Assembly: GCA_001661515.1 (NCBI GenBank)
Contig: LUVW01000032.1
Location: forward strand, 186,001-250,000
Reading direction: 5' to 3'
DNA: 64,000 bases
Origin: Capniomyces stellatus
Taxonomy: Eukaryota > Kickxellomycota > Harpellomycetes > Harpellales > Legeriomycetaceae
Shown here: piece by piece, positions 1-64,000 of the stretch
Numbering within the stretch: position 1 is the first letter of the stretch
Layout: each line of letters starts with the position of its first letter
Translations under genes and position numbers: made by a program
The notes under the pieces: model-generated
The model's database searches: none
The model's input: only the letters and a program-made list of their open reading frames with translations
What the model was told of the DNA's origin: nothing

Positions 1-17
1 TAGTTTTGTTCATATAT

Positions 18-352
18 TCACTCAATCCTTTTGTACATATAATTTATTACGGTAACGAATGTAGAAATGCAAACCAATCCGAGTTTCATTGGTCGAGTTT
101 GTACATTTCCCCGAAATAAAAAAAGTACAGTATAAATAAGGTCAAGTATTTTTATACCTGCTTTCGTAAAAAAAAATATAATCTGAACAATCAACCAGCC
201 GCCCATTATAAGCCTAATTTCTCTAAAAGTTTGCTTGGAAAGCAGCAAAGGTTTAATTAGGATTAGCCGATGGAGCGGGGTCGCAAAGACAGCATTGGCT
301 CTCGTAAGTAATCCGAGTTTTTTAGCTTGAATGTTTAAAAGCAGGATGGTAA
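18..352 (-). other. open frame at left edge, unassigned
   Basis: The minus strand stays open from about 352 to the stop at 18 and encodes two hydrophobic stretches near the C-terminus. The only in-frame ATG encodes the Met of a Met-Gly-Gly-Trp stretch, so any real gene would need an upstream exon. T-rich strands stay open by chance and give hydrophobic residues, so this may be spurious. On the plus strand the same DNA holds an ATG at 270 followed by a good donor (GTAAGT at 303) and a possible second exon from 593 (acceptor after TTTATAG) ending at a stop near 711. Neither reading resembles a family I know. Confidence 0.15.
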
Positions 353-910
353 TTTATTTTCTGCACTATTGGCCAATTTTAGTACAAAGTTTAGACCATC
401 TCTTAATTAAACAAGCTTCCTTGAAATTAAGCTGTTTATAATTCCAAAAGCCAAAACTGTTGGTTAATTTCAAGAATAATAAAACTGAAGGTTAGACCGT
501 GTTAGTATTCCATATTTTATCTAGAAAAGGGGGAACTGAACTTAAAATTACCACCTGTGTATAATTTAAGCCCTATTGTTTTTGATTTATAGACCTGAAA
601 AAATTAATTAATAAACCCGAGTTTCCATATGACCATACAAATAAAGCAAAGCAACATCTGAACAAAAATGGCACCCCCCAATGTATTGTGTTGACCATAC
701 CATTGTTTCCGTAAGCTCAAATAGTATTTATTTAGCAGCAGCGATGTATCTTTAAACACATCAAGCAAGTATATTGTATTTTTAGTATTTTACAATAATT
801 AATCAAGTAATTCAGATCTGATTTCGCTTTTGACTACTTTTTTACTAACATTAAAAATAACTAATAAAAGTTACTATTTTGGCTACGGACTTTCTAGCAT
901 CAAAAAAATG

Positions 911-918
911 TATAAATA
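911..918 (+). promoter_or_regulatory. TATA box candidate for Cys-rich repeat gene
   Basis: A TATAAATA octamer lies 135 bases upstream of the ATG at 1046. The secreted gene at 28131-29000 has the same octamer at a similar distance. Function is inferred from position only. Confidence 0.4.
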
Positions 919-1045
919 TATGGGCGAGAGTGTGAGCGTAGAATGAATTAAGTCCGTTATTTTATTATTTATCATTCGATTATCGCTTTTAGATAGTTAT
1001 TTAGCAAAGGTGTGCATATTTGATTTCTTAAAAGTTAAATTAAAG

Positions 1046-3349
1046 ATGCATCTGTTTTCTATCATCGCAATATCCGCAATTAGTACAGTCAGTGGTGGCT
1101 ACTCGCGTGGCTATATTAGTAACCGCCCGCACACAGGATACAATGGCAAGAAAGATGTACTATTTCCATTCAGGCAATGCGTTCAAGCATATGGGCCCGA
1201 ACCGTGGCTAAATCAAGGAAGCTATTACTACTGTGACATTTTTGGAAGAGTAGTTAATATTGGGAAAGTCAAGCCATCGCTGGTTTGCGACAAGGCTAAA
1301 GTCAGCAGACTGCTGTTTAGTATGTGCGTAGCAAAAAACAAATCTTATATCTGGAAACAAGGAGAAAAAACATGTAGGTGTTTACTTTCAGGTTGCTCCA
1401 GCTGCGAGCCAGATGTAACAAATACTACGTGCAAGGCAGGTGTGATTGATGCAAAACTAGAAGCTGTATGCATTACCGCCAACTCAGCAACACCATGGGT
1501 CAACGCTACAACTGGCCAAATATGCGAGTGCGGTGCTGATGGATGTGTCAATTGTGTCGATGCAGTGTGCCCATCTGGAGTTGTTAACCCCGTCAAGGAG
1601 GCTGAATGTATTGCTGCCAACTCAGCGGATCCATGGATTGATGAAACTGGCCAGGAATGCTCATGTGGAATTGATGGATGTGTGAAGTGTACGTTTACAG
1701 ACTGTCCATCTGGAGTTAAAAACACCGTTAGACAAGACTCCTGCAAGGCAAGCAACTCAGCCGATCCATGGGCTGACGCCACAACTGGTCAAATATGCTC
1801 ATGTGGAACCGATGGATGTGTCAATTGTGTCGATGCAGTGTGCCCATCTGGAGTTCTTAATCCCGCCAAGGAGGCAGAATGCGTTGCCGCCAACTCAGCA
1901 ACAGCATGGATCGACGCTACAACAGGTCAAATATGTGAGTGCGGTGCTGATGGATGTATTACATGTGTTGACGCAGTGTGTCCATCTGGAGTTGCTAATC
2001 CCGTCAAAGAAGCTGAGTGCGTTGCTGCCAACTCAGCAACACCATGGGCTGACACAACAACAGGTCAAATATGTGAGTGCGGTGCTGATGGATGCACTAC
2101 ATGTGTTGACGCAGTGTGTCCATCTGGAGTTGCTAACCCCGTTAAAGAAGCTGAGTGCTTTACCGCCAACTCAGCAACACCATGGGCTGACACAACAACA
2201 GGTCAAATATGTGAGTGCGGTGCTGATGGATGCACTACATGTGTTGACGCGGTGTGTCCATCTGGAGTTGCTAACCCCGTTAAAGAAGCTGAGTGCTTTA
2301 CCGCCAACTCAGCAACACCATGGGCTGACACAACAACAGGTCAAATATGTGAGTGCGGTGCTGATGGATGCACTACATGTGTTGACGCAGTGTGTCCATC
2401 TGGAGTTGCTAACCCCGTTAAAGAAGCTGAGTGCTTTACCGCCAACTCAGCAACACCATGGGCTGACACAACAACAGGTCAAATATGTGAGTGCGGTGCT
2501 GATGGATGCACTACATGTGTTGACGCAGTGTGTCCATCTGGAGTTGCTAATCCCGTCAAAGAAGCTGAGTGCGTTGCTGCCAACTCAGCAACACCATGGG
2601 CTGACACAACAACAGGTCAAATATGTGAGTGCGGTGCTGATGGATGCACTACATGTGTTGACGCAGTGTGTCCATCTGGAGTTGCTAACCCCGTTAAAGA
2701 AGCTGAGTGCTTTACCGCCAACTCAGCAACACCATGGGCTGACACAACAACAGGTCAAATATGTGAGTGCGGTGCTGATGGATGCACTACATGTGTTGAC
2801 GCAGTGTGTCCATCTGGAGTTGCTAACCCCGTTAAAGAAGCTGAGTGCTTTACCGCCAACTCAGCAACACCATGGGCTGACACAACAACAGGTCAAATAT
2901 GTGAGTGCGGTGCTGATGGATGCACTACATGTGTTGACGCAGTGTGTCCATCTGGAGTTGCTAACCCCGTTAAAGAAGCTGAGTGCTTTACCGCCAATTC
3001 AGCAACACCATGGGCTGACGCCACAACTGGCCAAGTATGCTCATGTGGAGCCGATGGATGCGTCAACTGTGTCAATTCAGTGTGTCCATCTACAGTTGTT
3101 AACCCCGTCAAAAAGGCTGAATGCATTGCTGCCAACTCTGCAGATATGTGGGTAGCCAACCATCTTGAATGTAATTGCACAAATGCCGGTTGTGTTCAAT
3201 GTTTACCCTGTGTAAGAAGTAATCTTGAAAATCCAGAAAAAAAACTCGCTTGTGTAATGAGGCATAACGGTGTATTCTGGGTTGAAGGGAAAGAGATGTG
3301 GGAGTGTGGAATGGACGGTTGCGAGTTCATGTATGGAATGATGCCATAA
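1046..3349 (+). CDS. secreted cysteine-rich 46-residue tandem-repeat protein
   Basis: A protein of 767 residues. The frame is open from a GTG at 1010, but the first ATG is at 1046 and begins a typical signal peptide (MHLFSIIAISAISTVSGG). After a degenerate N-terminal part come about 14 repeats of 46 residues (138 bp). The consensus has six cysteines spaced C-x4-C-x12-C-x17-C-x-C-x4-C, an invariant Trp, and NSATPW and CGADGC motifs. Eight central units (about 1965-3070) are nearly identical; outer units are diverged. Even cysteine number and a signal peptide suggest disulfide-bonded extracellular modules. No enzymatic motif, membrane anchor or GPI signal is visible; it ends in MYGMMP. The period is a multiple of three, so other frames are also open, but only this one carries a signal peptide and conserved Cys. 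I do not recognise the family; surface coat, adhesin or holdfast roles are speculation. Confidence 0.85.
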   Translation: MHLFSIIAISAISTVSGGYSRGYISNRPHTGYNGKKDVLFPFRQCVQAYGPEPWLNQGSYYYCDIFGRVVNIGKVKPSLVCDKAKVSRLLFSMCVAKNKSYIWKQGEKTCRCLLSGCSSCEPDVTNTTCKAGVIDAKLEAVCITANSATPWVNATTGQICECGADGCVNCVDAVCPSGVVNPVKEAECIAANSADPWIDETGQECSCGIDGCVKCTFTDCPSGVKNTVRQDSCKASNSADPWADATTGQICSCGTDGCVNCVDAVCPSGVLNPAKEAECVAANSATAWIDATTGQICECGADGCITCVDAVCPSGVANPVKEAECVAANSATPWADTTTGQICECGADGCTTCVDAVCPSGVANPVKEAECFTANSATPWADTTTGQICECGADGCTTCVDAVCPSGVANPVKEAECFTANSATPWADTTTGQICECGADGCTTCVDAVCPSGVANPVKEAECFTANSATPWADTTTGQICECGADGCTTCVDAVCPSGVANPVKEAECVAANSATPWADTTTGQICECGADGCTTCVDAVCPSGVANPVKEAECFTANSATPWADTTTGQICECGADGCTTCVDAVCPSGVANPVKEAECFTANSATPWADTTTGQICECGADGCTTCVDAVCPSGVANPVKEAECFTANSATPWADATTGQVCSCGADGCVNCVNSVCPSTVVNPVKKAECIAANSADMWVANHLECNCTNAGCVQCLPCVRSNLENPEKKLACVMRHNGVFWVEGKEMWECGMDGCEFMYGMMP
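1965..3072 (+). repeat. 138-bp minisatellite, eight near-identical units
   Basis: Eight consecutive 138-bp units inside the Cys-rich gene. At the residue after the third cysteine they read Val, Phe, Phe, Phe, Val, Phe, Phe, Phe. The two Val units also share silent differences (TAATCCCGTC against TAACCCCGTT), which shows that a four-unit, 552-bp block was duplicated. Confidence 0.9.
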
Positions 3350-3874
3350 GCCTGTGTGTGATTTTTTTATACTTTAATTTATATTACTACCAAACTTTTT
3401 CTTTTTTTTTTTTTTCCATTTTAAAAAGTGGGTTAATAAATTTTTAGAAATATCAAGTTCCGTTGTAATAAGTTGGTATTTGAGCAAGTCAATCGCCGCA
3501 ATATATATTTACTAGTTTAAACGGGCTAAACGTTAACAACAAATGTCTAAATATTATTTTCCTTGGCTTTTCGAGTCGCTGATTGATATAAATGGGTTGA
3601 TTTTGTTTCAAAATATTTCTCCAATAACTGATCGAATAGCTTTCAAAATATCAACAATAAGTAATAGTAAATAAAAACACTCGATCAAAAATTGATTAGA
3701 TAGATTGTTTTAGGCGGTTTATTTCATCAATATTTTTCTGCTTTCTGGTAACGGGATCTTTTTTTTAATTTTTAAAAAAGACTGTTTTCAAAAAAGAAAT
3801 ACTAGAATCTCCAAAGCGGAAATCGCAGTAGTAGATGTAAAGGAATGCAAGTAAAATCAATGAACGCAGAATAG
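3350..3874. other. AT-rich intergenic region
   Basis: Holds the 3' flank of the Cys-rich gene, with AATAAA-like signals near 3435, and the promoter side of the MRNIP-type gene. No coding signal seen. Confidence 0.5.
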
Positions 3875-5008
3875 ATGCCGGTTTTCCAAGTATTAAGATG
3901 TGCTAGAGATGAGTGTCGGGTGTTCCAAGTACAGCAGGTAACTCTTGCAATGACAACTATGTCCCGTTTGTTGATAAATACATGGTTATAACATCGATGT
4001 TGAAATACGTAGAAAAAAAAGATCAACAAATGGTCATGTAAAATATGCAGCGAGAGACAGAGCTTAATGAAGGTTAGTGGCTAATCAGCGCTTTGCGCCT
4101 TTCTCGGGCAAAGTTGAACAGTGTATAGAGATCAAGATGGAATGACTAATGCGGACACTACTTAAATGGTGCTAGATCTACTTTGAATCCAGCCTAGCAT
4201 CAGAATGCAGAGCCTGTACCCAGAAGCTCAACATGATGCGGGGCGATATCGAGGCAAGCAAAAATAGTTTGTACTTGGAAAACTCCAAGGCAGAAAACAG
4301 GAATCAGCATGCAAATGTAACCCAAGAAAATGCAACAGTGGAAAAGAGAGTGGTTGAAAAGGGTCTTTCAAAATGGTCAAAGTATAATAGCGTCGGTGCA
4401 ACAGAAGTTACGAGTGAAGAGAACGAAGAGGAGGCAAGCGGCGATATTTCCAAAGCCTTTGAATTCTCTTGACTTTTTCTAAGGCTTTATTATTTTTCTA
4501 CATTTATTGACATTGTAAAATGCATTACTAACGGCCAAAAGCTGTGCTTAATTAATGATTGTAGGATGTGCCAAACAATGTAGAGGCCAATAGAAGTTAT
4601 AGGCGAAACAACAAAAAGGCGTTGGATGGGAATGCAAGCAAGCGAACCTACCCATCCAAGCTGCCAAAACCTATTATCAGAAACGTCATTAGTGGCTCAA
4701 AAGGAGCGATATCCGGCCAAAGTGTATCCTTAATGGGTAGTGCTAGTGGAAAAGAACAAAGATATGATGCATCGGCTACAACAGCCGAAGACTCGGCGTT
4801 TAAAAAAAGCAGAATGAGCAGTGCATTTAACAAATATAAAAGCAGAGTGGATCCACCTGAACATAAGGGTGAAAAGAAGGCAGGAGAAAAGACGAACAAT
4901 GCTGCGTCTCTTGGCCAAAGCGACTTAAAAAAAGATTTGGCGGGCGTGAGCGAAAAACCTTCACTTTGGAGTGTTTATCATAAAGAGTCATCAAGCAACT
5001 CTGAGTAG
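3875..5008 (+). CDS. MRNIP/UPF0544-family zinc-binding protein
   Basis: Rebuilt from short exons: 3875-3937, 4013-4072, 4176 to about 4433, and 4565-5008. The first three join in phase 0 with GT-AG introns. They encode MPVFQVLRCARDECRVFQVQ, then a Lys-rich stretch with WSCKICSERQS, then a block with SECRACTQKLNMMRGDIE. This is the hallmark order of MRN-complex-interacting protein (CCxC, FQVQQVKK, KWxCKxCGxKQS, VQKLN) with its zinc-binding cysteines. A downstream SKWSKY motif also fits. Human MRNIP binds MRE11-RAD50-NBS1 and supports DNA-damage signalling; that role here is inferred. An in-frame stop (3872-3874) directly precedes the ATG. The donor of the third intron is uncertain: GCAAGC at 4434 (a GC-AG intron, phase 0) or GTTACG at 4407. 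The acceptor after TTGTAG at 4564 and the branch-like TACTAAC near 4526 are clear. The C-terminal exon is low-complexity and unlike known domains. Confidence 0.8.
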
Positions 5009-5217
5009 AGGGAGGGTGGTGTCTAGTCAGTGTTGCTAGGATAATTTTGCGTTCGCCAGTTTAAAATAAGTGGCCTTTAAAAGATGCGCCATAATTGGGC
5101 AAAATAATATTAATTTTATAATATAAAAAAGTTGTACAATAATAAAGATAAATGAAGCAGAATCAACAATAAATTATATTTGGCTGGTCTAGTCTAGTGC
5201 TGAAATGTGCGGACGCT

Positions 5218-5917
5218 TCACCAGACTTTACACTCTTTGACCATGTCAACTATCGCGCTTATGCTTGGCTTTAGGTCCGCTACTCTACCGAAGCTAGCCT
5301 CCATATCTGAATCAGGGTTCCCGGAGCTGATATTTGCTCGAACATCGCTCCTCAAAGATAAGCCAAAGTAAATGGTTCTTTTCTCTAAGGGGGCTTCGGT
5401 AAAGACAATCTGCGATATCCTGGAAGCATACACAGAGTATAAAGTGTTTCTAAAGCTAGAGTTGGCGTTTCCGAGTAGAAATTTGATTGTGTGCGGTATT
5501 ATATCAAACATGGTGTCTTTATCATGTTCATTATTGTCAAAACTGTCATAATCGTCAAAGGAGTCATTAAATCTCCGAGCTCGAGCATCCAGTGACAGTT
5601 TGATCTATCAACATACCAAATCGCTTGCATTAGAAAAAGCTGCATAGAGTTCCTTCACATTCAGGGAAATTGAAACTTTTCAATACGATTTGTGCCATTT
5701 ACCGGTTATGTTCTTTAGCCAATTACCGATTAAAAACAAAAAAATAGACAAGAATACTCGAAAAAATAAAAAGATTTATTACCATGCTCCCAATGTTGTT
5801 GCATTGAGTGATTAAAACGACAATCGCATTCGAGTATCCGTATGTTAAAACCTCAGTCCGAACTCCATCAATCAATGCTGCTGATTGTTTGATATCAACG
5901 GGAAAATTAGATGTCAT
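5218..5917 (-). CDS. proteasome assembly chaperone 3 (PSMG3/PAC3-like)
   Basis: Two exons, 5783-5917 and 5604-5218, joined by a GT-AG intron in phase 0, give 173 residues. The first starts MTSNFPVDIKQSAALIDGV and contains TEVLTYGYSN and VLITQCNNIGSM; the second begins IKLSLDARARRF and ends DMVKECKVW. This matches PSMG3, which has VxGxxTEV, an FSxxIxVxITQ strand and a C-terminal RVCQVW. With PSMG4 it forms a heterodimer that helps alpha-ring assembly of the 20S proteasome (yeast Poc3/Irc25 with Poc4). An acidic insert (FNDSFDDYDSFDNNEHDKD) between the strands makes it longer than the usual ~122 residues. The first in-frame ATG is at 5917; upstream codons are open only from a TTG. It is convergent with the MRNIP-type gene, 209 bases apart. 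Confidence 0.82.
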
Positions 5918-6576
5918 TCTTCGTATTCTCGCTTCGCTTTTATCCTTTAAACCAATGTGTATTAAACTAAGGAATAGGTATATTGGCTTGAGAGAGCTTT
6001 GAGATGTTGAATACTTTTCCAAGAATTAGTGGCGTTTATGGTCCTTGTGTTGGCTCTAAAGATAAATCAAATAATGAATGTATTGAATCCCGTGTTTGAC
6101 TTGGATTTTTTGGATGGAAAATGACGACTGTGGCACTTTATTCTACTAGAATGAAGCAAGGCGGGTTAAAAACTGAATTCCAAAAGCAATTATAATCCGC
6201 TTTTTCGTACTTTTTGAATTTCCAGGTACTATTGATTAATCCAAGCAAGAACAGAAATGTGGAAGGAAAAGGCACGGTAAAATCGAACCAACAATAACGA
6301 AAAAGATCCAATAAATTTACCAAGAAAAGTTAACCAATGGCATTGTTCTGTTGAGTGGCAACAATAAACGAGCTCTCGTTGTAAACTCAGAAAGCCAAGC
6401 TTTGAAAAAAGTAAAAGTAATTTACTATATGAACAAGAAGGAATTCCGGAGTGTACAACCAGCCTCTTGACAAGATTTAAAAGCAATTTAACCAAAAAGT
6501 TAAAGCAACAAATTCAAGAAAACTCGATTAAATCATCTCGAAAACCACAACAGTTAAAAGTGAATAAACAGTAAAG
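5918..6576. other. divergent promoter region, PSMG3/AIP1
   Basis: Shared 5' region of two divergently transcribed genes. Short open frames on the minus strand (6138-6495) lack family similarity and are judged spurious. Confidence 0.4.
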
Positions 6577-9500
6577 ATGCCACAAGTCATTGGTAAGAAA
6601 CTTAATTAAAACCAAAATGTTATACTTTATAACGAAAGTCGTGGAAACTAGGGCCGAATTGAAACACGTTCGATTGCGTGCTTTAATGAATGGCGGTTGT
6701 TTTGGAAAATGAATTGTTCTGGTAGCAATTCAAACAAAAAAAAATAAGGATCGAAACCAACGAGTAATCCACGAGCAAATCCTCAAGTGTTAAGCTACTG
6801 GAACGCTTGGAATTACGAAGCATAAACCGAGTTGTTGTGTCAGCTTAAATTCGCCAACAGCAATAAGACACGGCATAGTTGGCATAGTTGGCAATAGCTG
6901 TAACAGTTTGTTTAATTGTTTAATGACACTTGGATATAAATATGTAATAGAAACCACCTTTGCACCAAACCCTTCAGCTATAAAAGGACAAAGTGTGCAA
7001 ATCTCTGCTGACCCAAAGGGGGAAAGATTGGTGTATGCCAACGGAAAAAACATTATTATTAGAAATATTGAGGTAAAACCGAGTCCAATACGTACAAGTA
7101 CCACTTTTAGTGCTAACTGGATGGGATATTGTATTGATAAGGGCTTTGTGTGGCTAAATAGAATCCTGAAATAGCCAGTATCTATCAAGGCCATTCGCAT
7201 AACACCACAGTTGCCAGATTCTCTCCATCAGGATACTACATTGCTTCAGGAGGTAAGATGCAGTCTTTTGAGAGAGCTAATACGGGGGTAGTTTTGACGT
7301 TGATAGGTATTGTTTGTGATTTTGTGCAAAGTCACAGCTAGTTGAAGCAAGCATGATTTATTGGCTGTAGATGTGCACGGAAACGTGCGAGTATGGGACT
7401 CAGTGAACGAAGAACACATTTTGAAAAATGAAACTAAGCCTCTTTCAGGGCCTGTTCGTGATATTGCATGGGACATGGAAAGCCAAAGAATCCTGGCTGT
7501 TGGCGAGGGAAAAGAAAAGTAGGTTCAGCTAAACTAAAATATTGCTATAAGACTTTATTGGCATTAACACACACATTTGAACGTATATTTCAACTTTATT
7601 GTTTTTTTTTACTGATGTTTTTCTTTTAAACTAGATTTGGACATATTTTCACCTATGATACTGCAAACTCGGTTGGGACAATCGATGGACATGGGAAGGT
7701 TATCAATGGTTGTTCTCTTAGACCCAAAAGGCCATTCAGAGCTGTTACTTGCTCTGATGACATGACCGTGGTCTTTTTCCATGGTGCGCCATTCAAGTTC
7801 TCCAAATCTATCAGAGATCACACTGGATTTGTAAACGACGTCAAGTATTCTCCTGACGGCTCCCACTTTGTCAGTGTTGGAAGCGATCGAAAGGTTAGGA
7901 AATGTTGGTTTACACCAATGCGTTTTTGGTATCTACTGTTATTATTTGCTAATTGGGTTTTTGGGCTTGAACGAAATCCGTCATAATAATATATTTGCTG
8001 AACTTTGCGTCATTTTCAATAGATATTCCTTTACGAAGGTGTTTCTGGCGACCTGGTTTCTCAAATTGGCTCTGCCGAATCTGGCCACAAAGGATCAATC
8101 TACAGCGTATCTTGGAGCCCAGACAGCAAAAAGATCATCACAGCTTCAGCCGATAGATCGGTTAAAATCTGGGACATTGAAAACAGATCGCTTTTACAGT
8201 AAATCTTTTCAAAATTTATATTTATGTACTTGCTATTGGTGCAGCTCTTCAAGTTTGATTGTCTCATACAGATGGCAATTAAAAAAAAGCATCATAATTA
8301 ACTATAATGCCGTTAATTAAACTCTGGACCTTTACTATTGCTCAAGAACCGTTGAAATAGGAGAAAGTGCCAGCGCAGACAATATGCAGGTTGGCTGCAT
8401 TTGGACAGAGAAAAACATACTGAGTCTATCTTTGATAGGTGATATAAATGTCATATCGCTAGACTACTCACTCGCCAGGGTCATCAAGGTACTTGTATTG
8501 CCATTTCGGAAAAATATTTAATTCTTTACTTTGTTTATTCACCAGTTTATTTAATCATCAATTTGCCTCTAATATGTAAAAAAATGGGTGTTTGTATTCT
8601 TGCATTTAATTCTGTCTTAAAACTAGAGCCATCAAAAGCCCATCACGGCTTCGGTACTATCCAAGGACAACAAACTATACACCGGAAGTTACGACGGTCG
8701 AATTTATATCCTATTACGCTTTGAGTCCAAAAAAAGAAAGAGAAAAAAAAAGGAATGAATGAAACATCCTCTTCCGACGCTGCTTTTATTTTCGAAATAA
8801 AAAAAGCCCGAAAACTCACACTCCCACTCCCCACCCCCAAAGTTTAGAATTTGAATATATTTGATTTGGTTTTTGGATTTATTAGTACACTTTTCTACAC
8901 TTTTTTTTTTTACACTTTCACTTTTCTTCTTTTGCTGCTGGTCGCTGTGAACAACCACACTTTCTTGTATAAGGAGGGCATGGGTATATCTCGTAAAGAG
9001 ATAAAAAGTCAAGCCTTAATTCCTTGTACTCTTGTATTCTTTTTTTTTTCTTTTCTTTTTCTACGCTGTTGGAATGTAGATAACCCCAAGGAGCCTGTAC
9101 AGATCATTCCAAGAGGTGGCCAGACCAGTAAGATCAATTGCATGGCCATCAATGCAAAAGGACAGCTTGTTATTGGGACTATGGATGACTCTATTTCAAC
9201 TCTGAGCCTTGAAGCTGGACAGAATAGGTATAAATCAGCTTCCAGTTTAATGCTATTTGTATTATCCTTTTTTCCACCATGCTACTTTTCATTTTTTTTC
9301 TTTTTTTTCTTCTTGACCACTTTTTTTTCACTCGTTTTTTTTTCTCTTTGCTGACTTTTCTGATTGATAATCTGTGTTGATATTTTACAATCATAGTCCC
9401 CTTGCAAAGGTATCGCTCAACGCAGCACCAAACTCGGTGGCCATTTCAAGCGACGGAACCACCATATTTGCATCGCTTTCCAACGAGAAGGTTGTTTGTG

Positions 9501-10030
9501 TTAAAGGAGAAAGTGTTGAAATTATTGCTTCTATTTCTAAGCCAGTGAGTCGAGTGGCCACATCTAAGGCCTCCTCTGAAGTTGCCGTGGGATTCATGAA
9601 CAATTCGGTCGAGGTTTACGACTACAATCCCAGCTCTAGAACCAGCTTGATATTTCCAGCATCCTTCAAAACCACCTCTAACCGCAGAGAAATAACCAGT
9701 ATCGCCTTTTCTCCAGACGGCAAATACTTTGCAAGCGGCGATGGTGCTGGAAAGATCTACTTGTTTGAAGCAAAAACTGGCGAGTTGGTAACAAACAAGT
9801 GGGTTTTCCACAACGCAACAATCAACAGCCTAGACTGGTCAAGCGACTCTAAAAGGCTAGTTTCGGGCTCCCTGGACTCCAACATTTATGTATGGAGTGT
9901 TGACAAGCCATCAGATCACGTCGAGTTCCCGCTTGCTCATATAGGTGGCGTAAGCTCAGTCAACTTTGTTGGTAACGACAAGCTTGTATCTTGCGGGTCA
10001 GACTCGGTTATCAAAGTTTGGAAAATCTAA
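6577..10030 (+). CDS. AIP1: actin-interacting protein 1 (WD-repeat, AIP1/WDR1)
   Basis: Ten exons: 6577-6592, 6951-7072, 7162-7252, 7371-7518, 7635-7893, 8023-8198, 8347-8488, 8627-8705, 9065-9227, 9397-10030. They sum to 1830 nt, exactly 609 codons plus stop, the usual AIP1 length. The product follows the family throughout: TTFAPNPS near the N-terminus, DPKGERLVYANGK, PSGYYIASGDVHGNVRVWD, GEGKEKFGHIFTYD, GAPFKFSKSIRDHTGFVNDV, SPDSKKIITASADRSVKIWD, and a final SCGSDSVIKVWKI. AIP1 is a 14-bladed double propeller that works with cofilin to disassemble actin filaments and cap barbed ends. Nine introns have usual ends except the eighth (8706-9064), which starts ATATCC and ends AC; spliced so, it restores DGRICCWNV, the conserved end of a WD blade. 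A GT-AG alternative (8697-9079) would also keep frame but delete that strand. Confidence 0.93.
8706..9064 (+). other. probable U12-type AT-AC intron in AIP1
   Basis: The intron begins ATATCCTATT, eight of nine matches to the minor-spliceosome donor ATATCCTTT, and ends in CTAC. A CCTTAAT element near 9013-9019 matches the core of the U12 branch consensus, though it lies about 45 nt from the 3' end, farther than usual. Removing this interval joins T to GC and gives GRICCW, as expected for the blade. Confidence 0.65.
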
Positions 10031-11017
10031 CTTTATAAAAGTCCAGTTTTCTTGGTTTATTAGTTCTTAGTTTTTTAGTTTTAGTTTAGTTTTAATTTTA
10101 GTTTTATTTTTATTTTGGTTTTTATTTTGGTTTTTACTTGGCTCTAGTGTTTAGCAAATTTGAAATACGTTGTTCAGCCAGCTCGCTCAGTTGTCAAAGT
10201 CACTTTAATTTTACGAGTATTATTTAAGGCATACCAACACCATCAATAGTTGGCTGGCAATGCCTTCAAGTCGGATGGCAAAAACATGAAACGATTCCTA
10301 GTATTGCAAGCGGAGATGGAAGCGTCTCTGCCGGGTTTACTGGACAGACATCAAGTTGATAAATCGCAGCATTGCGAATATACACATGGTTATTTGCCTT
10401 GATATATTTTATACACTTATGGGCTCGGGAGTTTCTGAGTTACAATTACATTTACATTTTGGTAAAGGTGGTGTGCGAATAGTTTTATCTTGAAGAAAAA
10501 TATGGGATGATGTTTTGATTCTTTTGTTCCAGCAAAGCTATCGAATCGAATGTGGTTCAGACTGCCAAAATGTATTGAAACAATTACTGGGAAATCTGCC
10601 CAATAAAACATCAGTATACCATTGAATTCGATCGTTTTAATTGGAATTGTTGTTATATAACATTTTTATTATCTAGACTGTTGTTAATCTTATTGGCAAA
10701 CTCTCCCCATTTATCAAACGACTTTTTGAATTAAAACAAGGAAATTTAGCCAAAGGAAAAAAGCAAAAAAAATGTAAAGTTAAAAAAAAAATCACTTTGA
10801 TAAAGATAAAGCTTACTAAAATCATTACCAAAAAAAAAAAACCACACTAAAAAGAACAAAGCTATACATTAATTACAACATTTTATCAGTTGTATTGATA
10901 ATTTAGTAAAGTGGCAATTGAAATAAAAAACAAAACCGTTTGCTTTTTTTTTTATTTGCACTCTTTGTATTTAAATTCGAAATCCTGAATTCCAAATTCT
11001 AAATTCAACTTTTTAAA
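10031..11017. other. intergenic region with one hairpin and a small open frame
   Basis: A TTTTAGTTT-rich 3' flank of AIP1 is followed by a less AT-rich patch (about 10160-10400). It contains an inverted repeat (AAGGCAT at 10226, ATGCCTT at 10260, with CCAAC/GTTGG inside) and a 38-codon frame from an ATG near 10287 that I do not recognise. The rest is AT-rich. Confidence 0.35.
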
Positions 11018-11864
11018 ATGAACTCAATCACAAGACGTTTGATCTCTTCAAAACACGCATCTACCTTGCGCACAGCTTTTGCCCCAGTCTCTGCCCGCAC
11101 TTTCTCGGCCGCATCTTTTTTAAAATCAAGTAAATGATTCGTGTTTTTTTCTTATTTATCTACCAGCCAATCTCAATTACCATAATCAATTTTTTTTCAC
11201 GCTTTAAGGATGAAATTTTTTTTTTGGATTGTATGAATTCCAACTCGAATTGAAGATACTATACAGAATTTTTGAATTGCATTACTAGATTGGGCTATAA
11301 AATACACACTATCTATCCTATTTAAAGCGCTTTAATCGCCATTATCCTTCGTCAAATAACCCGAATAAACTGTTTCTAGGTGATCATCACGACAATGTTG
11401 AAATCCATGTTGGTAAAGGCGCCACCCCAGGAAAATTCGCTACAGATGCCGAACAGGCTACTGGTTTGGATCGTCTCGAACGTCTTGCCGCCCTTGAAGG
11501 AAAAGAGTACTTTGATATGGGACCATTGATGCTTAACGTCAAAGGAACCAAAGCCAGCCCAACCATTGTTCCATCAGGTGCCCCATGGCGTCTTGTCGGA
11601 TGTCAAGGTACTTGTTTTATTATTAAAATTTTACACTTTAAAATTTTGCTTTATAACCCTCATTTTACCTGCTGTTACTTGGCCGAACTTATCTATTGCT
11701 GTTGATTGTCACTAATGGTAATCTTTATTTAAAAAAATAATTTTTAACTGAAATGCTTAGGTCCACCACAAGAACACCACGAGCTCATCTGGGTTAAGGT
11801 TGAGCGTGAGCACGGAATTGATCGTTGCCCAGAGTGCGGAAATGTATATAAGCTTTCAGAGTAA
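11018..11864 (+). CDS. COX4: cytochrome c oxidase subunit 4 (mammalian Vb)
   Basis: Three exons, 11018-11129, 11380-11607 and 11761-11864, total 444 nt and 147 residues. The N-terminus (MNSITRRLISSKHAS) is Arg/Ser-rich without acidic residues, a mitochondrial presequence. The mature part has TGLDRLERLAALEGKEYFDM, the signature of the family, then KGT, VGCQG and the zinc site: VGC upstream and CPECGNVYKL at the end. The protein is a nuclear-encoded zinc-binding subunit of respiratory complex IV on the matrix side. Introns are GT-AG in phase 1, with donors GTAAAT and GTACTT. The protein stops right after YKLSE, shorter than the yeast tail. Confidence 0.95.
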
Positions 11865-12466
11865 ATCGCCAACCCCAGTCGATTTATTATAAAAGGCGTA
11901 CATATCACCAACGATAAATAAGCTAGTAGTTTCTATATTTATTTTCAAGTTCATTTATTTTGCTTCAAAGTTGTTAGTTAAATAAAGCTTGGTTTTCCAT
12001 TGATATGGCTGTTTGGCTATGCAATCTGACGGCCTTATCGCCTGAATTAAACAAGTTTATGTTTATCCCGCACACATGCCTGGTGGTATACGCCACTCAG
12101 CTGACATGTTTATCACAAGCTCACAAACAGCTGGAAGTGGTATGCTATAGGGAACACTGTTTATGGCACTAGTCGCGGTAGTTTCGAGTCTAAATACGTC
12201 TCAAAATTCATACGTTGGGGATCGCAGAGCTGATACTAGTATGCCATACTGAACTGCAGCTTACTACATTTATCTGCCATGTTGTTGATTTGCCTTTTTG
12301 AGATTATTTAAGCTTAGTATTTATTAGATATTAAAGAGTATATATATATATAAAAGACTATTTAAACTCAGACTTGAAAAGCAAACGTGATTAATGAAAA
12401 GGAAATCAAGTCAAGGCTACATAAATCAAAGTCAAACATCAACTCAATCCAGGCTGTACACTTGGA
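11865..12466. other. intergenic region with a 55-codon open frame
   Basis: Lies between the 3' ends of two convergent genes. A less AT-rich patch (about 12000-12290) holds an ATG frame at 12005-12172 of 55 codons with no recognisable family. A TATATATATATATAAAAG run lies near 12345. The small frame could be a short gene, a decayed gene or chance. Confidence 0.25.
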
Positions 12467-13692
12467 TTACTGCCCCATTCTTTTTGCAACAGCTTTGTCG
12501 ATAAGCTCTTCAAGCCGGGAGGAGCTGGTTCCTGATCTGTTGTCGTTGATGGTTGCCTCGACGATTTTGTCAACATATTTTCCAAGCATATCTACCTCAA
12601 TGTTTACCAGGCTGCCCACAGACTTTAGAGGCATAATGGCGTGTGATTGGGTGTATGCAATAAGCATTATGTTGAATGTAGACAAGTTGTCGTCAACCTC
12701 GCAGACTGTCAGCGAAGTCCCATCAATAGCAATAAACCCTTTTGGGATAATGTACCGCATCAACGCTGCGTCCTTGACTCTAAATTTAAACCATAGCGAG
12801 TTTTCTTCAGGAGTAATGGAAACTATTTCGGCCGTTGTATCAACATGTCCCTACAAAAGTAATATATATATATATAAAAGTCAGTCAAATACACTGTATA
12901 TACTTGCGACAACACCGCCATTCATAGATCAGCCAATATATAAAATCTCCAAGCAGATAAACGACATCTGCATAGCAGTGTGAAACAAGCCCCATGCTCG
13001 ATGGCTTACTTGTACAAAGTGGCCACCAAACCTGAACCCTACCGCGACTGCTCTTTCGAGGTTTACTTTATCATCAACCTTCAAGCTTCCTTTTAAATCA
13101 AGATAAAAATCAAAAAGAAAAAGCAACCGAGTTAGTATTATCTCACAGCCAATTTAGCATCGAAGGATACAGTAGGCACCAAAAGGCAACAACACAGCAG
13201 ATTAACTTTCCATATAAACTCTACTTTCTACAGCACTTGACCGGCTGCTTTTAAACTTTATTCTCTCCTGAATTCAACCAGGCCCGGTTCTCAAACTCTG
13301 TTTATTATTACCTAAATTAGTCTTTTTTAGTGTTTCTGGTGCAATCCCAACTTTAAAGGTATCCTCGCCAAACTCGGTCACCGTTAGACAAGTACCTATA
13401 CAATTGAAAATCCAGTTGGATGTTACTGCCTGATCTGTTAACCCTTGCAATACGCTTCTTTTATCAAAGTTTGCATTATCATGTAAACACACAACGAATA
13501 TATAATATAATGTCAAAAACATAAAGAGCTGGATTTACCATTGATAGCAATACTATCTCCTAAATGGCAATCTTTAAGAATTTCTTTTGCATTTTTTATT
13601 GTGAGTGAAACGCCATTTCCGCCTGTTTCCGACGAATCCATTTGCTCGTACCTTAGCACGGTTCCTATTATTTCTACTATACCAGTAAACAT
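12467..13692 (-). CDS. RIB5: riboflavin synthase alpha chain
   Basis: Four exons on the minus strand, 13692-13539, 13395-13312, 13089-13010 and 12850-12467, sum to 702 nt and 233 residues. The start MFTGIVEIIG is diagnostic. Then come DSIAINGTCLTVTEFG, FKVGIAPETLKKTNLG, VNLERAVAVGFRFGGHFVQG and HVDTTAEI in repeat one; repeat two has YIIPKGFIAIDGTSLTV, FNIMLIAYTQSH and VNIEVDMLGKYV. The enzyme dismutates two 6,7-dimethyl-8-ribityllumazine molecules into riboflavin; it is a homotrimer with two lumazine-binding domains per chain. The open frame begins at a TTG upstream, but the conserved ATG is at 13692. All introns are GT-AG. Confidence 0.95.
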
Positions 13693-15200
13693 TTTTGCGC
13701 CAATTTTCAACGATGGTTATCTGTGCGTCAGTGTTATTTCGACAGTTATTTCTGCAGTTATTTCAAGCTTGGTGCTGAAAGTGCTACAAATTCGGTTGAA
13801 TAGTTGGTTTATTCTGCGGGGAGAAGTGTCTGTTTGTATTATCTTATTTAAAATAAACGAAAAAGAAACTAAAGAGTTGTAGAACTTTTTTAAAGCTGGA
13901 CAATTCTTGTGTTAATTTATTTGGATTTTATTAATTTTTGCTGATTTATCACCCCTAGTGTTTTCTTTTACGATTTTTAATGCCACTATGCGATCTTGTT
14001 TAAGAGTGACGATTCGAGTTGCTTTTTGATTTTATTTTTGATTAGTAATTGATTAGTAATACAGAAATGTGCATTCTACGAGTTTATTTTTGTTAATTTT
14101 CCCCCTTTTATCGAATTCTCTGTACCATATCCATATCCATATCCATATCCCATATCCATATCCATATCCATATCCCATATCCATATCCCATATCCATATC
14201 CAAGCCTAAACCTTAGCTTATGATATAACCGTTTTATTACAAGTTTGCGGTAAACTAATTGTCCGATTTGACCATAGAGAGTTTTCTGAATATTAATTTA
14301 ATCAACTCTCCAAGAAACCAATATTTGTATATCCGTGTACCCCAGGTTTCTAGTTGAAACCAAGCTCAGATAATAGGTACTTGATGCATATCCAAGTCTA
14401 TTTAAAAAATAAGCTCACCGACTTTAAAGTATATAAATGTGAGCTATATATGGGCTGTTCAAGTTTGGTAGACTGGTGTTGGGCTTTTTCTTCCCCTGCA
14501 TTTTTCTGCTCTATAAACGTTGTTGAAGCCAAAAGATGCCTTCCTTGGTTGAATGAGCACAAGAGTCAAGTGTTAAGGGTTATGTTGCAGCAATGAATAC
14601 TTGGATTCTTTGTTTTGCTTTAGTAAAAATTTGGCATAAAGCCGCATTTTTCAACGGAGTTTGATTCGTTGTTTTTGTAGCGAGTTATTCAGAATTACGA
14701 TTTTCTAATGTGTATATTAACCGAATGAGGGATTTCAAAGCAAAACTAATCATCGCTAGAAAGTACTGTTATGAAAACGTTAGGAAGTTGGAAAAAAAGC
14801 AATAAATGCTGTTAAATTAAACTTTAAAATTAGAAATACAGTCAAAAGTAATAAATGAGAAATAATCTGGCCTTGATAAATAGTTAATTGCATCCATACA
14901 AATTTGACTTTGCAAAACAGCAATACATGTAATAATATAAATGCAAGTGTAGACATAAACATTACAGGTAAATTTCTAAAGACAGGCAATTTCTAATCTA
15001 AAAGAAGAAATTCAAAATAGAAAAGCAGATATTCTGCAGCAAAAACACAAAATTTCGAAAAGGGTTGCAAACAGTAACAGAGAATCGAATAAACCCCGGC
15101 AAAAATAGATACTGGAGCAACAGTAGCAGTAGCAAAGTAAAATAAAGTAAAGAAAGGAAAGTGGGTTACAGGCAAGACTAGTGGACATATATTTGCGAAA
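13693..15200. other. divergent promoter region, RIB5/RAV1
   Basis: AT-rich DNA between two divergent genes. It contains the CCATAT microsatellite described separately. A frame at about 14354-14596 starts at TTG, has no family similarity and is not called. Confidence 0.4.
14125..14202. repeat. CCATAT/CCCATAT microsatellite
   Basis: About a dozen tandem copies of a 6-bp CCATAT unit with interspersed 7-bp CCCATAT variants. Noncoding, between RIB5 and RAV1. Confidence 0.9.
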
Positions 15201-18200
15201 ATGCTGGACGAAAGACAGATATTTTCCGGCAGAGCAAACAGCGGCTCGCAAGTGGAATTGTTCAAGCTGGATGAGCGAGGATACATTGTAAGCAAGAAAA
15301 ACAAACAATAATTTGGTAGACTTGGCCAACTTGGAAGAACGATAATGTGTTGGCTTGTAAATTTAGTGAATGGTGTGGAATTAAAATAAGGTGCTGAGAG
15401 TTGAGGATTGAAAAATGATGGTTGAATTCTTGTTCAAAACCATTTAATACAGCCCAAACCAAACCAAATGAACCTAAACCAAAATTTATTACACCGTATT
15501 GCGTGTAGGTTTATTGTAGTGGCGATAAAGTAGTTATAGTTACAATTCCGAAATGGAAAATCAAGATAATACAGACAAAGAAAGAGACAGCGCATGATAG
15601 ATGCCGCTTTTCATTCTCAAAAGAAACACTGAAGGTAAATCTACAGGAAATATGACAATGTAGCAATGTATTTCGGAGTCAGAAAGTTTGGGTTAATAAT
15701 TCATTGCGAATGAAACTAACTTTTGTTTTATTGAAATATTGTTAATCCATGACCAATTTAGATTGCGATAGCTATAGGAAACATGGTAGACATATATAGC
15801 TTTGACGTCAATGTAAGTGCGACTGATAAAAGTGGATGGAATTTCAATACGTAGTTTTGTGTTTTTATCAGAGATTTAAACGATTGAGGTCTAATTAACT
15901 TGGGAAAACAATCGAAATATATATATGTGTATATTATAGAGTAATGACTGGGTCAAGACGACTAGTTTGCCGGTAAACGGGCCAGTGAGTTGTGTAGTTT
16001 GGGGAACAAAATGTAAGATATGGGGTTAGGGTTAAGAAATAGAGAATAGTATAAAGTGATTTATTAGGCTGCGTAACATTATTTTTTGTGTGTATGCTGT
16101 GATTTTTTTTTTTTTTGGTGCAGTGAAGAGGTCGTTGTTTGTGAGCACGCATAAGATGATAAGCCAGTACATATTTTCTTTGGACAGTGCTGGGGGAGAT
16201 AGTTACAGTTTAGCATGGTCAGAGTCGTAAGTTTGATTCAGAAGTCATAGTGATAGATATGTGGTATCGTTGGGCTAAAAACACCAGCTTGATAGAGAAT
16301 GACTAGAGTTTAAAAAGCCACAGATGTAAAAGTACCAAAAGAACAGACTTTAATGGTAGTTTTGGCCAATTTATTTTTATTTTTATAAAAACACTAAAAT
16401 TTGTTGGCGTTGTAGACTTGGTAGTAATGTCGAGAGCATAGTAGTTTCGCCTTTTAGTGAGCTGTTTGTTACAATTGGCAAGGTATGTCTTGGTTACAGG
16501 CTGGTGCTACTTTGAGCACATTTATTGAAGAGATAAAAGATATTTAAATTTAAATACAAAAAACCAAACGTGTAAAATTATAGGCTGATAGATGCCCAAA
16601 GCTTTGGGGTAAAGTAGGGAAGGGTAAGAATATGCATGCAATTAGGTGGAGCGATAATAGTGAAATAGAGATGGTGAATTGGGGTTGGTAAAATGACGTT
16701 GGCAGAAATTGTGTGGATGGCAGGTTTTGCAAACATGTATTGTATGTGTATTAAGGGTTGAATGGGTGGTGAATAAATAGATGAGTGGAGTTTCCAGTAT
16801 TTGGATCATCCAAGACGAGTCAGTAGAGTGTTTTGGATGGAAAAAAAGTAAATAAAAAAAAGAAAAAAGATTGAATACAGATTAATGAATAGTGGATGTT
16901 TCGGTTCAAAGTAAATAATGAATGTAGAGTTTTGGAGCTAAAAGGGAATATAAATGATGGATCGGTAGGATAAGCGGCAGAATGAGAGTACGAGAGAACA
17001 TATATACTGATTGTGAAGATGGACAGGTTCGAATGTGGGAGAGGTTTATTGTTGAGAATGCGGTAGTTGAGAGCAAGGTAAATCGGGTAGAGGACAGGGG
17101 AGGATATTTGGGCGATGATGCAGAGATGGACGAGCAGTGTGAGGTGTTTGGATACTTCCCTGTGGTATCGGTAAAGGTCAGGAGCAAAGACAAGAGCAGC
17201 AGCAGGCCAGAGATTAGAGGGATAAGTGGGGTGGCGCTACTGGATATAGGGAGGGGTGAGGGGAAAGAGGGGAAGAAGGGGGCTACAAATACGCTGTATA
17301 GAGTAAACATGGATGGGGTGATTGGTGGGTGGGAGATCAAAGAAAAGGGGATGTTTAGTGTGCCAAGAGTAAAGTTTGGGATAATGAGCGAAAAGTGCAA
17401 CGAATTTGGGTGGCGGCTGAACAGCGAAAAGGAAATGGAAACCAGATCAGTAAGTATTAAAGACGAATTGTATGTAATGCTGGTTGACTCAATGGGGCGG
17501 ATATTTGTGTACAAAACCAAAGAGCGGGGACAGAAAGGTACACCAGATTCTGGAAATGGCCAGAAAGTGGAATACGATGGATTGAGGCTGGTGCAGGCAA
17601 TTGATGGTCATAGCGATGAGGTGGTGGGTATATTTTACAAGGGCTTGGAACAGACCAGCAACGAGCGGTCGATGGTTACTGTTGACAGTAAAGGCACGAT
17701 TTTTGCTTGGGGTCGAATAGCGCCAAACGGGAGACTTTTAGAGTCGTCGTTGGTGAGGAGCGGCTCAGGTGGACTGACTAGTCAGGTTTTATGGACGCCA
17801 AAAACCAACGAGGTGATTGTGGTCAGTAAACCCAATATAACAAGATATTTGTACACACCAAGCACAGATACATGGAGCTGTGAAGGAGTGGTGTTTAGCC
17901 AGCTTGGAGAAAGCGCGTTTGTGTTTGTTTTGCCTTCTATCAAATCTGGAAGGGCCGAGTGTTTGCCTGATGGTGGAGTTAACGGCCTCAACGCGTGTAG
18001 TTACTATATAGTTGCGGTTGATGCAAGCTCAGGATCAACCCAGCAGTGGCAAATAAGCACAGACTCGAAGGTGGTGTTTTTGGGAATAAAGGATCTACAG
18101 CTTTCTCCTGAGGGAGGACTGGACGTTGTTGCGGGTTTAGCAGGAAACCAGGTTGACGAATCTGGGTATGGACGCACGGCCAGATCCTGTGGCAATGTTT

Positions 18201-21200
18201 ATACACAGGCGTTTACAAACTACTGCAGAGAATCAGGTGTTTTTCAGATTTGGGGCGTTGAAAGCGGCTGCCTGCAATCTATCGACAAGCCCTTGACATT
18301 GGAAATAACCGGCGAGTATTTAGGACTGCCGAAAGGTGGCCTGGTTAGAAAGGTGAGCTATGATATGTCTTCAAAACTAGCGATTCTAGTCGACGAAGAA
18401 TTCTGTGACGCTGGTAGTCCTTCTGGGGACACAGAGTTCTCACACGGCAGAAAAGCCCCCAAGAAGCAGATTTTAATTTACAGTTTGGTAAGCAAGAGAG
18501 CCGAGGGGCCGGAAGTAGGAACGGTTACCAGCGAGATTGAAATCTCCGACCTGTACTCAGGCTCTGATAAAAAGAGTGGGGCAGCCAGCGGGACAGTCGA
18601 GGACATGCAATGGTATTTAGTACTTGGTGTTTATCCTGTGCTGGCTGTACAGACACAAGGCAGAGTTGCTATTTATTCACAGAAACATTTGTCTTATGTC
18701 GAGGAGTGGGAGAAGATTTCAAGTGTTTCTAATGTCACATTGGATGGCAAGATAAACGGAATGGTTATGGCTGGGTCTGGTGACTTGGTGTACTCTACTG
18801 GGTCACAGATCTGTGTAAATGAGCCCAGGGTTCCGTTGAAGGCAAAAGAGTCTTTGAGTTTGCTTAGATACTTGTCGGGACAGTCCAAGCAGATTAGCAG
18901 CGTCAATCCTGAGCTTCTGGTTAAGCTAGTATTATGGGGCCAAGTTGAAGCAGTTTACAAGGTGTTGCTTGAGCTGGGTAACCAGCTGGTGAGACTTAAT
19001 GGCGCTTTGGTGAGCGATGAGGACAAATATGGCCTTGATTATGACATGGATTGTACTGGTAATTGTACTGGGGAGCAGCAGAAAGTAACGGTGTATCCTC
19101 CAGTAATCCCAATACTGAGTATACTGCGTGCTGATAATGACGACCCCAGAATTTGCCGCAGAGACTCGACTAAACCCGGTTCTTTTTCCCTAGCGAGCCC
19201 GGGCGACTTGGCGGCGTTCAGTGCTGGCACACAAAAGGCAAAATGCTTTGATTTAGAGTTTTCTCAACGAATGGCAGACCTAGTTTCAAAAAGCGAGGTG
19301 TTTGGTCTGAGCGGGCAGCAAAAAGCTGAGCTAAAGGGAATCGTTTTGGCTCTTGGCAACCTGCATGAGAAGCTCAAGCTAGTGGATGAAGTGGGATTCA
19401 ACTACCTGTTTGTTTTGCAGTACAACATCAACATGAACAGAGACAAGGAAAGCCTGGTTGGGTTTAAGGAGTTTACCTTTGCAAGGCTAAGCAGTACACA
19501 AAACCTACTGATAGATATAAGCATCCAGATGTACAACAATTACGCCAGGTCTGGAAATTCAGGCGCGGTTGATTGGAGTGTACTGAGAAACCTTGGTATT
19601 CCGCTGTGGGTAGCAGACGTCCAGAAGCTGGGCAGTCTAATAGAGTCGAGTGCGCGGGTTGAGTACTCTGCAAACTCGGACATCACAACAGCCTCGTTGC
19701 TATATACAATCACGGGGAAAAGAAACATTGCCCAGCAGCTGTGGAGGGTAGCGCATAGCCACGCTGAACAGAGCAAAATGACGTCGTTTTTGAGCAACGA
19801 CTTTAGAGAAGCCAGATGGATGACTGCTGCCAGCAAAAACGCGTTTGTTTTGCTCAGTAAGCAGAGGTTTGTAGACGCCTCCTGGTTTTTCTTGCTGGCC
19901 GCCAAGCCTGTTGACGCTGCCAATGTTGCCATTACCCAGCTACGCGACATCACCCTCGCTGTAGCCATTTGCCGCTGTTCGTCTGTTGAATTTGCTCTCA
20001 CCAAACCCAGCGTCTTTTCCGCCGGTTCAGGCGCTGCCGGGCTGACTGACAACATAGAGTGTCTAAAACTGTTTTTTTCAGTCCACGTGTTTCCCCATTT
20101 GCTTGCTGGTGACCAAGTCGATCTGTGGAAGGTTTTGCTACTGGTTCTGGCTTTAAAACGATTTGACCTGTTTTTGCTGTCTGCTACGGGAAAATACTCG
20201 ATCTTGGTGGACGAGCTGGGTCTGCGGCCAGGATCTAATCCACTTGTGCCTAGTTCCGCGTCCCCTGACCGCTCTGGTGTGAATTCTGACGTTCTTGTTG
20301 CCTTTGATTCCCTGGTTGCTAAAAACAGATTGGCGTTGAATAGCGATCAGGCTATTGCCAAGTCTATCAATGCCATTGCCAACAGCCGTGTCGAGCTGGC
20401 CAACAGCTCTGTTCTGATGTTTCAGTCTTATGGTCTTGTGGTTCTTTCAATTCTTGCTGCCATTAAACCCAACCCGCTCGCTGAACTCAAACTCAGTAGT
20501 TTGCAGCCTAGCACTCCATCCAAAATCAGCGAGTTTGGTGGTGTTGCCGGCAAAAACTCTTCTGAAGCGGTCCAGGTATCTGGCGGTGACCCGTTTAGTA
20601 TTTCTCGTAGAAACAGTATTTTTGACAGATATAACATCGTTCCCACATCCATTCCCACATCCATTCCCACATCCATTCCCACTTCTAGTATAAATTCTGG
20701 TAGTAATCCTGGTAGTAATCCTGGTATCAATTCCAGCATCAGCAATTCAGTATTCAGTGGCAACTTGGATTTGGGTTCTTTTGGTGCTTTTTCAAACTTT
20801 AGCGGAAGCAGAAATAACAGCGATAATAACAACATAATAACCACAAAGACTGGCGTAGACCAGCACCCAGAAACACAGTCATCGATATTTGACTCATTCC
20901 AGCAACCGCAGCCCAGGAAGTTGCCGGAACCTCAGTTGCATTCCCAAGTAGATGGCAGCAGTACCACCATAGCTGCCGCTTTTAATAAGAGCGCGTTAGA
21001 AGCCAACCCTGCCAAACACCCAAGTCTTGCCTTCAGCAACTCGCAAAAGGAAATTATGGTCAGGCAGGTCAAAAGCTACCTGGACTACTTCTCATCAGGA
21101 GCCGGTACACCTGAAAACCAAGACCCTAGAAATTGCAACGGGTTGGCTGCTAGTGATAAGTCTTGCAGCAGTCGGTCCAGCAGACACGTCATTGACTCGA

Positions 21201-21223
21201 TAAACAGGCTGCTGGATCTTTGA
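15201..21223 (+). CDS. RAV1: Rav1, RAVE complex subunit (DMXL-like)
   Basis: Eight exons: 15201-15287, 15762-15812, 15940-16012, 16124-16226, 16416-16482, 16584-16683, 16781-16847 and 16969-21223. They sum to 4803 nt and 1600 residues. The small exons encode the N-terminal WD40 part (IIAIAIGNMVDIYSF, SPFSELFVTIGKADRCPKLW, FQYLDHPRRVSRVFW), followed by IYTDCEDGQVRMWE. The Rav1 C-terminal domain is clear around residues 1100-1190: QLWRVAHSHAEQSKM, FLSNDFREARWMTAA, KNAFVLLSKQRFVDAS, FFLLAAKPVDAANVA. Rav1 with Rav2 and Skp1 reassembles V1 onto V0 of the vacuolar H+-ATPase after glucose withdrawal. The tail is Ser/Asn-rich, with an Ile-Pro-Thr-Ser repeat at 20640-20690. The donor at 16684 (GTTGGT) is weak and chosen for frame and similarity. 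Confidence 0.87.
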
Positions 21224-22850
21224 ATACCTTGTATATTTAAATATAGTACATTTGTTCTGCTTTTCAATAAACACAAGACTTTCTTGCATTATAAACTCTT
21301 TGATATTTGACTATTACGCAAACATTGCAAGTGGTGTGACGAATAGTAAATACGTATCCAATACACGCTATTTCAATGGCCATATATTACGTTAAACTGC
21401 TTTATTGAAAATCAAATACAACAAATTAAATGTCCCCCTCCCTTTCTTTGTTCAAAAAAAAAGAAGCTTGTTTAGTTGTGGTAAGATGGTTGTGTTGGTT
21501 GGTTTAGCCGATAGATTTGAACTTGAATAAATTATAAATACCATTAAATTATCAATATTATTATTGCTGTTATCGCTTTTTGACACTGTCACATGCTTGG
21601 GCAACAAAGTCACTTGCATTCTAATCGACGTCTTTATTTACTTGATTTTTTTTTATGGATGCTGATAAAAGTAACAAACCAGGTGTCATTGCAGTTTGTT
21701 ATTATTATCATTTTGCCAAGCTATCAAGTTAAACGCTAGCTATCAATAATGTCATAATGGCATCAAGTGCAGTTTAGCTGCTTTCATGCTTTTTGGCTAT
21801 GATGGGTGGCTAGGGTTGTAAGTATTTACTGTTTCCTGTTTGGTCCAAACCAGGTTTTTAGATTGACCATCATGATTTCTCTTTATTTAGCTTGATGTTT
21901 TTTGAGCTCTTGTTAGTGGATATAGTATAGTAATGTCATTGTTTTGATTTGTTTGGCGCTTTAATTAGCCGGGTTTATTTTATAGTGTCGAGTTTTGGGT
22001 CTATTTCACTTTAAATTGAGTTGTTTGGATGGTTGTATTTTATTGGTCTCATTCTCAAGAAAATAAACTGGTCTCCATTAACTTTTTTTTTTCTTTTTTT
22101 TTTCCAGTTTAAAATCACGTATTATATTGTTCGTTTATATAGTTGATGTTTTAAAAGTAAAAGTGGAAAAACAAATCTTTAATCAAAACCAGTGTTGTAA
22201 AGTGGAAAAATAGATAAAATGTGTAAAAATAAATATAATAAGGAAAAATAAATAAAATAGGGAAAAAAAGTACCAGTTTAAAACGGAAAATTGGCGCGGT
22301 TTTTTGCTTTCATCACATGAAAAATGTTGTTTGTTATAATCTGTAAAATTAGGATATTCTAAACAAGTGAGAAACATTCCTTATTACAATAAAAAACAAC
22401 ATATTGTTTTCTTTATTTCGGGTTTAAATATATATTTGGACAAAAGCAGTGATATCTTTACTAGTACTATTTCAATTGTTACCTTGGAAGTTTATATTCT
22501 AGAGTACCAAGCTGACAACCTTGTACGAAAAAGCAAAGATAGGAGAATAAGAAAAGAAAAGAAAGGAAAAGTTACAAAAGCATCACATCATATCAAAACT
22601 AACCAAGCCAATCTGTATTTGGTATACTGATACCAAGAAGACTCGCTTAAAAATAAACGGCTGAGAATAAAGCCAGGCAAAGAAAAAAGTAGCAGAAACA
22701 AGAGCGACAACCAAATCTAAACAGAATCAATAGCAAGAACAACAGTTAAATTCAGTCATAATATTAGCAAAAGCAAACAGACGAAAAACCAAGAGTAAAA
22801 ATAAGGAAAGAAGAAAGAAAAAAAGTAGATAAAAAAAAAAGTAGATAAAA
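21224..22850. other. AT-rich intergenic region
   Basis: 3' flank of RAV1 and long upstream region of the lipin gene, including an A-rich leader just before the ATG. An open frame at 22367-22630 starts at GTG, is Lys-rich and has no homologue I know; not called. Confidence 0.45.
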
Positions 22851-25800
22851 ATGCAGTATGTTGGGAATCTAATTTCCTCGGTTTCAGAGTTTTATCGTGA
22901 CCTTAATCCTGCAACACTGTCTGGAGCAATTGACATAATTGTTGTAAAGGACAAAAATGGGGAATTGTCCTGTTCCCCTTTCCACGTTAGATTTGGAAAG
23001 TTCCAATTACTCCGGCCTTCAGACAAAGCTGTTGAAATTATAGTTAATGATGTAAAGGCCGATTTCTACATGAAGTTGGGCGAAGCTGGCGAGGCTTTCT
23101 TTGTTCTAGAAACGGATAATGATGTACCAAGCGATATTGCAACATCACCCATCACTTCACCGACATTATCACAGATTGACGATATTCCCGAGTACAACGA
23201 CTTATTTGAGCCATTGACTAATGAGGCACCAATTCACAAATCCAAAAGCACTGAAGACCTAAACTCTGATAAAATGCCGATAGCGCTGAGTAAAAGCTCC
23301 AATAGAGAAATTTCAGGAAATTTACAGAGAATCGAATCAAAGACAAACATAAAATCGGCTGAAGGGTTTCCGCTGGCGTTTAGAGACGATGGCGGAGTGC
23401 CAGAGAGGAGCTGGAAACACAGACGGCCACTGAGTGTGGTGAGTGACTCGCAATACGAATTTTCGCCAGCCGAGGAGGGCTTAGATATTTTGGAAGGGGG
23501 GCACAAGGAGGAGCCAAGCACGGATTGGGATTGGGGAGCAACAATAGAGAAGCATCACATTGAAGAGCCAAAAGTAAAGTCACAAGAGGAGTTACGAGAG
23601 GAAGAAAGGAGAGAAGAGGCAGTGAACGAGGCTAGAATGGAGCTGGTGAAGAAGGAGATAGCAAAGATTGTGGAGAGGGATATAGAAACAGCGCTAGACA
23701 AGTCAAAGCGATCGAATATGAAGATATCGAATTGCGGGGAAGAGCAGTTGTTTGAGGCGAAGAGCGGGGAGGAGAGGCAGGAGGTGTTTGAAAGCTCGGT
23801 TGTGTGCCAGGAAAGCTTTGCAAAAAACTCGAGCAATGTGCTGGAAAACGACCAGGTGATTTACTTGGTCAACGGGAACTACTACAGAGGCAAGACAATT
23901 AAGGCGGCGCTGTTTGGGTACCTGATGTATGGGACGCTTGGAGACGAAATGGAGTACATTCCAATTGTTGTGGACAATAAAGAGACGCTGGAGGGCGAGC
24001 TTGGGAGCGATGTCGTCAGATATGTAGAGGATGAGCGCTTGAGAGGCAGGGATGGAGATGATGGCACTGACCAGCAGCAGCAGCAGCGACAGGAAGCAGA
24101 CCAGGAAAAGCGTGGAGACGATGCAGCGTCAAGCAAGTCGGGAAGCAAGTGGAGGTGGTGGAGAGGAAGGTCAGCGTCGCCTGCAGTGGCAGCAGAAATG
24201 GGCGAAAGTGTAAAGAAACCGGGGTTGGCAAAACGTGGGGCAACTACTATTGAAGATGCAGGAGATTTGGATGGGGACTTGTTTGGAACAAATTCGCTAT
24301 CGAAAAGCAGGTCGCTGTTCAAGTCAAACACAGACATCCAGGTAGAGAGAAAGGGCGACATTGCGGACCAGCAGGGCAACGCAGGCAGGTACATGGCCGA
24401 GAAGAGCCGGCGGTACGTAAAGACGCTCCGGATGACGCACGAGCAGCTAATGTCGCTGAATCTGAAGCAGGGAGCAAACCAAGTGGTGTTCAGAATCAAG
24501 TCGGGCAACGGGTACTGTCAAGCGCAGATTTTCCTGTACCCCGAAGACGTGAAGATTGTGATTTCAGACATCGATGGCACAATCACCAAGTCCGATGCGC
24601 TTGGACACTTGTTCAACATGGTTGGCAAGGACTGGACCCACACAGGCGTGGCTAAGCTGTTTACTGACATCTCCAAGAACCAGTACGAGTTTCTGTACCT
24701 GACCTCCAGGGCAATTGGCCAGGCTGATACAACAAGGGAGTATCTGAGGAACGTCAAGCAGGGGTCCTACAAGCTGCCTAATGGCGCGTTGCTGCTGTCG
24801 CCTGACAGACTGTTTGCTTCCTTCCACCGAGAAGTGATCATGCGGAAGCCGCAGGAGTTCAAGATGGCTTGTCTCAGAGACATCAGAAATCTGTTTCCCA
24901 ACGGAACCCCGTTTTATGCTGGGTTTGGAAACCGTATAACCGATGCAATGTCCTACAGAAGCGTCAATGTACCGGTTTCGAGAATCTGCACCATTGACCC
25001 AACAGGCGATGTGAAGCTGGAACTACTGCTCAACTACAAGTCCACCTACACGCACATGGGTGAGCTTGTCGACCTGATGTTTCCTCCGCTGAACACCCAG
25101 CTCGACCCCAACTACAACGACTTTGAGTACTGGAGGCCAACATATGTAGGCATTGAAGACGAACTCGAGTTTTTGGATGCTGCCGAAAGCCCTGAGCCCA
25201 GCGATAAGCCTGAAACTTCTACTATAGTCGAAGTTTCTGCCAGTATTCCCGCTAAATCCAACGTACCCGCCAACCCCACGATCCAAAAGTCACTCACCAC
25301 CTCCAACGCGGAAGTCAGAGACTTTACCTCCTACACATCAATCAACATGAACATGGACTTGGACTTGGACTTGAACTTGGACTTGGATTTGGATTTGGAC
25401 CCAATCGATCTTCCTAACTCTGAATATGATTTTGGCCCCAACTCTAACCCCAACTTTGCTTCCCAGCCCCTATTCTCCACCACCCAGCTTTTAAACGACT
25501 CTTCGTTAACATTTCTCACCCCAGCAGCCACCACCACCACCACCACTACCACTACATCTACTATTACTACAACCACCACTTCAACCATCATCCCAGACTC
25601 GGTCACATTAACCCCCCACAAATCTCTGCTTCCAGGGCACAACTCTGAACATTCGGCCACTGAATCTCAGCCTAGCAACAAAAAAGCCGTTTCACCTGCC
25701 TTGATATCAAAACCGAAACCATCCCCGCCAGTTTTAACTAAAAGTTCCCTAGAAACAGGCTTAACAAGCGAAAAAGGCCCAAAATCCAAGTCTGATAAGC

Positions 25801-27125
25801 CTAGCCCTGCTCCATCCTCTTCTTTGCATGTCCAGCCAATCCCGATTTCCGCTCCATCATCAATGGCAAAGTCGAGAAACACCCCAATTGTTTACTCTCC
25901 CCAAATCAAATCTGTCGGCGCCGTATACCTGGACCACTCAAGCCCCACATCGTCAATACTAGACCCCATAGACTACTCGACTACTAAAGGAACCGATCAC
26001 AACATCTCTGGACTCAAAGCCTCAACCCAGACCACAGCAGGCTCAATAAAACCTAAAGATCTGGTTTATGGCAATAATGACACCTCTGCTAATCTGAGCA
26101 AGTTGGCTAGCCCAAGAACCGGCAATCCTAGCTCAGATCTCAAGATGTGGCTTGAAAGTGCTGCCAACGACGTAAATGTTGGTTCTAGTGGTAACGATGT
26201 TCAAAGCCACAGCAACGCCAAAGACAAAGGCAAAGACAAAAGCAAAAACAAAAATAAAATTATGAATAAAAAAATATCCAAGTCGAACCTTAACCAACAC
26301 CACAACCAAGGCTCTGTCAACCTAGAATCTGGTAAAGCAGACACCAGTAAAGTTGGCATCCACGGTGATGAACTTGCAAACCCTGTGCATATTGACCATA
26401 AAGCTGAAGCATTCCCCACAGCCTCAGGTGAACCTCTGGCTGTGAACCACGGTGATTTACCAAAGACTGTACACTTGGCAGACAAGGCCAGCAAAAAGAC
26501 AGCCTCTGCGGAAGACCATGGCAAACAATTCCAAAAGACTCTGGCCAGCACAACATTCAAGCCCCAAGAGCCCAGCAATAACAAACCTACCAGCAACAAT
26601 TCGGCCACAACGGCGCCTTCAACGCCTGCTAAAGACCATAGTGAGCCAAGCCTGGCTGCTGTAGCTCTGGGCAAAAACGACTCTGCCGTAGGCAAATCAG
26701 AGAACGGAAAAGGTATGCTGGCTCAGAGCAAGTCCGTTGGCAGAGAAACTAAAGCTGCCCACAATACCGCCTCCATGGACACAGGCTCAGCACTGCCCGC
26801 CTCTTCAGATCTGGCTAACCTTGACCACTCTGCAATTCCCATTTCGATTAATCAAGGGCCAAACAGCAAGGACTTGGCTAAAAACGAGTCTGGCATTCTT
26901 GATCCCAACAATGTCTTTTTAACCCATCGCTCCCAAACTGCACCACTTACTATCACTAAAAAGAGCTCTATTGATACCATCAACAACAACGATCAAGCTC
27001 TACCAAGCACTGACGAGCTGGATCTGGATGAGTACTTGGATGACGACGATGATGATTTGGATGACATTGATGACATGAGCTCTCTAACCAGCCAAATTGA
27101 CCTAAATGACTTTCCTTATCTCTAG
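22851..27125 (+). CDS. PAH1: lipin, Mg2+-dependent phosphatidate phosphatase
   Basis: A single-exon gene of 1424 residues. The N-LIP domain is at 1 to about 100 (MQYVGNLISSVSEFYRDLNP, FHVRFGKFQLLRP, YMKLGEAGEAFFVLE). The C-LIP/HAD domain is at about 560-765: KIVISDIDGTITKSDALGH with the catalytic DxDGT at 573-577, then GVAKLFTDI, FLYLTSRAIGQADTTR, GALLLSPDRL and YAGFGNRITDAMSYR. It makes diacylglycerol from phosphatidate for triacylglycerol and phospholipid synthesis and represses nuclear-membrane growth. A YWRP motif follows the domain, like the conserved Trp region of fungal Pah1. About 640 residues of Ser/Thr/Pro/Asn/Lys-rich tail follow, ending in an Asp-rich stretch (LDEYLDDDDDDLDDIDD). 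In yeast, an acidic C-terminal tail of Pah1 recruits the Nem1-Spo7 phosphatase, so the same use is likely. The protein is much longer than the yeast one (862 residues). Confidence 0.95.
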   Translation: MQYVGNLISSVSEFYRDLNPATLSGAIDIIVVKDKNGELSCSPFHVRFGKFQLLRPSDKAVEIIVNDVKADFYMKLGEAGEAFFVLETDNDVPSDIATSPITSPTLSQIDDIPEYNDLFEPLTNEAPIHKSKSTEDLNSDKMPIALSKSSNREISGNLQRIESKTNIKSAEGFPLAFRDDGGVPERSWKHRRPLSVVSDSQYEFSPAEEGLDILEGGHKEEPSTDWDWGATIEKHHIEEPKVKSQEELREEERREEAVNEARMELVKKEIAKIVERDIETALDKSKRSNMKISNCGEEQLFEAKSGEERQEVFESSVVCQESFAKNSSNVLENDQVIYLVNGNYYRGKTIKAALFGYLMYGTLGDEMEYIPIVVDNKETLEGELGSDVVRYVEDERLRGRDGDDGTDQQQQQRQEADQEKRGDDAASSKSGSKWRWWRGRSASPAVAAEMGESVKKPGLAKRGATTIEDAGDLDGDLFGTNSLSKSRSLFKSNTDIQVERKGDIADQQGNAGRYMAEKSRRYVKTLRMTHEQLMSLNLKQGANQVVFRIKSGNGYCQAQIFLYPEDVKIVISDIDGTITKSDALGHLFNMVGKDWTHTGVAKLFTDISKNQYEFLYLTSRAIGQADTTREYLRNVKQGSYKLPNGALLLSPDRLFASFHREVIMRKPQEFKMACLRDIRNLFPNGTPFYAGFGNRITDAMSYRSVNVPVSRICTIDPTGDVKLELLLNYKSTYTHMGELVDLMFPPLNTQLDPNYNDFEYWRPTYVGIEDELEFLDAAESPEPSDKPETSTIVEVSASIPAKSNVPANPTIQKSLTTSNAEVRDFTSYTSINMNMDLDLDLNLDLDLDLDPIDLPNSEYDFGPNSNPNFASQPLFSTTQLLNDSSLTFLTPAATTTTTTTTTSTITTTTTSTIIPDSVTLTPHKSLLPGHNSEHSATESQPSNKKAVSPALISKPKPSPPVLTKSSLETGLTSEKGPKSKSDKPSPAPSSSLHVQPIPISAPSSMAKSRNTPIVYSPQIKSVGAVYLDHSSPTSSILDPIDYSTTKGTDHNISGLKASTQTTAGSIKPKDLVYGNNDTSANLSKLASPRTGNPSSDLKMWLESAANDVNVGSSGNDVQSHSNAKDKGKDKSKNKNKIMNKKISKSNLNQHHNQGSVNLESGKADTSKVGIHGDELANPVHIDHKAEAFPTASGEPLAVNHGDLPKTVHLADKASKKTASAEDHGKQFQKTLASTTFKPQEPSNNKPTSNNSATTAPSTPAKDHSEPSLAAVALGKNDSAVGKSENGKGMLAQSKSVGRETKAAHNTASMDTGSALPASSDLANLDHSAIPISINQGPNSKDLAKNESGILDPNNVFLTHRSQTAPLTITKKSSIDTINNNDQALPSTDELDLDEYLDDDDDDLDDIDDMSSLTSQIDLNDFPYL
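25347..25403 (+). repeat. Asp-Leu hexanucleotide repeat inside lipin gene
   Basis: Tandem GACTTG/GATTTG units encode an alternating Asp-Leu run in the disordered tail. A Thr-rich ACC/ACT run follows at about 25528-25590. Both are likely length-variable. Confidence 0.75.
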
Positions 27126-28130
27126 ATTTCAATCCTCTCTTCCAATTCCTCACCATTCTACTGATTATCATTTTACCTTTTTTACTTACCCACCAATTTA
27201 CTTTCTTTTACATTATTTTTAAGTCTGATAAACATTTTTTTTCAGATCACTCGCTCTTCTACCTATAACATTTTTGAAACCACTGGCCAATCAAAAGCGT
27301 GCGTTAATTTTTACATATTTCAAAGATATCAACTATACATTATTCAAGTGTGGGGTCATTCTGTTGCCAATAAATCGCTCAAATAAATATCTAAACATTA
27401 AATAGTAAATATAAATATTAAATTATCAGAAATTGCAAGTATTAAAACTAGTATACACTGAACCAACGCCACCAAGGTACGGGTGTCCCTAAAGGGACGA
27501 CATGGAGTATGATGGCATTTGAATTAGTTCCCTTTTTTTTAAACAGTGTTCCACTGGCTTTGTAATATTTTACATTTTGTTATTATTGATGCCATATTAA
27601 AATATAAAAAGAAACAATACATTGACTTTTTGACCCACTAATCTGGTCGGGTACTTGATTATTTATTTTTAAAATCTTTGGTAGAGTATTTAGACTTTTT
27701 TATTTAAGAAAACATGACACTGGTTTAAAAATCCATGTGTTGATGGTTTTGGCTAATAATACTGGTATTTGATATAATATATATACTTTAGATAAAAAAA
27801 ATAATAGATGCCGACCTGTGCTACTGTCAATATTTTAAAGGAAAGTAAAGTAATTGTAAGAAGATATGCGATCCTACAACTACTTTTCCAGTGGAATCGA
27901 TGCGTTATTTCAAAGTAAAAAATCGGAAATAAACAAATAAAAAAAATGTCAAAAGTAAAAAACATGGAAACAAGCTACCGACTTTATAGTACTGGTGGTA
28001 CATGTCCAGGTACCACATCCAACCAGCTTATGCTCACTGAATGAGATGTGCTAATCCAATCGGCGAGGTAATTCACATCACACTTAGTAACATGATCGAC
28101 CAGCACCTTGCCAGATGGCCCTATATACTT
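27126..28130. other. AT-rich intergenic region
   Basis: Between the 3' ends of lipin and the minus-strand secreted gene. It contains a short hairpin, GTCCC-TAAA-GGGAC, at 27485-27498. No coding signal seen. Confidence 0.45.
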
Positions 28131-29000
28131 TTAGTATTTTTTATTTCCCCCCTTACTATATTTCCCGTGCCCAACAGGTCTGCGATGGTATTTGCCCTTG
28201 TATTTCATGTAGTATTTTCCCTTGTACTTGATGTAATCTTTGCCCTTATATTTAAAGCAGTATTTCCCTCCCTTTTTATAAGTACCCTTTTGCTTGTTCT
28301 TTGAAACGTACTTGTCCAAAGTCTCATCTTTAGCAATTGAAGTGTTCACAAAGCTTGTGTTCTCAACTCCTTTGCTAATTAAACTTATTTTTTGTATGGA
28401 AGGCTTGACAATGTCCACATTGTCACTGCCAGTAGTATCATCTTGATCAGCGGTGTCATCTTGGTCAGCAGCTTGGTCTTTGTCAGCGGGTTCGCCTTGG
28501 CCAGTGGTATCAAAGTCAACAATTATGTTTACTGGGACATTGTTATCTTGATCAGTGGTGTCATCTTGGTCAGCGGGTTCGTCTTGGCCAGTGATATCAG
28601 AGTCAACAAGCATGTTTACTGGGACATTGTCATCACCACTTTGATCATCGTCTTGATCATCATCTTGATCATCATCTTGATCATCATCTTGGGGATCAGT
28701 TATGCTAACTTCTTCGTCATCTGCTTGGTCGTCTTGACGCTTGCCATGCTTTTTCCCTTTTCTAATCTTGTATTTAGTGTCTTTGCCGTGCTTTTTTGTG
28801 CCGTGCTTAGGGTGCTTGTTTTTACCGTACTTTTTTCCGACGTGGCTAGCAACCAAAACTTTCTCTCCTAATACAACGTTATTGTTTGAGCTGGACTTAA
28901 GACTCAACGATGGAGACCCGTCTCTACTAATTTCGGCTGGCAGGGTAGCTGAACTAGCAGCATGGACAAAAGCCAAAATTCCAATAAAATTAATCCTCAT
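28131..29000 (-). CDS. secreted charge-patterned protein with KGKY-rich tail
   Basis: A protein of 289 residues from an ATG at 29000. A signal peptide (MRINFIGILAFVHAASSA) is followed by a basic segment rich in Gly-Lys-His to residue 88, ending in a Lys-Arg pair (HGKRQDDQADD), a likely Kex2-type cleavage site. An acidic middle (about 89-195) has tandem DDDQ units and two diverged copies of a VPVNxxVDxDxTGQ block. The last ~50 residues carry repeated YKGK/YIKYKGKYYMKYKGKY-type motifs with Tyr and Lys alternating and only one Cys. No domain is recognised. Alternating basic-acidic-basic blocks with a Tyr/Lys tail resemble coacervating or adhesive secreted proteins in composition only. It is divergent from the desaturase gene, with 3 kb between them. 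Confidence 0.8.
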   Translation of the reverse strand: MRINFIGILAFVHAASSATLPAEISRDGSPSLSLKSSSNNNVVLGEKVLVASHVGKKYGKNKHPKHGTKKHGKDTKYKIRKGKKHGKRQDDQADDEEVSITDPQDDDQDDDQDDDQDDDQSGDDNVPVNMLVDSDITGQDEPADQDDTTDQDNNVPVNIIVDFDTTGQGEPADKDQAADQDDTADQDDTTGSDNVDIVKPSIQKISLISKGVENTSFVNTSIAKDETLDKYVSKNKQKGTYKKGGKYCFKYKGKDYIKYKGKYYMKYKGKYHRRPVGHGKYSKGGNKKY

Positions 29001-32000
29001 TGTATATTGATGCTAGGTGCTCTCGAGTTGTATGTGGCTTAAAATGCGCTTTGTTGGTCTGGTTGATTAAAATGATGCTTTTAAACAGATGTGTTTTGTT
29101 TGTTCCTAACAGTTTTCATTGTGTATTTATAGTAAAGCAATGTTTTAATACTCTCGGTGGCAGTCTGATTATTTTGGTTTTGTATGTTATTGCCACTGAT
29201 CTGCTTTAGCTATTACTAACATAATCATATCCCAACAAACTTCAAGGCTCTAACCATACTTGCCAATTTTGTTGCTTCTATTAATAGATTGTTACTGTTA
29301 ATGCAAGATAATCGCCGGTATTTAGGTGTTTGTGTCACCAATTTTTTTCAATATTTCCTTAATGGATGTTGCATTTGCCTATTGTCAATCCAGTCCAAAG
29401 TTAATTACTCAAAAACATTAGGAAATAGGTCTGATTATAATTTATTAGATATTTGTTCCCTTTACTAAAATCCCTATTTGTTAGTGCAAAAACTAAAGTC
29501 AAGTTGTCAAAGTTTTAACAATATAGAAAGTGAACCCATTAGTTGCTTGCACTTAATTGGTAGGCTGATATTCATTTTTTTTTTTTTTTTGATATTCAAC
29601 TTTTTTACTATTGGGGACTTATATCATAGGCTCAGTTATATAAAACTTCCTTTCTGGATTTCAAGGAGGATTTTTTGGATGCAATAAAGCGGTCTTTGTG
29701 AAAGGTGACAACGCAATTTCCAGTCTAATAACGCCAAAAGCCAGTTGGAAAAAGCGAAATATTTGGTGAGGATCACTTAAAAGTTCGGTAATGTTTTTTT
29801 TTTTTTTTCAATAGGCGCATAAGAAAGCAAGCAAAACAAACAAATCATCTTTGGAAATTAGAAATATAAGCTTTGCTAGTATAGTTGCCATATATTGACA
29901 TGACATTTGCTCTAAATGATAAAGCGCTAAAGGAGTTACCGAGTTAAAACAGAATATACAAAGAATGGCTTGCAAGACCTATGGTGTTGTCTTGTAATAT
30001 CTCATTTCAAACATGATTTATAACTCTGGTTTGCCAAGGTCGGATGTGAAGAGGTGCAGAATTTGCGTAGACTCGCTACTGTTCTTTGGAGTTATAAATA
30101 GCCCGAAGTATATAGTTTAATTTGTGTTATAAGTTGTAATGCTGCTTGTGTTGCTCTTCAAAGACCAAGTGTGACAAGTTAATTATATCATTCTAAATTT
30201 AGAACGCTGTCCCAACTTTGGACCACTGGGAATAAGAATTAATTAATCAATGGTAACACGTTATAATTTAAAAGTGACGGCCAAATAATAAGTTCACAAG
30301 AAAATGATGAAAGTGATAAAGTATAAAGCCTAGAGACACATGACACTTTTCTATAGTGCTTGGTACTATTTTGGGCTCATTTCCTGCAGCAAATATGAGT
30401 TACTTGCTAATAAACTCCAAAACTTAGCCACCAAAAATAATTCTGAAAATTTCGGTACTTTCTAATCACTAGCCCTCGATTTAGTAATTGGACAAATATA
30501 TTTTTATTTGACTGCTAATGTCATTATTTAGGTTTTACGCATCATTGTAGATTATAAAGCAAAAGTTTCCTTCTAAAGCCAACTTGAATTGCCAAGTTGT
30601 GCTAGCTTTGCTTTATTATTGATTTATTATCGTTTTTAAAAACACTGGGCGCTGTTCCTTTTGAAACTGATTTTGAAACTTGATTAATTGAGCAAACATT
30701 CCTTTAAGTTGATATTGGCTTGTTTTAGTATTAATAAGATACTATCCTCTGTTAAAGAAGCGTTTGACCCACCGCCGAAATATGCTTTCAAATGAGACAA
30801 ACCCCGCCTGTAACAGTAACAACAAAAACAATACGGGCTCGCTTTTTTTAATAATGAACCCCGAAAAAGCTTTCAAGGATAATTTTCAGGCGTTCAATAA
30901 AGTTTCTTTTCCATATTTCTATAGGGTTTGCTTTTTTTTTTTTGCAAACGTATTTGATTAGAGTTTATTTTAAGTTTCTATTTGGCCAGGATTTATAAAT
31001 GTCAAGGCCTAATTTCTGAATAATCACTGGTAACCTTAGCTTTATTGCCTTTATTTGTTAAACTATTTTTACACATTTGATTTTAACGAATAGAATTATT
31101 GACTCCAATTACTATTAGTAATATAAACGTTCTACTTTATTAAAGACAGCAATTATTGTAAATAATAATAACAGCCTTAATCAGGCAAAAATATCAAATG
31201 GTCTGCTTACAAACAAGTAGAGCAGTTTCGGCAATTTTATAATCATTGGAGTATAGCTTGCCAGATATTCTTAAACTTGGGCGATTAGTACATTATAGCG
31301 CTCAAATTTAAAGCAAAAAAATCCAAAATAGCCGTAATAGAATAAAGCAAAAATGCAAAAAGGCATTTCCGTAAAAAGCAAAATTGCAAATTGCAAAATG
31401 CAAATCAAACTGCAGAGACAAAACACTACCCTAGTGATTGAAACTATGCTTGTTTATTAGCAAGAACAGTTTGTACCTGTGAGAAGGACGATGACTCGTT
31501 TACAAAAGAAAAAGAAAAATGAGCTTTAGTGAGCAATTTCAATAAGCGAAAGCGACAAACCTGAATGATGATTTGCCATGGTATTTTTTTTATTTTTTTT
31601 TACCACATTTTGCATTATTTTCGTAAAGTTTGTTACTAATTCTGTTGTAAATATCTAGTGATCTTCTGTATTGACCCTTTAAGTATTGATGAGATTTTTT
31701 TTAGGAATCGAGACTTCAAGAAAGCTAGTTTCAACTTTTTCTAAGTTTAAAATAAAATAGTGCTCGTGCATTAAAAAAAAATTACTTTTCCTTATCAAGT
31801 TGAATAAATTATTTCACAGACTCTTAACAGCTTTGATTATTCCCGATACGAATTAATCCCAAACGTATTTTACTTTAGCTCGGTGGCTGGTAAACTCTTC
31901 CACATCACACAAACCCTTCTTTCAGTTCTAGCATTACACGTCAAAGTTTTACCATTTAATTTCTTCAAGAATCCATTATTTATCAATATTAAATACTGTC

Positions 32001-32082
32001 ATCAAAGTGTTGATACAAAAGTACATTATACTCGTATAACACTGAGGCGGTATAGAGACGACAAAATCTTCCTCTCAGCAAA
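29001..32082. other. 3-kb AT-rich intergenic region
   Basis: Upstream DNA of two divergent genes. Apart from T-runs (29577-29590, 29792-29808), short chance frames and the TATA octamer, I see no gene, tRNA or mobile element. Confidence 0.5.
29124..29131 (-). promoter_or_regulatory. TATA box candidate for secreted gene
   Basis: TATAAATA on the minus strand, about 125 bases upstream of the ATG at 29000. Same octamer and spacing as upstream of the Cys-rich repeat gene. Confidence 0.4.
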
Positions 32083-33279
32083 ATGGCAGCGATAAACGAA
32101 AAAAAGTTCAAGGCGGATGTAAACAGCAACCCTAAAAGCGAAAAGTTGGAAATAAACTGGCTATTCGCTATTCCGCTGATATTAACGCCGATTATTTCGT
32201 TGTTGGGAGTGATATATATTCCAATGCATAGATACACTATAGGATTCTCAACGCTATACGGGTCATTAATAGGGCTGTGCAACACAATAGGTAACCACAG
32301 ATATTACTCGCATAAGGCATTTAAGGCGAGCGTCCCACTTCAGATTTTTCTAGCGTTGTTTGCTAGCGCAAACTTTCAAGGCTCGATACTTTGGTGGTGC
32401 CGCGACCATAGGGCGCACCACAGGTACACGGATACAGAAAAGGATCCGTACAACGCAAAAAGAGGATTTTTTTACAGCCATATGGGTTGGCTATTATTTA
32501 AAAAAAACTACAAGGCACTTGGCTATGTGGACATTTCGGATTTGCAAGTCGACCCTATTGTTTATTTGCAACATAAATACTACCCTTTCATTGCAGTCTT
32601 TTTCTCGTACGTGATTCCTACAATGGTATGCGGTTTTGGTTGGGGAGACTGGGAGGGTGGGTTGCTTCATGCGTCTTTTTTCAGAATGACCTTTTCTCAC
32701 CACTGCGGGTTTTGTATAAACTCGCTTGCACACTACTTGGGTAGCCAAGAGTACGACGACGAACAGACACCCCGGGATTCGTTTGTATCCGCAGTTTTGA
32801 CTTTTGGCGAAGGGTATCACAACTTTCATCACCAATTCCCTCAAGATTACCGAAATGCAATCAAGTTCTATCAATACGACCCAACAAAATGGATCATCTA
32901 TCTGTTTTACAAGCTTGGGCATGTGTATGATTTAAAGTTCTACTCTGACGAGATCATCGAAAAAGGAAAGCAGGATGTAAAAAAAAGGAAAAACAAGACG
33001 GTAACGGAGGTGGACTTTGGTGTGAACATTGACACCTTGCCTGTTTTCACAAAAGAACAAGTTCTTGAGCAATGCATCAAACACAATAAAAAGTGGATCA
33101 TCATCAACAACATTGCCCACGATGTTGAAAGCTTTATAAACAAACATCCTGGTGGCAGACAACTAATCAATTCTGGTGTCGGTAAAGACATGACAAATGA
33201 GTTCACTGGTGGTGTGTATAAGCATCACAACGCAGCCCATAATTTACTTGCAACATTTAGAGTTGCCAAGATCCACTAG
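32083..33279 (+). CDS. OLE1: acyl-CoA delta-9 desaturase with cytochrome b5 domain
   Basis: A single-exon gene of 398 residues. The desaturase domain has the three histidine boxes: HRYYSH (72-77), HRAHH (109-113) and HNFHH (246-250). YTDTEKDPYNAKRGFFYSHMGW follows the second, the fatty-acyl-CoA desaturase signature. Membrane segments flank the boxes (LFAIPLILTPIISLLGVIYI; FFSYVIPTMVCGFGW). A C-terminal cytochrome b5 domain has HPGG with the haem His at 355 and a second site near YKHHNAAHNLL. The enzyme introduces a cis double bond at C9 of palmitoyl- or stearoyl-CoA in the ER, using its fused b5 as electron donor. Odd points: the first box reads HRYYSH instead of HRLWSH, and the N-terminus is short. 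Confidence 0.92.
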   Translation: MAAINEKKFKADVNSNPKSEKLEINWLFAIPLILTPIISLLGVIYIPMHRYTIGFSTLYGSLIGLCNTIGNHRYYSHKAFKASVPLQIFLALFASANFQGSILWWCRDHRAHHRYTDTEKDPYNAKRGFFYSHMGWLLFKKNYKALGYVDISDLQVDPIVYLQHKYYPFIAVFFSYVIPTMVCGFGWGDWEGGLLHASFFRMTFSHHCGFCINSLAHYLGSQEYDDEQTPRDSFVSAVLTFGEGYHNFHHQFPQDYRNAIKFYQYDPTKWIIYLFYKLGHVYDLKFYSDEIIEKGKQDVKKRKNKTVTEVDFGVNIDTLPVFTKEQVLEQCIKHNKKWIIINNIAHDVESFINKHPGGRQLINSGVGKDMTNEFTGGVYKHHNAAHNLLATFRVAKIH

Positions 33280-34724
33280 CTGCTCATGTAAAAAAAATAC
33301 CACAGCAATAATGTTATAGCAGCTTTGTATATCACGCTTTAATAATTTTTTATATATCAAGATCAACAACAATCAACCTAAGCCATCTTATATTATAGAC
33401 TTTTAAAAATGAACCGGAGAGAGAGTGTGCTATTTCTGTTGAAACGGGTTTTGGCGTTTGTTTGCGTAAATCCCAGAAAACAAATAATGTACTTGCCCCA
33501 AGACTTTGAAAAGTTGGGACATTTTAAAGCGCTTACACACAGAGTGTAACCGAGATAATAATATCATTATTATTGAATCAGAAAAATAAGCTGCTACTCT
33601 CGTGTTACAGGTTTATAAGCTGCGGTTTTTTTATTGGCCGCAAACCCGTTCAAAAAAATTAACACATGCTATAATAAGGATATTTTGGGCTTTTTTTATT
33701 GAAATGATATTTTGGACTCTTAGGGATTAAAAGCGTCTAATAATAGCAATAGTAACATCTTCCATGGGGTAATAATAAATTGTAGCAATAGCAATAGCAA
33801 TGTCAATATCAATTGATAATTAAATGCTAAATCAAAGTGAATAATCAAACTCATAGTTTAGTTTGCTCTAATTGTATGCTTTCTGATTGTAGAGCTGATT
33901 GTTATGAATGTACTTTAATAATTGTTTTATTTATAGGATTAAAGATACAAGTATTTTTGGAAATGTTCAAAAATAAACCAATCTATTTTATAATCGACAT
34001 TTCTAATCACTTCTTTCATTAAAAAAAAAACAACTTTTTTTTTGTTGAATTGAAAATACAACTTTTAGCACCAAAATTAGCGTTGGAATTATAATTATAG
34101 TCCAACTTCAACGTTACGATTAAAGGTGTGGTTAGTAATAGCATCCGAGTTGATGCCATAGTTAGTATCGATATTAGAGCTATCGTTATTGTTGGTGTTT
34201 GAATTAAGGCTGGCATTTATTTTTTTTATTGTCAACAAAGTCGCTGAGATTGCTCGGAGTAATTGAAAACGTTCACAAACACCCATAATAGCACCAATAC
34301 AGCATTATAAATATAACACACTCTACTCTTTGTTTATTATTCTCTGCGGTTGGCTATAATGATAATATTCTTGTGCTAGCCCCAAAGGTTAATTTTCAAC
34401 AAAATATGTTTTCTTTATTAGAGATTAAGAGCATCTGTATTTGATATAAAGGCTTGATTTTAGCAAAGTCTTTCTTGACAAAAGAAAAATAATAAAAAGC
34501 GAAAAATATAGCATTGAAAAATATTCTGGCTGTTTGCATACCTTGCTTTATTAAACAAGAGTCTCCGCTAATATCAACTCGATATTCATTTATTGCTTTT
34601 CAATATACCCCCTCTATACATTTATATCTATTACACCACTTGTTTTTTTCAAGAAAAAAAAAAGCTTTGCAACCTTCGAATGACCAGCTGGTAGAGCAAA
34701 ATACAAGACTAGGGTAAAAAAAAG
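33280..34724. other. intergenic region with one small open frame
   Basis: Between two plus-strand genes. The small frame at 33409-33549 is listed separately. The remainder is AT-rich and featureless to me. Confidence 0.45.
33409..33549 (+). CDS. possible 46-residue small protein
   Basis: ATG frame of 46 codons in a less AT-rich patch after the desaturase. The product is basic and includes LKRVLAFVCVNPRKQIMYLP. It could be a small mitochondrial or ribosomal-type protein, an exon, or chance. I do not recognise it, and no flanking splice partner was found. Confidence 0.2.
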   Translation: MNRRESVLFLLKRVLAFVCVNPRKQIMYLPQDFEKLGHFKALTHRV

Positions 34725-36299
34725 ATGCAAGGGATACACTACATATTATCAGCATTGGTTGTCTGTATCAATGTTCAGGCAATTGACCCATTGGTGATTA
34801 AAGGGTCCAAGTTCTTCAATTCAAAGACTGGAGAACAGTTCTATTTCAAAGGTGTTGATTATCAGCCCAGGACAGGAGACAATTCAGAGTTTCCTGACCC
34901 GTTGGCGGATACTGCAGGGTGTTTACGGGATGTCAAGATTCTAAAGGATCTCAACGTAAACTCAATCAGAGTGTACGAGACAGACTATAACAAAAACCAC
35001 GATACTTGCATGAACGCTTTGAGAGACGCTGGAATTTACGTGATGCTAGACATCTCGACACCCAAATACTCAGTAAATAGACTTACACCAAACTGGGACA
35101 CCTACCTGTTCTCAAACTACAGGAAGAAAATCGATGCGTTTGTAAAGTATAGCAATGTTGTTGGGTTTTTGATAGGAAATGAGGTTACAAACGACAAACA
35201 TACCACGCCAGCCTCGGCTTTTGTCAAGGCAGCGCTAAGAGACGTCAAAACATATTTAAAGCAGACAGGCAACAGCATTCCAGTCGGGTATGCTGACAAT
35301 GATGACGACGAGATTAGAATATCTTTGATAAACTACTTTAACTGCGGCGATGATCCAATGGCAAGAGCCGATTTTTATGGAGTCAATACGTACCGTTGGT
35401 GCGGAGAAAAGGCAACATATAAAACTTCGGGATACGAGGACATGGCCCGAGCGTTTAACGGGTACAGCATCCCCTACATAATCACAGAGTACGGGTGCAA
35501 CAGGGTAACGCCACGCGCGTTTAACGAAGTTAAGGCTATTTACGGTTCAGACATGAAAGACTCGTTTTCTGGAGGATTTGTGTACGAGTACAGCCAGGAG
35601 GAGAACAACTACGGGATTGTAAAAGTTTCATCTGGTAGCACCAGTTACCAGTCTACAAACGATTTTAACAATTTGAAAGAGGCCTATGCAAATGCCAAAC
35701 CAGTGGGTGTTAAAATGAACGATTACAAGCCCACAGAGTCAGTGTCGACTTGTCCGCAAATAAGCGATGCTTGGGAGGTTGGCAATGTGCTGCCTCCAAC
35801 GCCCAACTTTAAAGTCTGCTCGTGTATGATGGATGCTATCAAGTGCATGCCCAAGCCCGCGGGAGGACTGGAGAACATCACTGCATTGCCAAAGGCCTAT
35901 AGTGATGCAGCTGATATTATTTGTGGCATGACATCATGCGCCGGAGTATCGTTCAACACAGCGACAGGAGTTTATGGAGAGTTCAGTTTTTGCTCCCCAG
36001 TGGAAAGAATTACGTGGATTCTGAACAGAAACTTTATCAACCAAGATGGTTCTCGTGAAGGTTGCAAGGTCAAAGGGGCGGAAACACAAATCATAACAAC
36101 ACCTAAAAAAACTAGCATGAATAGCTGTGCTGGTCTAGAGGACGAAAAAGTGGTGCCAAACAACAAAAACGGAGGCAAAAACAACTCTTCGGGAGGTCCA
36201 TCGAGCTCTGCCAACGTCAACAGCCTCTGTTTGAGCAGTGCCTGCCTTAGGGGCCTGCTTTCTATTGTGCTGATGGTAGCTTTGTCAAGTCTTTTATAG
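34725..36299 (+). CDS. GPI-anchored 1,3-beta-glucanosyltransferase (GH72)
   Basis: A protein of 524 residues of the GAS/GEL/PHR family. A signal peptide (MQGIHYILSALVVCINVQA) precedes the GH72 domain: FYFKGVDYQPR, DLNVNSIRVYETD, the acid/base Glu153 in IGNEVTND and the nucleophile Glu255 in ITEYGCN. A Cys-rich CBM43/X8 module (about 340-455) has the typical CSC and CGxxxC spacing. A Ser/Gly/Asn linker and a hydrophobic tail (LSIVLMVALSSLL) form a GPI-attachment signal. The enzyme cuts and rejoins beta-1,3-glucan chains at the outer plasma membrane and cell wall, lengthening them. It is the GAS1/GAS2-like subgroup because the X8 module is present. Convergent with ATG29. Confidence 0.94.
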   Translation: MQGIHYILSALVVCINVQAIDPLVIKGSKFFNSKTGEQFYFKGVDYQPRTGDNSEFPDPLADTAGCLRDVKILKDLNVNSIRVYETDYNKNHDTCMNALRDAGIYVMLDISTPKYSVNRLTPNWDTYLFSNYRKKIDAFVKYSNVVGFLIGNEVTNDKHTTPASAFVKAALRDVKTYLKQTGNSIPVGYADNDDDEIRISLINYFNCGDDPMARADFYGVNTYRWCGEKATYKTSGYEDMARAFNGYSIPYIITEYGCNRVTPRAFNEVKAIYGSDMKDSFSGGFVYEYSQEENNYGIVKVSSGSTSYQSTNDFNNLKEAYANAKPVGVKMNDYKPTESVSTCPQISDAWEVGNVLPPTPNFKVCSCMMDAIKCMPKPAGGLENITALPKAYSDAADIICGMTSCAGVSFNTATGVYGEFSFCSPVERITWILNRNFINQDGSREGCKVKGAETQIITTPKKTSMNSCAGLEDEKVVPNNKNGGKNNSSGGPSSSANVNSLCLSSACLRGLLSIVLMVALSSLL

Positions 36300-36774
36300 C
36301 TTATAAGAATAAAAAATGTATCAAGTTACTCAATAATAGTTGTTTTTTAATTTAAAAATGAATAACACGTTCTTAAAAAATAACCACAACACCCCTCGGC
36401 TTTCAGCATAAATTATTCCCGTTATTGTTATGTGGTAAAGTAAGATGACAATCACTATTCCAAGCTGGATGAGCTTAAAGCTATTAACGCAAGCTTGCTA
36501 CTTGATTTTAAAAATATGGCGAATAACTTGTGCAAGTAATTGTGTTTGTGTTGGATGAAAGAATGGCAATTAATTGCAATGTTAAATATACAATGGAATG
36601 GGTAAACTCTAATGAAAACAGCGTGGTAGAGATAAACATGGTAAATAGTCTACAAGGGAACATAGTTGTAAGCAAGTATAGCTGAGGTTGAAGTTTTAGG
36701 CAAGTATAGTTGGAGTTGAAGTTGGGAAACAATCAAGTTCAATAGAGTTTCAAGACGTAATAAACCGACTTTGC
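36300..36774. other. short intergenic region between convergent genes
   Basis: 3' ends of the glucanosyltransferase and ATG29 genes. A short direct repeat (GGCAAGTATAG units near 36670-36710) is the only structure seen. Confidence 0.4.
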
Positions 36775-39752
36775 TCATCTATTCCTCCACATGAAAAGCT
36801 TGCTAGGCATCAGTGAAGACATATCTGTTGATCCCATCTCAGACATTAGAGCATCTCGCAAAGCAGATTGGCTTACCGAAGCGTCTACAATCAAAACAAA
36901 GAAGAATATATTACAGCACATCGTATGATCAGCTGAATAGCGGAAGCGTTACAAGAAAACACAAAAATTAGATAGAAACAAAGATTTGGTTGATAAGAGT
37001 ATAGTTACCGGACAGATCGCTGATTGAAGAGTACTCCCTGCTACTATCGGAGTTAAAATCTGCAGAGTCGACATGACAAAATGTAAATAGAGCAAAAACA
37101 AACACGGGATTAGAAACAGAAGCGAAGGGAAAAAAAAAACATTAGTCAAGCAAAGTTTAGAAAAAGCCTAAAGAGTATAAATATACAAGAGTAACTAATT
37201 ATGCTTACTTTGATTGGAGAGATTTTCAATAATACGGTGACTAGGAGATTTTTTAAACTTCTGGGACTGTAACGTGTTTGTGTCATTTGTAGCACCCTGG
37301 TTTTGGTGTTGGATTTGATCTTGATCTACAGAATGGTTGAAGTCTGGCCGAGAACCAGATGTGTTTTTGACTGTTTCATCTACAAGGCATTATAATGTAA
37401 AATAGACAAGAATAAAGCTAAATAAATTTGATTTGATTTGATTTGGCTAAAGTACAGCTGTGGTTGGTATTTAAGATGCTAAAACAGCACATATTTGCCA
37501 GACTTGGGTTTGACAAACATTCAAATGTAAATGATAGAAACAACTTTATATTGTATGATGATAGTATTGGATTTTTACTTTGTATGGAGCCTATGGCATA
37601 GTTGTCGATTTCAGAGCTTTCTCTGGGTGAGTCAGGAGAGGCGGCTCGAGTAACAACAGTGGTTCTCAGCCCAGCTAGGCCGATTTTAGAAGCAGGACTG
37701 GATATGCGTGGCGATATACTTTGGTTTGAAGCACCAATGCTGTTTGCCGACACGCGCGTGGTGTCGTTGATGCGGAGTTTATCCAACGAGAATGTTTGTG
37801 GATTGGAGTTGATGGCGTTTGTGCTTACTCTTGACTGAGAGCTCGAATTATGCTTTATGTTTAGTTTTGATACCGAATCCTTGAGTAAATTGTGCGATAT
37901 TATGTTCTGTTTAATGGTTAAAAGATCCGACCTCATTTCATCGTCGTCTTCATTGTTGCTATTGGCATTATCTGCACCACTAATAAACGCAGACCCATCA
38001 CCCTTATTTTCAGCGGCCTTTTTATCCTTCAGTTTCTGGTGTGCTGTTATTGTTTTGGTGTGGTTTAGCAGCCAGCCAGGCTGAGATTGGTTGTGTCTAC
38101 GATTGCCTTTTCCTAGCAACATATTGACATTTTCGCTAGGATCAAGGCTGTTTTTATCACTAGCACTGCCATAATTGCCGCCTTTTACGTTTGAGTCTAT
38201 ACCATGCTTTTCGATTCGATTCTCGTTTTCGTGCTCGCTTTCATTGACGCCTTCGTGTGCGCTTTTGCCTCTTTGGATCACCAGCTTACTGCTAGGCATC
38301 GGCAGAAAAACATGCTCACTTACCACACCCCTCCGCTCATCTCCTACTTTATCTGCAATATCCGCACTATTCTTTCTTCCAATTTTCTCTTGTAAGCTAT
38401 CCATCCCCGAAACAGACTTTACTTCCGCTTTAATAGACCATCTGTTTGAGTTCAAGCCAACATTTGCCACATTGCGAGACTGGTTCGGTGTAGTTTGGCT
38501 AAATGAAGCTATAGGCGATCCGTATGTCATATCCCGCGCTTTGCTGTTATTGAAGTCGTAAAACGACTCTACGCTTTGCACTCCTTTAATAAACACAATC
38601 AACAAAGTAATGGTAATGGTAAAAATTATATTAATGACTTTTCACCACATATCTCCTTTCACTAAAAGCTCCAATAATCTATAAACCCGTACTAGCAGCA
38701 ATAACAATAACAATAACAATTCCACGTTTCTATGATTCAAATACCTGCTTTGGCAAGACCAGTGTAACTATAAGATTTTCCGCTTTCGCTGCTGCTGCTG
38801 CTACTGCTACTGCTTCTGCTCCCGCCTCTACTCCTGCCACTTTGGACTATGTTCTCATTTCCTTCTTTACTCTGCATCTGTATCTGTTTGGGCAATTTGT
38901 AAATCGAATTATGTTCGATTTCTGCCTGCTCTAGCTTGCTTCCAGTACCATCGACCTCCTCTTTATCTGCCATTTCCCTTTTAAAAATCTTAAGGTGAAT
39001 CCTGTCTATTGAACGAGTAATTATTTCTGCAGGAATACCCAAATCCAACTCTATCTCGCCAACCACGTGTTTGACTATAAAATTGTTAGAAAATAAAGTT
39101 GTCAAGTATCATAAAAACGCAATAGTTGTTGCTAATACAAACACCAAATCAATATCAATACCGACACATATGTAAATACAGACAGTGTTGGAAACAAATA
39201 AAAACACTGTACTTCAATTTTTGTTTACAATTCTATTAATCGCTGAAATAATCAACTAGTATGCTTTTATGAAAATGAATCCATACCTTCGAATTCAACA
39301 TCGGAACTCCCCAGCCTCCCTAAAACCTGGATTGCTTCTTCATTATACTTTCTATCAAACCATTCCCACACTCTCTCCTCGGTTTCTGGAACTTTTAACT
39401 CCTATTTATAAACAATGCATCAATTCTTTAATTCCTAAAGTATACACATATATACACAATATCGCACTCACAAACCCAAATTGTTTAAAAGTGTGACATT
39501 GTACTTTATGTCTTTTATGCCTGATAATGAACTCGAGTTGTTTTTAGACAGACTCGGTATAAATAAAAAAAATGAATTTGATTCAAATGGTACTACTCAT
39601 TCATTTGCCATCTATATAATAAGTAGACTAACCACTTTGGGCTGCACCCAATCCTTAGGTCGTTTCCCTGGAATTCTGAATACTAAAACCACTTTACTCT
39701 TGTCATTTGTACTGTTCTGGTTTTCTTTTGATATTTTGTTTGAGGTCGACAT
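36775..39752 (-). CDS. ATG29: autophagy protein Atg29-like
   Basis: Seven exons on the minus strand: 39752-39633, 39401-39287, 39074-38745, 38583-37579, 37379-37209, 37059-37009 and 36884-36775. They give 1902 nt and 633 residues. The N-terminus fits the Atg29 domain: VVLVFRIPGKRPKDWVQP, then EERVWEWF, then IELDLGIPAEIITRSIDRIH. This matches the family order R-(I/L)-P near the start, W-D-x-x-W, and a final helix beginning with VPxxFL. The last exons encode SSISDLSDASVSQSALRDAL, the motif found at the C-terminus of Atg29 proteins. The middle is Ser-rich, charged and disordered (Ser run near 38790). Atg29 with Atg17 and Atg31 scaffolds the phagophore assembly site. The acceptor of exon 4 (38583 or 38568) is uncertain; both keep frame. 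Similarity is by pattern, so identity needs a profile search. Confidence 0.72.
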
Positions 39753-41849
39753 TAATGCTTGGCACAAATACCCGTATGTTTGATTATCAAATGAGGTTTT
39801 TATGGTTTATACTGTATATTTGGATAAATAATGCAACAGCTAACTAATCTGATATTGTTCATGTGAAATAAAAACAATTAAAACAAAACAAAGCTATCAA
39901 TAAAAATAAAATAAAACACAGAAGTTTTCCTTTCAGTTAATAAAAAGGTACTCGGTTAAAAAGCTAAACAAAGAGCTTGAAAAGTTGAAAAGCTAAAAAG
40001 TTGAAAAGTAGACTTTTTTTTAAATTGAGTTTGGAATTTAAACTTTGAATGGACAGGTTGTACAAGCCAAATGGTTTTAAACCATTGCTGCCATTGGCTT
40101 TTAGTTTTTGCAAATTACAACACATCAATTCTGGGGTTAGACGCTTTTGGGCTCGTTGGAAATAACAGAGATTTATTGTAGAGCTACGGTATGCGCGGAC
40201 TTACAACTTATATTACAGTCTTCCGAATAGCAAAAAGTTTGGCCTCAATTACATAAAACCAGTGCTTAGTCAAAAATAAATACATGTTTGTTTGTTAAAG
40301 CACAGATACTTGATACTAAGCAGCACTTTTTCATTACAACAAGACTTTACTAAGCGCCTGGAAAGTTTCTAGTTGTTGAAAAGACAAATGCGACTAGTGT
40401 GAGATCAGCTTGGTTTATGCAGTGCTCATAGTTTATCAGTAAATTTTGGCATGAAAAGCATCAGATGACCTAAAAAAGCTTTGCTCTTTGCCAACTACAT
40501 TCTGCTCCATCCAACAAGTACGCGTAGTTAACAGCAATGTCCCACTGATACAATTAACTGCGTAGCTAGCTAGCTAGCTAATGTAGAAAATAAATGAGCA
40601 GATTTGAAATATGATAGGAGCTATAATCATGGAGCTTTAAGCCTTGTGAATCAGAATTCCCAAGTGTCTCAATTTCCATCTCCACTTGGTGGAAGGTTTG
40701 AGCAAACAGACTTTCCCACATTGACTATACGGAATTACGTATGTATGTGAATATTCAATAATACTAAAAAAAAAAAAGAGCAATTGTAATTGTAATTGCA
40801 AATAAATGTAAATTAGGAAACAAGGTAGGTAGGGAATAATAATAAAGTAAGAAAAGAAAAAAAGAAAAAAAGCCAAACCAAGTGTAGTATAAATGAATAC
40901 TAGTTTCTGTTTTGCTTTTATTGGAGTTAGTGTTGGTTTTTGGATTAGTCATGAATCTCAAGTACTTGGGAATGTAAAATTCTTGGTATTGTTTCTCACA
41001 ATTGATCTTTATTTATGTTCAGAAATCAGCATATTTTTAAATAGAGATGTATTTATAGCTTTCAAATAGGTATCAATAGCTAACAAGTACTTTGTTGGTC
41101 AGACTAATACTATCAACATTTAAGCAGGATTAAATTCTCCTCGGCTAAAAATCTATCAGTTTGTACGCTTTTTAGGTCTAGTAATTTGGGGATACAATGT
41201 GGGTTTTGGCTATCACCCTCTGTTGTGAACATTTACACAATCCTGCGGAGAAGTTTTGATATAATCAGCCCAACAATAACTATTCTAATCAAGTGACGAT
41301 AATTTGGGTCGATACACGAATTAACAAGTTGTAAACAAGTTGAGTCTATAGTTGAATCAGATCAATTCATAGACTATATTTAGCACTAGTCATTTCTATT
41401 GTATTTTTCTCGCTTTCTTTGCAAGCATGGTTTTGTAGTTGAAGAGTTAAAGCAAAGCTGTTGGTGTATTAGAGCAAGAATATACCACTTTTTCACCTTT
41501 TTCAGCTTTGTAACGGTATTTACACAAGACACAAGCTTGTATTTTATTTTATTTTTGGTGGAAAGTTCAAGCTGCATCCATCTATTTTATTTTAATTTAT
41601 TTTTCACTTTCTCGAGCTTCGATAGATTTGCTGTAAAAACTAGTTTCAGAATACATTACTCTCTAACTTTACCAAAGCATTTGCTGCAGTTACGCTTTAT
41701 TCGGCGTTGGATTTTTATTTAATATACAGATAAATTTGACAACATACTCAATAAACCATAGCTCAAACTCTCAAAGAAAAGCACAAGGGAGATTGGTAAG
41801 AGCGTTGGTAAGAAGGACATAAACAAGCAAAATCTATAGCTATATAGAC
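39753..41849. other. AT-rich intergenic region
   Basis: Upstream DNA of two divergent genes (ATG29 and the ABC transporter). It contains a self-complementary TAGC run at 40563-40580. Frames at 40637-40961 and 41399-41722 start at non-ATG codons and lack similarity; not called. Confidence 0.45.
40563..40580. repeat. TAGC tetranucleotide run
   Basis: Four and a half copies of TAGC, self-complementary, noncoding. Confidence 0.85.
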
Positions 41850-44800
41850 ATGAACAGAGAATTAGCGCATGGGCGTGCGTCAAAGAGGAACGTTCTATTA
41901 ATTAATAACTCTAACATATGGAATTGTCCGAGCAAAACCAAGCCGGATTATGGCGAATCCGAGTATTCAGAAAGGTTGAAAGGTATTCGCGATGCGTCCA
42001 TATTTAGCAAATTGACTTTCGGGTGGATCTCTGAAGTAGTCAGAAGCAGCAAGAATAGGAACGAAAGATTAGCACTGGAAAACCTCCCCAACGTAGAGAA
42101 ACGGGATGAGGCTGAAAAGATATCACGAAAGTTTGGCCAAAAATGGCTAAAATGCATAAAGAAGGGCGAGAAATCGGCATGGAAATTGTATTTTGATGTC
42201 TTTTCAAAGGAGCTGATGGTGACAGGTCTACTGGGGGCAGCCAACTTGATTTTGCGAGTTCTTGTGGCTATACTATTTTCCTGTCTGATATCGCAGTTTG
42301 AATATCTGAATCTACATCGCATAAAGGTATTGTTTTTTATTATTATTGAAGAAAAATCGTTTATTTTAAATTAACAAATGACATGATTAGAATATATATG
42401 GCTAATTTAAACCAGTTAATGGTTAGTATATATAGTGACTTGATGGCTTTGAGATTTATCAGTATATACACAATTGTGATGACTAAATTACGATTTTTAC
42501 CCTATAGTCCTTAATTTTTGATGGCTTTGTGGTTAATAGGAATTTTTGATGGGAATTGGCGTATGTGTTTGTGTGCTGATACTGGGATACACATCTAATC
42601 ATTTTACATTTTTATCATCGAGAATCGGATACAGAGCCCGTATTGGTTTTGGATCACTAGTATTTCAAAAGGCATTGAAGGCTTCATCATCCTCAAATCC
42701 GACATCCTGTGAGGCCTTGAAACTGATATCAAACGATATTAAGGCATTTAGTAGATTTAGCAAAAGCGTGCATTATTTGTGGATAGGACCAGCTGAGATA
42801 TGCATATCGCTGTTTTTCATTTGGAGACTGTTGGGCATATCTGGTGTTGCAGCAACAAGCGTATTTCTTGTTCTATTTCTGAGCAAGGTGGTGCTGGTGA
42901 GGCCAATTAAAAACATAGCGAGGATGCTCAAGGAGAGCAGTGTAGAAAACCACGAAGCTATGGCAGAACTGTTTGAGGGCATCGAATCGGTAAAGCTGAA
43001 CTCGTATGAGGAGATATTCAAAGCTAAAGTTTTGAGTATTAGAGAATGCAAGCAGTCTTCCCTTAAAAAATTGGCAGGGATTAAAGGGTTCAAGTCGGCA
43101 CTGATTTTTGTCTCAGCCCAGCTAGCGCAGATCTGCGCGGTGCTGTTGGGCTGGGCTTTGTTGGTTCGTGGAGTTTGGAAGAATGTTGGTCAAAGTGGGG
43201 AGTTTGACTTTGAGACAATTTATCCGAGCATTCTTTTTTTCAATCTGATCAGGCTAAATGCACTCGAGTATTTTCCAGCAGCACTAAGAGATCTTTCTGA
43301 AGCAAGGGATTGCGCCAGAAAATTTGCTGAATTTATGTCCTTGCCAAACAAATCGATGGCGCTTGGAACCAACAATTTTGGATTTACCAAGTTCAACAAC
43401 AAAGGTGAGTTTGAAATGAGCAAGCGAAACGGGGTCAAGAATAACAGACACACAATTATTCTTGAAAATGCCAATTTTTTATGGGAAACCAGTGACTATG
43501 TTCCAAGCCATAAACGCAACCAGAAAAACATTGATGATATTATATACACAAGCCTAAACTATCACGATTTAAACACGATAAACAGACATGGAGCCAAACC
43601 CAGCGAAATAAGCTATATATTCGGCTCTTATAAAAACCAATCGGCGCTGGCTGATAAGAGCCTGTCTCTACAGAACATCACACTGAACATCAGAAAGGGG
43701 GAGCTCTGCACTGTATTTGGCAAGCCAGGGAGCGGAAAGTCGTCTTTATGCAGCGCGATTTTAGGGGAGATGAAGCTAACAAGTGGAAAGTCGGTGATTA
43801 ATATATCTGAAAGCGGAATGGGCGGTTCATGCACCAAAAACGGCGAGTTTTCAGATATTTTCGGGACTAGGGATAGTCCTCTGGTATCGTACCTGCCTCA
43901 AAGCAGATGGATACTGCTAGGGTCAATAAAAGACAATGTATGCTTTGGAAACGAATATGACAAAAAGTGGTTTGACACGGTTATTGAGGCATGTCAGCTT
44001 AAACATGAAATTAAATGCTTCAAAAGGGGGAAACATACGATTATTGGTGATGGTGAGATCAGCTTAACACAGGATTTGAAATCCAGAATAGTGTTAGCAA
44101 GGGCTGTTTACCAGCAAGCTGAGCTGTACATACTAGACGATCCACTGTCTTACATTGACCCAAGGCTGGAGAGAAAGGTATTTGAAAACGTGATTTGCGG
44201 GCTGCTGTACAACAAAACAAGGGTCGTGGTTATGTCACAGAAAAGCTACATGAAGCTATCAGACCAAATTGTTGTTCTGTGCAATGGAAAAATAATCCAG
44301 CAAGAGTCGATAAGCAGCAACCGGGCGTCATTGAGCATAAGCAAATCGCATCCAACTAGAGCCAACAATTTGGCTTTAGGTGATTTAGAATTAAACGAGG
44401 TGTGCTTGAACAACAGCAGCTACGAGCCATACGGGATTTACGAATCTAGAACCGAAAGAACGGCGTTTACAAAGAAGGCAAACCGGGTGTTGTCGGGGAA
44501 CTTTAATGATGCAAATGTAGATTTCAGCGACAAGTACACATCAATATTTCACGCAGATTCCAGTACACTAGGGTCTAATAGCGACTACAACTCACACAGA
44601 GCCAACTGCCGTCCATACTCAATGAATCTGAAAAGCCTTAAGCCTGATTTGGAGTCAGATAAGCTGGAATATGTGCTTAGAACATCAAATAATAAATTGC
44701 AAAGCCGCCCCAATACCGACCTGCTCTCGCAGATTGCCGATTTCAGTCCTTCAAAGTTTCTGCTGCTGCTTCTTTCAGCGCTGTTAATTTTGCAAATTGT

Positions 44801-46505
44801 ATTTGCTATTCTTGGCGAGATTGCGCTTTCTGGTGTCGTCAGAGACTATTTGATCAATCAAAGCAGCAAGAACAGAGTTACTGTGTTCTTGATGTACTCT
44901 GCGTCTTCAACAGCCCTGTCCATGTGCTGTATCGTGGTGGTGTATTTTGCACTTTCAAAACTGTCAAGCACTGTGTTTATTAGGATCACGGACTCTGTCT
45001 TAAGCTCAAAGATGGCTTTTTTCCGGTCAACTCCAAAGGAAAAGCTACTTGAGAGAATATCATGCTGCCAGGCTATCTTCGATGAGTTTTTGATCTCGTA
45101 TGTTGTCAACACTCTGTTTTGCGCTAACCACTTGATTCTCACCTCTGTGTTTTTGATTGCACTGTCTCCATGGTTTTTGCCTCTGATACTTTTGTCGCTT
45201 TGTGTGTTGATTTGGACCAGAGCTTTGTACTGCAACAGCGCCAAGGAATTAATTGAAATGGAGTCCAGATCAATGTCTGACTTGGTCGGCGCTATTTCAA
45301 ACACACTCCAGGGGCTATCAACCATTCGTGCGTTTTCTGCGCATGAATTAATTCTGAATAGCATCCACCGCTCACAAAACAGCCATAGCCGTGCCTACTT
45401 TACATACCTCGGAGCCACGCGTTGGTTTGTTTTTAGAGCCGAGTGCATATTCTCTCTGTTCTTTACTGTCGCCATGATAGCTATTATAAGCATTCAGCGC
45501 AACCTGGGGCTAGAAATATTAACAATATCCTTGCTATTTCTCTTTTCCCTTGTGCTGTCAAAAGAATTCTATTTGAGTAAAAGTCTGGAAATGGAAAAGG
45601 TTTTTGGCGCCATTGGCCACTCCGCCAGCTATATTGGCCTTGAGCCAGAGGAAACGTTGCAAAAGTTTTTGAGCTGCGTGCCTACTCCAAAAAACTGGCC
45701 AATGTGCGGAAAGCTGGAAGTGGATTGCTTCAACATCCAGTATCCACAAACAGAGAATGAAAAACTAAACAGCATATCGTTTACAGCCTCGCCCGGCGAA
45801 AAGTTGGGAATATTCGATGTCTCAAATACAGGAAGCTCTAATCTTATCCCGTGCCTACTTAGGCTCTCCGAGCCCTACCCGTACGGCTCAATAAACATTG
45901 ACAACATCAACATATCGGCAATAAAACTGTCGGACTTGCGCTCTTCAATAAGCATAATCCCGCAGACGCCGTTTATATTTGAGGGAACTATACGGTTTAA
46001 CATTGACCCCGAACAGGTGTTTACCGATGCACAAATCTGGAGCGCGTTGGAGCTATCAAGCCTAAACAATTATGTCAGCAATCTGCCCCTCAACCTGAGC
46101 ACTCCGGCTAAGGACCACTTCAACAGCAGCAATGTCAGAAGGATGCAGCTTTTGTCCCTGTGCCGTGCCATCTTAAACAACAGGAGGCTGGTGGTTTTTG
46201 AAGAAAATCCCAGCGCCAATGGGCCAATGACTGAAGAACCGATCAACTCCTTGATTCACTCAAACTTTGAAAAGTCAACTGTATTGACGGTTTTGCACAG
46301 CATTGAAAATATGATTTCTGGTGGGTACGAGAGAGTAGTTGTTGTAAATGATGGCACAATAGTCGAAAACGGCAACCCGTGGGAGCTAATGCAGAACAAA
46401 CACTCGGTTATATCATCGATCCTCTCAGCGCCTGCCGCAGAGGAAAAGAAATTAGAGCCTAGCCCATCCAAAAAAGCGGCTATTAAATTGCCCCGAAAAA
46501 ACTAA
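41850..46505 (+). CDS. divergent ABCC-type ABC transporter
   Basis: Two exons, 41850-42326 and 42540-46505 (GT-AG, phase 0), give 1480 residues. The order is TMD1-NBD1-TMD2-NBD2 without a TMD0, like short MRP/ABCC exporters; the N-terminal ASIFSKLTFGWISEV motif is typical. NBD1 has a good Walker A (GKPGSGKSS, 553-561) and Walker B (YILDDPLSYID, Asp692), but its signature is LTQDL (668-672) instead of LSGGQ. In NBD2 the Walker A region (about 1249-1261) reads IFDVSNTGSSNL, without the GxGK(S/T) core. Its signature (near 1351) is FNSSNVRRMQ and its Walker B reads VVFEEN. The switch His survives in VLHSIEN. ABCC proteins export glutathione conjugates and other anions or lipids, often to the vacuole. 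Loss of several catalytic motifs in an otherwise intact, full-length frame suggests reduced or altered ATP use, or a regulator role. It is not obviously a pseudogene. Confidence 0.88.
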
Positions 46506-47660
46506 TTTTCTTTCTTTTATATTATATTTTGTTTGTCTTTTACAACTTTTTTTTGATTATATTTAATTTATTTGTCTTTTACAACTTTTTTCATTTTATT
46601 GTGTCTTTAAAGACTTGTGTTTTTTTATTTTATTTATGTTTTTTTTTAAAAATTAGAAATTGGTAATGTCAGCCATATGGTTTATCTCAAACATCACTAC
46701 AGCATAGCTGTAAGCTCAACAAAGAACAGGAATATATGGCAGCTTTGGAAACCCAGTCAAAAGCAGAATTAGGCCCGAACACCAACAAAAACGCACCGAA
46801 ATCAAGATCAACCTGAAAAACATCACGAATGACGAAAATCAAATCAACCGATCTCAAAATGAGTAATCATAGCATCTGGATTCTGCGATTAGCCAAGTAA
46901 TCAAAGTTTATATGAAACGCTATGACATAAGCCTTACACCATACACAAACCTGACTTAGCAGGAAAAGTGCGTCGAGGAAAAATCAGCTAAATATTTTGT
47001 TCTTAAATAATTGGATTAAATAAAAATAAATAAGTCGCCGTGATTCCCCTTAATGCCTCAGTGTCATTAGGAAACTCTTCCAAAGTGTGCATGACACACC
47101 GAGGAATCGTAACTCAACGTTTGATAATGATTTATTAGTTAAAAACCCCATAATTTGTTATATACTATCTCTCTGCTCTGATAATTTATTTCAATAAGCT
47201 TATGGGTTATTTTACAAAAAAAATATTCCAATTTGCAAATCAAATGCTGAAAATTAAAAAAAACCAATAGTCACAAGTTATCATTTGCCATAACTTTTAT
47301 TTTTCAAACCGTGTGTCCAATAATATTGCGTTTTTAAATGCCAATAAAAAAAAACTGTTGGTGCTAATTTAGCGTTGGGTGTAAAGCCAAATTGAGGTAG
47401 TATAATAGAGAATTAAGTGAAATGGAAAAGTGTTTTTTTTAGGTCTAGTAGTTTGGCTGTATTAGCGGCAGTTGGGTTTATCGTCATTATCATGGGCTTG
47501 ACAATAAAGTTACTTCACAGCTTAAGCCGAGACTAAAAAGCAAAAAAGTATGCTATAGTCGTACCTTCACTTAATACATCAAAAAGAACTACAAAAAGCA
47601 GTGAATAAAAGCAACATTTGACTTGACCGGAGCTAGTTGGCTTTTAAGAAAGGGCCAAAC

Positions 47661-47712
47661 TAAAGAGTCAAACTAAAGAGCCAAACTAAATAGCTAAACT
47701 AAAGAGTCAAAC
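47661..47712. repeat. 13-bp tandem repeat
   Basis: About four copies of TAAAGAGTCAAAC with single-base differences. Confidence 0.75.
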
Positions 47713-48103
47713 AAGTTGGTTTAACAAACTTGATGTAATTCTAAATCCCATTAAAGCAAGATGATATCATAAACAATTTATTGGGTATAGATGCCAAAGG
47801 CATTTGTCCAATTATATGTCAGGCACTGACAAATTGGTTCGATATCCATTTAACATAACAAAAAAAAATGGTAAAAAGGTATGGTAAATAAGGATCAAGA
47901 GGTAAAAATTTTGTGATTAAAGGTTGTAAAAGCCCACAAAAGCCAAAATAAATAGTCGCAATAAAGTTTGAAAAACAAAAAAATGCAAATAAAGTGAAAG
48001 AAACACCAAGGCTACAAACAACAATTCAAAAAATCAAATTAAAAGCACAGAGGCGAATCCGAGCTGATTTAACATTCGGGGGTATAGTAGCGACCATTCC
48101 AAG

Positions 48104-48162
48104 ATCTGAAATCCGAAATCAGAAGTCCGAAATCAGATATCCGAAATCCGAAATCCGAAATC
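48104..48162. repeat. ATCCGAAA-type short tandem repeat
   Basis: Seven or so imperfect copies of ATCCGAAA/ATCAGA units upstream of the PPR-like gene. Confidence 0.75.
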
Positions 48163-48449
48163 AAAGGCTTTAAAATCTGAAAATCTTGGGGATAGTTTTA
48201 GATTCAATCTACTTTTGTCTGTTGATTTCAATTCGTAAACGCATACTTTTTTTGAAGAGTGTATTCAGCAACTTTTCAGCTAGATGGTAGAGTTGCTGGA
48301 AATACTGTAAAATCTGATACTGCAGCTTTGAAGTGACTGAGAAGACTAGGAACAATAGCTAGGAAAATAAAAGGGGGGACACAAGCGGATAAGCAAACAA
48401 AGAAATATCAGCTTGCTTCAAAATAATCAGGGGGGGGTAGGCCTATTCA

Positions 48450-50591
48450 ATGTTTTTAAAGGGATCTTGTAGGCAGATCAATGGATTGTTGAAGAGTAGC
48501 AGTAAAACGCCATGCTTGAACAAAGCTAATAGGGATAGTAGGGGTATATGTTCGGGTAATGCAACAGGGCTGATCAAGAACAAGAGTATGAGCAGGAAGG
48601 CATTAAAAACAAAAAGCGAAAGAGATGGGCTTTCTAGAACAACAAGTAGTTATATGTCTCATCTGAATGCAAAGGTTGAAAAGGTAAGAGTGGAGGGGGA
48701 TATTGCAACTGATCAAAGCTCCTTTTATGAGTATTACGACAGGGATCAAAGTAGTGACAGGGAGAAAGTCAGAGCTAGCAAAGCAGCAAACATTATTTGG
48801 GATGTAACCTCGAGAAAAAAAGTGGGAAGGCGTAAAGGGCACGAGTTTTTAAGCAGTAGTGTGGTAAATATTCCAGAGCTGTTGACTGGCGAAAATCAAA
48901 TTAATGGGGATATAGGCAGAGTAGACAGGGGTTCGAGGATTAGCTATCGCGTACCGATAACTATTCCCGATAAACCGAAACAATTTTTAGAAAGCGTGAC
49001 GTCTATAAGCGCCATCAGTGCGAGCATTAGGAGGGTTGAGATTGAACAAAGTTATTTCCTGAAAAGCTTTGTGACGGAATTAGAGAAAAAAAAGATATAT
49101 GGTGATCAAGACATCGATTTCCCAGCGTTAGATAAGACGTCCAACAAAGCTATGGGGGCCCGGGTTGTTAAGGGCTGTACAAAGACAGAGCAAAGTCATG
49201 TTTTGGCATTGGTCGACTATGTTGAGAAGGGTAACAGTAGCAAGCTATTTGATAGCGGTAGGAGAAACGATATTGGCGACGGTGGTAGAGCGATAATGGG
49301 CAGAAATAGAGAGGATAGTTGGTCGGTGGGCAGGCTTAGTGAAGCAGGGAAGGCAGAGTCAGCGATAGACGAAGGGCATGATATTGGGAGCATAGGAGTT
49401 TCAGCACAACTATTTGGAACAGGGCGAGACTACAGCATTTATGAGGTGAATTCAGCAAGGTCATGGCTGTTTGCACTTTTAGACTTGCACAAACCATTAA
49501 GGGGAAACAGCTTGTACAGAAATGTACACATTCTTATGCTGTACTTTGGCGAGTCAAAATTTTTTTCTATTCTTGGTGAGAAGTATTTCCATCTTCTTTT
49601 TGACGCGTTTTATAGGCGCAGTAGAACAAAGTCTTATGCCAGAGCGTATCTCAAGGATAGGTTTTTGGTGTGGATGTGTTTGTCTGGACTTGAGCGCAAT
49701 TGGAAGCTCTGGCACATTGAGAAACTGACGCTGTTTCGCCACTATGTCAAGTCCAAAAACATTAAAAAGTCGCTGGAATGTTTCTTTGAGCTGCAAACCC
49801 CCGACTTTGTAGACCAGTTTGTGATTGACGAGGGCTGGAAGAAAAAATCAATGACTCTGGAGAAATTTGAAAGACGCAAAGTATACTACCAAGCACGCAA
49901 TACTTCTCTGTGGCTTGGGATCACGTGTTCTTTGATCTCTGAACTCTGTAAAAATTCGTCCCAGGGTGCCATTATGAGGGTTTACATTGCACTTAAGGAA
50001 AAGTACCCTATGATTAACGAGCTGAGGCAAAAGTACCTCGAGCAAATCAAATACGAGATCGAAAAAGGCGAGTCCAGCCACACAAAAATTGAACCCAAAT
50101 ACTTTGGCCTTCGGTCTATTACCTTTAACTCCCTTTTGCTCTATGCAATTTCTGCAAAAAAACCTCATCTTGCAGCCGAGTTTTACTTTGACGCCATCAA
50201 AAACCTGGGCGCCGTTCCCGACAACGTCACCTTCCGCAACCTGCTCTACGGCACCGTTAACCCCAGCAGTTCGTTTAAACCCACCAACTTTATTTCGTTG
50301 ATGAACGACCCTGAATTCCTAAACATTATGGTCACCAATTGCCACGATAAAGAAACTCTGGATTCCACATTCAAGCTTATCGAGTCCATAGCCCCCGACC
50401 TCTCCAAAAATGACACCCATGCCACTCTAGCCATCTCGTTTATCAAAGCCGAGCTGTCCTATTTTGGCATTTACCCGCGAGACACCTTGATCGTTTTACT
50501 GGATCACTTTTTGCTAATGCGAGGCAATAACCCTTTAAACAGCATGTTTGGTCTGATATTCCACTCTGGTGAAAATAGTCATTGGGAGTGA
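48450..50591 (+). CDS. PPR-like, probably mitochondrial protein
   Basis: A single-exon frame of 713 residues. The N-terminal 60 residues are rich in Lys/Arg/Ser with no acidic cluster, consistent with a mitochondrial targeting sequence. After a low-complexity, charged first third, the rest is predicted mainly helical. A pentatricopeptide-like unit is visible near residues 550-597: TFNSLLLYAISAKKPHLAAEFYFDAIKNLGAVPDNVTFRNLLYG. Such proteins usually bind organellar RNA for processing, stability or translation. Only one repeat is convincing by eye, so the RNA-binding role is inference and a specific orthologue cannot be named. Codon use changes along the gene: the 3' third is C-richer than the 5' part. 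Confidence 0.6.
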   Translation: MFLKGSCRQINGLLKSSSKTPCLNKANRDSRGICSGNATGLIKNKSMSRKALKTKSERDGLSRTTSSYMSHLNAKVEKVRVEGDIATDQSSFYEYYDRDQSSDREKVRASKAANIIWDVTSRKKVGRRKGHEFLSSSVVNIPELLTGENQINGDIGRVDRGSRISYRVPITIPDKPKQFLESVTSISAISASIRRVEIEQSYFLKSFVTELEKKKIYGDQDIDFPALDKTSNKAMGARVVKGCTKTEQSHVLALVDYVEKGNSSKLFDSGRRNDIGDGGRAIMGRNREDSWSVGRLSEAGKAESAIDEGHDIGSIGVSAQLFGTGRDYSIYEVNSARSWLFALLDLHKPLRGNSLYRNVHILMLYFGESKFFSILGEKYFHLLFDAFYRRSRTKSYARAYLKDRFLVWMCLSGLERNWKLWHIEKLTLFRHYVKSKNIKKSLECFFELQTPDFVDQFVIDEGWKKKSMTLEKFERRKVYYQARNTSLWLGITCSLISELCKNSSQGAIMRVYIALKEKYPMINELRQKYLEQIKYEIEKGESSHTKIEPKYFGLRSITFNSLLLYAISAKKPHLAAEFYFDAIKNLGAVPDNVTFRNLLYGTVNPSSSFKPTNFISLMNDPEFLNIMVTNCHDKETLDSTFKLIESIAPDLSKNDTHATLAISFIKAELSYFGIYPRDTLIVLLDHFLLMRGNNPLNSMFGLIFHSGENSHWE

Positions 50592-51347
50592 GAGAAGGAG
50601 AAGCGAAGCGAGAAGTTTCAACATCATATCCCCCAGCTACTAATGCGCTAGATCAATTGGCAGAATTGGACTTTTATAATTCCTCTTTTATAATTCCTCT
50701 TTTATAATCCACTTTTACCCTCTCTTTTATCCTCTCTTTTATCCTCTCTTTTAGACGTCTATTCTTTTCAACTACTCTTTGTGGTTTATAATGTAAAATA
50801 TTGTCAAGTATATCACTCTAGAAAGAAATGGCATTCTTGGTAAATAGCCAATCTCAATCAATATTTATCAACCAAATAAAAACTCCTTATTCACGTTAAC
50901 AGCGATTTTTGTCTTGGCCTGTTTTAGACCTGTTTAGAACTTTCTTTGCTGGCTGAAAAATAAAAAGACTTTCTGAAACAATCAAAGCTTTTAACTCATT
51001 TTTTAACGCGTTTAAAATTGTCGTTTCTTTCTTTGCTTTATTTTTTTTTTCAGTCTAATTTAATGCTTTTTAAATAACTTCTGGTCTTTGATTTGCTGAT
51101 TATTGGTAAACAAGCTTTATTAAATGACTTTGCCCTTTAGGCTTTATTTTACCTTGAAGCTTGTGTCTCTTTTGATGGTCAATCAAATTAAACTAGTCTA
51201 AAAACCACCTTAGTCAACCACTCCTTTAAATCACTCAATAACACATTTTTTTTACTAAAAGCTTTATCCGTTTCTTTTAAACACAGACTACCATCTAACC
51301 GCGTTTAAACAATATTTAGGCTTTGAAATAAAGAAATCTAAACCAAA
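50592..51347. other. intergenic region with pyrimidine repeats
   Basis: Tandem CTCTTTTATAATTC and CCTCTCTTTTAT units at 50674-50757 lie in the 3' flank of the PPR-like gene. The remainder is the T-rich promoter side of TAF10. Confidence 0.6.
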
Positions 51348-53678
51348 ATGGATAATCCAAGCGAATTAATTAGCGATCCAAATCTCAATCAAGCGATTGA
51401 GCCAAACTCAGAACACGATTCTGTAGCAAAACAGCCTACAAACAAAACAGATGAAAATCATACGAACAGCCGGTCTGGAGCAGATACCACACTGTCTCAA
51501 AATCAAAATCATGAACTTTTGATTACGGCCGATCAAACAGATAACCTAGAGAAAAAACTGGATGTAGGTGGCGATACTATTCGCGATGAATCATATAGGG
51601 TTGATGCCAATGTTTACACTAACGAGAGAGATGGCGTCAGCGGCAAAGACGCATATATTATGGATAATACAACAGCCGCTGTTGAGAAAGATTCACCAAC
51701 TTCTGTTTCTGAAACTAGTGAAGATGAAGTAGAATCGATTCCAGCTAATGAAAACGATAGCAACAGCGAGAATGAGGCGAGGAGCCAGGGTGAGTCTGGT
51801 ATAGATTATCACGCATCCAATTCAAACACCCCGACACACAAAGAAGACGCCGAGCTAAATATTGAAGGCAAGCAGATTGTTGGAGAAAATGATAGTGCTG
51901 GTAGCGAGTCTGTTTGTGAGCAAACAATGATTACCAAACTGCTTGGGGATTTAGAGAGCGAGAAAGACAGCGCAACACAAAATATAACCGCGACTTCAGA
52001 GAGTATTTCGGCTTCTGGGGATAAGAAGCTAGCCGATAATGGCCACAGTCAATCGGACGAAACCCCAGTAACAGCAACAGCAACAGGAGCAGAAACGCTA
52101 GAAAGGGATCCTCAAGTATCAACTAGCGGTGAACAAGCCAGCAGCTCGCCATCCAAAACAACCGAGGCTGCACAGGACCCAGGACCAGAGCCTAAAGATG
52201 TGGATATGGAGGACACATATGTTGACCGAAACGCAAAAACAAAAGAAAAGTGTTTGTATTTTGGTGAGGGTAGGATATCTGATAGTGCAGATAATGCATT
52301 CAGCTATGAAAAAACAAGTGAAAGCAGCAATCAAGCCATCGACCAAAAGAATACAGAGTTGGTCGGAACAGACAAGGACGAATATGATGTTTCACGCACA
52401 ATTGGCGGTCAGAAGGTACAAGAGGTACAAGAAATGGGGGGAGTACAAGAAGTACAAGAAGTACAAGAAGTACAAGAAGTAAAAGAGGTAAAAGAGGTAA
52501 AAGAGGTAAAAGAGGTAAAAGAGGTACTAGAGATACAAGAAGTAAAAGAGGTACAGGAAGTACAAATAGTGCAAGAGGTACAAGTAGTGCAGGAGGTACA
52601 AGTAGTGCAGGAGGTAAAAGTAGTGCAGGAGGTAAAAGAAAAACTGGAAGTGGAAGGAATGGAAGGAGTAAAAGATAAACAAGAGGTACAAGAGGTACGG
52701 GAAAAACTGGAAGGAGTGATAGAGGGTGTGGGTGAGGTAGCAGATAAATGTAATGCTGTTTTGTCTATTACGCCTTCGAGCCTTCAGACAACTTTGGCCA
52801 CACAAATGCCAGACTCCTTTAGCGCTGGCTCTGAAGATTTTGTAGCACAAGTACCTAAGCCTACACAAGACGCAGTTGAACAAAGCAGTAGTTCAGAGCC
52901 ATCGAGCTCAAAGAAGAGAAACTTGCCGGTTGAAGACGAAGAATCTACTCTGAGGGAAAAGACTTTGGCAGAGTTTCTTGTCAATATGGATCAATATTCT
53001 CCAATAGTAAGAATACACGCTATATTTAGCTTTCGAAATAATCAACCATTGGTTCAAGTGTTTTTTTTTCTTCTTTTTTCCTGTTGAATTTCGATTAGTT
53101 GACAGTGCTGTTTTTGTCTTATTTGATCAATAGATTCCTGAGGCTTTAACTGATTACTATTTGGGCTGTTCAGGGTTTGAATGTGACGATGTCAGAGTAA
53201 AGCGACTTTTGGCTTTGGTTACCCAAAAGTTTATCTCTGACATTGCAACCGACGCATTTCAGTACAACAGAATCCGCCAACAAGCAAGCAAGGACAGAAA
53301 AATCGGCGGTCGCGTAAGTCTGGACTTTGCAAATCTATTCTACTATTTCTCTTGGCTATTTTTGGTCTTGCCTTTCCATAACGCGTATTGATGACCTGCA
53401 TTTGATTGTATATTTTCAATGAATGGTGTTTTGTCCTTTTTGTCTATTGTTTTTTTTTCTTTTTCAAATCACTGTTCTCTTGATCAACAACAGCCAATTT
53501 GTAGCTGTATTATTAACATATGATGCTGTTTTTCTTTACAAACACTGACTGTTTTTTTATTATTATTGCATTTATCTGATTTGCTTAGGAACGGCGAACG
53601 GTTTTGACACTGGAGGATTTAACTAGCGCGCTGGCAGACTATGGCTTAAACATAAAGAAGCCAGACTTTTACCAATAG
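51348..53678 (+). CDS. TAF10: TFIID/SAGA subunit TAF10 with long N-terminal extension
   Basis: Three exons, 51348-53006, 53134-53313 and 53589-53678, total 1929 nt and 642 residues. The C-terminal ~105 residues are a clear TAF10 histone fold: [60 protein letters not shown], then [23 protein letters not shown]10 is shared by TFIID and SAGA and pairs with TAF3, TAF8 or SPT7-type partners. The other ~540 residues are acidic, Ser/Thr/Asn/Glu-rich and contain a tract of Val-x-Glu tripeptides (about 52415-52715). TAF10 of yeast and human is only about 210 residues, so this extension is unusual. The two introns fall inside the histone fold and are GT-AG in phase 0. The extension runs in the same frame up to the first donor, so it is part of exon 1 as read. 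Confidence 0.9.
52415..52715 (+). repeat. 9-bp GTACAAGAG-type minisatellite in TAF10
   Basis: Roughly 25-30 imperfect copies of a 9-bp unit (GTACAAGAA/GTAAAAGAG) encode Val-Gln-Glu or Val-Lys-Glu tripeptides. The array sits in frame in the N-terminal extension. Confidence 0.85.
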
Positions 53679-54150
53679 CAAACTTTGTATTTAGCTTTGG
53701 CTTTTACTAACAGTATAAAGCCGAGTTTTTATTTTTTTTTATTTTTTTACTTTTTCAAAATCATTATCAAACTTCAAACTACTTTTTCTTTGCCTTATAC
53801 TTTTGTTTCGCCTCTTGGTTTATATACATATACATTGCTTGTTTTAATAACACAATATTCCAACGAGTCGACTTCACCTTATTCTTTTTTATTTTTCCCC
53901 TAGTCAACTGACTCGTATACTATTAACTCGGCTGTGCAGCTGTATATTTTCACTTTAAATCTGTGCTTATTTACAACGATCACCTTTGTCGAGTGTGTAG
54001 GCATTTGAAGGTTGAACTTTGTAGCTATTTTTCTTTTTTTTTAAAAAAAAGCAATGTTTTATTATGAATGAATAGATGAGAAATAAAGTTAGTAATTTCA
54101 ACAAAAAAAAATGAGAATAGCGCTTAGGATTCGTGCTGGAAATGAATAAA
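53679..54150. other. short intergenic region between convergent genes
   Basis: 3' flanks of TAF10 and the dioxygenase gene; T-rich, no coding signal. Confidence 0.5.
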
Positions 54151-54877
54151 CTAGTTGAAATCGTGTTTTGCCGAGTTCAAAGTTCCACAGCTCTTGCAGG
54201 TAAGAATAGATTCGTCGTTGGCAACCTTGTTGATGATTCTCTTGAGATCTTCATCAATGCTTCCACAAAGGAAATCTTCCTTGTATGTGATCTCTTTGCA
54301 GTTCTTGCAATACCACCGCAGTTGGTCTACATCTGTTGGTTTTCTTCTGCGTTCTACAACCAGTCCAAGTGAGTCTTTGTGGCGGACTGGGTTGTGTGGT
54401 GTGTTTCCTGGAACTATAGCCATCTTGCCCTCATCAAGAATCAACTTTTTGAATTCATTTGTGGCCGGTTCAACAACGTTTACCTCCAATGTACCTTTAA
54501 TCTGATAGAAAAATTCCTATTAACCAATTTACATGTCACACATGCACACAAGTCATTAGTAAACCGTCAGCGTTGCTTAAAAAAGCTAAAAAACAACTGT
54601 AAAGTACTTGTAACAACACCAATGAATAAATAAACCATGGTTTTGGCTCTGGCTTTTACTCTGGCTCTGACTCCTTTTTAATTTGGGAATTTGAGTTAAC
54701 GATGGCAATACTTACATCAGTGTGGTTAACATGGTAATCGGTTCTTGAATTTGGTCCTCCAACCGCCATAATGATATAGTCGTCAGTAACAAAAAGGGCC
54801 TTATTGCTAACTGGTGGAGTAAGCAGATGCTCGTTTTCCTCTACCCATTTCTTGAAGTCAAGTGTTAATACGGACAT
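54151..54877 (-). CDS. BNA1: 3-hydroxyanthranilate 3,4-dioxygenase
   Basis: Two exons, 54877-54716 and 54516-54151 (GT-AG, phase 0), give 175 residues, the usual length. The motif [20 protein letters not shown] holds Fe ligands His49 and Glu55. GNTPHNPVRHKDSLGLVVE supplies the third His, near residue 93. The C-terminal half has two CxxC pairs (YCKNC, TCKSC) that form the rubredoxin-like metal site of the bacterial/fungal type. The enzyme opens 3-hydroxyanthranilate to the quinolinate precursor in de novo NAD synthesis from tryptophan. The intron lies exactly before the conserved Glu55. It faces TAF10 tail-to-tail. Confidence 0.95.
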
Positions 54878-56078
54878 TATTCGCTTATTTATGCTGCTTA
54901 CTGGTGATAATAGTGTTTTGCTCTTTTGTCTATTCTTTAGAGTACAAAGAAAACAGTATTTATAGTCAACAATTAAATCTTAAAAAGGCGACTAGCTTAT
55001 TTTGCTATTTTACAAACTTTAGATCTCTTTGAAAATTACACTTTCAAAATAAAGCGGCACATTACCCTTTTTATACAGATTCTGTTTAATTTGGCTTTTT
55101 TTTTTTATTGAAATTTATTAATTTGAACGTTAATAAATGTGAAAAGCTATGTATGATTTTATTTTTATTTTTATTTTTTATTACTCGATTCGCCTTTTCC
55201 GTCAATTTATTTACGATTTTGTTTTATACTTTGTCCTCCCCCCCCAAATAATTTGTAAACCCTATTCACTTTCCCTTTTTCCCTTTTTCCCTTTTTTTTT
55301 GCTTTATAATCTATAGGATACTTGGTACTGAAAGTAAAACAAGATTTATTTAACGGGACTCCCGCTTAAACTTGAACATTTAATCTTGAAATACAACTAT
55401 AGTGTTAGACTTTATTTCAGAACAGGCCACTTTACCCCCCCCCTCCCCCTTTCACATATGCTTTTAAAAATCACCAACGTTAAAAAAAATCATGAAGGAT
55501 AAAAATCATCCGATGTTTTTTTTCTTCCTTTAGAGTAATTAAATTATTGATCAATCCAACCGACTTCCTCCAACTGGCCCTGTTATTCTTTTTCCATCAC
55601 TTTGTTTCATAAATACTCCCCATTAATGATAAAATAAAAACACCAATGAAAAAAAGGTGAGAAAGTAAGGCGCAATTTATGGCTTTTTTATTGTGTCATG
55701 TTTGTTCATCAAGTGAACAAAGCTTTAATTGATGAGAGTAACCATTGGTTTAGGTTCAAATACTGAACCAATTAGCTGTGACAGATTTAATAACAGATAA
55801 GTGTATTAGTAATACTCAACTCCGGTATAAAGTCGTGGGGCTTTCAGATAAACTGAAAAAAGATCCGCTTACTCGACGCAGCTTTCAATTAAAAGGCATT
55901 TATCGAATTTTTCTGAGCTTTGACCAAATTCACGATCCCCATGTATTTTATTTTTATTTTATTTTTATTTATGTGGTTTATTGGCAATACTATACAACAC
56001 AACAAAACATACAATATCAAACAATGCCATAAAAATACTATAAAACACTGTGCTGTTTTGATATGTTAAATGACTCTA

Positions 56079-56277
56079 CTAGCCAACACCCCTTCGATCA
56101 ATTAGATCGTCCGTACCCGATGGGCATTGGTTCAGGGAGATTGATGCTACTTTAAGCCTAGACAAGATCAAGTAACGGGGTTTTTGGATGGCCTCCAAAA
56201 ACGACGCTGTTGCCAGCATCGTCTTGGCGTCAATCAGGGTGTTAAATGAGCAAAAGATCAACACTGTATTGTAATAG
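56079..56277 (-). other. exon-like island, unassigned
   Basis: A patch less AT-rich than its surroundings. The minus strand is open from an acceptor-like TTTAG (at 56278) to a stop at 56079 and encodes about 65 residues, including IDAKTMLATASFLEAI. No upstream exon or family is recognised. A plus-strand frame through the same DNA is also open, so the strand is uncertain. It may be a terminal exon, a decayed gene or a fragment of a repeat. Confidence 0.25.
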
Positions 56278-56399
56278 CTAAATCAAAAAAAAGCGAATGA
56301 AAAGGTGATAGTGGTAAATATACTTTGTATTTGTTGGTTACAAATTGATAAAATTATATTAAACGATCTGGTAAAAGCGAATAAACTAAAGAAGGAATG

Positions 56400-56510
56400 A
56401 AGATAAAAAAGGTGAAAATAAAAAAGGTGAAAATAAAAAAGGTGAAGAAAAAAAGGAGGAAATAAAAAAGGTGAAGAAAAAAAGGAGGAAAGAGGGAAGA
56501 AGGGAGAGAA
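56400..56510. repeat. purine-rich 15-bp tandem repeat
   Basis: Imperfect copies of AAAAAAGGTGAAAAT/GAAG units in the 3' flank of the PFK2/FBPase2 gene. Confidence 0.7.
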
Positions 56511-56627
56511 GAAAGAAAGGAGAACTGGGAGGAAATTAGGCAAAGTTAAATAAAAAAAACAAAAGAAACAATGTGCTAATTTTTGTAGTGAAATGTGGGA
56601 TGGAGAATTGAAAATATAGATTTTGCT

Positions 56628-59585
56628 TTAACGTTTTCTTTCTAGACCAGTGATTCCGTCTTTGATGGCGGCACTTCTTTGGGCTTGGTCGGGGGTGGTT
56701 TGAGAAAAAGTCATTGCAATTTCAGGATTGGTCTGTACAAGCTTCACATCGCCATAGCCATCAAGGTGCAACTGATCTACAGTTTTAATAAATACAGCGG
56801 CATTCTTTTTTTTCTGGCTCGGCTTTTCAGCAGACTCAGAGTCAGAGTTGCTAGAGCTATCGCTGAACTCGTCAGAAGAGTCGGTGGAGCAACTTTTGGT
56901 TGGATTAATGGAACTAAAGTGGTTAGGATCGCTAAGCTTGGTAACTATTCTGACGTCATGCTTGGCGCCATTGCTGCTTTCAGAGGCGGTAGTTAAGCTG
57001 GGTAGTGAGCCGGTGTTTGTGTTTGGTGTCCTGGCTGGTGCCTTGTTGAGAAGCTTGGAAAGCGAATTTAGCCGAGCGCTTGACGCTAGAGAGGACTTGT
57101 TGTCTAGACTTGGCTTTGCGGTGGGAGACATGGGCTTGTTTTTGAGCGTGGCTGGGGAGCTTGGGGAATTGCTTAATTCCAGGCAGGGCGAGTCTGGGCG
57201 GGAAATATTTGGAGTGGTTTCAGCACTAATAACCGTGTTTGCTGGGTAGGCGCCGTTTCCGATGTTAAGCGACTCGGTGCTAAGCAGATCCTCGATTCCG
57301 CTAGCAGCCACCGTGTTCTTAAAACTCTCAAATCTGCTTTCATCCTTTGCAAAACCACAAGTCGGTAGTGTGTCTGAGCCAGGCTGGCCGGTAGAGCTGG
57401 GTGCGTTTTCTACGCTGGTATGGCCACCAACTACCTGTACCTTGTTTCTGGACCCCGAGTTGGACCTAGAAAACACTGGCGAGTCTCTGGGAGCTTCTGG
57501 GGCAGCAAAAAGGCTTTTTGGCGGAATTTCAGACAGCGCGTGTGGGTTGATGGCTGGCGAATGGATCGGCTGTGCGCTTGTTGCATAGTTGAGCTGGGCG
57601 TTGTTTATATTCTGATTGGACTTGGGGATGTTTTCTGCAATTGATGGATATACGGCTGGGTTGGAGAAAACGTGAAGCTCGGTGCTTTCTGTGAGCACTG
57701 GGCCCATTTCCACGCCATCAATGTCTGAAATAGCAACTGTTTTAGGCTTACTGCTAGTTACCCACGACCCCGCCCCAGCCCCCGCCACAATCACGGTTCC
57801 ATTCCCAGTCCCAGTCCCAGTCTCAGTCTCAGTCTCAGTCTCAACTCCGGGCAAAGGTACATCCCGCTTCAGCTGACTTTCGTTTTCTCTTGGGGCTGCT
57901 GAGCTCGGCTGGCTTTCACTTTGCGCCAGGTCGGTGTTGGAGTGCTTCCCAGTCCTTTTGCGGCTACCACGCGGCATATTCATGTGGGTATCCACAGCCG
58001 CAATGTCCAGCGAGTACATCTGTGCCTCGCAGCCATACGCTGTCCAGGTCAGCTTCATTACCGTGTGAAGCGGAATTTTGATGTATGGTAGCTCTGCTGG
58101 CGAGATCTCCAGGAAATACGCATATATACACCTCAGGACTGCCTGGTGCGAGACTATCATTATGTTTTGCTGTCGCTCAAGCTCCATAATTATCGGCTCC
58201 AACCTCAGCACCACATCCAAGTACGATTCCCCGCCTCTGTAGCGGTAGTTGAATTTGTTGTTTCTGCGCATCGAGTACTCCTCCGGAAACTTTTTTGCCA
58301 CCTCTTTGTAGGTCATTCCGTCGCAAAGCCCTGCATCAATCTCATCAAGTGCTTTAAACGGAATCTTCTTGTACTGCAGATTCGATGCGGTCTCAATCGT
58401 CCTTTTAAGCGTCGATGTCCACACCGTTAGCTTCTGGTCCCCCATTATCCTGCTCACAAGCCCTGGAAGCGCCTTCATATATATCCGCCCATTTGCACTC
58501 AGCCCTGAATCCCCTCCTAACAACCCAAGCTGGTTGTACTCGCTTTCCCCATGCCGACTAAACAAAATCGATCTTGGCGTAATGTGGATGTTCATTAGAA
58601 AGTACACTATTCTAGACTGCATATACTCTCCTATCCGATTAATCACCATCTGTGCCCCTACATTGATCTTCCTTACATATGTCAGCTTTGACTCGTTGTA
58701 ATCCCCCATTTCCTTCTTTTCCTCCTCGCTTGGCTCAGCCCCCACTTGCTGATACACCATCTTGTAGTGCTCAATTCGCTTTTTAAAGTCCCTTTCCACC
58801 TCCTCGTAGTCCTGATTCGCCGAGTAATCCGGGCTAGACTTTTTAACCTCCCGGATATTCTTCAGTATCAGCTCCTCATCGTCGCACCAACTCTCAACAA
58901 ACATCACATCAATCCCATTTTCCAGGCATTTCTCGTACACCATCTTTCTTCTGCTAACTGTCGAATTTGTTGCATCATAAATTGCCACCCCCGATTTTGT
59001 CACCGAAAACCACGCCACCAGATCTTTCAACCCCGCCAATGCACATTGCATCCTGATTTTTTCTGCTTCGGAGTTATCAGTGTTGAAAAACTCGTGTCCC
59101 TCGTATGTCCCAGCCAGCATTCTTCGGTACTCTCCAATGTTAAACACTTTACAGCTAACCCCAAGCCATTCCAGATATCTATAAACTACGTTTCACAAAC
59201 ACCTCCCAATTAAATGGCTGCCTTTTTTTTTTTACAGCCCGACTTTACGCCATTTACAGCATTATTCCCGCAAAAACAGTCTTTTGGGTCTTTATTTACA
59301 TATTTACCACCTACCTTTTCTTCCTATATACGTTTTTCCTCTAGCTGGTAGTCCAATAAGCTACATTTATTAGCAGGTCACAAATTAGAATGTACTGCCT
59401 TAATTCTCCCTGCACAACTTTGGCTGTACAGTAGCAATTGTTCTGGAAACTGCAACACTTGGAACAGCCAAGACACCACCCCATCGTTATCATTAGCATA
59501 ATACTAATACTAATACTAATATTGAAACTGAAACCGATTTAACACTTACTACCACTGCCAATTTGGTTCCTCCTGCTACTAACAT
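56628..59585 (-). CDS. 6-phosphofructo-2-kinase/fructose-2,6-bisphosphatase
   Basis: Three exons, 59585-59550, 59360-59315 and 59185-56628, in frame, give 879 residues. The first two are tiny (36 and 46 nt) and encode a start MLVAGGTKLAVV plus the kinase P-loop GLPARGKTY (residues 15-23, Lys21). Exon 3 continues with RYLEWLGVSCKVFNIGEYRR and the kinase lobe. The phosphatase domain has SRHGESEYN (near 240), WTSTLKRTIETA, DEIDAGLCDG, YRYRGGESYLDV and IVSHQAVLRC, so all catalytic residues of the RHG family are present. It sets the level of fructose 2,6-bisphosphate, which controls glycolysis. About 430 residues of Ser/Pro/Asn-rich tail follow, with a short Glu-Thr then Gly-Thr repeat. The N-terminus is very short for fungal homologues, so an upstream exon may be missed; the ATG at 59585 is the best candidate. 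Confidence 0.9.
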
Positions 59586-62500
59586 CTTTTACCTTCTTGT
59601 TATACCAATTTATATGCCTTTATCCTGCTTGTTATATCAATCTGCCTGACTTTACCCTGCTTGTGTCTTTCTTTGTATTTTGCTTTAGAATTTGCTCCTG
59701 TTCCCGAAGTTTCATTTATTTTATAAATACAGTAACCCTATTTATATATTTTTAATTATCTCTTGTCAATTAGTTGACTATAGTCGCAATTCAATACTCT
59801 GAAAAGGGCTAATTCTTATCGTATCTACGTTTATGTATATATAGTACACGAATATATCCAAACTCAAATTCCAACTCCAACTCCAACCCCAATATCAAAC
59901 TTACTTCTTTATCCAAGTGAATTTTATAATATGTCACATCAAACTGCTTTAATCCAAACTTGGTCTATTTTATTAACCTTGTACTTGCCCGGAAGTCCAC
60001 TTTGTTCACACATTTTACAATTTTTTAAATAAAAAACGAATGATCAACCTTTCTTTTCAAACTAATCTTATTGCAAAATCATTGGAAAAGTTGCTCTATT
60101 TCCCCTCCCCCCCCTCCCGTTGATTAATTTCAATTATTACTAATTTCTTTGGTCGCCACTTTTATTTTCTCCTTTCCTTATTCAGTCAAAAAGCTTTTGC
60201 CTTGAATTTGCTCAGCTCCTTTTTTACCCTATTTTTATCTTCTTACCAATGCATTTCATAGCTCACCCACCCCATATTACTAAACGTCAAAGATAACTAA
60301 AAACCAAACACCGCCAATTAACAGCTCGGAACTGCCAATCTTGCTGTTTGAAGGATTTGCGCTAAATCAAAAATAAGCCTTATAAACAAAAGCTTGCCCA
60401 AACTCTGTAACATTTGGCCTTTTGCCGAAACATTTTAACATCGCTTGTTTAAATGCTGGATTTATTTATGTCTACCAATTGCCAACTTGCCCTTTTTTTT
60501 TCTACTTTACCCTTCTATTCTACTTTTATGCCTTAGTTTTATTTTATCTCTTTACTTTTCTTTAATAGTCTCTTCTAATTTCTCCTAATATCTTCTAATT
60601 TCTCTTAATATTTTCTAATTTCTCCTAATTTTGTAAATGCACTTTTTTCTTTTCACATGTGCATTTGTTTATATTCGCTTAGCTGTAAACTTGTTCTAGT
60701 AATCAAACACTTTAAACATTCGCTCCTTCATATTTAGCCAATTTAAATAAACCTTGGGCTCCTATTTGCTAAAACCCCAGACTAATATAAATAAATTGGT
60801 GGTCATTTCTCTGGCTGGTCTAAATAGTTGGACTTTAACCAAAACTGGCTCTACAACGATTTTTGGTTGATATATGGATGTTCAAACTTCACATTCGTTC
60901 GTTAGTTGATCACGATTTCTGTTTGAATTTAGTTAATAATTTAACATCAACCTCGTCAATACTACTGTTTGCGATCTTGAGGAAGCAAAATAGGTGCAAA
61001 CAGTTAATTGGTTGCTGCAATTTCTTATCCAACACTATTCCCGCTTTATCACAACAAACATTAATCCTGCCCCATTGTTTTAATTTTCTCAGTGAACAGG
61101 CTTTTTTTTTTTACCAATGCGTGTATACAAGCAGAACATACATCCGTATTTATCGAGGTCTTTAAACCTTTAAAAAGTAAAATAATATGTATATATATAT
61201 AAGGCCAATCGCTACAGCTCTTCTCTCTGTCGCAAGGCATTAATCATGTATTTTTGCTGACTCAAACATACGATACAAGCCACGTTAGAGGAATATCGGT
61301 TAATAGATGAGCACTATATCACAAAGTTACATTGACATCCGACAATATCAGCAAAAATAGCATATGTTTCACACTAACTTGGCGCCATTTGTCCAAGTGC
61401 TCTTAATCATGTCACTTTTCGCCTTTTTAACTCCAATAAACCATCAGCATCATAAATAAAACCATTCTCCTAGTTTAGACACCACATAGCTGGTAAACAT
61501 TGCTAAGTAGTGTGGTTCATGACGAAACTCCGTCTTTTTTTTTCCCATCACAATTACTTTTTACTTACCATACATCCCTCAATTATCAATAAAAGCATAT
61601 CCAAGTGTCTAAAGGCTTAAATGTTCTTTATAACGTCATAACCCTTTAATAACACACGCAATTTCCTTTTTGTATTTTATCCAAGTAAACAAAAACACGC
61701 AATGGGCAGCCCTAAACTTAAATAGTGCACATTTCTATATATTTTTAACACTTTAACTCTTCAAGCGGCCATTATAAAAAAAGCACCTTAAATTTGGTTA
61801 AAACAATATCGCACCAATCGCAATTACTCATTAGAAGGCAAAGCTTGGTAGCTAGATAAGTATGCTGTGTTGCCAACCCAAAACATTTGCTGTATAGAAG
61901 GTTGATTTAGCGCCTAAAACACACTTCATTACAGTTTAAGCGATAGTACAGTGACTACTCGTCTCTAAAATAACAACAATATGAGAATACATTTGAATTA
62001 ACAATGACTTTTCTAAAACATATTAATTCAGTTCAATTCAACTCAGCCCGATCCTTGCTTTGTTTTGTTTTTGTTTTTTTTCGAGTTATATATTCGAGTA
62101 GCGAATATATAACACAGGATATCATCTTTATAACAAACCAAATAAATAAATGACCTGTGAATAATAATGAAAATTTTAGCTTTTTTTTTCCCGTTTTAAG
62201 ACATCAAGAATGACAAAAGTGACTATTGATCATTCAACTGTGTTCAATTAACACAACTTGTCTTATATTAAACATATCGTGTGCTCAAACACACACACAA
62301 AGATCATTGTTGTAAATATAAAGAAGCTACATACAGTACACCTTCAATAGCATTGATATTGATGGTAATACACAGTTTGCACCTTAAAGGCTCAACAGAT
62401 GGGATCCAAATATGCATAAATACAATGCAGGTTTCCCGAGTTAAAAAATCACCAAGAACAACTTGCATTTTTCACAACCATTGATTGATAGCCAGCAACA

Positions 62501-62591
62501 ACTATTAATTCATTATACATACTGCATACCCGATTTAAGCATAATATCACGGCTAGCTTTATAACATTTAATCAAAAAAAACATCTCAACA
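59586..62591. other. 3-kb AT-rich intergenic region
   Basis: Upstream DNA of two divergent genes. Features seen are T-runs, TCTTCTAATTT repeats near 60570-60625, and a TATA-like TATATATATATAAGG near 61190. A frame at 60863-61165 starts at TTG and has no similarity. No gene called. Confidence 0.5.
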
Positions 62592-64000
62592 ATGATCGGC
62601 AAAGCTAACTCGTCAAAAAAGTCACTTTCAAGGGTGTTACTGATTTCGTTTATCCTGGCCTCAACCCTAAAACTAACTACAGTTAGCGCGTTTCCGGAGA
62701 TGCAAAACAACGCAATCAGTATAAGCAGTGGAAGCAGTAATCATGGCATGATTATAAAACGCCAGGAAGAAGCTGCAACAGAAGAAGACAAGGGAGAAAA
62801 GGGAGAAAAGGGAGATAAAGGTGAAAAGGGAGATAAGGGTGACGAAGGCGATAAGGGTGATGCAGAAGAAAAAGATGACGAAGGTAAAGATAATGAGAAG
62901 AGTATGAATGGAGAAAAGGGTGAGAAAGGCGAAAAAGGCGAAAAAGGCGAAAAGGGTGAGAAGGGTGAGAAGGGTGAGAAGGGTGAGAAGGGTGAGAAGG
63001 GCGAAAAGGGTGAGAATGAAGATGGTGACGAAGCAGAAAATGATGTCAAAGATTTGGAAGATGACAAAAAAGACAATAAAAATAAATCAAAAAGCAACAA
63101 GAGTGAGGAAGATGGTGACATCGAAGAAGTAGACGAGGAGGTTGAAGATGATCAAAGTGAAATGGATGAAGGAGGAGATTATGAATCCAAGGATACTGAG
63201 TCGGATAAAAAAGACATAAAGATGAAAGGCGATTCTTGTAAAGAAGTCGAGTATGCCTGTACCAAGAACAAGAGCAAGTTCTTGCAATGTGAGAACGGCA
63301 AGTTCTTGGAAATGAGTTGCAATCCAGAAACTGTCTGTAAAGAAAATGGAGAAAAATCCATTGTCTGTGGATTTTCAGACAGCAAAAACCTAAACGATAC
63401 ACAAGAGTACACAAACAATGAATCCAAGAATAAGACTGATAAAGCTAGCGATGATAAGGAGAAGGAGGATGAGGAGGATGAGGAGGATGAGGAGGATGAG
63501 GATGATGAGGATGATGAGGAGGATGAGGATGATGAGGATAAGGAGGATGATGATGAGGATAAGGAGGATAAGGAGGATGATGATGAGGATAAGGAGGATG
63601 ATGATGAGGATGGGGAGGATGAGGAGGATGAGGAGGATGAGGATGAGGAGGATGAGGATAAAGAGGATGAGGATAAAGAGGATGAGGATAAAGAGGATAA
63701 GGATAAAGAGGATGATGTTGAAGAGGATGATGTACTTCTCTCATGATCACTACTTCTCTCATGATCACTACTTCTCTCATGATCACTACTTCTCTCATGA
63801 TCACTACTTCTCTCATGATCACTACTTCTCTCATGATCACTACTTCTCTCAACTAGTGATGAAGAGAGTACTAGTGATGAAGAGAGTACTAGTGATGAAG
63901 AGAGTACTAGTGATGAAGAGAGTGATAAAATGAGTACCACTGAAGACAATAATAGCACTAGTGAGAATAGTAGCGAGCCAACATCAAGTACAGAAAATAG
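62592..64000 (+). CDS. secreted Gly-Glu-Lys repeat protein with CBM19-like domain (partial or interrupted)
   Basis: The frame from ATG 62592 reaches a stop at 63746 (384 residues). A signal peptide (LSRVLLISFILASTLKLTTVSA) is followed by a Lys-Arg site (IIKR|QEE). Two runs of collagen-like Gly-x-y triplets follow, mostly GEK and GDK, without Pro (about eleven GEK in the second). At about residues 216-260 a six-Cys module, YACTKNKSKFLQCENGKF then MSC-NPETVC, with VCG at the end, has the spacing of fungal CBM19 chitin-binding modules. A Glu/Asp-rich tract follows. After the stop the same frame is open again from 63852 to the window edge, with Ser-Thr-Ser-Asp-Glu-Glu repeats. The gene therefore probably continues, and the block between is an inverted repeat or an intron. 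Role: chitin or wall surface attachment is inferred. Confidence 0.72.
63460..63735 (+). repeat. GAGGAT-type acidic microsatellite
   Basis: GAGGAT, GATGAG and AAGGAG units encode the Glu/Asp-rich tract of the secreted gene. Such tracts change length easily. Confidence 0.85.
63734..63851. repeat. 18-bp minisatellite, inverted relative to its neighbour
   Basis: Six full copies and a partial of ACTTCTCTCATGATCACT. Its reverse complement, AGTGATCATGAGAGAAGT, is close to the unit AGTGATGAAGAGAGTACT that follows on the plus strand (63855 on). In the orientation shown each full unit puts a TGA in the gene's frame. Confidence 0.9.
63855..63921 (+). repeat. 18-bp Ser-Asp-Glu-Glu-Ser-Thr minisatellite
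   Basis: Four tandem copies of AGTGATGAAGAGAGTACT, the last one incomplete, in the same frame as the upstream secreted ORF. Confidence 0.9.

Follow-up and report, generated by a model that had tools for sequence, protein, structure and literature searches.

The window analysed here, a stretch of 64,000 nucleotides, carries on its forward strand a gene for actin-interacting protein 1 (AIP1, or WDR1), a WD-repeat protein that regulates actin. The gene model, made by eye and translated, extends from start to stop codon over positions 6577..10030 in ten exons and yields 609 residues, which align over nearly their whole length with the solved AIP1/WDR1 proteins 9qfq (E 2.9e-126), 1nr0 (E 7.5e-120) and 1pgu (E 6.1e-84), from human, worm and yeast. 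Eight of the nine introns have GT-AG ends; the exception is the eighth in order (8706..9064, 359 nt), which follows exon 8 (8627..8705, ...TACGACGGTCGAATTT at its 3' end, phase 1), starts with AT and ends in AC (...TTTTTCTAC at 9064), before exon 9 (9065..9227) begins with GCTGTTGGAATGTAGAT, read as (C)CWNVD. Across the joined exons the 609-residue protein reads ...GSYDGRICCWNVDNPKEP....

If this intron were retained, AIP1 would terminate at a TGA (8756-8758), 17 residues past DGRI. An AATAAA lies within the intron as well (8796-8801), so that an unspliced transcript might conceivably be polyadenylated too early. Elsewhere in the window, an 800-residue frame at 947-3349 consists of many near-identical cysteine-rich repeats (CPSGVANPVKEAEC...CECGADGCTTCVDAV) and looks by eye like a secreted or surface repeat protein, and a second frame at 62565-63746 encodes a low-complexity protein in which a start that by eye resembles a signal is combined with acidic repeats and a long run of KGEKGEKGE.

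The splice junction and its signals

The junction was chosen by protein homology. All in-frame, stop-free junctions with a first intron base at 8640-8769 and a last one at 8960-9129, whatever their end dinucleotides (n = 6566), were scored against a profile of those 108 among 120 homologues in which the site is intact; being made of intact homologues, this profile favours intact junctions by design. The AT-AC junction 8706-9064 ranked first of all (824.9 bits), and the remaining 11 of the top 12 share its exon spacing and have ends of no recognised type. In the subset of 89 with GT-AG, GC-AG, AT-AC, AT-AG or GT-AC ends the runner-up, a GC-AG junction, reached 814.0 bits and the best GT-AG junction 803.5 bits, 21 bits below AT-AC. 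The sequence-only reading, which had singled out the AT-AC splice for joining the exons as DGRICCWNV at a length of 609 residues, is borne out by this ranking, while the GT-AG pair that it had named as an example of an alternative (8697-9079) fell to rank 3234 with 798.9 bits. At the resulting spacing D-x5-W is found in 104 of the 120 homologues and E-x5-W in four more, the same D/E-x5-W spacing recurs in three solved AIP1 structures, and the column holds a tryptophan in 110 of 120. Judged from these alignments, the AT-AC junction appears to be fixed by the protein family, and the ends so ranked would be one of the two pairs (AT-AC or GT-AG) of U12-type introns.

The donor (8706..8715, ATATCCTATT) is of the minor, U12 type: ATATCCTAT matches RTATCCTTT at eight of nine bases, with A instead of T at position 8. 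The earlier count of donor matches and the AC at 9064 hold in both coordinates and letters. Sequences within one mismatch of ATATCCTTT occur at 30 of 127,982 window positions (both strands) and the probability of AC is 0.053, from which the chance of a donor match together with AC comes to about 1.5e-4 over 12 same-length registers, a register number chosen after the junction ranking.

The 3' half is of a different kind. According to the accessible part of PMC3584512, minor introns are defined by donor and branch site, have no distinct pyrimidine tract and place the branch optimally 11-13 nt from the 3' end. In intron 8706-9064, no TTCCTTRAY was found at about 11-13 nt from the 3' end; the best agreement with TTCCTTAAC in the last 110 nt is six of nine, reached by AGCCTTAAT at 45 nt (9012..9020) and by TTCCTTGTA at 37 nt, and twice more at 10 and 4 nt from the AC, there without a branch A. 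The first of these, the best branch-like site having an A, contains the CCTTAAT core to which the sequence-only reading had drawn attention at about this distance; its second A lies at 9019, 45 nt from the end, and the only YTNAY of the last 80 nt also stands 45 nt away. No A occurs within the 26 nt preceding the AC, which form an A-free pyrimidine tract (9037..9062) of a kind not typical of minor introns. Pyrimidines make up 93% of the 30 nt that precede TAC, whereas their share is 43-77% in the eight AIP1 introns with GT-AG ends. Since the branch-site feature was looked for and is missing at the expected place, we file the intron as a variant and not as a textbook minor intron. Taken together, 8706-9064 would be a genuine AT-AC intron whose donor is of the minor type, and the sequence makes removal by the minor spliceosome the most likely route.

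The same site in related fungi

The best 120 of 1079 matching proteins, some of them without a name, served as the sample of AIP1 homologues, and relatives were compared as annotated proteins rather than as DNA. In 12 of the 120 the site is either absent or occupied by additional residues. These comprise all three named Harpellales of the sample (Furculomyces boomerangus P0001, Smittium megazygosporum P0022 and Smittium mucronatum P0103), eight of its nine named Glomeromycota (Ambispora P0030, Geosiphon P0050, Dentiscutata P0071, Paraglomus P0094, Racocetra P0095, Acaulospora P0101, Glomus cerebriforme P0105 and Entrophospora P0110; the exception, Rhizophagus P0055, is intact) and one chytrid, Batrachochytrium salamandrivorans P0119. 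Nine of the 12 failures are local, namely insertions of 17 and 27 residues (P0022 and P0050) and seven gaps of 2-16 residues, and the other three extend further and carry less weight: residues 327-366 are absent from P0101 and 333-354 from P0119, and P0103 lacks this site together with much of 268-332. Within four residues of the AT-AC junction ten homologues are gapped, compared with at most two at six of the eight other AIP1 junctions (largest counts 11 at the N-terminal junction, then 2, 2, 1, 2, 1, 1, and 118 at a variable loop); these gap counts have to be read with the caveat that a loop of variable length starts at residues 352-353, near the AT-AC site.

Two of the failing models show what may lie behind them. 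Both P0022 and P0050 (Geosiphon pyriformis) read GSYDGRIYIL and then continue with foreign residues. The window itself gives RIYIL when the AT-AC intron is retained, and T|ATATCCTN in the same phase would be translated in this way, as would other Y, I and L codons. Their translations thus allow for an identical donor sequence in Geosiphon and Smittium megazygosporum, placed in the same phase. In Geosiphon the foreign stretch comprises 28 residues where one is expected, which fits an intron of 81 nt; its residues SLI allow, as far as the protein can tell, TCCTTAAT 15 nt before a possible AC, and after that AC follows YAW, like IYAW of Rhizophagus. On the annotated proteins, then, the position appears to be conserved across distant lineages, and from the annotation failures and the RIYIL read-through the intron is probably old and shared. 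The simplest reading would be a single old AT-AC minor intron that gene finders restricted to GT-AG cannot manage.

The 12 AIP1 models concerned (P0001, P0022, P0030, P0050, P0071 and P0094, as well as P0095, P0101, P0103, P0105, P0110 and P0119) are probably mis-annotated at the AT-AC site, perhaps because gene finders disallow AT-AC ends.

The affiliation of the organism was approached through two protein searches that are independent of the intron. Among the matches listed, the closest AIP1 is that of Furculomyces boomerangus (54%), followed by Kickxellales, and the closest desaturase among the best 120 listed is again from Furculomyces (54%), followed by Basidiobolus and Smittium; no near-identical protein was among the listed matches of either query. 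Furculomyces, the nearest named relative, is classed in the Kickxellomycotina, Harpellales. We therefore describe the species as Kickxellomycotina-like; it stands outside the Dikarya, in agreement with the earlier expectation drawn from the intron.

Minor-spliceosome components and the frequency of such introns

The window's own genome (24.5 Mb in 59 contigs) was searched with Rfam models alongside 14 control genomes. A U6atac candidate of full model length was found at G000:C18:290698-290794 with 37.4 bits (Rfam cut-off 33, E 1.2e-6). Of the control genomes, 11 of 14 have a U6atac match at E<=10 and none has one above the cut-off. The candidate retains AGGAGAG, GGUU.GCA.UCC and GACAAGGAUGGA. 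A second, partial U6atac-like copy (L002, G000:C1:1642718-1642783) scores 24.2 bits, below the cut-off; it has UAGGAGAGAAGGUCAGCAC, lacks the GGAUGGA part and is possibly a pseudogene or a divergent copy. With 39-48 candidates scored per search, neither U11 nor U4atac gave a genome match at E<=10, and U12 gave none at E 0.001; its lone candidate (18.4 bits, E 2.45) was rejected. The U2 control was found easily (E 8.8e-26), which shows the search to be effective on this genome. An 18-base U12 core, used as a genome query with up to three mismatches, matched 78 places against 86 in the control, and Rfam scans of 11 of these 78 places together with L039 and L002 returned no U12. Within the window no Rfam family reached its gathering score, and a hit of STnc410 on L001, below its own cut-off, was taken as chance.

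Protein components were sought as well. PF18036 had no candidates in this genome or in the controls. One animal U11/U12-65K query gave two weak matches, at E 0.07 and 0.09. Of these, the one at C11:265081-265293 was rejected since, read by eye, it looks like another RRM protein, presumably of the PUF60 type; the other lies at C57:740768. The sequence-only reading had called for the minor snRNAs, and of these U6atac came out above the cut-off and U11, U12 and U4atac were not found; with this candidate in the genome, the absence of all minor-spliceosome components, which that reading had named as evidence against itself, is not what we observe.

At the 5' splice site of minor introns U11 is replaced by U6atac, as stated in the accessible text of PMC3584512. 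The pairing stretch of the candidate departs from the usual one: 5' of GAGAG it has GGAGUAGGA versus aUGAAAGGA in the Rfam consensus, and the alignment shows five deleted positions just before the stretch. The intron has UCCUAUU as compared with UCCUUU in the consensus donor, and between this UCCUAUU and the genome's own U6atac, whose UAGGA fits the UCCUA, 7 bp are possible, at -7.9 kcal/mol, whereas the same donor reaches -4.5 kcal/mol with a human-type stretch; for the consensus donor the values are -5.6 kcal/mol with the genome's own U6atac and -8.1 kcal/mol with the human-type stretch. The partial copy L002 contains UAGGA too. Co-adaptation of U6atac (UAGGA) and donor (UCCUA) is suggested by these sequences, and no more than suggested since it involves one intron and one changed position.

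Two patterns of donor plus branch site were counted genome-wide, and neither is in excess: TATCCTT with CCTTRAC occurs 29 times against 36 in the control, and TATCCTAY with CCTTRAY 18 times against 18. With both patterns the branch site has to lie within about 80 nt of the donor, and introns of the 8706-9064 type would be missed; the lack of excess makes it unlikely that standard short minor introns are numerous here. RTATCCTTT alone is found 740 times, twice as often as the backward control (364). We rejected this excess as evidence of introns, as a CCTTRAY match lies within 500 nt in 4 (L010, L014, L021, L028) of the first 30 of the 740 places, about the estimated chance.

Proposed origin and removal of the intron

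We consider it very probable, on the sequence evidence assembled here, that 8706-9064 represents an AT-AC intron which dates back to an early ancestor among the fungi and which a minor (U12-type) spliceosome removes with the help of the genome's own U6atac. A minor-spliceosome AT-AC intron had been proposed from the start, and the homology-ranked junction, the read-through proteins of two relatives that are compatible with the donor, and the U6atac candidate lend it support. A U11/U12-like particle would recognise the intron first and hand it over to U6atac, the branch would form at A9019 and act over a long range together with the pyrimidine tract, the first AC behind this tract would be selected, and splicing would occur at exactly 8706 and 9064.

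The 3' half could also be taken to mean that the AT-AC ends are right but that the intron, an old one of the minor kind, has acquired a major-type branch region and pyrimidine tract and is today spliced out by the major spliceosome. The pyrimidine-rich end, unmatched in the eight GT-AG introns, the sole YTNAY at 45 nt and the failure to find U12 and U11 in the genome search would all fit. We nevertheless regard such a takeover as unlikely, given that ATATCC looks unlike the GT donors of the eight remaining introns, that a U6atac gene whose pairing stretch matches has been kept in the genome, and that Smittium and Geosiphon may have retained this donor. Use of another junction, be it AT-AG 8706-9079, GC-AG 8718-9079 or a GT-AG pair, would likewise give in-frame products (811.5, 814.0 and at best 803.5 bits, respectively), and AT-AG-like end combinations are disfavoured yet possible according to the accessible text of PMC3584512; these products stand 11-21 bits below AT-AC, however, and those printed lose the tryptophan that 110 of 120 homologues have at this column, which leaves this explanation very unlikely. 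It is hardly credible that an AT-AC intron is mimicked by a decayed gene or by a fault in sequencing or assembly: the window is assembly sequence, but the ten AIP1 exons give an open frame of 609 residues, and in two other genera the translation would fit this donor at the corresponding codon.

Beyond removal by the minor spliceosome as such, one may speculate that in a Kickxellomycotina-like lineage this machinery was reduced and rebuilt: U6atac and donor would have changed together, the 3' end would be found through the pyrimidine tract and a branch site far upstream in place of a nearby TTCCTTAAC, and U12 would have diverged beyond recognition or been replaced by parts of U2, leaving a hybrid route for a handful of introns. 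We hold this elaboration to be rather doubtful.

If the 3' half does function without a nearby branch site, it would represent a natural half-conversion between two spliceosomes. An AT-AC intron apparently common to Harpellales-like fungi and Glomeromycota, together with a U6atac gene, would be a marker of minor-spliceosome shrinkage, and the data suggest that AIP1 models at this site are wrong in several public genomes of Glomeromycota and Harpellales.

The background for such a comparison comes mainly from a survey of fungal minor introns. The accessible parts of this survey and of a further paper report 205 minor introns in Rhizophagus and 249 in Basidiobolus and mention others in Rhizopus, Phycomyces, Spizellomyces and Neocallimastigomycetes (PMC10639083, PMC2846911). 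As far as its accessible text goes, the survey has Ascomycota and Basidiomycota without convincing minor introns and concludes that the ancestor of Zoopagomycota underwent a pronounced loss of them (PMC10639083). Among the papers listed by a literature search mostly confined to work outside subscription journals, none dealt with minor introns of Kickxellomycotina or Harpellales.

With the U12-type AT-AC introns described for Rhizophagus irregularis and Basidiobolus meristosporus, as presented in the accessible portion of the survey, the AIP1 intron shares the AT-AC ends, the ATATCCT donor and phase 1, as well as a host outside the Dikarya with a U6atac candidate (PMC10639083). Unlike them, it has a far branch-like site with six of nine matches, a long pyrimidine tract and an A at donor position 8, and its genome, with U11, U12 and U4atac undetected, gives no sign of many such introns. 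The AIP1 models of Geosiphon pyriformis (P0050) and of other Glomeromycota and Harpellales, with their read-through or gap at the same codon, form the nearest parallel, although the Geosiphon intron, judged from its protein, would be about 81 nt long and could have its branch 15 nt from the AC, compared with 45 nt here. U2-type AT-AC introns have ATAAG-like donors. The AIP1 intron resembles them in its AT-AC ends, its pyrimidine tract and its distant branch region, and differs in its donor, which is ATATCC and not ATAAG. The AIP1 intron would be a new case of a minor intron with a variant 3' half, and it offers a plausible view of a minor spliceosome in the course of shrinking.
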